From Promethearchaeia archaeon (GTDB taxonomy: Archaea; Asgardarchaeota; Lokiarchaeia; Sigyniarchaeales; SOKP01), in NCBI GenBank assembly GCA_029856235.1, contig JAHQWP010000221.1:1-64000 (forward strand): a DNA stretch of 64,000 bases. Reading direction: 5' to 3'. A program made the translations under genes and the position numbers. This document shows, in pieces, positions 1-64,000 of this stretch. The number at the start of each line of letters is the position of its first letter. The first letter of the stretch is position 1. Under the pieces are notes generated by a model. That model was not told where the DNA came from. It saw only the letters and a list, made by a program, of their open reading frames with translations, and made no database searches.

Positions 1-385
1 CATACTTAAAGAAATAAAAACAAATTTGTATGAATCTATTGCAAAGCTTAGCGGTATTAACAGTAATGACACTCTAAAAATTAAAAAAGAAAATCGTAAA
101 GAAAAAAGATTAAATCAGGAACTAGAGAGAGTTTGGAATGATAAACAATCGCAAAAATTCTGGACTTCACAGATGAAATTAATTGAATGTCCTAATTCAA
201 TCTATCGATTTCACCCATCAAAAGGCATTAATTAAAGATATATCTAGTACAATGAGCTTTAAGTTTATTTCAAAAGATGGGGCTAATAGAGGTTGAGGGC
301 GAATCCATCTTAAAAAAGCTCCAAATTTAATAGAAAGCCAAAAAACTGATAATTATAATAAAAATAAAAAAGGATTTGATAAAAA

Positions 386-667
386 ATGGCAATTATAAAA
401 CAAGAAATAATATCTTTATTAAGAGAACTTCCTGAAGATGCTACTTTGGAAGAAATAGAAAGATTCATTATCGTGAAAACCATTCCACCAGCATTACTAC
501 ACTCAAAAAAAGTCGAAAAACAGATACTGAAATTAGAAAAGCTCAACCGTGAGTTGAGTAATATAATCAAGAAAACTGAATTGAATCCAAGATACCTTCA
601 AGAAACAATTCCTATAGCAAAAGTCAGGAATTCTTTTTATGTAGAAAGAAATTTTCACATTCGCTAA
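386..667 (+). CDS. hypothetical protein
   Basis: 93-codon ORF with no family recognised; plausible coding context only. Confidence 0.4.
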   Translation: MAIIKQEIISLLRELPEDATLEEIERFIIVKTIPPALLHSKKVEKQILKLEKLNRELSNIIKKTELNPRYLQETIPIAKVRNSFYVERNFHIR

Positions 668-809
668 TTTCTAATTTAATTTCTATCTTTTTTTTAACAA
701 CCTTATTTTATTAAATACTTTGCTTAGAAGTATAGAACATCTAAGTTTTTCCGTAACGATATTAAGTATTTGCTTATTCTATAATCTTGAATTGAAAGGT
801 GAGAGTATA

Positions 810-1163
810 GTGAATAATGATGAAAAAATAGAGTGGGAAAAATGTCAAAAATGTGGATTTTTACAGCATTCATCCCATATTAGATGTTTAAATTGTAAGC
901 ACGATAAATTTGAAAAGGTTAAAGCAACCGGTAATGCTAAGTTATTAAACTATACAATATTGAAAGCACCACCTGCTGAATTTCGTGATAAACCTTATTA
1001 TACGCTTGGAATTCTGGAGTTTGAAAATGGAATTAAAGTTCTCGGACAAATCGATTCAAATGATCAAGTAAAAACTGGAATAATGATGAGACCCGTTTAT
1101 AGAAAGATTAGTAATAATTTAGATGGAAAGGAAGTATATGATTATACTTTCGAACCTATTTAG
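810..1163 (+). CDS. DUF35 / Zn-ribbon + OB-fold acyl-CoA-associated protein
   Basis: CxxC...CxxC zinc ribbon (CQKCGFLQHSSHIRCLNCKH) followed by an OB-like domain (YYTLGILEFENGIKVLGQI). The track ORF starts at 720, but a GTG at 810 preceded by AAAGGTGAG is a better start. Confidence 0.75.
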   Translation: MNNDEKIEWEKCQKCGFLQHSSHIRCLNCKHDKFEKVKATGNAKLLNYTILKAPPAEFRDKPYYTLGILEFENGIKVLGQIDSNDQVKTGIMMRPVYRKISNNLDGKEVYDYTFEPI

Positions 1164-1280
1164 TAATCTGATAAAGAGGGAGAAGAAGATGTGTTCGTAT
1201 TTAGGTAAAAAAAGTTAGTAAAATTAATTATAATTATTTACCATAATAAATTTCAATTATATATCTTATTAGAGAAACTC

Positions 1281-1847
1281 ATGAAATTTAAATTGCGATT
1301 TTCTGGTCGCGGCGGACAAGGCATCAAATTTTTAGGAAGTATATTAGTTCGAGTTGCAATGGTTGGTAATTATTATGCAACACTCACTGTTGATTATACA
1401 CCTTCCGTTAGAGGGGGACCTATTTTTTGCGATGTTATTCTAAGCTCTACTCCTATTTCATATCCATTCTGCGATAAAGATGCTGATATTTTTATTGCCA
1501 TAGATCAAAAAGGATTTGAACGCGCCTCTGAATGTATATATGAAAAAACTCTCTCTTTTATTGATGAACATACAATTAATAACGCAGAGGAAATCATGCA
1601 GAAAGGAAAATTCCATCGTGTTCCAATTACAAGGCGAGCTGATGAAAAAAAAATACCAAAGAGTGCGAATATTCTTTGTTTAGGATTCCTTTCTCAATAT
1701 CTTAAAGAGAGTAGAAGAATTGATTTAAAAGAAGAATATTACGACCAAGTTTTAAATAATATGCCAAAACGGTTTAGAGAAGTCAATATTCAAAGTTATC
1801 ACCTTGGTCAAGCACTCTATCAGGAATTAAAAAATAAATTTCAATAA
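1281..1847 (+). CDS. korC: 2-oxoacid:ferredoxin oxidoreductase gamma subunit (KorC-like)
   Basis: N-terminal FSGRGGQGIKFLGSIL and SVRGGP motifs of the gamma subunit; in operon with delta, alpha and beta. Confidence 0.85.
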   Translation: MKFKLRFSGRGGQGIKFLGSILVRVAMVGNYYATLTVDYTPSVRGGPIFCDVILSSTPISYPFCDKDADIFIAIDQKGFERASECIYEKTLSFIDEHTINNAEEIMQKGKFHRVPITRRADEKKIPKSANILCLGFLSQYLKESRRIDLKEEYYDQVLNNMPKRFREVNIQSYHLGQALYQELKNKFQ

Positions 1848-1848
1848 A

Positions 1849-1986
1849 ATGTATGATCTTTTATTAAAACCTAAAAAGATTAGACTTATGATATCTCAAA
1901 AAGATAATTTCATAAAAAGAAATCGCTATTTAGTAGGCTACTGCTGCTCCGGAAAAGCAAATTTAAAAGAGAACCTTTTATTTTAA
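1849..1986 (+). CDS. possible 45-aa small ORF between korC and korD
   Basis: ATG one base after the korC stop; reads MYDLLLKPKKIRLMISQKDNFIKRNRYLVGYCCSGKANLKENLLF then TAA. Below the track cutoff, no homology known. Confidence 0.2.
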   Translation: MYDLLLKPKKIRLMISQKDNFIKRNRYLVGYCCSGKANLKENLLF

Positions 1987-2040
1987 AGAATAAGAGTAAT
2001 AAATATAGTCAGATGTGTAAGTATATTAGAGGATTAAAAA

Positions 2041-2328
2041 ATGTTAAAATCTAAACGAACACCTATTTTGCCACCTCCTTCCCCCGAGAAAAAGTATGAA
2101 ATAATTATAGATTCTGAACAATGCGATGGTTGCGAATTATGTTTGTCATTCTGTCCAAAAGATTTAATAGAAATAAGTGAAGATAAGTTCAATAGTCGCA
2201 TGCTCCACTATGCAATCGTGGTTAAACCTGAAGAGTGTGCAGGATGCAGGCAATGTGAAAGGTTATGTCCTACAGTTTCATTATATATTTTGGAAAAAGA
2301 TAATAAGGAAGTTATAAACAATGAGTAA
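2041..2328 (+). CDS. korD: 2-oxoacid:ferredoxin oxidoreductase delta subunit (2x[4Fe-4S] ferredoxin)
   Basis: CDGCELCLSFCP and CAGCRQCERLCP motifs; overlaps the korA start by 8 nt. Confidence 0.85.
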   Translation: MLKSKRTPILPPPSPEKKYEIIIDSEQCDGCELCLSFCPKDLIEISEDKFNSRMLHYAIVVKPEECAGCRQCERLCPTVSLYILEKDNKEVINNE

Positions 2329-3466
2329 TGCAAATATCCAAGAAAAAAGAATATTAACTACTGGAAATTCTGCATGTGCAGAAGGTGCGATTACAGCAGG
2401 ATGTTTATATTTTGCGGGTTATCCTATCACACCATCCTCAGAAATTGCTGCTTACATGTCAAGACGCCTTCCTCAAGTTAATGGAACATTTGTTCAAATG
2501 GAAGATGAGCTGGCTTCAATCACAAGTTGTTTTGGAGCTTCTTATGCTGGAAAGAAAGCTATGACCGCAACTTCAGGGCCCGGTCTTTCACTTATGGCTG
2601 AAAGTATAGGTTTAGGAATTATGTTAGAAGTACCAGCGGTTATCGTCACGATAATGAGAGGGGGGCCTAGTACAGGACAACCCACAAATGCGTCTCAATC
2701 AGATGTATATCAAACGAGATACGCTTCTCATGGAGATTATGAAATAATTGTATTAGCCCCATCTACAGTTCAAGAAATGTATGATTTTACCATACAAGCA
2801 TTTAATTTATCTGAGAAATATCGTATACCTGTAATTGTCGCTTCAGACGGAATTTTAGGGCAAATGATGGAAGTCGTTAATATCCATTCAAATATTGAAT
2901 TAGTAGAGCGTAAAAAACCTCAAGTTCCACCAGAGAAATATAAACCTTTTGAAGCTTTTGATGATGATCTTGTGCCTGGAATGGCAATAGCAGGAACGAG
3001 CTACTCATTTTATGTTTCAGGTTTGACTCATGACATAGAAGGTAATCCTCAAATGACTCCAGAAGCCGCAGAGGTTCTAATCAAACGGCTTTGTGATAAA
3101 ATTAAAAAAGCAAGACCTCAAATTAATGATTGGGAAGAAAAACATTTAGATGATGCTGAAATCGTTATCTTAGCCTATGGAATTAATGCAAGAGGCGTGC
3201 CAGAAGCCGTTGAGCAAGCACGTCAAAAAGGATATAAGGTGGGACTTGTCCGATTAAAAACTCTATGGCCGTTTCCTGACGAAGTAATGGAAAGAATTGG
3301 ACAAATGGGAGCATCAAAGGTTATTGTTTGTGAAATGAACAATGGAATGATAATTAGAGAAGTTCAAAGATTTCGACATTTGTTTACTGTTTCTGGCATT
3401 ACAATTCCTACTACCATTCCTTTTAGTCCTAAATTTATTTATAAGAAGTTGATGGAGGAGGTTTAA
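2321..3466 (+). CDS. korA: 2-oxoacid:ferredoxin oxidoreductase alpha subunit (KorA-like)
   Basis: GYPITPSSEIAAYMSRRLP, ATSGPGLSLMAESIGLGIMLEVPAVIV; canonical pyrimidine domain plus domain II. Confidence 0.9.
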   Translation: MSNANIQEKRILTTGNSACAEGAITAGCLYFAGYPITPSSEIAAYMSRRLPQVNGTFVQMEDELASITSCFGASYAGKKAMTATSGPGLSLMAESIGLGIMLEVPAVIVTIMRGGPSTGQPTNASQSDVYQTRYASHGDYEIIVLAPSTVQEMYDFTIQAFNLSEKYRIPVIVASDGILGQMMEVVNIHSNIELVERKKPQVPPEKYKPFEAFDDDLVPGMAIAGTSYSFYVSGLTHDIEGNPQMTPEAAEVLIKRLCDKIKKARPQINDWEEKHLDDAEIVILAYGINARGVPEAVEQARQKGYKVGLVRLKTLWPFPDEVMERIGQMGASKVIVCEMNNGMIIREVQRFRHLFTVSGITIPTTIPFSPKFIYKKLMEEV

Positions 3467-3469
3467 CAT

Positions 3470-4336
3470 ATGAGTCCATCTGATCAAACATCAATCCCCC
3501 CTGAAACACTTGCTCACCCCTTAAATGATATGTTAAATTTAAATCGATTCATTTTTTGTCCGGGTTGTTTAATTGGAACGGTAATTACATCAATTGCAAG
3601 TTGTTTAAAAGAAAGAGGTCTTACATCTAAAGATTACGCCATAGTATCTGGTATAGGATGTACTGGTCGATCAAGTGGATGCTTTAAAGCACCAGCCTTC
3701 CATACTACACATGGGAGAGCTATACCTTTTGCTACGGGTATAAAATTAGCAAATCCTAAATTAAAGGTTATAGTTCTATCGGGAGATGGAGATCTTTTTG
3801 CTATAGGTGGGAATCATTTTATCCATGCTGCTAGAAGAAATATAGAGATAACAGTTCTCTGTATAAATAACAATATATATGGAATGACTGGAGGACAAGT
3901 AGCCCCAACAACTCAAATTGGAGACATCACCCAAACAACACCTTATGGAAATGTGGAATCTCCTTTCAATTTAGTAAATCTAGCGGCGGCGTCAGGAGCG
4001 ACATATGTTGCTAGATGGCCTGGATATGACACAATTCGATTACAAAAAAGTATTTTTAAATCTATAGACAATCAAGGATTTAGCTTTATAGAAGTGCTTG
4101 CTCCTTGTTTTGTTCAATACGGTTCTAAAAATAAATTAGGCGATGCTGTAGAGATACTAGAATGGTTAAAAAAACAAATTAAAATTAAAGTTGATTGGGC
4201 CCCTAGTGAAGCAACTTTTGATTTCAAGAGAGGGATTATAATATGCGGGGAATTTGTTGAGGAGACTCGGGAAGGATTTAGCGAAAAAATAGAACAAGTA
4301 CGAATTAAAGCACAAGATAAGAAAATTAATAATTGA
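3470..4336 (+). CDS. korB: 2-oxoacid:ferredoxin oxidoreductase beta subunit (KorB-like, canonical domain order)
   Basis: CPGC...GIGCTGR...SGDGDLFAIGGNHFIHAARRNIEITVLCINNNIYGMTGGQ: ThDP GDG-(x)n-NNN in normal order. Confidence 0.9.
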   Translation: MSPSDQTSIPPETLAHPLNDMLNLNRFIFCPGCLIGTVITSIASCLKERGLTSKDYAIVSGIGCTGRSSGCFKAPAFHTTHGRAIPFATGIKLANPKLKVIVLSGDGDLFAIGGNHFIHAARRNIEITVLCINNNIYGMTGGQVAPTTQIGDITQTTPYGNVESPFNLVNLAAASGATYVARWPGYDTIRLQKSIFKSIDNQGFSFIEVLAPCFVQYGSKNKLGDAVEILEWLKKQIKIKVDWAPSEATFDFKRGIIICGEFVEETREGFSEKIEQVRIKAQDKKINN

Positions 4337-4357
4337 ATTAAAGGTAGTATTTAAAAT

Positions 4358-6709
4358 ATGACTGAAAGTGCTGATAAACCTAGACTCGAACCAAAAATTG
4401 GGGTTTTTCTATGTAAATGTGGAAAAAATATTGGCGGAACTGTTGATATTGATCAATTAGCAAAAGAAATTGAAGGAGATCCAAGGGTCAAACTAGTTCA
4501 AGTTAATACATATACGTGTTCTGATCCGGGGCAAGTAGAAATAGTAAACGCAATTAACGAGCAAGGTATAGAGAAGATAGTTATAGCAGCATGCTCACCA
4601 AGATTACATGGTCCAACATGGAAAAAACTTTTAAGAGGAACTGGAATAAATCCTTCCTTGGTAGAAGTAGCTAATATCCGAGAACAATGTAGTTGGGTAC
4701 ATCTTTCAGAGAAAGAAGAAGCGACTAAAAAGGCAAAAGAAATCCTTGAAATGGCAATCGCTAAAGCTGAATTATTAGAAGCAATTGATGATATCGTTGT
4801 TCCTATTACACAAAGAGTCTTAATCATTGGAGGAGGCGTAGCAGGAATTCAAGCTGCGTTAGATTTAGCTGATGATTACGAAGTTATCCTTGTTGAAAAA
4901 GCACCTACTATTGGAGGAAAGATGGCTCTCATCGATAAAACTTTTCCAACAATGGATTGTTCAATCTGTATATTAGGACCTAAAATGGCTGATGTAGGTA
5001 ATCATGAAAATATTAATTTAATTTCTTGTGCTGAAGTTACAGCTATATCTGGATATGTCGGTAATTTTGAAGTCACAATTAAAAAATATCCACGCTATAT
5101 AGATGAAAACCTCTGTACTGCGTGCGGAGATTGTGTTGCAATCTGCCCTGAAAACGTTGTTGATGAGTATTCTGGCAACTTGGGTTGGAGAAAAGCAATA
5201 TATATTCCATATCCACAAGCAGTCCCAGCAATTTATATAATTGATGAAAAGAACTGTTTAGGCCTCACGCCTCTGACCTGTGGAAAATGCGTTTCTGAAT
5301 GCGAAAAAGAAGCCATAAATTACGAGGATTCCGAAAAGATTTTTAATTATAAAGTAGGTAGTATTATTATCGCAACAGGTTTCGAGCTTTTTGATGCCTC
5401 TAAACTCCCAGAATATGGATGGGGTAATTATTCTAACGTTATAACAACCTTTGAATTCGAAAGGTTAATTAATGCTGCGGGACCAACGAATGGAGAACTT
5501 GTACGTCCTAGCGATCTTAAAAAGCCAAAAAGAGTTGCTTTTATTAATTGTGTAGGATCGCGTGACAAGAGATTTAATCCATACTGTTCCAACTTCTGTT
5601 GTATGGAAAGTATAAAAGATAGCCTTTTAATTAAAGAACACTGGCCTGATGTTGAGGTTGCAATATTCTTTATTGACATTAGGGCTTTTGGTAAAGGATT
5701 TGAAGAATTATATTCACGATCAAGAGAAGAGGGTGTTCTATATATACGTGGACGTCCTGGTCAAATTAAAGAAGACCCCCTTACTAATAATCTTAATGTT
5801 TATGTTGAAAATATAAACAATGGTACAATTCTCTCTGAAAACTTTGATTTAGTAGTCCTTTCTATAGGAGTCGAAGGTTCTTCAGAATCTATTCCCTTTC
5901 CTATTGCTAAGGATTCAAAAGGGTTTTACATTGAAGCACATCCTAAACTTCGACCTGTAGATACTCCAAATGATGGTATTTTCATTGCTGGAGGCGCAGA
6001 ATCACCAAAGGATATTAGAGATACTGTTACCCAGGCAAGTGCTGCAGCTGGTCGCTGTGGAAATCTGCTTTCAAGAGAAGAGTTCCATGTAGAACCTTTA
6101 TATGCATTTGTGGATATAGATAAGTGTACTAGTTGTGGGATTTGTGTATCTCGTTGTCCTTACGGTGCTATTAGTGTTGATCCAGATAAAAAAACACCTG
6201 CCCGCATTATTCCAGTGTTGTGTAAAGGTTGTGGGACCTGTGCTGCAGATTGCCCCTCAAATGCTATTACCATGACAAATTTTACAGATATCATGATTCT
6301 CAGACAAATTGATATAGCTCTTCGTGAGGATGCCTCAAAAAAAGTGTTAATTTTTGCTTGTAATTGGTGTTCGTATGCTGGAGCGGATTTAGCAGGAACA
6401 AGTCGAATCCAGTACCCGACTAATACAAGAATTGTTAGAATGATGTGTTCCGGACGAGTGAATCCTTCTTTTATTAAACACTGTTTTAACCGCGGAGCTG
6501 GAGCTGTTATGTTGACTGGATGTCATCCACAAGATTGCCATTATATCTCTGGAAATGACTTTGCCATAAAACGAGAAAAAAAAATTAGAAGTTGGATGAA
6601 GAAAAATAAAATTTCTGATGAGAGATTTGTCATTGAATATATCTCTGCAGCAGAAGGAAAAAAATTTGCCGATGTAGTCTCGCAAGTAAGTAAAATAGCT
6701 TCAAAATAG
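4358..6709 (+). CDS. hdrA: HdrA (heterodisulfide reductase subunit A-like) with C-terminal ferredoxin and MvhD-like [2Fe-2S] domain fusion
   Basis: N-terminal GVFLCKCGKNIGG; FAD motif VLIIGGGVAGIQAALDLA; PTMDCSICILGPKM; CTACGDCVAICP, CTSCGICVSRCP, CKGCGTCAADCP; C-terminal CNWCSYAGADLAG...MMCSGRV...GCHPQDCHY = MvhD/FrhD family. Confidence 0.92.
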   Translation: MTESADKPRLEPKIGVFLCKCGKNIGGTVDIDQLAKEIEGDPRVKLVQVNTYTCSDPGQVEIVNAINEQGIEKIVIAACSPRLHGPTWKKLLRGTGINPSLVEVANIREQCSWVHLSEKEEATKKAKEILEMAIAKAELLEAIDDIVVPITQRVLIIGGGVAGIQAALDLADDYEVILVEKAPTIGGKMALIDKTFPTMDCSICILGPKMADVGNHENINLISCAEVTAISGYVGNFEVTIKKYPRYIDENLCTACGDCVAICPENVVDEYSGNLGWRKAIYIPYPQAVPAIYIIDEKNCLGLTPLTCGKCVSECEKEAINYEDSEKIFNYKVGSIIIATGFELFDASKLPEYGWGNYSNVITTFEFERLINAAGPTNGELVRPSDLKKPKRVAFINCVGSRDKRFNPYCSNFCCMESIKDSLLIKEHWPDVEVAIFFIDIRAFGKGFEELYSRSREEGVLYIRGRPGQIKEDPLTNNLNVYVENINNGTILSENFDLVVLSIGVEGSSESIPFPIAKDSKGFYIEAHPKLRPVDTPNDGIFIAGGAESPKDIRDTVTQASAAAGRCGNLLSREEFHVEPLYAFVDIDKCTSCGICVSRCPYGAISVDPDKKTPARIIPVLCKGCGTCAADCPSNAITMTNFTDIMILRQIDIALREDASKKVLIFACNWCSYAGADLAGTSRIQYPTNTRIVRMMCSGRVNPSFIKHCFNRGAGAVMLTGCHPQDCHYISGNDFAIKREKKIRSWMKKNKISDERFVIEYISAAEGKKFADVVSQVSKIASK

Positions 6710-6868
6710 AAATGAAAAAATAAGTCTTTGGGGAATACAGAAGTTCTCAAATCTTTTAATCCAGAAGCTGTAGTATAGTCGAATTATTTTACAAAAATGT
6801 AAAGTCTTTTATACCCGAGGATAATATATTATATTACTATCGATTTGATAGTAAAGGTGAAAATTGTA

Positions 6869-7177
6869 ATGTTGTTTATTGTATATTATGAATTCAATCC
6901 AAATTTAGATCCCGAAGATATGTTCACTGCATATCAAAAAATTGCTGAAGCTGAAATTGATCTTGGAAACTCGGAAACAAAAAGTTGGTACATGACTCCA
7001 GAACATTGGGGTGTAGCAATTATAGAGAGCGATAGTGTCGATTCATTTATGAAAAATGCTTATATGTGGAGAGTAGCACTTCCAGGTATCTTTAAAACTT
7101 ATAATGTAGCCCCTGTTGCAGAAGTAGAAGAGATAGTTCCAATTCTGGCTAAAATGATGAGAAAAATTAATAAGTAA
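6869..7177 (+). CDS. small conserved protein of unknown function
   Basis: 102-aa reading MLFIVYYEFNPNLDPEDMFTAYQKI...; track ORF begins at 6845, ATG at 6869 follows GTAAAGGTGA. Confidence 0.6.
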   Translation: MLFIVYYEFNPNLDPEDMFTAYQKIAEAEIDLGNSETKSWYMTPEHWGVAIIESDSVDSFMKNAYMWRVALPGIFKTYNVAPVAEVEEIVPILAKMMRKINK

Positions 7178-7186
7178 TCAACTTTC

Positions 7187-7211
7187 AGAGAAAAATTTTC
7201 TCTTTTTTTTT
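7187..7211 (+). terminator. hairpin plus T-tract between convergent genes
   Basis: AGAGAAAA-A-TTTTCTCT inverted repeat followed by a run of Ts, lying between the convergent ORFs ending at 7177(+) and 7210(-). Confidence 0.5.
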
Positions 7212-8721
7212 ATACTTTTTTATTTGATTTTTTTTTGAAGAATTCAGATATTTTTGGTAATAATGGTAGAAATTCTTGTGGATCTCCGAAAATGGTTATT
7301 TTATTTTCTTTAATTTTAGTCAGCAAGTTACTAATTGTTTTCGGACGAGTAAGATGATGTGTAATTAAAATTAACGGTTTATTATGTTTGTGTCCTAAGG
7401 ATAGGCTCTCAAAAACAACATTGAAAAAAGCCTGAGTATCTTTTATCCTAGGTGGCAATGTAAGGTAAAAACCAGGTAAATCCATAACTAAACCATCAAT
7501 ATTTTTATCTGATAATACAATACCAATAACTTCCTTAACGGTATCTATAGCAAAAAATTGGGCTGCGAAATCAAGTGGGTTATTAGGGCTTGTTCCAACC
7601 ATAAAAAACTTTTTTGAAATCTCACTTTGTATATTAGGGGAAAATGGGGGAACTTCTAAACCTGACTTCTCAATTAAATCGGCTAAAACTACTCCATAAC
7701 CTCCAGATATACTTATTACTGCTAAATTTTGTAGTTTAAAACTTCCGTAACAATCAATTAAACGAGCTGTATGAAGTAACTGTTCTAAAGAATCAACTTC
7801 GATGATGTTATATTGACGAAAGAAATTTTTCCAGATTTTATTATTCCCCGATATTGAAGCTGTGTGAGTTTTGGCTGCAATAGCTCCTATTTCGCTTTGT
7901 CCCCCTTTGAGAACTATTATAGGCTTGGTATTATTCTTAAGAATTCCTTTAAGCGTATCTATCCGACCTTCTTTAATTCCTTCGAGATAACATAATATAA
8001 TTTCTGTTTCTGGGTCGTTTATTAAAAAAGAGAGAAGGTCAACAAAATCTAAATTAGCACCATTTCCATACGAAAAGACTTTAGAGAAATTAATACCCAA
8101 TTCAATAGAGGAATAAATAGCAATATTGCATATTCCTCCAGATTGAGCAATAAATCCAATGTTTCCAGTAACTGATGGGAATCCTGTACGCCAAGCAATT
8201 CCTAGTTTAGGATAGAATAACCCTAATCCATTCGGTCCTAAAATTTTTACTTTATTTTTAGCTCTTCTTAATAATTCTTTTTCCAACTCAAAACCTTCCT
8301 CTGTTCCAGCATCTGAAAACTCTGATGTAAAAACCGTAACCAATTTTACTCCTTTTTCTACACATTCATCCATTACTTCCAAGACTTTTTTTGCTGGAAT
8401 TGCGATAAAAGCGAAGTCTATCGCTTCTGGAATCTCTAGGATTGAAGAATAAATTTTATCTTTAGGGAAATTAGGTATCTCCTCTGCGCTAGTATGTACA
8501 GCGTATAGGTTGCCTTTAAAAGCATATTGATGGTTCCTTAAAAAGAAATAATCCCTCTTTTTTGATGCTCCAATAATAGCAATTGATCTTATATCATTAA
8601 TAAAGGAGATATCTTTTACAACGATGTCTTTTTTCTTTATGATGTCCATTGATATTTTAAAATTAAAGATTAGATTAATAGTTTCTAGAAAAATAGGACA
8701 ATTATTATAGAAGGAAGTCAA
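7210..8721 (-). CDS. acyl-CoA synthetase (NDP/ADP-forming) alpha-type protein (CoA-binding + succinyl-CoA ligase-like domains)
   Basis: IRSIAIIGASKKRDYFF, ILGPNGLGLF, GFIAQSGGICNI, SYGNGANLDFVDLLSFL, and KTHTASISG (phospho-His segment). The real start may be the ATG at 8649. Confidence 0.85.
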   Translation of the reverse strand: MTSFYNNCPIFLETINLIFNFKISMDIIKKKDIVVKDISFINDIRSIAIIGASKKRDYFFLRNHQYAFKGNLYAVHTSAEEIPNFPKDKIYSSILEIPEAIDFAFIAIPAKKVLEVMDECVEKGVKLVTVFTSEFSDAGTEEGFELEKELLRRAKNKVKILGPNGLGLFYPKLGIAWRTGFPSVTGNIGFIAQSGGICNIAIYSSIELGINFSKVFSYGNGANLDFVDLLSFLINDPETEIILCYLEGIKEGRIDTLKGILKNNTKPIIVLKGGQSEIGAIAAKTHTASISGNNKIWKNFFRQYNIIEVDSLEQLLHTARLIDCYGSFKLQNLAVISISGGYGVVLADLIEKSGLEVPPFSPNIQSEISKKFFMVGTSPNNPLDFAAQFFAIDTVKEVIGIVLSDKNIDGLVMDLPGFYLTLPPRIKDTQAFFNVVFESLSLGHKHNKPLILITHHLTRPKTISNLLTKIKENKITIFGDPQEFLPLLPKISEFFKKKSNKKV

Positions 8722-8847
8722 TTCTAGCTACTGAATAAACGCTCGTATTAAAAAAAAAATGATTTATATAGAAAATATATAATAACTGTAGATGATAAAA
8801 ATAACATAAAATGTTAAAAAACCTCTAATTTTCAAGGTGAAGATCAA

Positions 8848-9768
8848 TTGTTTACTAAGCCAATTCGTCGCATGATTCGTGATCTACATCTAGATAAAAC
8901 ATCTGGAGCAAGTGAGCTAATTAAAGCTGCTCTTGAAATATTGAAAGCTCAGTTAGATTCTATAAAAAACCCGTATATGGATATTAAAGACATCATCCTT
9001 GAATTATCTCGGGAATTACTAAATGTACGTCCTAGCATGGCACCTATAATCAACACAATAGGCTATTTCTTTCATGATCTGAAATCCTACACTAAAAAAG
9101 ATCTTCTTGAAAGATACATTAACTTTCCTCAAAAGAGGGAAAAAAGGGAAAATGTTTTATTATCATACTTTCATTCATTCTTAAACAATTATAAGGGAAA
9201 GCACCTGAATGTTATGTTAATTTCTTACAGTACAACAATTATTAAATGTTTAAAAGAAGCAAAAACGAAGAATTTCACTTTTTATATTCTAGAGGCTCGC
9301 CCTTTACTGGAAGGGCGTAGAACTGCGGAAATATTATCTTCCGATTTTGAGACTCATCTAATTACGGACTCCTCAATGGGAAAATTCATTGATTCGATTG
9401 ATATTGTTCTATTAGGTATTGACAGTATACTACGAGATGGCTCTATTGTAAACAAAATAGGTAGTCATCCTTTAGCGTGTATAGCTGCTGATAACAACAA
9501 AGAGGTTTACGCGATTGGGGATTCATATAAATACAACCTAAAAAGCCATTTTGGTCAAGAAATAATCGTCGAAGACAAGCCAATTTATGAGGTTTATAGT
9601 AAAAAAATAAAAAAAAAGTTATTTCATGTCCATAATTACTATTTCGATACAACACCTTCAAAATATCTAAATGGAATTATCTCTGATTTAGGTGTGTTAG
9701 CAATACCAGATTTCTTGAAAGAAGTTGTAAATACTATTCCATTAGACTGGTTTAAATCTTTTCTTTAA
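8848..9768 (+). CDS. eIF2B-alpha / ribose-1,5-bisphosphate isomerase family protein
   Basis: VRPSMAPIINTIGY, EARPLLEGRRTAEIL, GIDSILRDGSIVNKIGSHPLACIA: typical eIF2B-like family motifs. Confidence 0.8.
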   Translation: MFTKPIRRMIRDLHLDKTSGASELIKAALEILKAQLDSIKNPYMDIKDIILELSRELLNVRPSMAPIINTIGYFFHDLKSYTKKDLLERYINFPQKREKRENVLLSYFHSFLNNYKGKHLNVMLISYSTTIIKCLKEAKTKNFTFYILEARPLLEGRRTAEILSSDFETHLITDSSMGKFIDSIDIVLLGIDSILRDGSIVNKIGSHPLACIAADNNKEVYAIGDSYKYNLKSHFGQEIIVEDKPIYEVYSKKIKKKLFHVHNYYFDTTPSKYLNGIISDLGVLAIPDFLKEVVNTIPLDWFKSFL

Positions 9769-9787
9769 GGTAAGGGGTGACTGTAAT

Positions 9788-10759
9788 TTGGAAGATTGGA
9801 AAACAAAGTTTAATTATGATCCATTAACTCCACTTATTTATAGTAAAAATGACGCAATTTTATATTTCACTAAACGAGATCTACTAGAAAAAGAAGTTAA
9901 ATCCATTGAAAATTTGTGGTCCTTACAACCCGCAATCGAGATTATTAGCAAACAACAAGAAGAAGGGTATTGGAGGTATCCTGCGTGGAAAACTAAGTTA
10001 AGTGAGCCAGAAAATTATAATCTTCTTGAAACATACAGACAATTAGGTTTTCTCGTCGAAAAATATGGTTTTAATAGAGGACATGAGGCGATTAAAAAAG
10101 CTGCTGAATATATTTTCTCTTGTCAATCGGATGAAGGAGATATTAGGGGATTTTACGGAACTCAATACAGCCCCAATTATACAGCAGCAGTAACTGAATT
10201 GCTAATTAAATCAGGATATGAGAATGATCAACGCATTGAGAATATTCTTAAATGGTTATTATCCATGCGTCAGGATGATGGAGGTTGGGCTATTGCAATG
10301 CGAACAAATGACGCCAAATACCTTGATATCGTGAGTAGCCCTATTAAATTTGAACCTAATAGAAAGAAATCCTTCTCCCATATGGTGACTGGGATAGTAA
10401 TTAGAGCATTCGCTGCACATTCTAAATATAAAAATAATGAGTCTGTAAAAGCAGCCGCTGAACTTTTAACTTCGCGATTCTTTAAATCTGATAAATACCC
10501 CGATCGCAGAGGAGTAGAATATTGGACAAAGGTATCATTCCCATTTTGGTGGACTGACATCGTATCTTCGCTTGATTCTCTCTCTAATCTAAGTTTTTCT
10601 ATAACTCATCCGCAAATAAAATTAGCACTTGAGACATTGAGAGATAAACAATCAGAGAACGGAATGTGGGACTTGAAATTGTTAAAAGGAAAAGATAAAA
10701 ATCTTTCTTTATGGATCAATTTAGCTATCTGTCGAATAGTTAAGCGCCTTTACGCTTGA
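9788..10759 (+). CDS. prenyltransferase/squalene-cyclase-repeat (alpha/alpha toroid) protein
   Basis: Repeated helical units such as IISKQQEEGYWRYP, IFSCQSDEGDIRGFYG, LLSMRQDDGGWAIAMR, LRDKQSENGMWDL; TTG start after GGGGTGA. Confidence 0.65.
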   Translation: MEDWKTKFNYDPLTPLIYSKNDAILYFTKRDLLEKEVKSIENLWSLQPAIEIISKQQEEGYWRYPAWKTKLSEPENYNLLETYRQLGFLVEKYGFNRGHEAIKKAAEYIFSCQSDEGDIRGFYGTQYSPNYTAAVTELLIKSGYENDQRIENILKWLLSMRQDDGGWAIAMRTNDAKYLDIVSSPIKFEPNRKKSFSHMVTGIVIRAFAAHSKYKNNESVKAAAELLTSRFFKSDKYPDRRGVEYWTKVSFPFWWTDIVSSLDSLSNLSFSITHPQIKLALETLRDKQSENGMWDLKLLKGKDKNLSLWINLAICRIVKRLYA

Positions 10760-10769
10760 TTATGCAAAG

Positions 10770-12161
10770 TTATAAATCTACTTTTTCAGTCATGTAAGGT
10801 TTTAAGGTCTTTATCGCAATCGCGTAAAGAGGTATTACACTTAATTCGATAAATATTGAAATTAGGAAAGGAGCAAATGGAGCTATGTTATCATACGCAA
10901 ATCCTCCTATTATAGGTCCCAAAGCCGCACCAAATAAGCTTAACCATTGTGCCGCGCCAAAAATCTTTCCACGATGAATTTTTGATATGCGACTAAGAAT
11001 ATTTTGTAAAATCAAGTTACCTCCCCACGCAAAAGTTGAGTCGAAGAGTAAAAGAAGTCCAAACAACCAGCCCGATGTTGAATTAATTATTAACCATGTT
11101 ACGAAAGCACCTAAACTACTCACAATAGCCATCCCTAAAACAAGATTAATTCTATCAGCAATCTTGCCTAATTTAGGTGCTAATAAAAGTGAGATAATTT
11201 GACTCGGAAAATAGATTATCATTATAAGAGTTGGATCTATAACACCTAATTCGTCGTATAAATACACTTGAAAGTATGGATACGCTAACATTTGATTAAT
11301 GTTGCTAGTCATAAAAGCAAGGAGTAAGACACTGAAACCGATGAAGAATCCAATAGCTAAATTATTTCTGGATTTCAGAGGTGTGTCAGATATTACTGGT
11401 TCCTTGGAAACTACACTTGGTTCGACGGAAGATGGAAATAAATTAAATATATGTTTATCAAATGTTAAATTTTCATCCACTTTCGCATGGAAAATAAATC
11501 CTCCAAATACATTTGATGCAGCAAATAATATAAGAGGAGAATAAACTAAAAAGAGATTTTCCGGAACAAATGTATTCGCCAACCAAAATATTATAAAACT
11601 TATGATTGATCCAATAGCGTTTCCTTTTCCGATCATTCCACCACGTTTTCCAAAAGCAGAAGAACGATTAGCTTTGTTTGATTTTTCAGATATCAATGTA
11701 TCTAATGGTGTCCAAAAAAATCCAACAAAAAATCCTAAAACAAACATACCTGCAGTAAATAACACGAAAGAAGAAACGAGAATTCCGATATACATCAGGA
11801 TATAACAAGCAGCACGACCAAAACTGCCTATTAGGATTAACACTTTCCTTGAGATTCGGTCTGTTAAGAAACCTACTATGGGCGCACTAAGTAAACCCCC
11901 TATGGTCTGTATTGAAAAGGCGACTCCTAATTCTGTTTTTGAAACTCCTAATAATTGAACTGTAACATAAGGGATTAGAAATGAAAAGAAAAAGAATCCC
12001 ATGCTATTCCAAAAGATAATCCTTATCATCGGAATAAAATCAGGAGTCATTTTCACATTATTTTGATCTTCATGCTCATTAAAGTTATCGTTGTCTAATT
12101 TTCCCTCATTGGAAGTGCTTATCTTATCAGAACGACTTTTAAGATGGGAATTTTTTACCAA
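10770..12161 (-). CDS. MFS transporter
   Basis: 12-TM-like hydrophobic profile; FLTDRISRKVLILIGSFGRAACYI loop 2-3 motif. Confidence 0.85.
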   Translation of the reverse strand: MVKNSHLKSRSDKISTSNEGKLDNDNFNEHEDQNNVKMTPDFIPMIRIIFWNSMGFFFFSFLIPYVTVQLLGVSKTELGVAFSIQTIGGLLSAPIVGFLTDRISRKVLILIGSFGRAACYILMYIGILVSSFVLFTAGMFVLGFFVGFFWTPLDTLISEKSNKANRSSAFGKRGGMIGKGNAIGSIISFIIFWLANTFVPENLFLVYSPLILFAASNVFGGFIFHAKVDENLTFDKHIFNLFPSSVEPSVVSKEPVISDTPLKSRNNLAIGFFIGFSVLLLAFMTSNINQMLAYPYFQVYLYDELGVIDPTLIMIIYFPSQIISLLLAPKLGKIADRINLVLGMAIVSSLGAFVTWLIINSTSGWLFGLLLLFDSTFAWGGNLILQNILSRISKIHRGKIFGAAQWLSLFGAALGPIIGGFAYDNIAPFAPFLISIFIELSVIPLYAIAIKTLKPYMTEKVDL

Positions 12162-12319
12162 GTAAGTAACACCATTGTTGCTATTATATTTGTAAAAGAG
12201 CCATATCCTAAATACATTATCATTTCAGCACAAAATAGTATCTTATAGATTAAAGGGAATAAACTTTTTTTGGTTGGAATACTAATCTTATTACAATTTG
12301 TAATTTTGAAAATAAAAAT

Positions 12320-13333
12320 GTGAAAATTCAAATGTTAACATCAGAACACATTAAAGAAATTTTAAAGGATCATACAATTAATCTACGATTCCATGCACGT
12401 GGAGGACAAGGAGGTGTAACGGCTTCGAATCTCTGTGTGGAAGCGTTTTATGGATACGGAGTTTGTCAGCCAAAATTTGGTGCGGAACGTATGGGAAGTC
12501 CTACTGAAAGCTATGTTAGACTTTCTGCGAATGTCGATCTAGTAAGATCAAACGAACAGGTATACGGACCTCACTTTGTTTCTGTTTTAGACGCTTCTTT
12601 GTTATCTGAAGTAGACGTAACCGCAGGTATCCCAAAAGGAGGGTGGTTAATTGTCAATACGGAGATGGATCAATTAATGATTCAAGATACAGTTAAACGC
12701 AAGGATATAAATATCGCGACTATAGATGCAACTCGAATTGCTCTTGAAGTTTTAGGGAGAAATATTACGAATACTATTATATTAGGGGCTTTAATTCGCG
12801 TATCTCATCTATTTACGCTTGAAGAGCTATCTGATGCGATAATGAAGCGGTTTAAAGGAGAATTAGCTGGAAAAAATATTCAAGCTATTAAGCAGGCGAT
12901 TGAAGAAACATGTATTTATGATATGGAAATCGAACCAGATTTCACCGTTGACAGCAAAGTTCCATGGCAACAAGTTGAATTAGGATTACCGGGCTATAAG
13001 GACTTGGATAAAGCAGGAGTATGGTATCGAGATGAACAAATCATTCCTGTAGGAAGCGACCAAGTGAATACGGGTACTTGGGGTGAATGGGAAGTATTAT
13101 GGGATGAGGAAACCTGCACTGATTGTGCTCTTTGTTGGCACATTTGTCCTGATTTTGCTATAATAAGAAAAAAAGGCGAAGATGGATTATGGCACATGGC
13201 AGGAATTGACGCATTTCATTGTAAATCCTGTTTAAATTGTTTGGAAATTTGTCCTGTAAATGCAATTGATAAAAAAATGAAACAGGGACCTGCAGCTTGT
13301 GCAGTACCCGAAGATCAAGAAGGAGGTAATTAA
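12320..13333 (+). CDS. pyruvate/2-oxoacid:ferredoxin oxidoreductase gamma-delta fusion
   Basis: LRFHARGGQGGVTASNL and FGAERMGSPTESYVRLS (gamma), then CTDCALCWHICP and CKSCLNCLEICP (delta ferredoxin) in one ORF. Confidence 0.9.
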   Translation: MKIQMLTSEHIKEILKDHTINLRFHARGGQGGVTASNLCVEAFYGYGVCQPKFGAERMGSPTESYVRLSANVDLVRSNEQVYGPHFVSVLDASLLSEVDVTAGIPKGGWLIVNTEMDQLMIQDTVKRKDINIATIDATRIALEVLGRNITNTIILGALIRVSHLFTLEELSDAIMKRFKGELAGKNIQAIKQAIEETCIYDMEIEPDFTVDSKVPWQQVELGLPGYKDLDKAGVWYRDEQIIPVGSDQVNTGTWGEWEVLWDEETCTDCALCWHICPDFAIIRKKGEDGLWHMAGIDAFHCKSCLNCLEICPVNAIDKKMKQGPAACAVPEDQEGGN

Positions 13334-13334
13334 A

Positions 13335-14564
13335 ATGTCAATAGAACCAATGAAATTATTCTTTAAAGAGATAAAAGAACCAATTGAAACTACTATGATA
13401 GGGAATTATGCCGTCGCTGGAGCAGTTACTCAAACTGATCCCGATGTTATTTGTGCCTTTCCAATTACGCCACAAACTCAATCTGTCGAAGGTCTATCTG
13501 ATGTAGTTCATCAAGGAAGGTTAAAAGCAGCTTTTGTAAATGTAGAATCAGAATTAGCAGCTATATCCTATTCAACTGCAGCAAGTGCAGTAGGAGCTAG
13601 AACATTCACGGCAACGGCATCTCAAGGGTATTTACTCATGACAGAGGCTTTACCTATGGCCGTTGGTTGGAGAGTTCCATTAACAATGATGATTTCAGCA
13701 AGAGCATTTAATTCACCTAATTTATCAATATGGAACTCTTGGGAATTCACTCAAACAAATTCTGAATTAGGTTGGAATACTATCGTTTCTGAAAATGTTC
13801 AAGAGACATATGATGCTGCTATCCTAGCAGTTATGATCTCGGATAATTCTTTATTCCCTACTATGTTTGTACATGATGGATTTATTATTTCGCATTCAGT
13901 TCAGAAATTAACTTTAATACCTGATGAAATCGTTCGAAAATTAACTCCCAAGAAACCTAGGCATACAATTAATACAAAGAGACCTGGAACGTGGGGAGGT
14001 ATAGTTACCCCAAGCTTTTTTATGGAAGGGAGAAAAGGTTTGGATGAAGCGAAAGAACCTGTTTTAGGAATTATGGAAAAAGCGTTTGAAGAGTTTGGGA
14101 ATGCAACTGGAAGAAAATATAACTTGATTGAGACCTATAATTTAGACAATCCTTCAAAAACAGCTTTTCTCACAATGGGTTCCATGTGTGGAAATATAAT
14201 TAGTTGGATGACCAAGAATAAGGATGTTGGATTAATCAAGATTAGAGCTTTTAGACCATTCCCTCACGAAAAACTGCAAAAAATTGTAGAGGAACACAAT
14301 ATTGAGAAATTGATTATTTTTGAAAAGTCTGATTCTTTGAATGGTATGCTTCCACCATTTTCGATGTCGATTGCTTCAGCTCTATATCCATTAGGCACCA
14401 CATTCAGAAGTTTTATTGTTGGATTAGGCGGAAGAGATGTAACACGAGATGAATTTGATGTAGCAAAGAAGAAAATGGAATCTATCAATGACATGAAAGG
14501 TAAATTGTATATGTATCTCGGTGTAAGGGAATCAAAAGAAAAAATAATGGGGGTTGATATCTAA
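13335..14564 (+). CDS. porA: pyruvate:ferredoxin oxidoreductase alpha subunit
   Basis: CAFPITPQTQSVEGL, VESELAAISYSTAASAVGARTFTATASQGYLLM; ATG at 13335 preceded by AAGGAGGT (track ORF starts at 13299). Confidence 0.9.
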   Translation: MSIEPMKLFFKEIKEPIETTMIGNYAVAGAVTQTDPDVICAFPITPQTQSVEGLSDVVHQGRLKAAFVNVESELAAISYSTAASAVGARTFTATASQGYLLMTEALPMAVGWRVPLTMMISARAFNSPNLSIWNSWEFTQTNSELGWNTIVSENVQETYDAAILAVMISDNSLFPTMFVHDGFIISHSVQKLTLIPDEIVRKLTPKKPRHTINTKRPGTWGGIVTPSFFMEGRKGLDEAKEPVLGIMEKAFEEFGNATGRKYNLIETYNLDNPSKTAFLTMGSMCGNIISWMTKNKDVGLIKIRAFRPFPHEKLQKIVEEHNIEKLIIFEKSDSLNGMLPPFSMSIASALYPLGTTFRSFIVGLGGRDVTRDEFDVAKKKMESINDMKGKLYMYLGVRESKEKIMGVDI

Positions 14565-14565
14565 A

Positions 14566-15654
14566 ATGTCGCAACCAGAACGAAACACTATTAAGTTTGA
14601 AGATATCCTTGCTCGAGATGAAAAATGCAATGTATTATTCTTTAATTATGACAACGAAGCTTTCATGAATACAGGTATTCAAGAGTCAGGTGGAACACCC
14701 CCATATGCCTCAACGACTACTGGTCCTGGTGGAGAAAAGATACCTGGAAAGATTGGAGTAAAGCAGGATTTAGTTACTCCATTTGCGTTCTATGGTACAA
14801 AATCACTTTTCTTAGCAACGGCTAATCCTGCATTTCCTAATGATTTTATGGGTAAAGTAGCTGATGCATTAAAAACTAATGGCTCAGCGTTCATTCAATC
14901 TTATTCCGATTGTATGAGAGGATGGCGTCATGGAGCAAGTGATGCTTTGAAAATCTCAAAATTAGCTACTGAATGCGGCTACTGGCCACTATACACTATA
15001 AGAGTAAAAGACGGAGTGCCAACTTTCTCATATTATCGAGGATTAGATATCGATAAAGAGAAATTTGTTGAATATCTTAAATCTATGGGTCGGTTTAGAC
15101 ATTTATTTAAACCACAATTCCTAGAAAAAGAAATCGATGAGCTTATTTATTTTACTGAACAAAGAAATTTGAGATTAAAAGGTCTAATTGAGCAATTTGG
15201 AGCAGAAAAACCTGTCGATGTATATCGCGTTAACCGAAAAACTTTAGAACCTCAACAACACTTACATCCTGGTCATGGGTTATGTCCTGGTTGTGGAGCT
15301 GGGATGGTTTTAAACCAATTAGCAAGTGCTGCCACAGCTGTGACCGGAAATAATATCATTTATGTAAACAATACAAGCTGCTCTGAAGTTTCAACATCAA
15401 AAGATTTCGTGACTTCATGGAAAGTACCCTGGGTACATCATCTTTTCGAATCAGGAGCTACTATCGCAGATGCTATAAGTACTACCTATAAAATCCTCAA
15501 ATCAAAGGATCAATTTAGCGGTGAAATCCCTTATGTAATCCACATCGGTGGAGATGGTTCTACCTACGATATCGGGTTTCAATTCCTTAAAGCAGCTCTC
15601 ATAAGAACAAGTTCGTTCGTTGAAATGAATGAATATTTAACTAATCAGAAATAA
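14566..15654 (+). CDS. porB: pyruvate:ferredoxin oxidoreductase beta subunit, circularly permuted
   Basis: All canonical PorB segments are present but in swapped order: N-terminal NVLFFNYDNEAFMNTGIQESGGTPP...SDCMRGWRHG...YLKSMGRFRHLF, then C-terminal LHPGHGLCPGCGAG...NTSCSEVSTS...SWKVPWVHHLFESGA...HIGGDGSTYDIGFQFLKAAL. Continuous reading frame. ATG at 14566. Confidence 0.88.
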   Translation: MSQPERNTIKFEDILARDEKCNVLFFNYDNEAFMNTGIQESGGTPPYASTTTGPGGEKIPGKIGVKQDLVTPFAFYGTKSLFLATANPAFPNDFMGKVADALKTNGSAFIQSYSDCMRGWRHGASDALKISKLATECGYWPLYTIRVKDGVPTFSYYRGLDIDKEKFVEYLKSMGRFRHLFKPQFLEKEIDELIYFTEQRNLRLKGLIEQFGAEKPVDVYRVNRKTLEPQQHLHPGHGLCPGCGAGMVLNQLASAATAVTGNNIIYVNNTSCSEVSTSKDFVTSWKVPWVHHLFESGATIADAISTTYKILKSKDQFSGEIPYVIHIGGDGSTYDIGFQFLKAALIRTSSFVEMNEYLTNQK

Positions 15655-15914
15655 TTTAATATTTATTTTTCTTATTTTTTTCATTTCTTTAAAATTTAAA
15701 GAATTTTTTAATTCATATTTGAGATGATTAATGAAAGAATAAAATCGTTAAGGGAGCAATCTTTAAGTCTAATAAATTGGAACAAAGGTCAAGAGAAAAA
15801 CTTATCCTTTTTTTCTTTTTCGAAGTATTTTTACGGAGTAAATCTAACGAAATTGAAATAATATTTTTTTTTACTTTATTTCTTTACAGCCTTAAAATAA
15901 GAAAAAAAAGATAT

Positions 15915-17354
15915 TTAAAGATTTAATTCCTTGAGCCTTTCCTTGATTATTCTGGTTTTTTCTGCTTTTAGATCGTGGACAAGAATAAATACAACGAGGG
16001 CAACGAGGGTTAATATCATAGGAATCAACGCGGTATGCATCCGGATTCCGAATTTAGCCAGTTCTGACTGACTCGAAGCAAGAGGATCAAACTGTGTTAA
16101 TGTATGAGTAATAGCAAATATTAATCCCTGGGCAATTAACGAAAATCGGATGAAAAATGTGTATACGCCCATAAAACTTCCTTCAATATGCTTTCCTGAA
16201 TCAACCACGGCTTCATCAATCGCATCAGCTAAAACGGGATGAGATCCCATTCTAAATGCACCCCCTCCTATTCCTAATATTAAAGCCGCAATTATGAAAC
16301 CTAATGTATTTTGGACGAGCATAAACGGGAGTAACCCTACTGTGTTCAACAATACACCTAGTATGAACATTTTTCGATTATTTTTCATCTTTTGAGAAAT
16401 TAAATACCAAGGAACTAGTGAAACGACCACTGCGAGGATAAACGGTGCTAGTATCAGTATAGAATCGCCCGGTTCACCATCGAGAATATATAGAGCTACA
16501 TATTGCACTGAAGCGGTTAAACTTGCTCCAATAATTCCATCCATTAAAAATACTAATATAACTACCATGAAATTCTTATGGGTTACGACGATTTTTAATG
16601 CCTGGAAGAAAGAGACAGATTTTTTCGTTTCTTGCTCTTTCACATATCGCTCCTTTAGATACCTACTCTCTCGATGTCCTGGAATTGAAGCTGCGAAAAC
16701 CACTAAATTAATTATAACAAAAATCCAAGCCATACTAGTAAAAGAAGACGCGTCTTTCTCATCAATAAGTAATGGTGGTACAATAAATCCTATTGCCGTC
16801 CCGAGAATGCCTAAAAACATTCGCCAGAATCCACTTTTTCTTCTATCGCTATCTAACCGGAATTTGTCTGGGTATAAAGCAACATGGTTCAAGTTTGTGA
16901 TGGTATAAAATAATTCGTAAAGACATGTTGATATCAGTATCCAAGCAAAGTATATCCATGCAGCATCCACTGGATCTAAATTAGGGGGACTAAAAATAGC
17001 TGCAAGAAATAACATTGTCGGTATACCTCCAATTACAAACCAAGGATACCTTTTACCAAGTCTACTCCAAAACTTTCTCGGGCGATCTGCGAGATATCCA
17101 AAAAAAGGATCGTTAACTATGTTCCAGATCGCGAATATCGTATATGCTAGAGTAATAATCCAGATGTCCAATTTCACTACGACTTCCCAGAATAAAAAGA
17201 ATAATCCTCCGTAAATTCCAGTAAAAAGTTGCCACAATAAATCTGCCATCCCATAAGAAACCATTGAACCCGTCGTTTGTTTTGTAAGTGTGGATTCAAC
17301 TTCTAAGTCATCATTTTTTGCATTCTTATTGTTTCCAGTGTCATTCATAAACAT
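15915..17354 (-). CDS. GPH-family (MelB-like) MFS symporter
   Basis: IWNIVNDPFFGYLADRPRKFWSRLGKRYPWFVIGGIP, GPH-type loop motif; 12-TM profile. Confidence 0.85.
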   Translation of the reverse strand: MFMNDTGNNKNAKNDDLEVESTLTKQTTGSMVSYGMADLLWQLFTGIYGGLFFLFWEVVVKLDIWIITLAYTIFAIWNIVNDPFFGYLADRPRKFWSRLGKRYPWFVIGGIPTMLFLAAIFSPPNLDPVDAAWIYFAWILISTCLYELFYTITNLNHVALYPDKFRLDSDRRKSGFWRMFLGILGTAIGFIVPPLLIDEKDASSFTSMAWIFVIINLVVFAASIPGHRESRYLKERYVKEQETKKSVSFFQALKIVVTHKNFMVVILVFLMDGIIGASLTASVQYVALYILDGEPGDSILILAPFILAVVVSLVPWYLISQKMKNNRKMFILGVLLNTVGLLPFMLVQNTLGFIIAALILGIGGGAFRMGSHPVLADAIDEAVVDSGKHIEGSFMGVYTFFIRFSLIAQGLIFAITHTLTQFDPLASSQSELAKFGIRMHTALIPMILTLVALVVFILVHDLKAEKTRIIKERLKELNL

Positions 17355-17464
17355 AATTCTATTCAGTATTTTAAAAATGTTAGTATTTCAAGACAAGGTT
17401 CATTCAAGTATTTTTTTAACTTTCATTTATTATTATAATTATCAATAGAATATGGGGATCATCT

Positions 17465-18625
17465 ATGACTTTATCAAAACGTGAACGAGTTTTCAAAACT
17501 CTCGAGCTTGATGGCGAACCGGATATGGTTCCAATCCATTATTTTGGATTAGAACAAACTGGAAGTTCTTTCCAAGCTTTTATTAAATCTGGTGAAAGAG
17601 AGAAATATCAAAGATGGGTAATAAGTACATTTTCAAATAAAAAGTATTATCTCACTGAACCTCGCTTTTGGAATGTCGATCTATGGGGGATGGATCCATT
17701 TGGAGAAACTAAAATAAAAATACGATACAAAGATGCTCCACCTGAATATCCTAATTGTCGTCTTAATACTATGGATGGAAGATTATATCAAACAGTAAAG
17801 CAAGTCAATACTGGTTTAGAATACGCTTGGTATGTTGGAGGATTTTTTAAGACTCCAGAGATACTTCATGAATATTGGGATGGTCATGGAAAACCAACTG
17901 AATTAATAAATGATCGAATTAAGTATAATCCTCAAGTATGGGAGGGCTTTGTAGAAGCAGTAGCCCCTTATTTTTATCCTATGGCTAACTTGCCCTTAAA
18001 TCCCTCTGAAGTCTTAATTGGGGGCATAAATTTTAATCGGTTCGCCTATTATATTCGAAAAAATCCACAATTCATACATGAAGTAATGGATGAATACACA
18101 AAAGTTAATATAGAGATAATTAATCGACTAGCCGAAGCAGGGGTGGACATCGTTACTTTCGGTGATGATCTGGGTTATAAGGAGAACCAGTTCTTTTCTC
18201 TTAAGGTCTTCCGTGAATTTATTCTTCCATATCATAAGAGAATTTACCAAGCATGCAAAAAAAATAGTATGCTAGTCGTTCTTCACTCTTGTGGAAAAGT
18301 TGATCCATTTTTGCCAGATTTAGTAGATATTGGGCTTAATTGTATTCAATCTCTAGAAGCAACCGCGGGTGTTAATTTAGCTTATTTGAAAGAAACTTTA
18401 GGGGATCGATTATGTTTTATGGGGGGTTTAGACTCATCAGGAATTCTTACGTATGGCACTCCTGAGGATGTAGTAGAAAATGTAAAATATAGCATTAAAG
18501 TCGCAGGTCAGGGTGGGGGTTATTTTGTAGGACCCTCCCACGATATCATAAATATCCCCTGGGAAAATATCATGGCGATGCGAGCCGCGATCGAAAAATA
18601 TCGAAAATATCCGTTAAAGCTATAA
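17465..18625 (+). CDS. uroporphyrinogen decarboxylase (URO-D)-family / MtaA-like methyltransferase-like protein
   Basis: MTLSKRERVFKTLELD N-terminus, VVLHSCGKVDPFLPDLVDIGLNCIQSLE with H-x-C motif, GGYFVGPSHDI. Confidence 0.82.
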   Translation: MTLSKRERVFKTLELDGEPDMVPIHYFGLEQTGSSFQAFIKSGEREKYQRWVISTFSNKKYYLTEPRFWNVDLWGMDPFGETKIKIRYKDAPPEYPNCRLNTMDGRLYQTVKQVNTGLEYAWYVGGFFKTPEILHEYWDGHGKPTELINDRIKYNPQVWEGFVEAVAPYFYPMANLPLNPSEVLIGGINFNRFAYYIRKNPQFIHEVMDEYTKVNIEIINRLAEAGVDIVTFGDDLGYKENQFFSLKVFREFILPYHKRIYQACKKNSMLVVLHSCGKVDPFLPDLVDIGLNCIQSLEATAGVNLAYLKETLGDRLCFMGGLDSSGILTYGTPEDVVENVKYSIKVAGQGGGYFVGPSHDIINIPWENIMAMRAAIEKYRKYPLKL

Positions 18626-18650
18626 AAATAGTTTCAGTAATGTAGTTAAG

Positions 18651-19907
18651 TTAATAGTGCCATATTCTAGAAAAACTGCTAAAGATTTCTTTGAGTAAAT
18701 CCTTTTTATATTTGTTGTCTATATCAATATTTTTTGAATGCAAGAAGTTATCTAACATCCCCTTGGAGATTTTATTTTCTCCTTGTTCTTTCAACCAGTT
18801 CCTGACACCAAGCACTATTCCGCCCTCAAGCCCACCAGCGAATTTTGGTAAATATTGGTTGGTGATGTATTCCGATCGATAAAACGTCCGTACATACAGT
18901 CCTTTTGGATCTAAATTTTTATAAAGGTGTGAAACATTTTCCGGAGCAGAATCAATAACTAAATTTTTACCTGCTTGTTGTATCTTCTTATATAGGGGAA
19001 TCCAATCCTTTGAACCCATCGGTGAATTTCCTGCTCCCGGAACCCATTGAATTCCTGTTATACTCGGTTTTTTTAAGAAGGAATCTAAATAAGGCAGAGC
19101 GTTGGGCCCATCTAAATGATAAATTGCGTAATCCATATGCTCAGCTTGCTCGACAACATCGGGTAAAACGAATTTATTAAACCATTTAGGATTCAACATA
19201 GCGCTAAAATCACATTGTAGAGCATACCATCTTTTTTTACTCCATACACCTAACCAGCAATTGCATCCATCACAATATTGCGAGATAATCCCTTGTAAAT
19301 CATCGTAAACTTTTAGCAATTTCTCTAAAATTATTGTTCGGCATGTATCTATGATAGAAGGATTTCGTTTCATCGTAAGTATTAAATTGGTAGGTCCTAA
19401 AAACGATGAGAGTACATCGAGAACGCCTCCGATATCTGTTACTGATATTAAATAATCCTTTTGAGCTCTTTTCGCAGCGAATTCCGTTATTCTGAGCAAT
19501 CTTGAATACCATTCGTTATTTTGATTTAGTTTAATACTTTCTAGATGCTCTATGATATTTTCTGGTTTTATAGGAAGACTGAACCAAACTGTGTTTGTTT
19601 TAAATAGGGGGGATACTCCAAATACTGCAGCCAGTATTCCCGGACCATAATTGGGAAAATAAAAAGGGATTGATTCTCCTCCAAAATAGGTTTCTTCAGC
19701 TCGTCTTTCATATCCATTCAGAGCATTATCAATTGCGTCATAATCTTCAGCTAAAGTCCAATCTTCACCTACGGTATCTAAAAAAGTACCAAGTTTACCT
19801 CTTTTTTTTGGATAGTAATAGCTTAGAACCGGGCGATCGATGATTTCGTGATCCCACCACGCACTCATTCGTTCTTTCGCGTCTTCAATATCCTCCTTAT
19901 ATTCCAT
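18651..19907 (-). CDS. divergent URO-D-family protein
   Basis: MEYKEDIEDAKERMSAWWDHEIIDRPVLSYYYPKK; DYAIYHLDGPNALPYLDSFL; TIM-barrel-like. Track start 19985; ATG at 19907 likelier. Confidence 0.65.
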   Translation of the reverse strand: MEYKEDIEDAKERMSAWWDHEIIDRPVLSYYYPKKRGKLGTFLDTVGEDWTLAEDYDAIDNALNGYERRAEETYFGGESIPFYFPNYGPGILAAVFGVSPLFKTNTVWFSLPIKPENIIEHLESIKLNQNNEWYSRLLRITEFAAKRAQKDYLISVTDIGGVLDVLSSFLGPTNLILTMKRNPSIIDTCRTIILEKLLKVYDDLQGIISQYCDGCNCWLGVWSKKRWYALQCDFSAMLNPKWFNKFVLPDVVEQAEHMDYAIYHLDGPNALPYLDSFLKKPSITGIQWVPGAGNSPMGSKDWIPLYKKIQQAGKNLVIDSAPENVSHLYKNLDPKGLYVRTFYRSEYITNQYLPKFAGGLEGGIVLGVRNWLKEQGENKISKGMLDNFLHSKNIDIDNKYKKDLLKEIFSSFSRIWHY

Positions 19908-20023
19908 AAAAAAAATATTAAAACAAGTTAAATTAATCTTTTCATTATTTAGATTTAGATCATTTGGAAGCGTTTCTATTTGCAAATGATGAGAAATAAT
20001 TTTAGAACTTTAAGGTAAGTAAA

Positions 20024-20593
20024 ATGGAAAAAAATAAAGTTTTGATCGTTTATGGTACCCGATATGGAGCAACGAAAAGCACAGTCGAAGAAATCGCAAG
20101 GGTTCTTCAGGAAGAGGATTTCGTTGTTAAAATCGTCAATGTAAAAGAAGAAAAGGTCCGAAGCATCGCAGAATATGAACTAGTAATTATTGGAAGCGGA
20201 ATGAGAATGGAGAGATGGGTGAGTAAGGTGGAAGGATTTTTGAAAAAGTACAATGAAGACCTCAAGAAAAAGAAAGTAGCAATCTTCGTGTCTTCGGGAG
20301 GACTAGCACTCATGGTATATAAAGGAGAACTTGAAGAAATTGAGAGGGTAACAAAAAAATATCTTGAGGATAAAGCTTCTAAGTATGCCTTAAATCCAAT
20401 TTCAATGACGATGTTTGGTGGAGTATGGGATTATAATCAAATGTCTAAAATTTTTATAAAATTCCTTGAGGCTGAAAGGGAAAATTTCATCGCCGCGGGA
20501 TTTAAAGAGACAGAACCGGGAGTTTATGATACAAGAAACTGGGACGATATTCGAAATTGGACAAGAGAATTAGTTAAAAAAGTGCGGATGTAG
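20024..20593 (+). CDS. flavodoxin-domain protein (HemG-like)
   Basis: VLIVYGTRYGATKSTVEEIARVL FMN phosphate loop; GSGMRMERWVSKVEGFL; FGGVWDYNQM. Confidence 0.8.
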   Translation: MEKNKVLIVYGTRYGATKSTVEEIARVLQEEDFVVKIVNVKEEKVRSIAEYELVIIGSGMRMERWVSKVEGFLKKYNEDLKKKKVAIFVSSGGLALMVYKGELEEIERVTKKYLEDKASKYALNPISMTMFGGVWDYNQMSKIFIKFLEAERENFIAAGFKETEPGVYDTRNWDDIRNWTRELVKKVRM

Positions 20594-20666
20594 GTAAAAA
20601 TAATCTGTTTGATCCGAAATTTTTAAGATATTTCTGGTATTATATAAGATTATTCGAGGAATTATT

Positions 20667-23417
20667 ATGACAAGCGATTTAACTAAAATTTACGATCACC
20701 GCACAATTGAAAAGGAATTATACGAGTGGTGGGAGAAAGAGGGTTTCTTTGCACCTGAAAAGTCAAAAGAATTGGGAATTACCGATGAAAATTCTGAAAG
20801 ATTTTGCATTACAATTCCCCTACCAAATGTAACAGGACAACTCCATTCCGGTCATGCTTTAGTGATTTCACTCGAAGATTTGATGACCCGTTATGAGCGT
20901 ATGCGACAAAAAGAAACACTTTATATACCGGGTACCGATCATGCCGGGATTGCGACTCAAAGCGTCGTTGTTAGGGAATTACTAAAGCAGGGAATAAATC
21001 ATAAGGAGTTAGGACGAGAAAAATTCGTAGAAAAAGTTTGGGAATGGAAACATAAATACCACGCCCGAATTACTGAGCAATCAAAAAGTATGGGTATAAG
21101 TTGCGATTGGAGTCGAGAGTATTTCACATTAGACCCCAATTTATCAAAAGCCGTCCGGGAAGCCTTCTACAGATTATATCATAAAGGTTTAATATATCGA
21201 GGAGAATATATGGTTAATTGGTGCCCTGGAAGGTGCGTTACAGCAATCTCAGACTTAGAGACTGAGGCTATTGATGAACAAGGGCAATTATGGTATATCA
21301 AATATCCAATCATTACTAAAGACTGGAAGGGTCCCCAGCATTCTTGGGCAAGCGGTAAATGGGCTGAAGGTGCTACAGATTTTATTATTGTTGCTACGAC
21401 AAGACCTGAGACGCTTTTAGGTGATAGCGCTGTTGCTACGATTAAATCCCATCCCAAATATGCAAAATATATTGGTAAGCAAGCAATTATCCCTGCTGTT
21501 AGCCGATCCGTTCCAATAATTGCCGATCCATATGTCGATCCGGAATTTGGTACTGGAGCCTTAAAAATTACGCCTGCTCACGATCCTAATGATTTTGAAA
21601 TTGGAAAAAAGCATAATTTGGAATTCATAAACATTTTTAATGAGAACGCTCAGATCCTCCCTGGGTTTGTTGAGTCTTATACAGGTCTAGATCGATTTGA
21701 GTGTCGGAAAGCAATAATTAATGATCTTGAAAAGGAAGGTTTAATAACCGAAATTGAGCCATATGTTCACGCTGAACCGCACTGTCAACGATGTCATTCA
21801 ACCATTGAACCTCGCGTGTCTATTCAGTGGTTTGTGAAAACAAAGCCACTTGCTGGACCTGCAATGGAGAAAGTTCGGAACGGTCAGACAACCATAATTC
21901 CTGAAAGAGAAAAACTGCGTTTTTTTCAATGGATGGAAAACATACACGATTGGTGCATATCGCGTCAACTTTGGTGGGGCCACCGGATTCCCGTTTGGTA
22001 CTGTGATGATTGTGGCGAAGAAATTTGCCCCGAACCTGATGTGGAAGCGGTTTCAACTTGTCCTAAATGTAAAAGTTCTAAGGTTCGTCAGGATGAAGAT
22101 GTGTTAGATACTTGGTTCTCAAGTGGTTTATGGCCTTTTTCAACCTTAGGCTGGCCTAATACCAATCATCCAGATTATAAACGCTTCTATCCAACCGATA
22201 CTAGGGAAACGGGTTACGATATTCTTTTCTTTTGGGTTGCAAGAGAAATGATGCTGGGAATCGAACTTACAGGACAGGCACCATACCATACCGTTTATTT
22301 ACACGGTATGATTCGAGATGAAAAAGGACGAAAAATAAGTAAATCTATGGAAAATATTAATCAGTATGATCCTCTTGTAATTATTAAAGAATATGGTGCG
22401 GATTCCCTCCGGTATGTAAATATATCAAATAGTGTTCCAGGATTAGATACTAATTTAGATCCGAAAAATATTGAGGTTGCTCACAGATATTGCAATAAAA
22501 GTTGGCAAGCGTCTCGATATGTTTTAACCAACATTATGTCTGATGAGAAAGTTCCTAAAATGGATGAAATCGATTTGGACAAGCTAAAGTTTCCCGATAA
22601 ATGGATTCTATCAAGATTGAACTCAGTGATTAGAGATGTGCAATCCCACATGGATAATTATGATTACTTACGAATGACGAGAGAATTAAAATCGTTTTTT
22701 TGGAATGAATTTTGCGATTGGTATATTGAAATGAGTAAAATTTTTCTATACGATGAAAGTTATTCTGATAAACATGTTCAAAAAGCGATCCTCCTCCATG
22801 TACTAGAAACGTTCTATAAATTATTACATCCTGTTATGCCATTCATCACTGAAAAATTATGGCAAACTCTTCCAGACAACCTTAAAACTACACCCACAAT
22901 AATGTATGCTCCTTGGCCGATAGCACAAGAATCATTCATTGATCAAACTATAGAAGATAGTTTTATTCTCATGGCTGATTTTGTGAGGGAAGTAAGAAGT
23001 GTGAAACACGATTTTGGAATTCCGTTAAAAACACTTGTGCCATTACTCATAGAAACAGATACTAATCGAGAATTGTTTGAATTGTGTCGGAACGAGTTAG
23101 TTAAAATGGCATTTATTGACGAAGACAAATTCATTATAGATAAAAAAGTCGAGCCCCCTCACCCATCAGCCAGCATAGTGCTTAGTGGAATACCCGCGTT
23201 TGTTCCCTTGCCCAGCACGATCGATATAGAAAAAGAAAAAGCAAGAATCAAAACTGGGTTAGAGAAATCTAAAAAGGAAGCTAATAAAATCGAGAAAAAA
23301 CTCCAAAGTCAATTTTCTGAGCGAGCTCCAAAAGAATTAGTTGCTAAAGAACGGCAAAACCTTGAAGAATTAAAGATTAAAATTAAACAACTTGATGCTC
23401 AATTAAAGCTACTCTAA
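20667..23417 (+). CDS. valS: valyl-tRNA synthetase
   Basis: PLPNVTGQLHSGHAL (HIGH-type), GTDHAGIATQSVV, GRKISKSMENI (KMSKS-type), C-terminal coiled coil. Confidence 0.97.
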   Translation: MTSDLTKIYDHRTIEKELYEWWEKEGFFAPEKSKELGITDENSERFCITIPLPNVTGQLHSGHALVISLEDLMTRYERMRQKETLYIPGTDHAGIATQSVVVRELLKQGINHKELGREKFVEKVWEWKHKYHARITEQSKSMGISCDWSREYFTLDPNLSKAVREAFYRLYHKGLIYRGEYMVNWCPGRCVTAISDLETEAIDEQGQLWYIKYPIITKDWKGPQHSWASGKWAEGATDFIIVATTRPETLLGDSAVATIKSHPKYAKYIGKQAIIPAVSRSVPIIADPYVDPEFGTGALKITPAHDPNDFEIGKKHNLEFINIFNENAQILPGFVESYTGLDRFECRKAIINDLEKEGLITEIEPYVHAEPHCQRCHSTIEPRVSIQWFVKTKPLAGPAMEKVRNGQTTIIPEREKLRFFQWMENIHDWCISRQLWWGHRIPVWYCDDCGEEICPEPDVEAVSTCPKCKSSKVRQDEDVLDTWFSSGLWPFSTLGWPNTNHPDYKRFYPTDTRETGYDILFFWVAREMMLGIELTGQAPYHTVYLHGMIRDEKGRKISKSMENINQYDPLVIIKEYGADSLRYVNISNSVPGLDTNLDPKNIEVAHRYCNKSWQASRYVLTNIMSDEKVPKMDEIDLDKLKFPDKWILSRLNSVIRDVQSHMDNYDYLRMTRELKSFFWNEFCDWYIEMSKIFLYDESYSDKHVQKAILLHVLETFYKLLHPVMPFITEKLWQTLPDNLKTTPTIMYAPWPIAQESFIDQTIEDSFILMADFVREVRSVKHDFGIPLKTLVPLLIETDTNRELFELCRNELVKMAFIDEDKFIIDKKVEPPHPSASIVLSGIPAFVPLPSTIDIEKEKARIKTGLEKSKKEANKIEKKLQSQFSERAPKELVAKERQNLEELKIKIKQLDAQLKLL

Positions 23418-23422
23418 AACCT

Positions 23423-24328
23423 CTAATAGAAGGGTTGATCTTCAACCTTAGGTATATTTATCTGAGGAGCATTTTTTCTTATATATTCGATAGATTCTAT
23501 CGTTTCATCCTTCGTCAACTCGAAAACAACAGGACCATTAAAATTCTTCTGGTATATCAGATTTAAAAATTCGGGAGGAAAATTTTTTCCAGTTCCTAAC
23601 GCGCTATGATCAGAGAATAAACTCTTATCGTCGTAATCTTGAAGGTGTATTTCAGCTGTTTTATCCAAATATTTTTTAGTAACTTCGAGGAGATCGTGAT
23701 TTCCTGAGAAGCCACCAAGAAAGTGTGCCGTGTCTATACAAAGCTTTGTCCTCAACTTTTTTATAATTTTTAATGTTGCTTCAAAAGGAAACTCAATATT
23801 TTCTATTGCGATTTTACTTCTATTTATACTTGTTTCTTCTATAAATCTTTCAATACTCTGTATAGCATTATTGCTGAATAACTCCGCCGTAATTGCTTGA
23901 ATCTGAGGATTTTCAATAAAATTAATGACGCTTGCGACTGTTTCGCCGGTGGGATGCAAAATAAAGACATCGACATCATCTTCAAGTTCTATAATAGAAT
24001 TATAAGCATGAATTATAGCATTAACGCTTCCTTCGCGTATGAATTCATTTGGACCTCCAAGATCTAGGCTCAAGAAAGGAAGATGAGCCGAATAAGTTAT
24101 GTCATATTCATTTTTAATGTCTTGTAATATTCTAATTTGATGATTATTCATTGGAATCGGAAAAACTTGGAACAAATCCAACTCAATTTCAAAATGTTGA
24201 TAACCAGATTTGGCAGCTCTCTTAACCAAGTCAGAAAATTGAAATTCTGATATTCCTTCCAACCCTTTTTTGGCAAGGATACCATCAATTAATAGATCAT
24301 AAGTCATAGGTGAAATTCCAAATCTCAT
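23423..24328 (-). CDS. sugar phosphate isomerase/epimerase-like TIM barrel (AP endonuclease 2 superfamily)
   Basis: LCIDTAHFLGG, AEIHLQDYDDKSLFSDHSALGTG: metal-binding His/Asp/Glu pattern. Confidence 0.75.
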   Translation of the reverse strand: MRFGISPMTYDLLIDGILAKKGLEGISEFQFSDLVKRAAKSGYQHFEIELDLFQVFPIPMNNHQIRILQDIKNEYDITYSAHLPFLSLDLGGPNEFIREGSVNAIIHAYNSIIELEDDVDVFILHPTGETVASVINFIENPQIQAITAELFSNNAIQSIERFIEETSINRSKIAIENIEFPFEATLKIIKKLRTKLCIDTAHFLGGFSGNHDLLEVTKKYLDKTAEIHLQDYDDKSLFSDHSALGTGKNFPPEFLNLIYQKNFNGPVVFELTKDETIESIEYIRKNAPQINIPKVEDQPFY

Positions 24329-24435
24329 ACGATATAGTCAACAATTTTCTACAATTTTATATAAATTGTTAAAAGGGGCTTAATTTTTAAATTTTAATTT
24401 CTTTTTACATTACTATAATAATAGGAACATTTATC

Positions 24436-25611
24436 ATGACTTTATCAAAAAGAGAAAGAGTGATTAGGACTTTAGAACTCGACGATAATATTGATATGCT
24501 CCCCGTCCATTATCTGGGTTTTGAATTTAGTGCTAGTTCTTATCAAAGATTTCTAAAAACTGATGAATACAACAAAAATAAAATGTTCATAGAGAATGAT
24601 TTCTCTAGGGTAAAATATTGTTGGGCAGGAGATATTACTGAATTACGATTCTGGAATGTTGATTGCCATTCAATGGATCCATGGGGCCCCAAAAAATACA
24701 AAGAACCCACAAAACGTGCACCTCCAGAATATCCAGAGTGCATGATCAGTGCGATGGACGGAAGAATATGGAAAATGGTTAAGCAAGTTGATACGGGTTT
24801 AGCTTATCTGTGGTACGTAGATGGACATTTTCGAACTCCGGAAATAGTGCATCATTATTGGGATAAATATGGAAAACCATCAGAGCTGGTCAATGATAAG
24901 CTTAACTATACACCCCAAATTTGGGATGGATATGTGGATTCTCTAAAAAAGTATTTATATCCGATGGCGTTCGTACCTATCGCAATTCATGAATCGTTAT
25001 TTGAAGGGATGACAATGAGTCGTGTAGCCTATTATATGCGAAAGAATCCCCAATTTATCCATGAGGTTCTCAACGAGTATACTAAATTAAACATAGAAGT
25101 TATTAAGCGCGTTCATGAAGCTGGTGTAGATATTATTTTCTATTCAGACGATTTAGGTTATAAAGGACGGTCGATATTATCAATTGAGCAGTTTAAAAAG
25201 TTTATTCTTCCCTGTTATAAAAAATTGTATAACGCTTGTAAGCAACGAGGAATGTTTATCGTTCAGCACTCTTGTGGATATGTTGATAAAAACTTACCTC
25301 ATATGGCAGAAGCAGGACTTAATTGTATTCAAGCACTTGAACCTGCTGCAGGTGTTGATTTAACTTACTTGAAGCAAACTCTTGGCGATAGATTAAGTTT
25401 CATGGGAGGAATAGATTCAAGTCGGATTCTTAACTTTGGATCGCCTAAGGATATAGTAGAGGAGGTAAAACGTTGCGTAAAAGCAGCAGGTAATAACGGT
25501 GGTTATTTTGTAGGTCCATCCCACAATATCTTGACTACTCCTATGGAAAACCTCAAGGTGTTAAGAGATGCAATTGAAAAATATCGAAAATATCCTTTAA
25601 ATTTAAATTAG
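24436..25611 (+). CDS. URO-D-family / MtaA-like protein, paralog of 17465-18625
   Basis: MTLSKRERVIRTLELD, VQHSCGYVDKNLPHMAEAGLNCIQALEPAAGVDLTYLKQTLGDRLSFMGG. Confidence 0.82.
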   Translation: MTLSKRERVIRTLELDDNIDMLPVHYLGFEFSASSYQRFLKTDEYNKNKMFIENDFSRVKYCWAGDITELRFWNVDCHSMDPWGPKKYKEPTKRAPPEYPECMISAMDGRIWKMVKQVDTGLAYLWYVDGHFRTPEIVHHYWDKYGKPSELVNDKLNYTPQIWDGYVDSLKKYLYPMAFVPIAIHESLFEGMTMSRVAYYMRKNPQFIHEVLNEYTKLNIEVIKRVHEAGVDIIFYSDDLGYKGRSILSIEQFKKFILPCYKKLYNACKQRGMFIVQHSCGYVDKNLPHMAEAGLNCIQALEPAAGVDLTYLKQTLGDRLSFMGGIDSSRILNFGSPKDIVEEVKRCVKAAGNNGGYFVGPSHNILTTPMENLKVLRDAIEKYRKYPLNLN

Positions 25612-25637
25612 AAATTGCCTTCAAATGAGAATATAAG

Positions 25638-27773
25638 CTATTTTTGGAGAATTGCGATTATCGGTGATAATGGAGGAATTTCAACCTCAAATTGAGAAAT
25701 ACTTTCTGATTTTATGTTTAATTTTCCACTCGATATCTTCTGATTTAATCCGCTATAGATGACTACACTACTAACTTCCAATCCATATTTCATAAGGTCG
25801 ATTTGAACATCCAATTTCTGGACTCGACTACTTAAATTATAAGCTGTAATTACTCCAGATTTATCAATTTCACTCACATGAAGATGAATGTTGTAATCAA
25901 TGCCGTAAAATTTACCTCGAGTAAAGAAGGACTTATTTTGTTTATAAAGTATCATCGCATCCTTTAAGGTTTTGTATTTTGGACTATCTCTATCTTTTAA
26001 ACCACCAATTCCTAAATGTCTAGCAAGAGAAGCGTACCACCAGAATTGTAGCATGTTTTCATTATCGCTATTTTCATTAATATGTAAATATAAGGGAATT
26101 GAATAAGCTAAATTGTATTCAAAAAGCTGTGTTGCCCTCCCAGACAATAAATCATGCATTGAATTCCACATGCATTCAAAGCCCCAATTTTCATCAAAAC
26201 TATGTGGAAGGTTGTGTTGGTAATATAACGGATGCCGTGGTATTACTCCTCTGGTGTGAGCTTCTATAAGAATATGGGGAAACTTTTTCTTTACATTTTG
26301 GATGACTTTGAAAATGTTTTCAGCATGTGTATTTCTTAGCATTGGAACCTCATGCCCGTGATCCTTACTGAAACAACCGATATTATCCACCATAAATGTT
26401 GCTAAATCAGTAAAGTCAAACATGAAAAAGTCTATTCCCTCCTTTGCGAGCTCTAACACCCTACGAGTTTTTTCCTCAACCCAATGATTATTAGCACATA
26501 AACTAAATAGATTTATATAGGGATCTGCTACAACTTTTATTCCCGTTTTGCTTCTTAAGTAAAATTCGTCGGGTCCGTCCTCTCCCTCAAAATTCATCAT
26601 AAGATGCAACGCTAATTTTAATCCGTATTTCTCATGGATATTTTGTGAGAACTTCTTTAAAGACCCAAATCTCTCCTTGTTCCAAATGGAAGAACCTAAA
26701 GCTATATTCCACCCCGGATCTAAATACAAGCATTCAGCCCCAATATCTCGAGCTATTTCGGCCTCTTCATATAATTGTTCTAAAGTATAAGCTTCAAATT
26801 CAACATCCTTTACAAAAAACCCAGTCTTCTCGGATACCCATCCTAAGTTGTACAATTCATTCCAATGAACGGGAGGATCGTAATCGGGCTTAAATTTATG
26901 CCCATGCTCCTCCAGATGACTTCTATAAAGATAATATCCCTCTTTATAATCTCCTTGGTATATAGCATACCTGGTAACACCAAATGAGTAGCTAGTTTCT
27001 GGGCTTAAGCTTGTAGCTAGCTCCGGATTGCCCTCATATAAGGAAACTCCTCCGAACACGATATCAACATTCTCAGCACCTCTTCCAGGTAATGTGGTTG
27101 GAAGTCTATGAAATCGAGAATATTCCATTTGAGACGGATTGTATTTGCATGTGAGTAATCCACCTTCTTCATTACCCCACAACCACCCTTCAGCACAAAA
27201 TCCGGGCATATCTGCTTCCATTTCAACCCAAGCTCGAAACAAGATATCATTAGCACTAAAATTCTCTTTTCTTCGATCATCTCCATACCCAAAATATCTT
27301 CGAGTTGGAATGGCTGTTAAAGTATATTCGTCTAAGTGGTCAATCCATCCAGAGTATTGCTTGAAAAAAGCTTTCTTAAATCCTAAATTGATCAATCCTA
27401 TTCTGACTTTTTTACTTCCACGATTATTCAATGTGATCTTTTCATCTAACCACGGGCTTCCTTTTTCAAGAAAGAATTCGTGAGTAATAACAATATTAGT
27501 TTCTTCAAATTTTCCTTCGATAATTAATCTTTCCTTGCCTTCTTTTCGGATTTCTCTTGAAGACAACTTTTTGGCTTTATATTCTGATCCTAAGTGAAGT
27601 AGATAAGCGTAACGAGATCCTTTTTTACTAGACGTTAAAATTCTATAATGGTATTCTTCGTCAGCATAAACTGTATTATCAATTTTGCTATAAAGGATAT
27701 AGCAAAATCCTCGATCACCCCTATTTTGAACTTTTAACTCCCAATTTTGGTTTTCTAAAGTATAATCCGTCAT
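25638..27773 (-). CDS. alpha-galactosidase-like glycoside hydrolase (GH36/clan D)
   Basis: N-terminal beta-sandwich, then ECLYLDPGWN...KLALHLMMNFEG...GIDFFMFDFTDLATFM...SFDENWGFECMWNS; melibiase-like barrel. Confidence 0.65.
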   Translation of the reverse strand: MTDYTLENQNWELKVQNRGDRGFCYILYSKIDNTVYADEEYHYRILTSSKKGSRYAYLLHLGSEYKAKKLSSREIRKEGKERLIIEGKFEETNIVITHEFFLEKGSPWLDEKITLNNRGSKKVRIGLINLGFKKAFFKQYSGWIDHLDEYTLTAIPTRRYFGYGDDRRKENFSANDILFRAWVEMEADMPGFCAEGWLWGNEEGGLLTCKYNPSQMEYSRFHRLPTTLPGRGAENVDIVFGGVSLYEGNPELATSLSPETSYSFGVTRYAIYQGDYKEGYYLYRSHLEEHGHKFKPDYDPPVHWNELYNLGWVSEKTGFFVKDVEFEAYTLEQLYEEAEIARDIGAECLYLDPGWNIALGSSIWNKERFGSLKKFSQNIHEKYGLKLALHLMMNFEGEDGPDEFYLRSKTGIKVVADPYINLFSLCANNHWVEEKTRRVLELAKEGIDFFMFDFTDLATFMVDNIGCFSKDHGHEVPMLRNTHAENIFKVIQNVKKKFPHILIEAHTRGVIPRHPLYYQHNLPHSFDENWGFECMWNSMHDLLSGRATQLFEYNLAYSIPLYLHINENSDNENMLQFWWYASLARHLGIGGLKDRDSPKYKTLKDAMILYKQNKSFFTRGKFYGIDYNIHLHVSEIDKSGVITAYNLSSRVQKLDVQIDLMKYGLEVSSVVIYSGLNQKISSGKLNIKSESISQFEVEIPPLSPIIAILQK

Positions 27774-27840
27774 TTCTTTACTTAAATTTAGCTATAATTT
27801 ATTGAAAGGTTTATTGATTCTTAGAATTATTCATACTTAG

Positions 27841-27856
27841 TACCATTTAAATGGTA
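27841..27856. promoter_or_regulatory. 16-bp perfect palindrome, candidate operator
   Basis: TACCATTTAAATGGTA in the divergent intergenic region between the GH36-like gene (-) and the GPH symporter (+). Confidence 0.4.
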
Positions 27857-28012
27857 ATGTTGTGTCAAGTTTGAACTTATTGTGTATCTTGTCATTTTTA
27901 GTATAACTATCCGCATAAAAGGGAAATCTTTAAAAAAAGAAAAGTTGATTAGTATTAATCAAAATTTTTTATAAAAAATTAACAAATAAAATTATCTAAA
28001 TATTAAAAATAT

Positions 28013-29467
28013 GTGATTTTTATGGTTGAAAATGAAGAAAGTACTTCAAGACATTCTTTTTTTACTTTTCTATCTTTTGGTACGTACAATATCCTATGGA
28101 CAATTCCAACAGCAACAATGAACCTTTTCATGTTTTTTTTCTATCATACAGTTGTGGGTCTTGAGGCAGTTTGGATATTGACTGTCGTTGCTATAAACAC
28201 AATATGGGCAGGTCTTAACGATCCTTTAATAGGGTGGCTAACCGATCGAAATTTTAAGTGGACAAGAAAATGGGGTCGACGCTTTCCGTGGATAGCAATC
28301 GCTTTTCTTCCGGAAGCATTGTCTCTAATCATGATATTTTCTCCTCCAGATCTACCAAGGAATGCCGAGAATATACTAATAGATCCTTTGCCAGTGATGC
28401 TTTGGCTTTTACTCTCTCTGTTCGTGTTTGATTTATTTGCTACGCTTGTTGATGTCCATACAGCTATACTTCGTACAGATAAATTTCGAACGGAAGCAGA
28501 AAGAAGGAAAGGTGCAGGATCTTGGGGTTTCTTTGACATGATCGCACAAGTCCTTGGAATGATGATTCCACCGCTTCTATTGTTTTTTGGAGCCACAATT
28601 TTATCATACGCCGTTATGGCAGCAATTATTGCTTTAATAGCGATAATCTTTGGCTTAATGTTCGTTTTGAAGGGTGCTCGGGAGGATAAGATCATTATTG
28701 ATCGATATTATTCTAGAGATTATGAACGACTGCACGTACTTAAAGGTGTATGGCTAGCTATTAAACAGAAAAGTTTTCTGTCTCTCTTTATTCATTACGT
28801 TCTATGGCTCTCGGCTACTGCCTCGATAATGACTGGAATGATAGCATACTTAGTAACATTTATTTTCAAATCTAATGATCCGGATGCAATGATCCCATTT
28901 CTCGCACTTTTTCTCTTGGGATCATTAATTTCTATTCCAGTTTGGCTCAAAATTCTTAAGAAAATGAATAACAATAAAAAAACCTACATTATCGGAAGCC
29001 TATTATTAGTTGCCCTTACAATGCCAACGACCTTTTTCCAAGGAGATATTATGTTAATGATTATCCTGTTTCTTGTTGGTTTCAGCAATGGATGCGTATG
29101 GACTATTGGAATGCCTGTATTATATTCGAACGCACAAGATGATTTTGTTGTGCGAACTGGGAAGAACCAGAAAGGTATTATGGTTGGTACTTGGGCGGTA
29201 ATAGGACTCGCTACAGCCTTTATTGACGAAGCATTAATAACATTGGTATTTTTTATCACCGGATTTAATGCAGGACTAGAAGATTATACAGCTTTAGTTA
29301 ATTCTGGTGCAAATGTAGAACTTGTCCAATGGGGAATTCGTTTCCTTCTAGGAGTTATCCCTGCGTTGCTCATCTTAACGGGTACTTTGCTCTTTTGGAA
29401 ATTTTATCCACTTACACAAGAGAAAGTTCTTGAAAACAAAGCCAAGCTACTTGAACTTGGTTTTTAA
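28013..29467 (+). CDS. GPH-family MFS symporter
   Basis: AINTIWAGLNDPLIGWLTDRNFKWTRKWGRRFPWIAIAFLP loop motif; 12-TM profile. Confidence 0.85.
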   Translation: MIFMVENEESTSRHSFFTFLSFGTYNILWTIPTATMNLFMFFFYHTVVGLEAVWILTVVAINTIWAGLNDPLIGWLTDRNFKWTRKWGRRFPWIAIAFLPEALSLIMIFSPPDLPRNAENILIDPLPVMLWLLLSLFVFDLFATLVDVHTAILRTDKFRTEAERRKGAGSWGFFDMIAQVLGMMIPPLLLFFGATILSYAVMAAIIALIAIIFGLMFVLKGAREDKIIIDRYYSRDYERLHVLKGVWLAIKQKSFLSLFIHYVLWLSATASIMTGMIAYLVTFIFKSNDPDAMIPFLALFLLGSLISIPVWLKILKKMNNNKKTYIIGSLLLVALTMPTTFFQGDIMLMIILFLVGFSNGCVWTIGMPVLYSNAQDDFVVRTGKNQKGIMVGTWAVIGLATAFIDEALITLVFFITGFNAGLEDYTALVNSGANVELVQWGIRFLLGVIPALLILTGTLLFWKFYPLTQEKVLENKAKLLELGF

Positions 29468-29519
29468 ACTATTTTTTTTATTTTGTATTTTTATTAGATT
29501 TAGTTTTCAAAATCCCATT

Positions 29520-30653
29520 TCATAACTTTAATGGGTATTCCCCGTATTTCTTTGTCGCAGAGATCATCGTTAAGACATTTTCACGTTTGCATGAATTGGT
29601 AATGTCCGTACAAGCACTTAGCATATATCCCCCACCTTTACCGGCATCACTAATACATTTTTTAACTGCTTTTACCACATCATCCTTAGTACCGTAAGGC
29701 AATAATTGTGAAACATCAATATTCCCGATTAAGCATAGCTTATCTCCATATACTTCCTTCAAATGCTTTAAGTTCATACCTGCCATGGGTTCTAAGGATT
29801 CAACAGCATTAAAGCCTGCTTCAATCAGCCCTTCAAAATATGGTTCAGTAAACCCATCTGAGTGGAAGCACACGTATTTACCCGCTTTTTTTAAAATCTG
29901 GACCGCCTGCTTATACGCGGGAATGATAAGTTCTCGATGGTATTTGGGGTTTATCATAGTAGTATTTTTTAGGGCAGTATCATCACATATGAAGAAAACA
30001 TCGAAATCCGTTTCTGCGTTTAATTTTGCTGCTGCAATTAATTTTTTAGCTCGTAGATCAATGAAACGCTTAATTTTACTTCTGTTTTTCCTTATCAATT
30101 TTATTAATAATCCTAAACCTAAACCTTGCCAAAGAGGCTCTAAAATTGGTTCAAGATGACAACATGGTACAAACTCATCGGTAGGAAATTTGCTTAATCT
30201 TTTGTTAATGTGTCTTGCAAAATCTGGAGCTTCTTCCCATTCTATAGCGAAATAAGTATCGTGAAAATAATCTGCTTTTTCTTCAGTATCAATGTAATTT
30301 TTCAGATAATAAGCTACTCCCATATCATCTTTATCTTGCTTTAAGAAAATTCTGCCATTAAAATCAATATATTTATCGTTATCTGCTAATTTCGGTAAAG
30401 GATGTTCTTGCATGTGCTTCTGGGGAATGAAGCTTGGAAACGAGTCGAAACCCCACGACATATCAAAACCAAGTTTATATTCTAAATTAAAATTTCTATA
30501 TGACAGCTTGTATTTCCTCTCCTTTGTATAAGAATCTCCCCAATAATTTAGGAGTTCTCGTTCAAATCCCGGCATAAGAATTTGACAAAATAGTGGTACG
30601 CGGTCCGGTTCTTCGTGATTTAATGCTTTTATTACTCTTTTACGAGCGCTCAT
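29520..30653 (-). CDS. URO-D-family protein (H-x-D variant)
   Basis: MSARKRVIKALNHEEPDRVPLF N-terminus; CFHSDGFTEPYFEGLIEAGFNAVESLEPMAGMNLKHLKEVYGDKLCLIGNID. Confidence 0.82.
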   Translation of the reverse strand: MSARKRVIKALNHEEPDRVPLFCQILMPGFERELLNYWGDSYTKERKYKLSYRNFNLEYKLGFDMSWGFDSFPSFIPQKHMQEHPLPKLADNDKYIDFNGRIFLKQDKDDMGVAYYLKNYIDTEEKADYFHDTYFAIEWEEAPDFARHINKRLSKFPTDEFVPCCHLEPILEPLWQGLGLGLLIKLIRKNRSKIKRFIDLRAKKLIAAAKLNAETDFDVFFICDDTALKNTTMINPKYHRELIIPAYKQAVQILKKAGKYVCFHSDGFTEPYFEGLIEAGFNAVESLEPMAGMNLKHLKEVYGDKLCLIGNIDVSQLLPYGTKDDVVKAVKKCISDAGKGGGYMLSACTDITNSCKRENVLTMISATKKYGEYPLKL

Positions 30654-30753
30654 ATTTTATAACTCCCAATAATTCAAAAATGGTGTAGATGATAAAAAAC
30701 CAAAATTTTATCCCTAAATTAAATTTATCAATCTTCTAAATCTATTAAATTAC

Positions 30754-31521
30754 ATGGTAGTATTAATTGAGAAGGATTATCCTGTTTTTACAATTACGAT
30801 TAATAATCCCGAAAGTAAAAACGCAGTTGATGGGTTTACAGCTCAAGAACTGAGTTCTGCCTTTAGAGAATTCGATGTAGATGAAAAAGCTTTAGTTGCT
30901 GTGTTATGGGGTGCCAATGGTACTTTCTGTTCGGGTGCTAATTTAAAGGCGATTACGGATGGACGAGGAAATAAAGTAGAAAAAGAAGGAGATGGACCAA
31001 TGGGTCCGACTCGAATGAGGTTAAAAAAACCAGTTATAGCAGCTATCGCTGGTTATGCTGTTGCTGGTGGCTTAGAACTTGCCTTGTGGTGTGATATGCG
31101 CGTAGTTGAAAAAACCGCGATATTTGGAGTGTTTTGTCGTAGATTTGGAGTACCCCTTGTAGATGGGGGTACGGTAAGATTGCCAAGGCTTATTGGTCTA
31201 AGTCGTGCTATGGATATGATTCTTACTGGGCGTTCTGTAGACGCCGAAGAAGCATATGAATGGGGACTGGCTAATCGAATTGTAGATAACGGGCAATCTA
31301 GAATAGAAGCAGAAAAATTGGCAAGAAAAATTGCTGCATTCCCGCAGACTTGCATGAGAAACGATCGCATTTCTTCCTATGAACAGTTTGGATTGAGTAT
31401 TAAAGATGCGATGGCAAATGAATTTGAATTAGGCTTAAAAACGCTTGAAAGCGAAGAGTTTCTTGAAGGGAGTAATGCTTTCTCTAAAGGGAAAGGAAAA
31501 CATGGTACTTTTAATAATTAG
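30754..31521 (+). CDS. enoyl-CoA hydratase/isomerase (crotonase) family protein
   Basis: NPESKNAVDGF, LWGANGTFCSGANLKAI, IAGYAVAGGLELALWCDMRV. Confidence 0.85.
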   Translation: MVVLIEKDYPVFTITINNPESKNAVDGFTAQELSSAFREFDVDEKALVAVLWGANGTFCSGANLKAITDGRGNKVEKEGDGPMGPTRMRLKKPVIAAIAGYAVAGGLELALWCDMRVVEKTAIFGVFCRRFGVPLVDGGTVRLPRLIGLSRAMDMILTGRSVDAEEAYEWGLANRIVDNGQSRIEAEKLARKIAAFPQTCMRNDRISSYEQFGLSIKDAMANEFELGLKTLESEEFLEGSNAFSKGKGKHGTFNN

Positions 31522-31554
31522 CTTAATTTTATACTTCTTGGTAAAGGTGAGATA

Positions 31555-31974
31555 ATGATTGTATTCGAAGAATTTAGAGTTAAAACTCCACAAAGAGAAA
31601 TCTTACTTGAGATCACAAATGAGATAAGAAGAATTGTAAGAAATTCTAACATTAACGAAGGAGTTTGCCGAGTTTTTGTTCCACACACTACTGCGGGTAT
31701 TACAATTAACGAAAACGCAGATCCATCTGTCATGAAGGATGTTGTTAATTATTTAAACAAATTAATTCCAAAAGGGGGAAGCTTAGGGTATAGTTTTAAG
31801 CATATGGAAGGAAATTCTGATGCGCATATTAAATGTTCGTTAACAGGATCTTCGATTGAAATGCTAATTCACAACGGAAAATTAATGCTTGGAACTTGGC
31901 AAGGGATTATGTTTGCAGAATACGATGGTCCTAGAAATAGAAAGGTTTTTGTTCAAATCGATGGAGAGACTTAA
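31555..31974 (+). CDS. YjbQ / UPF0047 family protein
   Basis: VPHTTAGITINENADPSVMKDV, HMEGNSDAHIKCSLTGSS, LGTWQGIMFAEYDGPRNRKVFVQI. Confidence 0.92.
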   Translation: MIVFEEFRVKTPQREILLEITNEIRRIVRNSNINEGVCRVFVPHTTAGITINENADPSVMKDVVNYLNKLIPKGGSLGYSFKHMEGNSDAHIKCSLTGSSIEMLIHNGKLMLGTWQGIMFAEYDGPRNRKVFVQIDGET

Positions 31975-31978
31975 AAAC

Positions 31979-33139
31979 TTAATACTTTTTATCGACCAGA
32001 GTGAAAGTAATAATAATAGAAATAATCATCAAACCAAGTATAATGTAGAAGGGAGCAAAAATATCAGTCTCTCCTAAAGGACTCATAATCATTGGGGCTA
32101 TTGCTCCACAGAAAAACCCAATCGCGTTATTAAATCCGATGCCTGAACCCTTTAGATCGGGTTCAATATCTTCAATCACTTCTAATAGAAGCGTATTCCC
32201 TGCAGGATCGAATAGAGCAATACCTATTCCTATAAATGACACAACAATTAGAAACACTATAAGGTTTAATACAAACGCATGGAAAAAGAAAGGAATTCCG
32301 AAAATCATTACGATAATTTGTCCTGACATCATCAGTTTTCGAGGACCATATCTAATTAGTAGCCTATTGGCAATAAAAATAAACACAACATAGAGTGCTA
32401 AAATTCCCAACATCAGATAACTTGAAATTATTTCACTTAAACCAAATCCTTGGTCATTATTTTGAAAAACCCATATCAGATACGCTGTGATAAACCCAAA
32501 TAAAAACCATCTCACGCAATTGAGTAAAAGCGTAAAAACATATTGACGTTCTTTAAGGAGTACCTTTATATTAGCTATATTGAATTCCATATTCTTTTTT
32601 TGACCTTTAGTTGATTCAAGACTGTTATCTTCTCTTAGAACAATAAAAATAATTATCATACTCGATAAGATTAATAAGCCTTGTACTAAAAATATGCTCC
32701 GAAATCCTAAGAAACCCGATATATACCCTCCTAATATAAAACCCAAGAAGTAACCAATATTCATGTACAAAGTATAATATCCCATTCCCTTACTATGCTG
32801 ATCTTTTTTGTAAATATCTCCGATAACTGCTTGAAGAATCGATGTATAAGCTCCTGCTCCTTGAATTGCTCTGTAAAGGATCATCTGTAAAACATTTTGA
32901 GCTGTAAAGCTTAAAAGCGTTCCTATAAGATATATTAGCATCCCGAATAAGACTACTTTTCGACGACCTAATTTATCTGAAGCAGCTGCATAAGGATATT
33001 GAAAAATACACTGAGTCACTGAAAATGTGCCAATTATAATTCCATAAGATGTGAGAGATCCGGCGACTCTTACAACGAATGAAGGCAATCCAATTTCAAC
33101 GATGCTCATCCCCATACTTCTGAAAGCAACAGACATCAA
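31979..33139 (-). CDS. MFS transporter; true N-terminus probably upstream
   Basis: YPYAAASDKLGRRKVVLFGMLIYLIGTLLSF; in-frame sequence upstream of 33139 extends TM1 (see findings). Confidence 0.82.
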   Translation of the reverse strand: MMSVAFRSMGMSIVEIGLPSFVVRVAGSLTSYGIIIGTFSVTQCIFQYPYAAASDKLGRRKVVLFGMLIYLIGTLLSFTAQNVLQMILYRAIQGAGAYTSILQAVIGDIYKKDQHSKGMGYYTLYMNIGYFLGFILGGYISGFLGFRSIFLVQGLLILSSMIIIFIVLREDNSLESTKGQKKNMEFNIANIKVLLKERQYVFTLLLNCVRWFLFGFITAYLIWVFQNNDQGFGLSEIISSYLMLGILALYVVFIFIANRLLIRYGPRKLMMSGQIIVMIFGIPFFFHAFVLNLIVFLIVVSFIGIGIALFDPAGNTLLLEVIEDIEPDLKGSGIGFNNAIGFFCGAIAPMIMSPLGETDIFAPFYIILGLMIISIIITFTLVDKKY

Positions 33140-33321
33140 AACAACTATTAATAAATTCTTTGTATGTCTCCCGAATCCTCCACTTGAAGAAATTTTAGTC
33201 TCCTCTCCTATTAGCCTATTTAATTGAGAAATTCAGAAACCAATATAAATTTATTTTTATCAATATTTAGTAATATGATCCGTACGTTCGATTAAAATTA
33301 TTAACTAAGGGTTTAAATTAC

Positions 33322-34386
33322 ATGAAAATTGGAATGAATTCTCTGAATAATTTAGCTCAAATAAGAAAGGATATAAAGAGGAAGCGCGTTTCCAGTTACG
33401 ATAAGACGGGAGCAAATATGGATAATATTCAACTAAAACCTAATGAGACTTATCAGATTTGTGATATCCAAGGAGCTGGAATAATGAAGCATATATGGAT
33501 GACTATAGCGTCTTCTGATCCTGATTATCTTCGCAAACTGGTTTTAAGAATGTGGTGGGATGGTGAACAGTCTCCTTCCGTGGAAGTTCCTATCGGAGAT
33601 TTTTTCGGAATAGGGCATGGTAAGACTGTAAATTTTTGGAGTCTCCCGTTTGCTAACGGTCCAAACGATGGTAAAGGATTTAATTGTTTTTTCCCGATGC
33701 CGTTTGCTACTCGAGCTAAAATAGAAGTTGAAAATGAATCAGATATTATGACTGTTTTATATTTTTATATAGATTATGAAGAACATAGAAACCTTCCAGC
33801 TGATCTTGGACGATTTCATGCTTTTTGGAACAGACAAAATCCATGCGACGGAAAACCCTATGGTACAGGCAAAAAAGTAGAGCGTTTTCTTAAAAAAAAT
33901 CCAACACACGAAGGTGATTATGTTATACTTGAAGCGACTGGAGAAGGCCATTTCGTTGGATGTCACTTAAATATACATAATTTAATGACAACTGAGAACA
34001 CCTCAACGAATGATTTTTGGTGGCCTGGAGAAGGAGATGATTACATAGTAATTGATGACGAAGAAACAATTTTGTATGGTACTGGTACAGAAGATTACTT
34101 CTGTGGTGCTTGGTGCCCTTCACAGTATTATTGCTCGCCTTATTTTGGTGTGACAATGCCTGGTGGTGACAAATGGAGTGGTAAAATTTCTTATTATCGG
34201 TATCACATTGAAGATCCTGTATATTTTCACAAAAATATTAAGATCAAAATTGAGCACGGCCATGCTAATCAGCGATCTGACGATTTTTCTTCAACAGCCT
34301 ACTGGTATCAAACAGAACCGCATATGAATCAGTTACTTCTTCCAGTAGAAGAACGCTTGCCTCGAGAAGAACCAAAGGAAATTTAA
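33322..34386 (+). CDS. DUF2961 / GH172-like protein
   Basis: QICDIQGAGIMKHIWMTIAS, LRMWWDGEQSPSVEVPIGDFFGIGHG, FWWPGEGDDYIVIDDEETILYGTGTEDYFCGAW, YYRYHIEDPVYF. Confidence 0.85.
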   Translation: MKIGMNSLNNLAQIRKDIKRKRVSSYDKTGANMDNIQLKPNETYQICDIQGAGIMKHIWMTIASSDPDYLRKLVLRMWWDGEQSPSVEVPIGDFFGIGHGKTVNFWSLPFANGPNDGKGFNCFFPMPFATRAKIEVENESDIMTVLYFYIDYEEHRNLPADLGRFHAFWNRQNPCDGKPYGTGKKVERFLKKNPTHEGDYVILEATGEGHFVGCHLNIHNLMTTENTSTNDFWWPGEGDDYIVIDDEETILYGTGTEDYFCGAWCPSQYYCSPYFGVTMPGGDKWSGKISYYRYHIEDPVYFHKNIKIKIEHGHANQRSDDFSSTAYWYQTEPHMNQLLLPVEERLPREEPKEI

Positions 34387-34401
34387 AAACTTTAATATTG
34401 T

Positions 34402-35865
34402 TTATTTTTTTACTTTATCCAAGCGTGCTTGATGGAGTTCTTTTAATTTTTCTTGTTGATCAGTGAATTTCGTTAAATTTAGAGGATATAATTTAAAAGT
34501 AATTAAAGCAATTAATAGACCTATTGCTGGAACTATAGACATTGAAAATCGCAATCCAACTAAAGCTTCAGGAGTTTGAGTTTCTAAATTGGGATTAAAT
34601 CCGCTAATTAATTGCACAATTATTAAAGCAACAGCAGATAATATCATGGATAGCCTAGCTATAAAGGCGCCAATTCCTCCATATGTAGCTTCTCGTCTTT
34701 TTCCCGTTTTAATTTCGTCATAATCTATAGCGGCAGAAATCACGGGCTCAGTCATTAAAACGCCAGAAATTCCAACTCCTGGAAGTAATCCAATAACAGT
34801 AAGGCTAACAAAGTCTTCTGCTAAAAAGAGGGGCACCATTCCAACGCAAAAGATGATCATAGACAAGGTTAATCCAAATTTGGGTCCCTTTTTTGAATAA
34901 ATTTTCCACCATAAAGGCACTGCACAAATTATTCCTAGCGCAACTCCAATCATAGCAAAACCCTCCATTCCTTCTTCTATGTGAAGAATAAATTTAGCGT
35001 AAAGAGGAAGGATCATCATGGTAAAGCCAAAACAAAAATCGATTAAGGCATAGGTTATTGAGCCGATTACAAAAGGTTTATTTGAAACAGACTCTATAAA
35101 TGCCTTAAGTATTGGTAGAGGTTCATCAATCTGAAACTCTTCTCTTTCTTTGGTGCCAAGAAGAGAAAGATACATTGTTATTGGGATCGTTATCCCCAAA
35201 ATCAACCCTGCTATTGCCCAACTACCTAATGCAGCAGCTATCATAGTAGGGATCATAATGCCAATCATTGAGGATAAAAATGCTATGGAGTCTTTTATAG
35301 CTACCACTGAAGCTCGTTCGTTCTCATCTTCGTACATTTCGGTATATAAGGCACTCCAAGCGGTCATATTTATTGTAAATCCCGTATCAAAAATAAATAG
35401 CATTATCAATCCGTAAAGAAAAACTAATCCCTTTTCGTCAAATGGAATCCACCATAATCCTATAAAGCCTAATGTCATGGGAATTGTGCCGTAGATGATC
35501 CATGGCACACGACGTCCTTTTTTTGGTTTTAATTTATCCATGTAATAGCCAATTAGAGGGTCGTTTATCGCGTTCCAAGCACCATAGATCATAAAAAGAA
35601 TTCCAAATTCAATAAGCGAAAGTCTTCCTTTCATAGGAAGCGTATAAAACGCTAATAACCAAGATCCAACCATGTTATAAGGTAGTGCTGATGGTATTGC
35701 ACCCAATGAATACAAAAAATGCCCTAATCGAGAATGTACTTTTTTCTCTTCAAGTTTTTTAATAGATTTCGTCATTTTATAACTTATTAAATTTAAATTA
35801 TTAAATAATATAGTATACTCTTCATTTTTAATATTTAAAAATTTATTATTATTAGATAATTTCAA
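34402..35865 (-). CDS. GPH-family MFS symporter
   Basis: GAWNAINDPLIGYYMDKLKPKKGRRVPWIIYGTIP; 12-TM profile. A later start near 35775 (MTKSIKKLEEKK) is possible. Confidence 0.85.
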   Translation of the reverse strand: MKLSNNNKFLNIKNEEYTILFNNLNLISYKMTKSIKKLEEKKVHSRLGHFLYSLGAIPSALPYNMVGSWLLAFYTLPMKGRLSLIEFGILFMIYGAWNAINDPLIGYYMDKLKPKKGRRVPWIIYGTIPMTLGFIGLWWIPFDEKGLVFLYGLIMLFIFDTGFTINMTAWSALYTEMYEDENERASVVAIKDSIAFLSSMIGIMIPTMIAAALGSWAIAGLILGITIPITMYLSLLGTKEREEFQIDEPLPILKAFIESVSNKPFVIGSITYALIDFCFGFTMMILPLYAKFILHIEEGMEGFAMIGVALGIICAVPLWWKIYSKKGPKFGLTLSMIIFCVGMVPLFLAEDFVSLTVIGLLPGVGISGVLMTEPVISAAIDYDEIKTGKRREATYGGIGAFIARLSMILSAVALIIVQLISGFNPNLETQTPEALVGLRFSMSIVPAIGLLIALITFKLYPLNLTKFTDQQEKLKELHQARLDKVKK

Positions 35866-35917
35866 GCAATAAGCTTAGATAATTTAATTAAATTATATTA
35901 AAGGTAATTTACCAGTA

Positions 35918-37081
35918 ATGAATTCTAGAGAAAGAGTAAACGTTACCCTAAATCATAAGGAACCAGATAAAGTACCAATTGATTTGGGAGGTAATCAATC
36001 AAGCATACATATTAAGGCATATAAAAATTTGTTAGCTTATCTTGAAATCGAAGACAGAAACATCCAATATGCTGACTTCGTACAACAAATCGTGCAACCG
36101 TGCGATGGAATCTTAGAGAGATTTGGAATCGATGTAAGATATGTTCAACCGTTGGGTGGGATGGTTAGAGTTCAAGATATGGAACCATTATACGAGGACA
36201 AGTATGTAGGCCTTTATGATCAATTTGATGTATTCTGGGGAGAAAAAGCTGAAAAAGATTTGGAAGATATCTTATATTACGATCCAGTTATTCACCCATT
36301 TGAGGATTTCACAACGGTTAAAGAAGTTAAAGATTATAATTGGCCTGATGGTCGAGATAGAACACCTTTCAAAGGATTAAAAGAGCATGCTAAAAAATTG
36401 CATGACGAGACTGAATTTGCATTATCAACATCTCCTGTAGGTTGCGTTTACGAATATTGTACTTTCTTATTCGGATTCACCAAAACGTTAAGATATTTGA
36501 GAACTAAGCCAGAAGTTATAACCTCAGCCATGGAAGAGCTTTTAAAATACTGGATCGATTATGTTAATACGTTTGTAAACGAAGTAGGAAAATACTTAGA
36601 TGTAATTTGTATTAATGGCGACCTTGCTGAGCAAGCAGGACCTATAATGAGCATTAAACTTTATGAAAGGATGATTAAACCATTAGAACAGAAACTGTCA
36701 GATAAGATACATGAAATTACAGATGCCAAAATTAATTATCATTCTTGCGGTTCAATATCCCAATTTATCCCTCATTTTACCGACATAGGGTACGATGTCG
36801 TTAATCCAGTACAAATTAGCGCTTTTGATATGGAACCTTGTTCTTTAAAAAATAGATTTGGAGACACTATGTCGTTCTGGGGAGGATTGTGTAACTCTCA
36901 GAAGACACTGCCTTTCGGAACTCCTAAACAAATTAGAGAAGAAGTAAAGAGGAATTTTGAGTGTTTAAAACCTGGGGGAGGTTTTGTAGCTTCTAATATT
37001 CATAATATAACTGCTGAAGTACCTCCTCAAAACATTGTAGCTATGTTTGACGCTGCTCTTGAGTTTAGAAATTATGAATGA
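35918..37081 (+). CDS. URO-D-family / MtaA-like protein
   Basis: MNSRERVNVTLNHKEPDKVPIDLGGNQSSIH; INYHSCGSISQFIPHFTDIGYDVVNPVQISA. Confidence 0.85.
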   Translation: MNSRERVNVTLNHKEPDKVPIDLGGNQSSIHIKAYKNLLAYLEIEDRNIQYADFVQQIVQPCDGILERFGIDVRYVQPLGGMVRVQDMEPLYEDKYVGLYDQFDVFWGEKAEKDLEDILYYDPVIHPFEDFTTVKEVKDYNWPDGRDRTPFKGLKEHAKKLHDETEFALSTSPVGCVYEYCTFLFGFTKTLRYLRTKPEVITSAMEELLKYWIDYVNTFVNEVGKYLDVICINGDLAEQAGPIMSIKLYERMIKPLEQKLSDKIHEITDAKINYHSCGSISQFIPHFTDIGYDVVNPVQISAFDMEPCSLKNRFGDTMSFWGGLCNSQKTLPFGTPKQIREEVKRNFECLKPGGGFVASNIHNITAEVPPQNIVAMFDAALEFRNYE

Positions 37082-37131
37082 AAGAGTTTTAATGATTTAC
37101 ACATTTATATGACATAACTTTAAGGTGATTT

Positions 37132-37995
37132 ATCGTACCAAAACATAATTTCAAAATTTTCGATGCCCATCTTCACACCTACGGAATATTCCTTGGAAAA
37201 GATAAAGACCTATTGCAGTACTTAGATACCTTCAATGTCGAGAAGGCAATAATAACAACGATAAATAGATCAGCAAGTTCTAAGATTTACACTAAGGATG
37301 CTGCTAATGTTAAAGATGGAGATACCGAGAAGGATCGGGTCAAACAAGTATTCGAAAATTTAAGAAAACTAATGCCAAAAGGTCAATTAGATCATCAAGA
37401 TGTTATCGATATATCTAAGAGGGATCCAGAAAGATTTTATAAATTTTTTTGGTTTAATCCTAAAATCGAACCTGAACAAGAAGAATTCAACTATAAAATA
37501 TTAGAAAAACACTTTGAAAATGGGTTTTGTGGCGTTAAAGTGCATTCAGGCATTAATTTAGTTAAAATACCAAGAGATATATTAAAGTTAGTTTCATTTA
37601 TGCAGGATTTTAATAAGAAATTTCCGATATTTATTCATTTTACTCCCAAGTTTTCAGCGTTTGGAGGGATAAGCAGTAAAGATATAGCTAATCTAGCAAA
37701 AAACTATCCCGAATTACCAATAATAGTTGGACACGCTGGTTTATCAATGGAATTTGCCATTGACTTTGGACTGACCCTAAAACAATACAAAAATGTATAC
37801 TTTGAAACGTCTTGTTCAATTCCATATGCTTTATTTTCCTTAATTAAAACAATTGGTCATAAAAGGCTTTTATTTGGCTCAGATGCTCCAGTTACTAATC
37901 CAATAAAACTTGAAATTGACAAAATTTTATGTTTGCCCATTACGAATGATCAAAAGCAAGACATTTTCTATAACAATGTTAACAGTTTAATTTGA
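37132..37995 (+). CDS. amidohydrolase-family (TIM-barrel metallohydrolase) protein, apparent non-AUG start
   Basis: In-frame upstream extension of the track ORF (37213) contains FDAHLHTYG (HxH metal motif); plus VGHAGLS and GHKRLLFGSDAPVTNP. Confidence 0.7.
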   Translation: MVPKHNFKIFDAHLHTYGIFLGKDKDLLQYLDTFNVEKAIITTINRSASSKIYTKDAANVKDGDTEKDRVKQVFENLRKLMPKGQLDHQDVIDISKRDPERFYKFFWFNPKIEPEQEEFNYKILEKHFENGFCGVKVHSGINLVKIPRDILKLVSFMQDFNKKFPIFIHFTPKFSAFGGISSKDIANLAKNYPELPIIVGHAGLSMEFAIDFGLTLKQYKNVYFETSCSIPYALFSLIKTIGHKRLLFGSDAPVTNPIKLEIDKILCLPITNDQKQDIFYNNVNSLI

Positions 37996-38214
37996 ATGGA
38001 AATTGAAATATGGCAAGACTTTTGATATTTTCTAAATAATCTTTCAAATCTTTCACTGATAGTTTATAATTATTAATGAATTATTTTTACATTCACTTCA
38101 AATTAATTATCGGAAAATTAATTCGGAATTAAGTCAATTATTTTTGTTTTAATAATATAATATATAAGGGTAATTGTGTAACTTATAACTATAATTAAGT
38201 TAAAAATTAATTGA

Positions 38215-38775
38215 GTGGATAGTGTGAAAAATTTAGGGGATGATAAACACTTCGCAGAAAGTAATAATTATGATATAGTGGAAGTTTCAAAAGTTAACGA
38301 CAAAATTATTAAAAAGCTATTAGATTATCTGAAATACGATATTTCGGATAGTTTTTTCATTTCCTTTGAAAGCCTATTAAAATTAGGAAATAAAGTGCCT
38401 GAAACAACAATTAAAAATATTATTAATGAGCTAGACCAAACTCATAATTTCAAGAAGGAATTATTCCAATTTATTTTAAGCTTTATAAAAGATGGAACCG
38501 TTGAATATCATTTGTTACCTCAAATTTATAGCCCAGATTTTATTGTTAGGGCACGAGCAGTAATGAAAATAAAAGAAAACAATGATGTTCGATATTTAAA
38601 GTTCCTTCTTCCGCTTTTAGACGATCCTGACGATTCTGTAAGGTGGAGCGTGATAAAATTCTTATCTCTACACATCGATAATCCCATTATCCATAATGAA
38701 TTGAAAAAACATCTAAATAAAGAGTTAAATCCCATCATTTCTGAAAATCTGAAAGAAATATTTGAGATAGAATAG
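38215..38775 (+). CDS. HEAT-repeat protein
   Basis: YSPDFIVRARAVMKIKENNDVRYLKFLLPLLDDPDDSVRWSVIKFLSLH repeats. Confidence 0.65.
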   Translation: MDSVKNLGDDKHFAESNNYDIVEVSKVNDKIIKKLLDYLKYDISDSFFISFESLLKLGNKVPETTIKNIINELDQTHNFKKELFQFILSFIKDGTVEYHLLPQIYSPDFIVRARAVMKIKENNDVRYLKFLLPLLDDPDDSVRWSVIKFLSLHIDNPIIHNELKKHLNKELNPIISENLKEIFEIE

Positions 38776-38932
38776 TTTTCTAAAGTTATATAAATAATCT
38801 TCTCCCGAGCTCTTTCAAGAAATTTTTGTACTATTTTCTTTTTGCATTGTTTTTAAATATGTTGAGTTTTATTAATATGGTTAGTTGATGCTAAAACTAA
38901 ACGAAGGGTTATAAAAAAATAGAGTTGGTTGT

Positions 38933-39463
38933 ATGGTTAGTTACGATTATACTTTCAAGATTTTATTGCTCGGTGACGCATCCGTTGGTAAAACTTCTTT
39001 TACAAAACGATACTGCTACAATCTTTTCAATCCTAGCGAAAGATTGACAATTGGGGTTGATTTTCATGTCAAAACCATAAAGTTAAAAGATAAACTCGTG
39101 AAACTTCAATTGTGGGATGTCGGTGGAGAAGAAAGATTTAGATTTTTACTCCCTACATACTGTTTAGGAGCAAATGCAGCATTTTTACTATATGATGTTA
39201 CCCGATCTCAAACATTAGATAATATTAGCGAATGGACAAATATTGTTCACCAGAAGAGCGGAGATATTCCCGTCATGCTTGTTGGAGCTAAAATCGATCT
39301 TGAGGAAGATCAACGCGAAGTTCCTCGAGAGCATGGTATAGATGTTGCAGAAAAGAATAACATGGCATCATTTGGTGAAATTTCAAGTAAAACTGGTCAA
39401 AATGTAAATAAAACATTTGAGGTATTAACCGAACTTACGTTAGAAAAAACTCAAAATAGGTGA
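38933..39463 (+). CDS. Rab/Ras-like small GTPase
   Basis: GDASVGKTSF (G1), TIGVDFHVKTI (G2 region), WDVGGEERF (G3), GAKIDL (G4), ISSKTGQN (G5). Confidence 0.93.
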   Translation: MVSYDYTFKILLLGDASVGKTSFTKRYCYNLFNPSERLTIGVDFHVKTIKLKDKLVKLQLWDVGGEERFRFLLPTYCLGANAAFLLYDVTRSQTLDNISEWTNIVHQKSGDIPVMLVGAKIDLEEDQREVPREHGIDVAEKNNMASFGEISSKTGQNVNKTFEVLTELTLEKTQNR

Positions 39464-39467
39464 TTGA

Positions 39468-40430
39468 ATGTCCGAACGCGAATTTCTAGCTCTCAGCTCT
39501 CTTTTTGATGCAATGGGAATTATCGAAAAAGGAATAGAAAAAATATACCACTATTTATTACAACATAAAAGAATCGATAATTTAAAGGAAGTTAGCGCAC
39601 AATTTGATCTAACTTTAAAGAGAGGCTATAAAATTTGCGCGGTATTAAACGATTTAGGGCTCGTTCAAATCTACGACCGACCAATGAAGATTTTAGCAAA
39701 AAGTCCTCCTATTGCGATTTGGCAGAGAATTATAAATGAACGAATTGAGGCGTTATCACAGCTTTTTCAAGAAAGGAAAGAAAAGGCAGAAAGTGCATTA
39801 GAAGATTTTATACAAAACTATAGTTTTGCTGAACAAGTAACCCAAGAATTCGTTGAATTCATTAATTACGACTTATATAATTTTGACGATAGCTATATTT
39901 CTTTTATGGCAGAAAAGGAATGCAAGATTGCGTTAGGAATTAGATACGAAAACGAATTAAGTTCAGTCATCAAAAAACATGGGATATCAAATTTACCAGC
40001 AAGTATAAATGAAGCTATGAAATCCGGAATGACAAAGATTAAAGAAAATCTATACAATGTCGACATTCAGGTTATCTTTAGTACTGAATTAATTAAGGAA
40101 TTGCTATTAAGCGAGGAATTTAAACTTGTTTCTAATTATCTTGATTCATTTGGTTTAAAATTCAAGAACATTGATGTTAGGGTCACAGACGAGGATTTCA
40201 GCAATTTCAATCTCACTGATAGCGAATTAATTCAACCTAGTTTCGATCCAACAAACAAATTAATTGGAGCTTATATATCTCGAAATGCAAACATATACCA
40301 AATCTTTTATGAGAAATTTAATGAATTATACGAAAAGGGAATACCCTTAGCTCAATTCTTAAAAGAAGAAAAAAATTTTAAAGAAGAACCTTATTCTAAA
40401 ACCCAACTTTTTGGATTATGTTTGCTGTAA
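39468..40430 (+). CDS. winged-helix protein, TrmB-like organisation, downstream partner of the GTPase
   Basis: N-terminal helix-turn-helix-like FDLTLKRGYKICAVLNDLGLVQIYDRPMKILA, coiled coil, alpha/beta C-terminal domain; starts 5 nt after the GTPase stop. Confidence 0.5.
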   Translation: MSEREFLALSSLFDAMGIIEKGIEKIYHYLLQHKRIDNLKEVSAQFDLTLKRGYKICAVLNDLGLVQIYDRPMKILAKSPPIAIWQRIINERIEALSQLFQERKEKAESALEDFIQNYSFAEQVTQEFVEFINYDLYNFDDSYISFMAEKECKIALGIRYENELSSVIKKHGISNLPASINEAMKSGMTKIKENLYNVDIQVIFSTELIKELLLSEEFKLVSNYLDSFGLKFKNIDVRVTDEDFSNFNLTDSELIQPSFDPTNKLIGAYISRNANIYQIFYEKFNELYEKGIPLAQFLKEEKNFKEEPYSKTQLFGLCLL

Positions 40431-40486
40431 AAAAACTATAAGACAAAATTTGATTAAAAATAAAAAAAAAGGTATAAATTAATTCT

Positions 40487-40915
40487 TTAATTGTATCTTT
40501 TATATGTGAAAATTAACCAGAAAAATCCAGCTACTCCGATTATGAAAGCAATTAAAATTATATAGTTAATCCAATTAGTCCACCACTCAATACCTATCCA
40601 TGATAACATTATTGACAATGTTTGAACAGCCATAGCACTCAATACGACTAAACCCATTCCCATGGCATATTCTTCTTCACGAAACATTCCAATACCGGAA
40701 ACTAAACACCAAAATCCAAGAACAATAGACAATAAACCTGAAGGTCCGAGAATAGTTAGTGCTGCTTGAATTGCAGGATTCGATAAGTCAAAACCTACAC
40801 CAATTCCTGCCCAAGCTAAGATATTGAGTATTCCCATTAAGATAAAGAGTCCGCCGATAATAATCATTAAAATATTTAAAAGTTCATTCGAGTCTTTCTT
40901 TTTTGTTTCACTCAT
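40487..40915 (-). CDS. four-TM membrane protein
   Basis: Four hydrophobic segments (IMIIIGGLFILMGILNILAWAGIG, ILGPSGLLSIVLGFWCLVSGIGMF, MGLVVLSAMAVQTLSIMLSW, YIILIAFIIGVAGFFWLIFTY). Confidence 0.6.
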   Translation of the reverse strand: MSETKKKDSNELLNILMIIIGGLFILMGILNILAWAGIGVGFDLSNPAIQAALTILGPSGLLSIVLGFWCLVSGIGMFREEEYAMGMGLVVLSAMAVQTLSIMLSWIGIEWWTNWINYIILIAFIIGVAGFFWLIFTYKRYN

Positions 40916-41116
40916 TTTTTAATTAACCATTTTATTTTTAATTAAGATTAGATGTTGAGTATGAAAATAACTTCCTACCTATATAAATTTAATTTATTGA
41001 TATTATAAACCCGATAATGAGTACTGCTATTCCTAAATAGTTTTTATTAAGTAAAATTATTTAAATTCTAAAGACAAATTAGAGTATATTATATTGCATT
41101 TTAGATCTAAATAAAA

Positions 41117-42103
41117 ATGGAAAAGTTTTTATCACCTGAAACAATATACGCTGGAGTGCAAAGTAAAGAAATTAGTAAAAATTTCGCTGTTGATCAATTA
41201 ATTTCTTTAATTGAAGGAAGTAATAATTCGGAAACGCGATCCCAATCAATTTCCATTTTGAATAAACTAAGAGTTTCCGAATCTAAAATTTTCAAACTTA
41301 TAGAAAATTCACTTTTATCTGACGAGTCTCCAACTGTGAGAGGTTCTGCGGTAACCCTTATTGGGTGCCAATTTTTAAAAGAAGGAATAGATACACTAAC
41401 ATGGGTGGTGCAACATGACAAATCACCACTAGTAATTAAAGCAATTTTTGATCTGAATTTAAGTCTTGCTAATACGCATTCAAAGTCATTAAAGAAAGAG
41501 TTAGACGATTATTTAGAGAAAATTGCTTTAACTCTTGGGATTGTTCATAATGAAGCGAAGTTTATTTTAGATTTAGAAGGAAAATTTGCTTGCACAGAGG
41601 AAAAATACGAACTTGAGTTAGGATCTTACAAGTTATTTACAAAACTCAAAGATCAAAAACTAGGAGAATTTTGGTTGACAATAAAAAAGAAACACATTGA
41701 AGCTTTGAGCTTTAATTTTTTTAATTGGAGATACTTGAAACATAACCCTAGTATGTTTGATTCTATATCTAAAATACAGGATCCCATTGTATACTTAAAT
41801 CTACTAAGAAAATTTCATTTAAGTCATATTATAGATTTTTTAATACCGGAATCAATGTCTCTCCTTAGGAATCTTAAAAAATTAAATCTAAGTAAAAATA
41901 ACATTCGATTTTTACCAAAGTCCATGTTTTTACTTTCTAAACTTAAGTATTTGGATTTGAGTTATAATATGTTGAGTGAAATCCCAGAAGAAATTACGAA
42001 TTTAAAATTTTTGACCACATTAAAAATTCAAAACAATCAAATCAGTAAAATTCCTAGAATTGTTAACGACTATTTAAATAAGCTTAGGAATTATAAGATT
42101 TAG
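41117..42103 (+). CDS. HEAT-like plus leucine-rich-repeat protein
   Basis: N-terminal HEAT-like helices; C-terminal LKKLNLSKNNIRFLPKSMFLLSKLKYLDLSYNMLSEIPEEITNLKFLTTLKIQNNQISKIP. Confidence 0.8.
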   Translation: MEKFLSPETIYAGVQSKEISKNFAVDQLISLIEGSNNSETRSQSISILNKLRVSESKIFKLIENSLLSDESPTVRGSAVTLIGCQFLKEGIDTLTWVVQHDKSPLVIKAIFDLNLSLANTHSKSLKKELDDYLEKIALTLGIVHNEAKFILDLEGKFACTEEKYELELGSYKLFTKLKDQKLGEFWLTIKKKHIEALSFNFFNWRYLKHNPSMFDSISKIQDPIVYLNLLRKFHLSHIIDFLIPESMSLLRNLKKLNLSKNNIRFLPKSMFLLSKLKYLDLSYNMLSEIPEEITNLKFLTTLKIQNNQISKIPRIVNDYLNKLRNYKI

Positions 42104-42193
42104 ACATACTTACAATTCTGTTAAAGTTAATTATTTAAGCAATAAAAATCAAATCTAAAATCAATATAACAATATAAGAAAAAGGTGTAAAAT

Positions 42194-43909
42194 ATGGAAG
42201 AAAAAAAGAATGTTATAAATGGTGGCGATGTTCTTATCAAATCTTTCCTCCAAGAAGATATTAAATATTTGTTTGGGATAATCGGTGGTCAGTTTTTAGC
42301 CATGTTTGATGCTGTATACAAGTGGGGGCGAGAAAAGGGAATTGATACAGTAATGTTTCGACACGAACAAGCAGCAGCACACGCAGCAGATGCATGGGCA
42401 AGGGTAACTAATAAACCAGGTGTTTGTTTTGGAACAGTTGGTCCTGGTGCTACTCAACTTGTTCCAGGAGTAGGTGCTGCGTGGAGCGATAATATTCCAA
42501 TGATCGTTTTAGTACCCCAAGTGAATAGCAAATTTGCTGATTCATTCACTTTACAGGGAAATCTTGACCAATTAACAATGTTCAAACCAATTACAAAATA
42601 CCAAAAATCTATTCGAACGATAGAAGAGATTCCTAGTGCAGTTCAAAAAGTTTTCCGGGAGGCAACCAGTGGGCGACCAAGACCAGTGTTATTGGAAATT
42701 TACGAGGATGCGTTTCTCAATGAGAAAGAAGAAAGTGAAATTCCTATAATGTCTCCCGATCAATATCGATGCTTAGAAAAGCCAGCAGTGAGTAACGATT
42801 TGATTAAGAAAGCTCTGGATATATTGCTAAAAGCTGAAAAACCCCTTATTGTATCTGGAGGAGGAGTATCAAGGGCAGAAGGTTGGAACGAACTTCAAGA
42901 ATTTGCGGAATACTTAAAGATTCCTGTTATGACTACTCTTATGGGTGTTGGAACTATCTCAAGTAAATCAGAAAGTTTTCTTGGTACAACAATAAACGGC
43001 CCGGGGCTAAAGGCAGGTCCAGAGGCAGATGTAGTTCTCGCTCTAGGATGTAAGTTTACTTATATTATGGCTCACGGGGAAGAACCATTCTGGAGTAATT
43101 CTCAAAAGATGATACAAGTCGATATTGATCCCTCCATAATCGGACGCGCTAAGCCTATTACACTTGGAATAGTTAGCGACTGCAAACAATTCCTAATGCA
43201 AATCTTAGAAGAAGCAAAAAAAGGTCAAAAAATTGAGCAGAGCGAATGGTTAAACGAGTTAGCTAAATCTAGACAAAATTATATTGAAACCATCATGAAA
43301 AAAGCGACAAGAGATAAGATTCCTATATTACCCCAAAGATTAGTCAAGGAAGTTTTAGAATTCATGGACGAAGACGCGATTTTTATTAATGACGGCGGAG
43401 ATATTGCTTGTTTCTCTATAGAACAAATAAACTTCTATAAACCAAGACCTCCCCTCTCTTTCTTGCAAGCTGTCGGTATGGGTCATTTAGGAACATCGGT
43501 AGCGTATGGAATAGGTGCGAAGTTAGCAAAACCGGACAAACAAGTAATATCAATATCTGGTGATGGAAGTTTTATGATGAATATTCAAGATCTTGAGACT
43601 GCTGTTAGATTAGGTTTAAGTAATTTAATCTTCGTGATAGCAAATAATAGTGCTTGGGGAATGCTTAAGTCAGGTCAAAAAATGTATGTAAGTAAGCATT
43701 ATATTGATGTAGATCTACCCGCTTTCGACTTTGCTAAGTGTGCTGAAGGATTTGGGTGTTACGGAGAGGTTGTGACGGATCCAAACGAAATTAGATCGGC
43801 TCTAGAACGAGCTAAAAACGCCGGGAAACCAGCAGTAATAGATGTTAAAACAATCTGGGCTCAAATCCCTGATGCGACAAAACTTATGGGAAGCATGGGT
43901 ATCCTCTAA
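42194..43909 (+). CDS. ThDP-dependent enzyme of the acetolactate synthase large-subunit family
   Basis: FRHEQAAAHAADAWARVTNKPGVCFGTVGPG; ISGDGSFMMNIQDLETAVRLGLSNLIFVIANNSAWGM. No small regulatory subunit adjacent. Confidence 0.88.
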   Translation: MEEKKNVINGGDVLIKSFLQEDIKYLFGIIGGQFLAMFDAVYKWGREKGIDTVMFRHEQAAAHAADAWARVTNKPGVCFGTVGPGATQLVPGVGAAWSDNIPMIVLVPQVNSKFADSFTLQGNLDQLTMFKPITKYQKSIRTIEEIPSAVQKVFREATSGRPRPVLLEIYEDAFLNEKEESEIPIMSPDQYRCLEKPAVSNDLIKKALDILLKAEKPLIVSGGGVSRAEGWNELQEFAEYLKIPVMTTLMGVGTISSKSESFLGTTINGPGLKAGPEADVVLALGCKFTYIMAHGEEPFWSNSQKMIQVDIDPSIIGRAKPITLGIVSDCKQFLMQILEEAKKGQKIEQSEWLNELAKSRQNYIETIMKKATRDKIPILPQRLVKEVLEFMDEDAIFINDGGDIACFSIEQINFYKPRPPLSFLQAVGMGHLGTSVAYGIGAKLAKPDKQVISISGDGSFMMNIQDLETAVRLGLSNLIFVIANNSAWGMLKSGQKMYVSKHYIDVDLPAFDFAKCAEGFGCYGEVVTDPNEIRSALERAKNAGKPAVIDVKTIWAQIPDATKLMGSMGIL

Positions 43910-43923
43910 TTAGGTGATCTAAC

Positions 43924-44940
43924 GTGAAATCTATAGTATTTGAGGGTAAAGAACAAATAACAATTAAAGATTGTGTTAAACCTGAAATTAAATCTGATGA
44001 GGTATTAATTCAGGTTAAAAAAGTTGCAATATGTGGATCAGATGTTGGATCTTATGAAACTGGAGGACCTTACTTTCCTGATAAAATAATTGGTCATGAA
44101 TTTTCAGGAGAATTAGTTGAGATCGGTAAAAATGTCAAAAAGTTAAAAGAAGGAATGAAAGTTACTGTAAATCCTCAAATACCCTGCCATGAATGTTATT
44201 ACTGCCTTCACGATCAAGAGAACATGTGCAAACTCCAGAATTTTGCATATGGTACCACAGAAGATGGGGCTATGAGAGATTACATTAATGTGAAGGCTGA
44301 AAGAGTTCACATTTTACCTGATAATGTAACTTATGAGGAAGGAGCTACAGTTGAACCTTTGTCAATAGCTGTTTATGCTGTACAACAATCCGGATTTCAA
44401 ATAGGTCAAAATGCAGCAGTCATAGGCGCTGGACCTATAGGATTAATGATAATTCAAGTATTAAGAAATGCAGGCGCAAACAAAATTTACGTACTTGAGC
44501 CCGTAGAATCAAAACAAAAAATTGCGGTGGAATTAGGGGCTGATAACGCATTCTTGCCAAAAGCGTGGAATAAGATTGTAAGACTTACAGATAACTTAGG
44601 CCCAGATCATGTTTATGAATGCGTAGGTTTATCAACTACTTTTACTACAGCATTACAAGTAATAAAAAAAGGTGGAAATATAACTTTAATCGGTATACAT
44701 GCGAGTACATTAGAAATCAATAATATATTATTAATGACAACTAACAACATCTCAGTACGGGGAGTTTATGGATATAACCACGATATATTCAAAACTGCTA
44801 TCAATCTTTATGCACAGAAAAAGATTAGGGTTGATCCGTTGATAACTAATCGAATAAGATTGGAACAAGTTCCTGAAATGTTTAAAGTGTTAGGAAACCC
44901 TCCTCATGAGGAATTAAAAGTGATCGTTGATTTCGAGTAA
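43924..44940 (+). CDS. zinc-dependent medium-chain alcohol/polyol dehydrogenase
   Basis: CGSDVGSYETGG, GHEFSGELVEIGKNV, PCHECYYCLHDQENMC structural-Zn loop, AVIGAGPIGLMIIQ. Confidence 0.9.
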   Translation: MKSIVFEGKEQITIKDCVKPEIKSDEVLIQVKKVAICGSDVGSYETGGPYFPDKIIGHEFSGELVEIGKNVKKLKEGMKVTVNPQIPCHECYYCLHDQENMCKLQNFAYGTTEDGAMRDYINVKAERVHILPDNVTYEEGATVEPLSIAVYAVQQSGFQIGQNAAVIGAGPIGLMIIQVLRNAGANKIYVLEPVESKQKIAVELGADNAFLPKAWNKIVRLTDNLGPDHVYECVGLSTTFTTALQVIKKGGNITLIGIHASTLEINNILLMTTNNISVRGVYGYNHDIFKTAINLYAQKKIRVDPLITNRIRLEQVPEMFKVLGNPPHEELKVIVDFE

Positions 44941-45125
44941 GTTTTAACTATAGTTTTTTTTCTATTTTCTTTATTATTAGACTTTTTACTGTCTAAACTG
45001 AACAACTTCTAATAGCTTATCTTTTTAAAGATTAATTTAACGAAATTGGTAAAAATTTATAAATTCATGAAACAATAAATTAGATATTCACCAATTTTGT
45101 GAATAAAAATTAAGAGGTAAATCTA

Positions 45126-46862
45126 ATGGAAATGAAAACGAGTCCATATGATTCAAAAATATGGACGAAATCTTATGATAAGCATGTTAAACCCAATTTA
45201 GAATATCCCAAAGAAAGTCTTGGTGATTTATTTGATAAAGCTATGGCTAAATATCCAGAACGCGTTGCTTGCTATTTCATGGAAACTGCAATGCCTTTTG
45301 GAGAGCTTAGAGATTATGTACATCGATTTGCTACCTTCTTACAAAAAAATGGCTTAGAAAAAGGAGACCGAGTGGCAATAAATTTAGCTAATTGTCCTCA
45401 ATATTTAGTAGCTCATCTTGGTACTTTGTTAGCAGGGGGCGTAGCTTCTGGTTGTTCACCATTAATGAGCCCTACTGAAATAGCTTATCAAATAAACGAC
45501 AGCGAGGCAAAGTTCTTTGTTACTTTAGATGCTTTTTACGAAAAGGTTCTAACTCAAGTTCTGGATAAAGTACCAAAGTTAGAATGTGTAATTACAACGA
45601 ATATCTCGGATTATATGGGATTATCAAAAATAAAGGTAACTTTAGGAAAATTGATAGGGAAAATACCAAAAGGAAAAGTAGTGCCTTTTGCCGGTAAATT
45701 AGTTCTTGACTTTAACGAAGTGATAGAAACGGAAATTGATTTAAAACAAGTAAATATAGATATTAAAAACGATCTTGCTCTACTTCAATATACTGGTGGA
45801 ACTACAGGATTACCAAAGGGAACAGAGCTTACTCACGCTAACATTATTTCTAATACGGTTCAAATCTCCACATGGATAGATAGAGCAGCAGAAGAACAAG
45901 AAGAAGCTAATAACTTGTCCGCATTCCCACTATTTCATCTAGCAGGATTAGCGATGAGTATGGTAACCTTATATCTCTCCGCTAGTCAAGTTTTGATTGC
46001 AAACCCGAGAGATACCGATCATTTAATACAAGAAATGATAGACAAGAAACCCCAAATAATGGTTAACGTACCAACATTGTATCTAGCGATTAAAAACAAT
46101 GAAAAAGCACAAAAAATTGCTAAAGAAATACTAGATGATATTGAAATTTATATTTCTGGAGCTGCTCCATTTCCAGCTGAAGCCATTAATGATTTTGAAG
46201 ATAGTATGCAAGCTAAAGAAAAAGTATTGGAAGTGTACGGCATGACTGAAACAAGCCCGATCTTGTCAATGAACCCATACTACGGAACTAAAAAGATTGG
46301 TACCGTAGGTCTACCTGTCCCCGATACTGACATTAGACTTGTCGATATTGAAACAGGAGAACAAGTTGAGCTTGGAAAACCCGGAGAAATTATATGTCGA
46401 GGTCCGCAAGTTACACGGGGTTATTACAATAAGCCCGATGCAAACGCTAAAACCATCATCGATGGATGGTTTCATACTGGCGATGTAGGTGTAATGGACG
46501 AAGATGGTTATATTACAATTGTAGACCGAACTAAAGACATGTTAATTGTGAGCGGGTTTAAGGTATACAGTGTTCATGTTGAAGATATATTAACAAAACA
46601 TCCAGATATAGAAATGGTAGCAATCATCGGGTTGAAAGATACTGATCGCCCTGGAAGTGAAATTGTGAAAGCTATTGTCCAATTGAAAGAAGGAATTGAA
46701 CCAAAAGATTCAGTAAAAGAAAAATTAAAAAATTATGCTACCGAACATCTTTCAAAATACGAAAATCCAAAATCGTGGGAATTTAGAGAATCCTTACCTT
46801 TAACTGTAGTTGGAAAAGTTCTAAAAAGATCCCTTCGAGAAGAAGCAATAAAAAATAATTAA
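45126..46862 (+). CDS. acyl-CoA synthetase (AMP-forming, ANL superfamily)
   Basis: LLQYTGGTTGLPKGTELTHANI, VYGMTETSPIL, GWFHTGDVGVMDEDGYITIVDRTKDMLIVSGFKVY. Confidence 0.93.
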   Translation: MEMKTSPYDSKIWTKSYDKHVKPNLEYPKESLGDLFDKAMAKYPERVACYFMETAMPFGELRDYVHRFATFLQKNGLEKGDRVAINLANCPQYLVAHLGTLLAGGVASGCSPLMSPTEIAYQINDSEAKFFVTLDAFYEKVLTQVLDKVPKLECVITTNISDYMGLSKIKVTLGKLIGKIPKGKVVPFAGKLVLDFNEVIETEIDLKQVNIDIKNDLALLQYTGGTTGLPKGTELTHANIISNTVQISTWIDRAAEEQEEANNLSAFPLFHLAGLAMSMVTLYLSASQVLIANPRDTDHLIQEMIDKKPQIMVNVPTLYLAIKNNEKAQKIAKEILDDIEIYISGAAPFPAEAINDFEDSMQAKEKVLEVYGMTETSPILSMNPYYGTKKIGTVGLPVPDTDIRLVDIETGEQVELGKPGEIICRGPQVTRGYYNKPDANAKTIIDGWFHTGDVGVMDEDGYITIVDRTKDMLIVSGFKVYSVHVEDILTKHPDIEMVAIIGLKDTDRPGSEIVKAIVQLKEGIEPKDSVKEKLKNYATEHLSKYENPKSWEFRESLPLTVVGKVLKRSLREEAIKNN

Positions 46863-47088
46863 TTTTTTTTTATTTTGGTAGCAAGTTTTTTTTATTATTT
46901 TCGATGTTAGAGTGCTTGTGTTAAGTAATTATAGTTGTCTAAATAATAGAATCTATTTGTAATGGTATAATAAAGATTTAAAGGAAGAAAAAGCCAGATT
47001 TTTTTATATGTATAAATTTAAAAAGGTGCAAAAGATTTATAAACCCAACTCTCACAACTATACTTAAATAATATTTTGAGGAAATAAT

Positions 47089-47295
47089 ATGAATTTAAAA
47101 GAAAAATTTGATCTTGAGGAACTTCTTAGCATCCTTCTTGGGATGTTCTTAGCCGGATTAATTATAATGTGGTTCTTTTATACTACATTCCCAGATCATG
47201 ATGCGAATTTGACCTACTTGATTCTAGCGATTATTTTTACCGTGTTAGCTCCATTGGATGTCGTACTAATATGGTTCCTAAAAAAGAAAAAGTGA
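47089..47295 (+). CDS. small two-TM membrane protein
   Basis: ILLGMFLAGLIIMWFFYTTF and LILAIIFTVLAPLDVVLIWFL; TTTATAAA element about 50 nt upstream. Confidence 0.5.
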   Translation: MNLKEKFDLEELLSILLGMFLAGLIIMWFFYTTFPDHDANLTYLILAIIFTVLAPLDVVLIWFLKKKK

Positions 47296-47420
47296 AACTA
47301 TCTGATTTTTAATCATTAAAAGTAATTTTTTTTTACTTTTTTTTTAAATTTTTTCATAAAATTATTTTAAGTGCTACATCAATATTAATCATAATTAAAT
47401 TTTATTTCTAAATCAAAGAA

Positions 47421-48710
47421 GTGATTAAATTGGTTAATAAAAAAGGAAAAGTTCAATGTATTAATGATGAAATCCTCGATAAACTCTCTTTAAAAACCCG
47501 AAATAAGTTTTTGAATTACAATCTGATGAGTTTTTTAAAGCCGAAACATTTTGATTTCCTTAAACAAGCTCAGAAATTTTTTGTGAAATTTGAAAGGGAA
47601 AAAAATATAACCCATAACGAAGATTTCTACGAGTGGATACCAGAAATTGGCAGAAATGGATTTATTACTCGAATGCACAAATTTGATAATTTAGGATTAG
47701 ATTTTGAACCCTATGGGCTGACTACGGAATTTATGAGAGTCTTGGCTATGGATTTCTTTGATCCTCAATTAGCTATGGGTGCTGGAGCTACGGTTTTAGC
47801 CGTGAATCCTTTATTACTTCATCATGAAAATGTTGAGGTTCGGTTAAAAGCTTTAAAGGAATTAGTAACGGGAGAGAAAATTGGATGTATTTGCATAACA
47901 GAGCCAGAGAGGGGATCCGATGCAGTTCATATGCTAACTACCTGTAATGAACAAGGAGATGGCAGTTATATTTTAAATGGGGAGAAAATATATCAAACTA
48001 ATGGAAGTAAAGCAGATTGGGCGGTAGTTTATGCAGTTACAGAAAAGAATAACGGTAATACCATGGCTCAGTTTCTAATTGATACATCTTGGGATGGTTG
48101 GACTGCTGAACGTGTTAACATTCCCTGGACTCCAAGGATTCATATAGGAAAGGAAACTATGGCAAATATGAAGGTTCCTTCCGAATATCTACTAGGAAAA
48201 CCGGGCGAAGGGAGATCCCACTTGTTCGAAGGGCTTAATTTAGAAAGATTAGGGATCGTATGTTTAAATTTAGCAGAAGCTTGGAATGCGATCACTCATG
48301 CTGTAATATATTCAAACATGAGAAAGCAATTTGATAAGGAAATCTTGAAATATCAAGGGGTAGGATTTCCTCTGTCTGATTTGTGGGCTCAAACAGTGAG
48401 TTTGACCTTAGCAAATTTAAATATTTGCCAAACGATTGACGATAAAATGGAAAAATTAGGAACGCTGCCTAAAGAATTTAATTTAGCATTGGTAGCTATT
48501 GCATCTCAGCTTAAATTTATTAGCACAAAGCTCTGCGAACGAGTAGTTTACGAATGTGCTAACCTAATGGGCGGAGCGGGGGTCTGTGATAATACTATTA
48601 TGCATGATCTTTTAGGAATTACTAGAATTCAGGAAATTGGTGGTGGAACAAGGCAAATACAACAATATATTATGAGTTTAACATTAAGACAATTGTTCAA
48701 ATTACTATAA
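47421..48710 (+). CDS. acyl-CoA dehydrogenase-family protein
   Basis: ICITEPERGSDAVHMLTT, LNGEKIYQTNGSKADWAVVYA, LMGGAGVCDNTIMHDLLGITRIQEIGGGTRQIQ. Confidence 0.88.
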   Translation: MIKLVNKKGKVQCINDEILDKLSLKTRNKFLNYNLMSFLKPKHFDFLKQAQKFFVKFEREKNITHNEDFYEWIPEIGRNGFITRMHKFDNLGLDFEPYGLTTEFMRVLAMDFFDPQLAMGAGATVLAVNPLLLHHENVEVRLKALKELVTGEKIGCICITEPERGSDAVHMLTTCNEQGDGSYILNGEKIYQTNGSKADWAVVYAVTEKNNGNTMAQFLIDTSWDGWTAERVNIPWTPRIHIGKETMANMKVPSEYLLGKPGEGRSHLFEGLNLERLGIVCLNLAEAWNAITHAVIYSNMRKQFDKEILKYQGVGFPLSDLWAQTVSLTLANLNICQTIDDKMEKLGTLPKEFNLALVAIASQLKFISTKLCERVVYECANLMGGAGVCDNTIMHDLLGITRIQEIGGGTRQIQQYIMSLTLRQLFKLL

Positions 48711-48817
48711 TTTTTTAATACCCTTTTTTTCTTCTTTGTAGATAGATTTCTAAATATAAACAGATTACTGAAAAAAGAAGAGATTTATTATCAAATAATA
48801 GATTTTGTGGAAATATA

Positions 48818-50344
48818 ATGGACACGAATACAAAAATAAAATTAATTAGTATTGTTATTTTAGGAAGTATATTCATTTTATCTGTAGTAGCTTTTACTAA
48901 TATTAATTATAATGCACCAAGTAATTTGGAACAGGAATATGAGACTATACTATATATCGAAGATTTAAAGATTTCAAAAATATCGGAAAGAATTTTTATA
49001 AACGGTACTTCAGATTGGGTTGATCTCAAAAACGAGGGAAATTGTACGGGACAAGGAACTTATTCCGATCCGTATGTCATTAAAGATTTGGTAATAAATG
49101 GTTTTTATATAGGAACTTGTATCTGGATTGAGAACTCTGATGTGTACTTTAAAATTGAAAATTGTACTGTTTATAATGCCGAAAATTACGGAATCTACTT
49201 AAATAATGTTTCTAATGGGCATTTGGTTAATAACACCTTTTCATCTAACATTGCTGAAGGAATTAGTTTGTATAGGAGTCATAATAATACTATTTTAGAG
49301 ACAAATATAAATAACAATTACGAAGGGATACGATTATACGATAGTAATAACAATAATATTTCAGGAAACCACCTAACGAATAATTATGCAGTTGGGATAG
49401 GAAATTCTAATTCAAATAATACCATAGTTATCGGAAATACCGTAGATTATAATAGCATTGGGATAGATTTATGGAAGAGTAATAATACTCTCGTTTCGGG
49501 AAACATAATGAATGAATGTGGATTAAGAATATTCGGAAATATTGAATTACTTTCTTCAAATAATATAGATACTACAAATATTGTGAATGGAAAACAGCTA
49601 TATTATTACACCAATGAAATTGGTTTAAAATCAAACAACTTCACGAATGGGGGGCAAGTTATTTTGGTCAATTGTAACGATTCTTCGATATCAGACTTAG
49701 ATGTTTCTCTAAGTACTCGTGGAATTTCATTATATTATTGTAATAAGAACAATATTTCGGGAAATATCGCCAATAACAACATTTATGGGATAAGTTTGGA
49801 GTACTGTAATAACATCACCATTTCAGGGAATATAGCAAACGACAATTTCTGGAATGGAATAGATTTAGTGGGGAGCAATAACAACGCTATTACGGGAAAC
49901 AGAGTAGATCGCAATAGCGTTGGAATAGGTTTATGGACGAGTAATAATACTCTTGTTACAGGAAATATCGGGAGTAATAATCTTTACTATGGAATATGGT
50001 TAGATATGAGTAATAACAACACGATTACAGGAAACACTGCTAGTAGCAACACTATTGGAATACTTTTAGAGAGAAGTAATAACAACGAAATTACAGGAAA
50101 TACCTTAATTGGGAATAACGAATGTTTCAGTGAATTCGATAGTGAAGGAAATAATTTTGATAATAACAATTGTGGTGAAACCTCAGTAATTAATGGATAT
50201 GACTTAGTTTATTTGCTTGGTACGACTTGCTTTGTATCAATAGCATTTCTTAAAAGAATAAAAAAACCTAAAAATAGAAAAAATTTATTATTTCGAGATT
50301 TAACTTCTAGTTTCATTACGGAAAAAGATTACAATTATTTTTGA
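48818..50344 (+). CDS. NosD-like parallel beta-helix surface protein with Loki-CTERM-like C-terminal anchor
   Basis: N-terminal signal/TM; GTYSDPYVIKDLVINGF; many NNTITGNTASSN-type PbH1 repeats; C-terminal GYDLVYLLGTTCFVSIAFLKRIKK. Confidence 0.85.
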   Translation: MDTNTKIKLISIVILGSIFILSVVAFTNINYNAPSNLEQEYETILYIEDLKISKISERIFINGTSDWVDLKNEGNCTGQGTYSDPYVIKDLVINGFYIGTCIWIENSDVYFKIENCTVYNAENYGIYLNNVSNGHLVNNTFSSNIAEGISLYRSHNNTILETNINNNYEGIRLYDSNNNNISGNHLTNNYAVGIGNSNSNNTIVIGNTVDYNSIGIDLWKSNNTLVSGNIMNECGLRIFGNIELLSSNNIDTTNIVNGKQLYYYTNEIGLKSNNFTNGGQVILVNCNDSSISDLDVSLSTRGISLYYCNKNNISGNIANNNIYGISLEYCNNITISGNIANDNFWNGIDLVGSNNNAITGNRVDRNSVGIGLWTSNNTLVTGNIGSNNLYYGIWLDMSNNNTITGNTASSNTIGILLERSNNNEITGNTLIGNNECFSEFDSEGNNFDNNNCGETSVINGYDLVYLLGTTCFVSIAFLKRIKKPKNRKNLLFRDLTSSFITEKDYNYF

Positions 50345-50527
50345 GACTTTTAACTAAAATAAATTTAAAGTTGGATTTTCATACTTTTTCCCACTTGAAA
50401 TTTACAGAATTATAGCATCGTTTTATGCCATTTCACTAAGTAACAAGTTTTATAAATTCTTCTATCATATTATTATCTGTCTTTTTCTTCTAAGAAATTA
50501 GACAAACAAAATTTAAAATAAAAAACG

Positions 50528-52471
50528 GTGTTTAAAATAAATTTAAAAGATTTTAGAAAAAATAAAGCAGCTGTAGTATTTTGTATCTTGGTTGTTGTTA
50601 TTTTATTTTCCGCTATTATGTCCAGCGCGTTTCAAAATAATTTTGGAACCGTCGATGTAAGAATTATCCAATTTAGCGATCAGGATGGTGAAAGACTTGT
50701 TGGAAAACTTTATCGACCGATTGGGGCTACTGCGGATGATCCTGCTCCTGGAATTCTCGGGTTACATGGATATAACAACGACAAAGATGTCCAACGTCCT
50801 GCGGCAATTGAATTGGCTAAAGCGGGATTTGTAGTGTTAACCCTCGACGAATTAGGACACGGAGATTCTTCAGGGGGGTATACCCTCGATGCACCTCCTT
50901 ACAGTTATTTCCTCGCGTACGAATATCTTCTGGATTTACGATTCGTTGATGAGAACAATACGGGTATTTACGGACATTCACTGGGCGAACTTCGAGCTCG
51001 ACAAATAGCCTCAGCCTATCCTCAACATAGAGCTCTTGGTCTTCAAGCGTTCACTCCAAATTTCATTGGTTTTTACTATGGAGATTACGGGGACCCTAAG
51101 TTTCATAACATACTTCATCTTTGGAACTCATGGGAAGAATGGGGTGGGGATGGGAAAACGGTTGCCGAGAACCTTGCCGATAATTTAGCGGCATTGGATG
51201 TAGCATATCACTTGCCTCCTGGAACCATGGCTGTAGACACTAATGTGAATCTCTGGGGTGGACCTGCTGATTTCGTCAACGGTTCAGCGAGGCGAGAATC
51301 TTATGATTTCGCTACTCATCCTCAAATAACCATGAGCCCTAAACACACAGCAGAAATTGTTGCTTGGATGCTTCAAGCACTTCAAGGAATGAGTTATGCA
51401 GATGCTTGGGCTATTGCAGCTAATCAAACATGGTTAGGATCTGAACTTTTTGGGATGCTCGCTTGTTTCGCAACCCTTTTGTCAATCCTTCCTCTTGCAT
51501 ACTTGCTAATGAACACAAGATATTTCAGCGAAGTCCGACAACCAATGCCAGAGAAAATTAACACAACTAAAAAGTCAACTTGGTGGATTACTGCAACTAT
51601 TAATACCACCATAGCTGGAATTACGTACTGGTTTTTCATACCAGGATATGGTCTCTCAGATAATTGGTTATTTGACGTAAAAATTGGGGACTATACCGTT
51701 TTCAATCATGGTATCGCTAATGGATTTGCGCACTGGTTCTTGTTGAACGCAACAATCGGCATTATCTTGTGGAGTGTCTGGTATCTCATGACTAAATGGA
51801 GAAAAGGCAGAGATAGTATTTCGCTTCACGATGTGGGGCTAACCTTCAGTACTAAAGAAGAATTAGCTGGAAAATCCTTAGTAAAGAAAGCCACGACAGC
51901 GTTTAATCCAAGGATAATATCCAAAACAATTATAATAGCGGTAATTCTATTTTGGTGGATGTACGGTGTAGTCTTACTTGCACAAACGTTTTTACAGGTT
52001 GAATTTCGTGGATTCTGGACGATGATGAAGACTTTTAGCGGTTTACAAAGAGCTGTAGATTTCTGGCCATATTTCGGAATAGTCTTCTTTTTTGGTCTAA
52101 TCAATGCTGGAATCTATATGTTTGGACAACTTAGGATGAAAGAATACAGAAATACTTATGTAACTCACGCAGTCTGGTGGTTCAAAATCTGTTATTTGAT
52201 GCTTGGAGGATTAATTGTTGTTATGTTAGTGCAATATGCTCCACAGTGGTTTGGTGGACCCCTAACATCGACAAATATACCTGGATGGGAACTTGCTGAT
52301 ACTAATCGTATGATGATCATTCAACTAATGGGCGCTATTCCTGTCTTTTCTCTAATATTGTTCCTAAGCATAAATCTCTATCGTCAAACGGGGAGAGTTT
52401 ATCTAAGTTCAATCATGTTCGCAGCAATCGTAGTATGGTTCGAGATGACTGCCTTAGTTGCTTATCTTTAG
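50528..52471 (+). CDS. membrane-anchored alpha/beta hydrolase with multi-TM C-terminal region
   Basis: PGILGLHGYNNDKDVQRPAAIELAKAGFVVLTLDELGHGDSSGG, GIYGHSLGE nucleophile elbow; N-terminal TM and several C-terminal hydrophobic segments; GTG start. Confidence 0.8.
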   Translation: MFKINLKDFRKNKAAVVFCILVVVILFSAIMSSAFQNNFGTVDVRIIQFSDQDGERLVGKLYRPIGATADDPAPGILGLHGYNNDKDVQRPAAIELAKAGFVVLTLDELGHGDSSGGYTLDAPPYSYFLAYEYLLDLRFVDENNTGIYGHSLGELRARQIASAYPQHRALGLQAFTPNFIGFYYGDYGDPKFHNILHLWNSWEEWGGDGKTVAENLADNLAALDVAYHLPPGTMAVDTNVNLWGGPADFVNGSARRESYDFATHPQITMSPKHTAEIVAWMLQALQGMSYADAWAIAANQTWLGSELFGMLACFATLLSILPLAYLLMNTRYFSEVRQPMPEKINTTKKSTWWITATINTTIAGITYWFFIPGYGLSDNWLFDVKIGDYTVFNHGIANGFAHWFLLNATIGIILWSVWYLMTKWRKGRDSISLHDVGLTFSTKEELAGKSLVKKATTAFNPRIISKTIIIAVILFWWMYGVVLLAQTFLQVEFRGFWTMMKTFSGLQRAVDFWPYFGIVFFFGLINAGIYMFGQLRMKEYRNTYVTHAVWWFKICYLMLGGLIVVMLVQYAPQWFGGPLTSTNIPGWELADTNRMMIIQLMGAIPVFSLILFLSINLYRQTGRVYLSSIMFAAIVVWFEMTALVAYL

Positions 52472-52684
52472 ACATTGGTCGAAAATAAAATATTAATTAT
52501 TTATTTTTTTTTTAAATTCTTTACTTTAAAAAAGTATTAATTACCCATTTTACTCCATTAAGATGTTGGGCTTTATTTATTAAACATTAGCAGAATTTCT
52601 AAATCAAAATTTACGTTGAAAAAAATTATAAAGGAGTAAATCCAACTCTATATATATTCAATTTAAGGTATTTGAGTGTAAAGT

Positions 52685-53512
52685 ATGAAGATAGAAGATT
52701 TTCAAGATATAATTTATAATAAGGAAGAAAATGGTATATGTACAATCACATTTAATAGACCAGAAAGAAGAAACGCACTATCGCAAGTCACCTTTTTAGA
52801 AATACAAACAGTTTTAGATGATATGGAAAAGGATAAAAATACTCGTGTTTTAATCATGACTGGCTCTCCGGAGGGTAGAGCTTTTTCCTCGGGAGGGTAT
52901 TTTAACATGAAAATGATGACACAAATTCCTGAAGAAATATTAAAGGAAATTGATTTGATGGATATCGCTCAAAAAAAAACTTGTATGAAATTTTGGAACT
53001 TTAAAAAGCCTGTGATTGCAGCTATAAATGGGTTGGCTTTAGGGGCAGGCTTTACAATGCCCCTGGTGGGTGCTGATTTAATCTATATGGCTGATGATCC
53101 TGAAACTTATATAGGATTAATATTTGTTAAACGCGCAATTATACCTGAGTTTAGCCTTTCTTTCTTACTTCCATTTTACGTTGGATTCCAGAAAGCAAAG
53201 GAGATATTATATTTTGGAGATAAAATCTATGCTAAAGAAGCTGAAAAATTAGGTTTGATTAATAAAGCAGTACGAACTGAAGATTTAATGGGCATTGCAA
53301 GAGAAAAAGCAGAAAGTCTGATCCCGCCAAAAGGACCAAGTGCTGCTATAAAGCTAATGAAAAAAACTATGCACGATTACTTTAGAGACATATTATCTAG
53401 CACTTTAGATAAAGAAAATGAAGCTATTCAAGCGGCATTAAAAACTCGCGATTTCAGGGAATCTACCAAGTCGTTAAGTGAAAAAAGAGATCCAATTTTT
53501 AAAGGAAAATGA
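52685..53512 (+). CDS. crotonase-family (enoyl-CoA hydratase/isomerase-like) protein
   Basis: ITFNRPERRNALSQVTFLEI, GRAFSSGGYF, IAAINGLALGAGFTMPLVGADLIY. Confidence 0.83.
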   Translation: MKIEDFQDIIYNKEENGICTITFNRPERRNALSQVTFLEIQTVLDDMEKDKNTRVLIMTGSPEGRAFSSGGYFNMKMMTQIPEEILKEIDLMDIAQKKTCMKFWNFKKPVIAAINGLALGAGFTMPLVGADLIYMADDPETYIGLIFVKRAIIPEFSLSFLLPFYVGFQKAKEILYFGDKIYAKEAEKLGLINKAVRTEDLMGIAREKAESLIPPKGPSAAIKLMKKTMHDYFRDILSSTLDKENEAIQAALKTRDFRESTKSLSEKRDPIFKGK

Positions 53513-53555
53513 ATGAATTTTATATAATAGCAAATTAAGGATAATTCTACATATT

Positions 53556-55076
53556 ATGTTGAAACAGAATATTGGATTTGATAACGAAAAATATCTCAGA
53601 GAACAATCTAAAAGCATCCTAGATCGAGCAGATCAATTTGGGAATAAATTATATCTTGAATTTGGCGGAAAACTTGTATATGATTATCATGCTTCACGAG
53701 TTCTTCCGGGATTTGATCCAAAAGTAAAAATGAACCTTTTAAAGGTGCTCAAAGATAAAATTGAGGTTATCGTTTGCATATACTCCGGAGATATAGAAAG
53801 AAGGAAAATTAGGGCAGACTTTGGAATAACTTATGACATTAATGCATTGAAATTAATCGATGATCTTCGAGATGGAGAAATCGATGTAAGCGGAGTGGTT
53901 GTCACGCGCTACAACGGACAACAAGTAGTAAAACAATTTATGAATAAGCTAGAGCGTCGTAACATTAAAGTTTATACCCATGGTTTAATTAAGGGATATC
54001 CGACTAATATTGATTTAATTATAAGTGAAGAAGGGTACGGTGCAAATCCTTACATCGAAACTTCAAAACCTATCATAATTGTTACTGCCCCCGGTCCTGG
54101 TAGCGGAAAACTGGCAACATGTCTCTCGCAAATTTATCACGAGCATATAAAGGGAATCGATGCGGGTTATGCCAAATTTGAGACCTTTCCAATTTGGAAT
54201 TTGCCATTGAAACATCCCGTAAATATGGCGTACGAATCTGCCACTGCTGATCTTGGCGATTTCAATCAAGTAGATCCTTTTCATCTTGAAGCCTATAATA
54301 TAACGGCAGTTAGCTATAACAGAGATGTAGAGATTTTTCCAGTGGTTAAGAAAATAATGCAAAGAATTATGGATAGTCGATTAGTCTATAAATCACCTAC
54401 AGATATGGGTGTAAATAAAGCAGGTTTTGCTATAATCCATGATGATCTGGTGCAACAAGCCTCAAAACAGGAACTTATCAGAAGATATTTGCGTTATAGT
54501 TGTGAATATGCGATGGGAGGTTCAAGTAAGAAGACTGTTCAAAGAGCGGAATTGTTGATGAAAGAATTGAATCTCAATGTACTTGATCGGAAAGTAGTAA
54601 ATGAGGCTCGAAAGGCTTCTAAAGCTGCCGAAAAAAAAGGGAAAGGAAACGAAGGTGTATTTGCTGGAGCTGCATTACAATTGGCTAATGGAAAGATTAT
54701 AACTGGTAGTAATTCACCGTTGATGCATGCAGCTTCAAGTTTAATCTTAAATACAATTAAAGAATTGGCAGGTATTCCTGATAATATACACCTTTTATCT
54801 CCTAATATTTTAGAGTCTATTAGTTATCTAAAATCGGAAATTTTCAATAATAAACGACTAAGTCTCAATCTTGAAGAAACTCTAATAGCTTTAAGCATCA
54901 GTGCTGATTTCAACCATTCTGCTAAGGTAGCTATAGAAAAGCTTAAGGAGTTAAGTGGATGTGAAATGCACTCAACTCATATACCCACTCCGGGAGATGA
55001 AGCTGGTTTGAGACGATTAGGTCTTAATATAACCTCGGATCCAAACTTTTCTTCGAAAAGTCTATTTATAACATAA
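53556..55076 (+). CDS. DUF1846 family protein
   Basis: GFDNEKYLREQSKSILDRADQFGNKLYLEFGGKLVYDYHASRVLPGFDPKVKMNLL is typical of DUF1846. Confidence 0.88.
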   Translation: MLKQNIGFDNEKYLREQSKSILDRADQFGNKLYLEFGGKLVYDYHASRVLPGFDPKVKMNLLKVLKDKIEVIVCIYSGDIERRKIRADFGITYDINALKLIDDLRDGEIDVSGVVVTRYNGQQVVKQFMNKLERRNIKVYTHGLIKGYPTNIDLIISEEGYGANPYIETSKPIIIVTAPGPGSGKLATCLSQIYHEHIKGIDAGYAKFETFPIWNLPLKHPVNMAYESATADLGDFNQVDPFHLEAYNITAVSYNRDVEIFPVVKKIMQRIMDSRLVYKSPTDMGVNKAGFAIIHDDLVQQASKQELIRRYLRYSCEYAMGGSSKKTVQRAELLMKELNLNVLDRKVVNEARKASKAAEKKGKGNEGVFAGAALQLANGKIITGSNSPLMHAASSLILNTIKELAGIPDNIHLLSPNILESISYLKSEIFNNKRLSLNLEETLIALSISADFNHSAKVAIEKLKELSGCEMHSTHIPTPGDEAGLRRLGLNITSDPNFSSKSLFIT

Positions 55077-55199
55077 CAATTATTCGTCCATAATTGGTTT
55101 TAGGATTAACTCGAAATTCTTATTAAATGTGATTGATATTTAATATTTTTATAGAAAAATTTAATAATTTTTAACATAATCAGAGAAGTGTAGATTAAA

Positions 55200-56900
55200 T
55201 TGACAGATTCAACTAATGGTAATACACGATTTATATTCGTTACGGGAGGTGTGATGTCTGCTGTAGGAAAAGGCGTAGCTACAGCAAGTTTGGGAAAAAT
55301 ACTCCAATTCCGAGGTTTCAACATTTCTGTCGTTAAAATTGATCCATACCTCAATGTCGATCCCGGAACCCTTAATCCAATAGAACACGGAGAATGCTTT
55401 ATAACCGAAGATGTATGGAACTTTACGCCTGTTCATGACTCAGACGAAAGATCGTACAGAATTTCTGAAATTGATCAAGATTTTGGAACATATTCAAGAT
55501 TCCTTGGAATTGAGATGCATCCTTCCCATAATATAACTTCTGGTCAAATATATCTTTCTACAATTTTAAGCGAAAGAAAGGGGAAATTTCTAGGGAAAAC
55601 GGTACAAATAATTCCTCATGTAACTAATATAATAAAAGAAAGGTTAATGGAAATATCCAAAAAAGAAAATTTAGATGTGCTTTTAATCGAATGTGGCGGA
55701 ACTGTAGGAGACTTAGAATCTAGTATTTTCCTAGAAGCTTTTCGTCAAATAAAACTAGAATTCCCTAATCGAACAGCTCTGGTTCATGTTACACTTGTCC
55801 CCTATTCCCGTGCAGTTGGCCAACAAAAGTCCAAACCAACTCAACATTCTGTTAAAACGCTTCAAAGTATGGGATTACAGCCCGATATAATAATAGGAAG
55901 AAGTGAAAAACCTCTCACAGACGATATTAGATCTAAAATATCACTTTATTCCAATATTCCAGAAGCTGCAGTAATTTCTAATCCCGATTTAGACATAGTT
56001 TATGAACTCCCTATCCTATTTGAAGAGCAAGGATTAGGAGATTTTCTCTGTGAACTAATAGATTTAAAAGCTAAACTGGTATCTTATAGCGAAGTTAATA
56101 ATTATTCAGAGTGGCTAAAAATGGTTGAGATGTATAAGAAAGCTAATAAAATCGTAAAAATTGCCATGCCCGGAAAGTATTTCAACATCTCCGATTCATA
56201 TATCTCTATAAATGACGCTTTAGAGCACGCAGCAGCTCATCAAGGCTATAAAACGGAATTAAAAATGATTAACATAACGGAAGAAACTGACATTTCAGAA
56301 GAATTAAAAGATTGTGATGGTATATTATTAACTCCGGGATTTGGGAAGCGAGCAGTGGAAGGAATGATAAAGTCTGCTGAATACGCAATGGAAAATAAAC
56401 TTCCTTTCCTTGGGATCTGCTTTGGAGCGCAATTATTTTTTGCAGCCTTCTGTAGAAAGTATTTGGGAATGAAAGATGCAAACTCTTCAGAAATTAACCC
56501 AGATACGCCTTTCCCAGTAGTAGATCTCTTAAAAAGTCAAAAAGATGTTACTGAAAAAGGTGGAACGATGCGTTTAGGTGCTCAAAAAATAATATTAAAA
56601 GAAAACACCAAACTTTACGAAGCTTATAAGCAAAAAGAAATTTTCGAGAGATTTAGACACAGGTATCATATTCAAGAAAGATTTATAGACGAAAAAGCAA
56701 AAAAATATGGATTAATCATTTCAAGCAGAGATGAAACTGGCGAAATAATTAATAGTATCGAGTTAGACAGAGAAGATCATTGGATGATAGGAACGCAATT
56801 TCATCCGGAATTCAAATCTAGACCCTATGCGCCTTCAAAGGTTTATTACGATTTTATAAACGAATGTGTTAGATATAAGAATAAAAGAAATGGAATTTAG
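55200..56900 (+). CDS. pyrG: CTP synthase
   Basis: FIFVTGGVMSAVGKGVATASLGKILQFRGFNISVVKIDPYLNVDPGTLNPIEHGE; GATase FLGICFGAQ; TTG start. Confidence 0.97.
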   Translation: MTDSTNGNTRFIFVTGGVMSAVGKGVATASLGKILQFRGFNISVVKIDPYLNVDPGTLNPIEHGECFITEDVWNFTPVHDSDERSYRISEIDQDFGTYSRFLGIEMHPSHNITSGQIYLSTILSERKGKFLGKTVQIIPHVTNIIKERLMEISKKENLDVLLIECGGTVGDLESSIFLEAFRQIKLEFPNRTALVHVTLVPYSRAVGQQKSKPTQHSVKTLQSMGLQPDIIIGRSEKPLTDDIRSKISLYSNIPEAAVISNPDLDIVYELPILFEEQGLGDFLCELIDLKAKLVSYSEVNNYSEWLKMVEMYKKANKIVKIAMPGKYFNISDSYISINDALEHAAAHQGYKTELKMINITEETDISEELKDCDGILLTPGFGKRAVEGMIKSAEYAMENKLPFLGICFGAQLFFAAFCRKYLGMKDANSSEINPDTPFPVVDLLKSQKDVTEKGGTMRLGAQKIILKENTKLYEAYKQKEIFERFRHRYHIQERFIDEKAKKYGLIISSRDETGEIINSIELDREDHWMIGTQFHPEFKSRPYAPSKVYYDFINECVRYKNKRNGI

Positions 56901-57103
56901 TCTCGAATAGCTAAAACAGTCAAATCTTCCAAGCTTTTCATGCCTCTTGATTCCGTTTTGTTATAAGTTATATATTCATTCACACCTAATTCTACTTGTC
57001 CAGAATCTGTAGGAAATACATCCCTTCCTTTTAAAACTAAGAAGACTACGGGATGTGATCCGTGATGAGGTTCGATTTCTAAACCTTCTTTTAAAGATAT
57101 CAC
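56897..57103 (-). CDS. small cupin-like protein
   Basis: 68 aa with EPHHGSHPVVFLVLKGRDVFPTDSGQVEL; 4-nt overlap with the upstream dehydratase-like gene. Confidence 0.5.
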   Translation of the reverse strand: MISLKEGLEIEPHHGSHPVVFLVLKGRDVFPTDSGQVELGVNEYITYNKTESRGMKSLEDLTVLAIRD

Positions 57104-58557
57104 GAATCAATTTCAAGAATTTTTTTTACAAGTTTCTTCTTCTCGTCTAGGTTTGCTTGTCGAGAGATCATAATTCTTTGAGCTTGAGGAGATCCAGCAC
57201 CATGCATAGATTCCGTTCTATAGCTTACAGAAGCAACTCCCATAGTTAGATTTTCAATAAATCGAAGCACTTTATATCTATCTTCAGCACAAATTCCTTC
57301 ACATGTTGTCAAATATTTCTCGATAAAAGCTCCAATTTCCTTCGATTTGAGATCTGCTTCAGAGGGCATGGTACATATCATTCCTCCAGCAATATCTTCA
57401 GCTAATCTCCCAATCTCGTATGGAAAGCGCGTAACATTCTGTTTACATACATTTGCTAATAACATGTCCATTTCGTAATTTCCTGATTCTCTTTGAAAAC
57501 CTAGCGAGCTACATGCTATACCACAGCTATAGAGCGTTTCGTTGAGATGAATCATTTCAACTAGCTTATCTTTTATATGAGATGCTTTTTCTGTTCCATT
57601 GTATTCAGAGATTAGGGCTGTCGCACCAATTAGCACATCTCCTACTCCAACTTTACATCCTCCATAGGATTGTCTATGAAAACCAGCAAAACGATTGACT
57701 AATTCCCCTGAAAACTCAATTTCACCGTTCATGAAAATATTCTCATTTGGGACAAAGACATTGTCAAAAACCACGAAAATTTCTTGACCCCCAAATTTAA
57801 AATTACCAATATCTAACTCACCGGGTTCTAGTTTTCTTGTATCGCAAGATTGTCTACCGTATATCATAGTTATCCCTTTCTCGTTAGTATCAATTCCAAA
57901 GCTTACTGCGTATTCTTCTTCTCCGGGTCTCAAATTTAGAGTAGGCATAATAATCGCTCGGTGGGAATTTAAAAATCCTGTTTGATGTACTTTAGCCCCT
58001 CGAACGATTATTCCATCATCAGAAGTCTCAACTACATGTAAGTATGCATCGGGATCTGGTTGATCCTTTGGTCTTTTACTTCTATCTCCTTTCGTGTCTG
58101 TCATAGCGCCATCAACCATGAGATCCTCCCTTTGAACTTCTATCCAGTACTTTTTAAATCGTGCATGGTAATCCGTGTTATACTTTTTATCCATTTCATA
58201 GGTTACGCTATATAAGGAATTTGCTGTGTCAAATCCCACACACCTTTGGAAGCAACAGGCCGTATGTTGCCCTAGTAATCGCTGCATTTTAACTTTCTTT
58301 ATTAAATCTTCAGTCGATTGGTGGATATGGGTAAATCGATTTATTATTTCACCAGTTAGATGAGAAGTTGTTGTCATCAAATCTTTATACTCGTCTATTT
58401 GGGCTAATTCATAGATTTTCATGACGGTATTTATCGAAGGTTTGATGATTGGATGATTCCAAAATTCTTTAACCTTTTCACCAAACATGTACAGATTAAC
58501 TGGTCGTTGGATGCTCTTTAAATACTCTTGCGGTGTTTTTAAGGTCATTTTATTCAA
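57100..58557 (-). CDS. abfD: 4-hydroxybutyryl-CoA dehydratase / 4-hydroxyphenylacetate 3-hydroxylase family protein
   Basis: CFQRCVGFD (C-x3-C) and HRQSYGGC (H-x6-C) match the AbfD [4Fe-4S] ligand pattern; C-terminal MHGAGSPQAQRIMISRQANLDEKKKL. Confidence 0.85.
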   Translation of the reverse strand: MNKMTLKTPQEYLKSIQRPVNLYMFGEKVKEFWNHPIIKPSINTVMKIYELAQIDEYKDLMTTTSHLTGEIINRFTHIHQSTEDLIKKVKMQRLLGQHTACCFQRCVGFDTANSLYSVTYEMDKKYNTDYHARFKKYWIEVQREDLMVDGAMTDTKGDRSKRPKDQPDPDAYLHVVETSDDGIIVRGAKVHQTGFLNSHRAIIMPTLNLRPGEEEYAVSFGIDTNEKGITMIYGRQSCDTRKLEPGELDIGNFKFGGQEIFVVFDNVFVPNENIFMNGEIEFSGELVNRFAGFHRQSYGGCKVGVGDVLIGATALISEYNGTEKASHIKDKLVEMIHLNETLYSCGIACSSLGFQRESGNYEMDMLLANVCKQNVTRFPYEIGRLAEDIAGGMICTMPSEADLKSKEIGAFIEKYLTTCEGICAEDRYKVLRFIENLTMGVASVSYRTESMHGAGSPQAQRIMISRQANLDEKKKLVKKILEIDS

Positions 58558-58686
58558 TTTTTCTCTTGTTATTATAATTAGTTAATTTTACTTAATTATT
58601 AAAAATGATTCTAATATTTGTTAATTCTTTTATCAACCGAGTGAAATTGGTATAGATTAAACTTAAAATGGATTCTTTTTAAGGAC

Positions 58687-59358
58687 TCAATTAGTTTTTT
58701 TTCCTACTGGGCAAGATTCAATGCATTTATTACACCAAATCACAGTTTTTTCTGAAATATATTTCAAATTTGCTAAACAATAATTGTGGCATAAATCTTT
58801 ATTATACTTTCCTCCTTCTAAAGCCCCCGCAGGGCAAGATTCAACACAAAGGTTACAATTTCTGCAATATTCACTCTCATGAATAGGGGTGCCATAAGAT
58901 AGTTCTGCATTCGTTACCAATGACCTTAACCTTACTTGAGATCCATAAGTTTTTGTGATAAGGAGATTATTTTTTCCAATAGGCCCTATTCCAGCTAGCG
59001 CAGCAGCATCTTTTAAAAAAAGACCTGGCTCATAAGTTATAATTTTTAATTTGAACCCTTTTTTGGTTAAAAAATTCTTTATTCGATGGCATTGATTTAG
59101 TAATATTAAATCAGCAAAATGATAGCTTGTTCCTTTATTTTCGTCTCTATTCCAAGCATCTAAGCTAATATCATATAAATGAAACCCAATTACAATAACA
59201 GTTTTAGAATTGCTAAGAAAAGAATTAGGTCTATGTTTTTTACTAAAATTATCGAATTTAGTCGCATCAGAAAATCCAACAATATCTACAGCTATTTTCC
59301 TGCAATATCCAATAAGTTCTTCTGTTAGATTATTAATCAGTTCCATCGTTCTGAGCAA
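58687..59358 (-). CDS. QueG-like / 4Fe-4S double-cluster protein
   Basis: AALAGIGPIGKNNLLITKTYGSQVRLRSLVTNAEL; CRNCNLCVESCPAGAL; CNKCIESCPVG. Confidence 0.75.
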   Translation of the reverse strand: MLRTMELINNLTEELIGYCRKIAVDIVGFSDATKFDNFSKKHRPNSFLSNSKTVIVIGFHLYDISLDAWNRDENKGTSYHFADLILLNQCHRIKNFLTKKGFKLKIITYEPGLFLKDAAALAGIGPIGKNNLLITKTYGSQVRLRSLVTNAELSYGTPIHESEYCRNCNLCVESCPAGALEGGKYNKDLCHNYCLANLKYISEKTVIWCNKCIESCPVGKKTN

Positions 59359-59377
59359 CTATTTCTCTAGTTTCAAC

Positions 59378-60169
59378 TCACTTACCAATAAACTCTGGTT
59401 CTTTTTTATCGTTAATAGCAAACACGCCAATCTTGAAATCTTGTGTTTCTGCTGATTTAATCTGCATCTGTCGTTCGTTTTCAAGGTGATCTACCAATGA
59501 TCCGCTTAAAGCGTCAAAAAATAATTTTTTCGTACGCGCATATGTTAGCGTTGGTCCACTGGCAAGTTTTGATGCCATCTCATTGGCTCGTTCTAGTAAT
59601 CGTTCCGGATCAACGACTTCATTTACAAGGCCTAGTTTAAACATATCTTCTGCAGTATACGTTTCACCAAAAAACGCCATCTCAGTTGCTTGTTGCCACG
59701 TTAACTGACGGCTAAGCAGTATAGTTCCGGCAAATCCTGGAATTAACGCAAGTTTACTAAACGATTGTCTAAATTTTGCTTTACTTGATGCCACGATTAA
59801 ATCGCAAGAGAGCGCAAGGTTCATTCCCGCTCCTATGGCCCACCCATTTACCGCCGCTACTATGGGTTTTGGATATTGGCGTAATATAAGTGCAATCTTA
59901 TATAAATTTTTTAATAAATCGTCCATAACCTCGCCTGGTTTCCCCATTTCTATGCTTTCTTTGAAAGCTTTTATATCTCCACCTGCAGAGAAAGCCTTTC
60001 CAGCTCCAGTAATCATCAAGCATCTTACAACTTCATTGTTCCGAAGCTGCTCTAAAATGTCAAGCAATTCTTTAGCCATTTCTTGATTTAAAGGGTTGTA
60101 ATTATCTTCATCATTGAGAACAATTTTTGCAACTTTGTCGTCAATATGCAATTTTATTTTAGCATCCAT
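59378..60169 (-). CDS. crotonase-family (enoyl-CoA hydratase/isomerase-like) protein
   Basis: MITGAGKAFSAGGDIKAFKE, VAAVNGWAIGAGMNLALSCDLIVAS. Confidence 0.87.
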   Translation of the reverse strand: MDAKIKLHIDDKVAKIVLNDEDNYNPLNQEMAKELLDILEQLRNNEVVRCLMITGAGKAFSAGGDIKAFKESIEMGKPGEVMDDLLKNLYKIALILRQYPKPIVAAVNGWAIGAGMNLALSCDLIVASSKAKFRQSFSKLALIPGFAGTILLSRQLTWQQATEMAFFGETYTAEDMFKLGLVNEVVDPERLLERANEMASKLASGPTLTYARTKKLFFDALSGSLVDHLENERQMQIKSAETQDFKIGVFAINDKKEPEFIGK

Positions 60170-60181
60170 TTAATTTCCCCT

Positions 60182-61399
60182 TTATTTACCCCACATCCGG
60201 ACCATTTCTCTTGTAATGAGATATCTCATAATTTCTGATGTTCCCGCCGATATTTGTCCAATTTTAGCATCTCTGTAATAGCGTTCTAATGGATACTCTT
60301 CTGAATATCCTAAACCACCAACAATCTGAATCGCTTCTTGAGTGATTTTGACCGTAGCGTCAGCGATTCTGGTTTTTAATGCTGCAACTGTAGGTCTACA
60401 GTAGTGCCCATTATCAAGCATCCTCGCAATTTCTACCGAAGCGATACGACTTAATTCTATATCCATGTACATTTCAGCAAGTTTAAAACTAATACCCTGA
60501 AAATTGTAAAGAGTTTTTCTAAATTGTTCACGCTTATGTGAATATCGGTAAGCAATTTCAAACGCGCTTCTTGCTAATCCAACGTATTGAGATGCAGTAA
60601 AAGTACGTTCACCATCTAACCCAAAAAGTAGTACCTCAAGACCTTCATTTTCTCTGTGAAGCATATTTTTTGCAGGGACTTTGCAATCGATAAACTTTAA
60701 ATGAGAATTAGGCATTCCTCTCCTACCCATATGTTTAAAATCCTTAACTACTTCGAATCCGGGAGTATCTGTTTCAAAAATAAACGCCGTCATCCCTTTG
60801 TGATGTCTCACTTGATCGTTAGTAATTGTATATAAACACAAGTAATCTGCTACACTTCCGTTAGTAATAAAGCATTTTTCGCCGTTCAAGATATAATAAT
60901 CCCCCTCTCGAACTGCTTTTAACCTCATCCCACCAATGGCATCGGAACCTCCCGTTGGCTCTGTAATAGCAATCGCTCCGATTTTTGTTCCATCTCCAAT
61001 CCCAGATAAATATTGCTTTTTCTGTTCAGATGTACCAAATTCAATCACAGGTCCAGCAAACAAGCAGGAAGAAGCTCCAAAAATACCCGCTAAAGCGTAG
61101 CTAAAGGCAGTTAATTCTTCACCTAAAATCGTGCGATAAAGAATTCCTTTCCCTTGTCCTCCAGCTTCTTTGGGGATTACCATATCGAGATAAGGCATAT
61201 CTTTTAAAATTTTTACCGCTAAATTCTTATCTCTATTTCTATCTATTTCTTCTACAAATGGTGCGAGATTTGTTTCGCACCATCTTCGAACTTCCATTCT
61301 GAAATCGTTTTCTTCTTTCGTATAATAATGCAACCTATCTGGCATGCAAGAATACCCGAATTTTAATTCCAGATCATCAAAATTTATGTGTCCCGACAT
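60182..61399 (-). CDS. acyl-CoA dehydrogenase
   Basis: AIAITEPTGGSDAIGGMRLKA, YILNGEKCFITNGSVADYLC, QIVGGLGYSEEYPLERYYRDAKIGQISAGTSEIMR. Confidence 0.93.
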   Translation of the reverse strand: MSGHINFDDLELKFGYSCMPDRLHYYTKEENDFRMEVRRWCETNLAPFVEEIDRNRDKNLAVKILKDMPYLDMVIPKEAGGQGKGILYRTILGEELTAFSYALAGIFGASSCLFAGPVIEFGTSEQKKQYLSGIGDGTKIGAIAITEPTGGSDAIGGMRLKAVREGDYYILNGEKCFITNGSVADYLCLYTITNDQVRHHKGMTAFIFETDTPGFEVVKDFKHMGRRGMPNSHLKFIDCKVPAKNMLHRENEGLEVLLFGLDGERTFTASQYVGLARSAFEIAYRYSHKREQFRKTLYNFQGISFKLAEMYMDIELSRIASVEIARMLDNGHYCRPTVAALKTRIADATVKITQEAIQIVGGLGYSEEYPLERYYRDAKIGQISAGTSEIMRYLITREMVRMWGK

Positions 61400-61534
61400 G
61401 ATTCAATACCATTCTATTTTTCTTAACTTTTTAGTTTCTTCTTCTAATTTATCAAATTTAACTAAGTAAAAGTAATATTCTTATTAAAATCGTTTTTTTA
61501 ATTTTGGATCAAATTATCATTAAAGCTTTAAAGA

Positions 61535-61936
61535 TTATTTATCCAAATAAGTTGTCCATTCTGGCTTTAATATGTAATACTGTTCGATTGCGTCTTTCAT
61601 GGTTTTTCTGCAAGCTTCGATTTCCCTGATTGTTGGGGGTTCAATTTGCTTTATATCGTCCGCCACTTTTAAGTCCCATGCTGTGTTTTCTTTCACCTGT
61701 TCTATCGTTATATTTGGATGTAACGCATCCAAATACGCTTCTTTGGTCTCGAGATCAAATCGCATAATGCAAAGCGGTGTAATAATTAATTCCGGACCTG
61801 TATCTGGAGGATATCCTGCTTTTACTCTACTATCATATCCATCTAAGTATCCGGGATCAGTTATAAATTCTAATTTATTTTGGACTACTTCGAAGTTTAA
61901 TGGAAAATCGTTTGTGATTTCTTTGATGTTTATCAC
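61535..61936 (-). pseudogene. glutaconate-type CoA-transferase subunit B, C-terminal part only
   Basis: FITDPGYLDGYDSRVKAGYPPDTGPELIITPLCIMRFDLETKEAYLDALHPNITIEQVKENTAWDL resembles the C-terminal half of family I CoA-transferase subunit B; the N-terminal half is not adjacent. Confidence 0.55.
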
Positions 61937-61955
61937 AATATCGAGTGAAATGATG

Positions 61956-62966
61956 TCATTTTATAAAAGATTGGAGCATCTCCTTTAAGACTAAATCTGG
62001 TTTAATGTTATCAAAAGCATTCCACCATATATATTTATTCTTGAAATCGTCGTCATAATTTTTAGAGTCTATTATGGTTATAATATTTTTTTTAATCAAG
62101 GTTGAGGGATTTAAGATTTTTTTTTCATTTTCTTCTAAGAATTTCAAATTCAGGAGCATACATTCTTGCAAATCGTCGTAAAACAATAAAGGGATGTACT
62201 TTTTTACGCTACTCTCTAGTATATTCATAGTTGTTGTATCTTTAGGCCAATTATTATTGGAATAATTAATTACTTCAATATCAATTAGTTCAGGATGATA
62301 TTGAATTTCAGTTGCTTTCTTAAGTTTCTTATAAGTGGTAAAGTCTTTTTTTTTATACATTTTCACAGTAGATTGCTCTTGATCAATTTCAGTCAAGATT
62401 CTGTTTTGTTCCATCCTTTTTTTACAGACATCCTCTATGATTCGACAGTATTGGGTTGCAGCACTTACAAGATCCCCTCCATCAACGTAATTTTTAACCA
62501 TCGTATGTAGATATGCTTTTAAAAACGCAGAGAGATCTTCTTCGAGTCTATAAAGATTGCCATAAAGGAATCTCGTTGCTTCCCACCAAGATATCACCTT
62601 TTTGCTTGATAAATGCTTGAATAATTGTTCTGAAGAACGTATTTCGGAGAAGTAAATTAAATTTTTAATGCCACAACGAAGAAAATGAAAAGGATTAATA
62701 ACAGCGAGTTGTTCCTCTGAAATTTGAAAAGAAACAACTTCCCTTGGACGAATGATTACCGAGGTCTCTCCGTTAAATACGCGATCGACACGCATAGGAA
62801 TTGGAACAATTGGATTTCTTTCGATTGTTTTTATAAGATGTGATGTATACGGGTTTAGGTATAAAGATGTATCAAAGGGAAAAATTTCAATATAAAAGAA
62901 AAACGGAGCTGCGTCCGATTTATAGGTTTTAAATCTGTATTGAGTTTTTTTGAACAAATATATCAC
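61956..62966 (-). CDS. hypothetical protein
   Basis: 336-codon uninterrupted ORF, no recognised motif. Confidence 0.6.
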   Translation of the reverse strand: MIYLFKKTQYRFKTYKSDAAPFFFYIEIFPFDTSLYLNPYTSHLIKTIERNPIVPIPMRVDRVFNGETSVIIRPREVVSFQISEEQLAVINPFHFLRCGIKNLIYFSEIRSSEQLFKHLSSKKVISWWEATRFLYGNLYRLEEDLSAFLKAYLHTMVKNYVDGGDLVSAATQYCRIIEDVCKKRMEQNRILTEIDQEQSTVKMYKKKDFTTYKKLKKATEIQYHPELIDIEVINYSNNNWPKDTTTMNILESSVKKYIPLLFYDDLQECMLLNLKFLEENEKKILNPSTLIKKNIITIIDSKNYDDDFKNKYIWWNAFDNIKPDLVLKEMLQSFIK

Positions 62967-62975
62967 GCTAATTTT

Positions 62976-63962
62976 CTAAACGGTAATTAAAAACCCAAGA
63001 AGAAATACTACGAATGCTGAAAAGATATCAAAAAGAATGCGAAATAGTTTATCACCTTTAGATTCTTTTGACTTAATATCATCTTTAAGGTAAGTCTTTA
63101 ACATTGTTATTCCTATTTGTAAACTTTCCTTAACTCTCGAAAATTGTAATATAAGGATAATTAAACTTATAATTAATAGATAGCTGTAGATAATAATTAA
63201 GGGCATTATCAAAGTGCTACCTCTCAAATAATCCCGAACAACCACGCTCAATAGAATAGAATAAAGGGTTTTTGCGAGTATCAGCGGTAATAACCACTTT
63301 CTTCTTATTATCGTTAAAGATAATACAAGACCTATTAAAAACGATTTAACAAACCAGATGACTATAATATAGTAACTAACTGAAAAATAGGCGGGATTTA
63401 AAAAAACTTCTGCAAAGGTAAAGTATAGAGTTGAGATCATTACAGCTGATAACTTGTTAAAATGTTCACTCCCTCGTTTTACTATTAAGCCTCTGAAAAC
63501 TGTTTCTTCTGAAAATGATATACTTAATTGAATAATTATTGAGTAAAATAAAAATAATATGAAACTATCATCATTTTCAAAGACTACTGAAAAAACACGC
63601 AAGGGCATGGTCTCGGGTAAGCCAATTGCAATTACAAATTCAAGAGGGATTAATATTAAGAAGAACAATAAGAAACTATAAAGGAGTTGATAGGTGTAAT
63701 TTTTCTTCGTCGTTTTATATAGTTTTAGAAAACCAATATAAGGCGTTAAATCTTTTTTTATAGGTCGTGAATTTTTTTTCTTAAGTTTATGAGATACAAA
63801 CAAAAAAAGCATTATTCCTAAAAGTATTGCTAAAGCTCTAATAATGTAAAAATAAACACCGAATAACGCCGTGGATCGATTTAGTATAAGCGGTAATAAA
63901 TACCATTCTAAAACTAAAATGATAAAAATTATTGCGAATATCGGAAGAATTTCATAGAACAT
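62976..63962 (-). CDS. CPBP-family (CAAX-protease-like) intramembrane protein
   Basis: Multi-TM with SFSEETVFRGLIVKRG (EExxxR motif). Confidence 0.78.
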   Translation of the reverse strand: MFYEILPIFAIIFIILVLEWYLLPLILNRSTALFGVYFYIIRALAILLGIMLFLFVSHKLKKKNSRPIKKDLTPYIGFLKLYKTTKKNYTYQLLYSFLLFFLILIPLEFVIAIGLPETMPLRVFSVVFENDDSFILFLFYSIIIQLSISFSEETVFRGLIVKRGSEHFNKLSAVMISTLYFTFAEVFLNPAYFSVSYYIIVIWFVKSFLIGLVLSLTIIRRKWLLPLILAKTLYSILLSVVVRDYLRGSTLIMPLIIIYSYLLIISLIILILQFSRVKESLQIGITMLKTYLKDDIKSKESKGDKLFRILFDIFSAFVVFLLGFLITV

Positions 63963-64000
63963 AAATCTGAAGCGTTTTGAGGCTATTTCTCTTCGATTAT

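Follow-up and report, generated by a model that had tools for sequence, protein, structure and literature searches.

In the window, the 64,000-nucleotide stretch of Promethearchaeia archaeon DNA analyzed here, the last gene of a three-gene porGD-porA-porB operon is a circularly permuted porB: the two halves of one ancestral gene are in swapped order, and the old termini are joined. Judged by its motifs and neighbors, the product is very probably a functional beta subunit of a pyruvate-type 2-oxoacid:ferredoxin oxidoreductase. The ATG sits 1 base past the porA stop, and one open frame runs to a stop within 14566-15654 (Table 1). A preliminary description of this DNA gave the protein 363 residues; it has 362, the larger figure including the stop codon.

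Table 1. Features of the operon and of related loci. Positions are those of the window unless a locus is named.
Feature	Position	Strand	Basis
porGD, gamma subunit fused to delta (2x[4Fe-4S] ferredoxin) domain	12320..13333	+	PF01558, Fer4, TIGR02175, and PorD models
porA, alpha subunit (POR_N + PFOR_II), ATG at 13335	13335..14564	+	PF01855, PF17147
porB, circularly permuted beta subunit, 362 aa	14566..15654	+	Frame; PDB and NCBIfam matches
porB new N-terminus, residues 1-20, absent from canonical PorB at this place	14566..14625	+	9bt4_C alignment begins at residue 22-23
porB natural C-terminal half, residues ~21-215	14626..15210	+	Residues 119-282 of 9bt4_C
YDNEAFMNTGIQ, N/T-G part of ThDP/Mg motif, residues 28-39	14647..14682	+	(Nearly) invariant in aligned homologs
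Cys116 (C-x-R-G-W), fourth ligand of proximal [4Fe-4S] cluster by homology	14911..14913	+	65/65
Junction of natural C-terminus to natural N-terminus, residues ~208-231	15187..15258	+	Between the two matched stretches; canonical N-termini compared
porB natural N-terminal half, residues 229-347	15250..15606	+	Residues 6-115 of 9bt4_C
CPGC (Cys240, Cys243), cluster ligands by homology	15283..15294	+	65/65
Cys272 of C-S-E-V, cluster ligand by homology	15379..15381	+	65/65
GDG, first part of ThDP/Mg motif, residues 329-331, now near C-terminus	15550..15558	+	65/65
porB new C-terminal tail, residues 348-362, and stop	15607..15654	+	Past end of 9bt4_C match
Mini-inserts in permuted porB (approximate)	L073:3028-3060, L081:6106-6138, L101:6109-6143, L093:6118-6150
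Duplicates of porB 3' end	L040:2066-2230, L057:6123-6276, L070:3592-3946, L067:8151-8251, L095:1-398 and 1292-1689, L078:2930-3064

The swapped order is seen most directly against solved beta chains. A phmmer search of PDB chains aligned the protein with the PFOR beta subunit 9bt4_C (E = 1.9e-46 for the whole sequence) in two stretches, query residues 229-347 corresponding to residues 6-115 and query residues 23-193 to residues 119-282, and the oxalate oxidoreductase beta chain 5c4i_C gave a likewise swapped pair (1.7e-43). Both halves thus match known structures in reversed sequence order, and the earlier reading of a single frame carrying all PorB segments in swapped order is upheld. The NCBIfam model for pyruvate synthase PorB (NF008819) also matched in two stretches (206 bits, E 6.7e-61), and a family search of the organism's own genome placed model positions 118-291 ahead of 4-122. 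The 206-bit score falls below the curated cutoff of 405 bits, as do those of canonical Asgard PorB proteins (358 to 400 bits). Segments here run NTG - CxRGW - CxGC - CxEV - GDG, versus CxGC - CxEV - GDG - NTG - CxxGW in the canonical order. The KorB encoded at 3470-4336, proposed as an internal control, serves as one because it reads in normal order and matches in one stretch. A chance match is ruled out by the E-values and by 65 distinct homologs of the same order, and the idea that a pair of genes was mistaken for one, with the lost halves close by, can be dismissed, as no extra C-terminal half lies beside the operon.

As the preliminary description stated, the new ends are within the GDG-x(n)-N ThDP/Mg motif. 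The break corresponds to a 3-residue gap at residues 116-118 of 9bt4_C, and the cut falls in a turn of about three residues, after the GDG helix and before the strand that runs into YDNEAFMNTG; the GDG and N-T-G parts of the motif are both present, divided between the two chain ends. Tails of about 20 residues (N-terminal) and 15 residues (C-terminal) have been added at the new termini. At the other end of the rearrangement, the natural C-terminus is joined to the natural N-terminus as described, but the "short linker" ...EKPVDVYRVNRKTLEPQQ is no new spacer: it consists largely of PorB's natural N-terminal lead and can be compared with MIELQRVNLKEISKLEPALTGGHRLCAGCG in a canonical Asgard PorB.

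The CxGC pair, the CxEV cysteine, GDG, and the CxRGW cysteine occur in 65/65 distinct permuted proteins, and with them all four proximal-cluster cysteines (C116, C240, C243, and C272); YDNEAFMNTGIQ occurs in 62 of the 65, the remaining 3 being insert-bearing genes described below. Informative pairs of diverged genes gave dN/dS values of 0.02 to 0.17, and one nearly identical pair gave 0.32 (dS was saturated in two pairs of the set). The permuted porB is under purifying selection, and a decaying pseudogene is ruled out by these ratios and the motif conservation.

We sought the same domain order in 232 genomes of the phylum, taking E <= 1e-55 as a strong match. It was found in 70/86 genomes of the same class as the source and in 0/146 of other Asgard classes, and nearly all of the 70 matches cover the full length. 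Because the source genome is a metagenome bin of 226 contigs, reads from a canonical porB, or from a porB duplicated in tandem, might have been joined in the wrong order, and the preliminary description named misassembly among the things that would undo its reading. The survey makes such an artifact close to impossible, as the order is the same in 70 genomes whose assemblies are unrelated; in Sigynarchaeota, Helarchaeota, and other deep-branching relatives it persists at protein identities as low as 52-53%. It is found in four single-contig genomes (G042, G049, G052, and G159; 3.3 to 6.0 Mb) and in the closed chromosome CP070831.1, and the junction is long and conserved. No canonical-order porB was seen at this locus in related genomes; where a porB is present behind this type of porA and porGD, it is always permuted.

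The exceptions within the class are of several kinds. Fairly complete genomes without the permuted porB (G031, G035, G150, G152, and G158) also lack this type of porA and porGD. In G005 and G014, porA lies at a contig end with no permuted porB, and G007 and G145 retain porGD without it; fragmentation may explain these four. One species (G032) has lost the subunit: porGD and porA are intact, while porB is reduced to a degraded remnant of its start (L173:2727-2830), followed by two reverse-strand genes, one of them nucleotidyltransferase-like by eye. Beyond the phylum, a scan of 85,462 species by exact peptide words, which would miss a diverged permuted PorB in other phyla, returned Asgard loci and one record titled Bathyarchaeota (L086, WJJB01000299.1). 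That record carries a Sigynarchaeota-type permuted porB and is probably a mislabeled bin. A plasmid search gave only 5 records, all below 60% identity and counted by similarity, not segment order, and no permuted PorB was found in the viral contigs searched.

When the halves are aligned in register, the tree groups all permuted proteins in a single clade (100/100) on a long stem (1.23 changes per column), and branching within the clade largely tracks the families of the class. The simplest history is one event in or before the class ancestor, followed by mainly vertical descent. Since Asgard genomes hold several PorB paralogs, the C-terminal half of one might have been fused to the N-terminal half of another. 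Such a chimera is very improbable, because trees built from either half by itself recover the same clade and rank the closest canonical proteins identically (L122, L129, L127, and L131). Permuted genes usually arise by tandem duplication and subsequent loss of the outer halves, and this one probably did too: porB would have been duplicated in tandem in an ancestor of the class and then lost the first N-terminal half and the last C-terminal half. No duplication intermediate was found. Transposition of one half is the less likely course, though one to be taken seriously given that porB 3' ends have been copied downstream in L040, L057, L070, L067, and L095 and that elements occur at NTG|IQ. Against it, the junction comprises a complete natural C-terminus and a nearly complete natural N-terminal lead, which is what tandem duplication predicts.

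Mobile elements seem to favor the NTG|IQ region of porB as an insertion site. Four permuted porB genes (L073, L081, L101, and L093) carry inserts of 30, 30, 31, and 31 nt, respectively, three of them at NTG|IQ and the other some 7 nt farther downstream. Every insert brings in a stop codon or breaks the frame, and once it is precisely excised, NTG[I/V/L]QESGGTPP or a close variant is regained. The inserts can form a hairpin, and the three that were aligned share with their exons a predicted helix-bulge-helix fold with four compensated pairs, a pattern that archaeal bulge-helix-bulge introns such as the one in Cbf5 (PMC2738675) would lead one to expect. These mini-inserts are probably archaeal mRNA introns of very small size, or else bypass elements. 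Selenocysteine at the in-frame TGA of L073 and L081 is disfavored because the two sister inserts are 31 nt long and shift the frame. The genome G034, of the same genus as L101 (G026), has no mini-insert. Next to this site, a canonical PorB of another Asgard class (L125, G058:C48; 693-aa open reading frame) bears at MN|TGIQ an intein-like insert of about 350 residues that begins CLSLDTFIMTEDG and ends NFIADGIVVHN.

Other rearrangements were seen in and around porB. In E44_bin85, the gene following porA breaks off about 115 nt into porB, at the NTG codons, and other DNA takes over (L100:5994-6108); a full-length permuted porB is found on a different contig that lacks porA (L079:6001-7086), where its downstream flank resembles those of relatives. 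At several loci the porB 3' end (GDG region) is duplicated about 0.7 to 2.5 kb downstream with different DNA between (Table 1), the copies in L070 and L095 spanning most of the N-terminal half; these are recurrent local duplications, or insertions bringing their own porB 3' end. About 5 kb from a permuted operon, on the same contig, lies a 501-aa open reading frame (L131, G009:C144) for a canonical PorB whose N-terminus is extended by about 190 residues of ferredoxin-like and Fe-S sequence.

AlphaFold2 models built from 25 and 48 permuted homologs reached pTM values of 0.81 and 0.83 with mean pLDDT values of 73 and 75, the latter a moderate confidence. Confidence was low in two loops, 33-72 (after NTG) and 278-294. 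The PFOR equivalents of both contact the cofactor and the alpha subunit. All Foldseek matches at E<=0.001 were PFOR or OOR without exception, with 9bt4_C at the top. The superposition was partial (TM 0.39/0.48, rmsd 9 A) because Foldseek compares chains in sequence order, which leaves only part of a permuted chain superposable, so that these low TM-scores speak neither for nor against the whole PFOR domain VI fold.

By homology to PFOR, PorB would form an enzyme together with PorA and the fused PorGD. PorA and PorB would jointly bind ThDP, with GDG and N-T-G of PorB holding Mg and the diphosphate and its four cysteines holding the proximal [4Fe-4S] cluster. The complex is expected to oxidize a 2-oxoacid with CoA and to pass the electrons to ferredoxin, two further clusters in the fused delta domain acting as the relay. 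The chain would run from the turn after the GDG helix to the old C-terminus, on through the old N-terminus, and back to the GDG helix at its end; the parts of the ThDP motif, being at opposite chain ends, must therefore meet by folding. With the cut in a short turn and the old termini joined, the geometry should remain intact.

In the alignment, the PorA partner retains PITPQT, ESE, and the arginine of R-A, while every permuted lineage checked has NSWEF or similar in place of the usual D-H-x-D segment. The retained motifs of both subunits, taken with this change, point to a 2-oxoacid:ferredoxin oxidoreductase whose substrate would be among pyruvate and other small 2-oxoacids; the substrate class is probably pyruvate-type. 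The long stem and the altered PorA segment allow for a different substrate. The source organism also carries canonical PorA/PorB sets, so the permuted complex would be an additional enzyme. These same features (the long stem, the NSWEF-like letters, and the canonical PorA/PorB in the genomes) might instead mean that the permuted PorB has left 2-oxoacid oxidation and serves as a structural or regulatory subunit, or in different ThDP chemistry with its own PorA. We consider this improbable in view of the retained ThDP motif, cluster cysteines, and PorA motifs, and of the retained fused ferredoxin domain. Gene neighborhood yields no functional clue, as the flanks of the operon differ between families.

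The nearest relatives of both halves, at about 34 to 42% identity, are a clade of canonical Asgard PorB proteins (L122 of G047, L129, L127, L123, L131, and L125). They share the motifs and an operon with PorG, PorD, and PorA but have the order CxGC...GDG...NTG...CPRGW, and in the operons checked PorG and PorD are separate open reading frames, unlike the fused PorGD here. The best solved match, the PFOR beta subunit of Methanosarcina acetivorans (9bt4_C), has the fold and the ThDP and cluster motifs in common with the permuted PorB but differs in its canonical order, its chain ends being the natural termini. The oxalate oxidoreductase beta subunit of Moorella thermoacetica (5c4i, 5exd, and 5exe), which gave both a two-stretch match and a fold match, also has the canonical order and acts on a different substrate.

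Circular permutation itself is well known; what is new is a permutation through the ThDP motif that is fixed across a class. To our knowledge, no natural circular permutation splits a ThDP motif, and no report of a permuted PFOR, OFOR, or ThDP enzyme was found in the open full-text literature, the scope of which leaves out subscription papers and preprints. A circularly permuted ATP-grasp (PMC3597751) and the permuted MalS amylase (PMC10223318) likewise have swapped parts of one ancestral chain but belong to other families, and the former proved unrelated when considered as an earlier report of a circularly permuted PFOR.

2-Oxoacid:ferredoxin oxidoreductases have been proposed as the energy-yielding step of amino acid breakdown in Asgard archaea and their last common ancestor (PMC7015854). 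Lokiarchaea are in culture (PMC7015854, PMC9834061), and the permuted PorB is therefore open to testing now. It is a case that profile annotation scores under a curated cutoff, and it provides a clean, rare genomic marker of its clade. More tentatively, the ancient, single, class-wide permutation through the ThDP motif, possibly the sole natural one in the ThDP superfamily, may have gone hand in hand, in the class ancestor, with a new range of substrates or a new mode of alpha-beta assembly. A catalytic subunit permuted throughout a class amounts to a natural experiment in how freely the ThDP fold tolerates cuts at the cofactor site.
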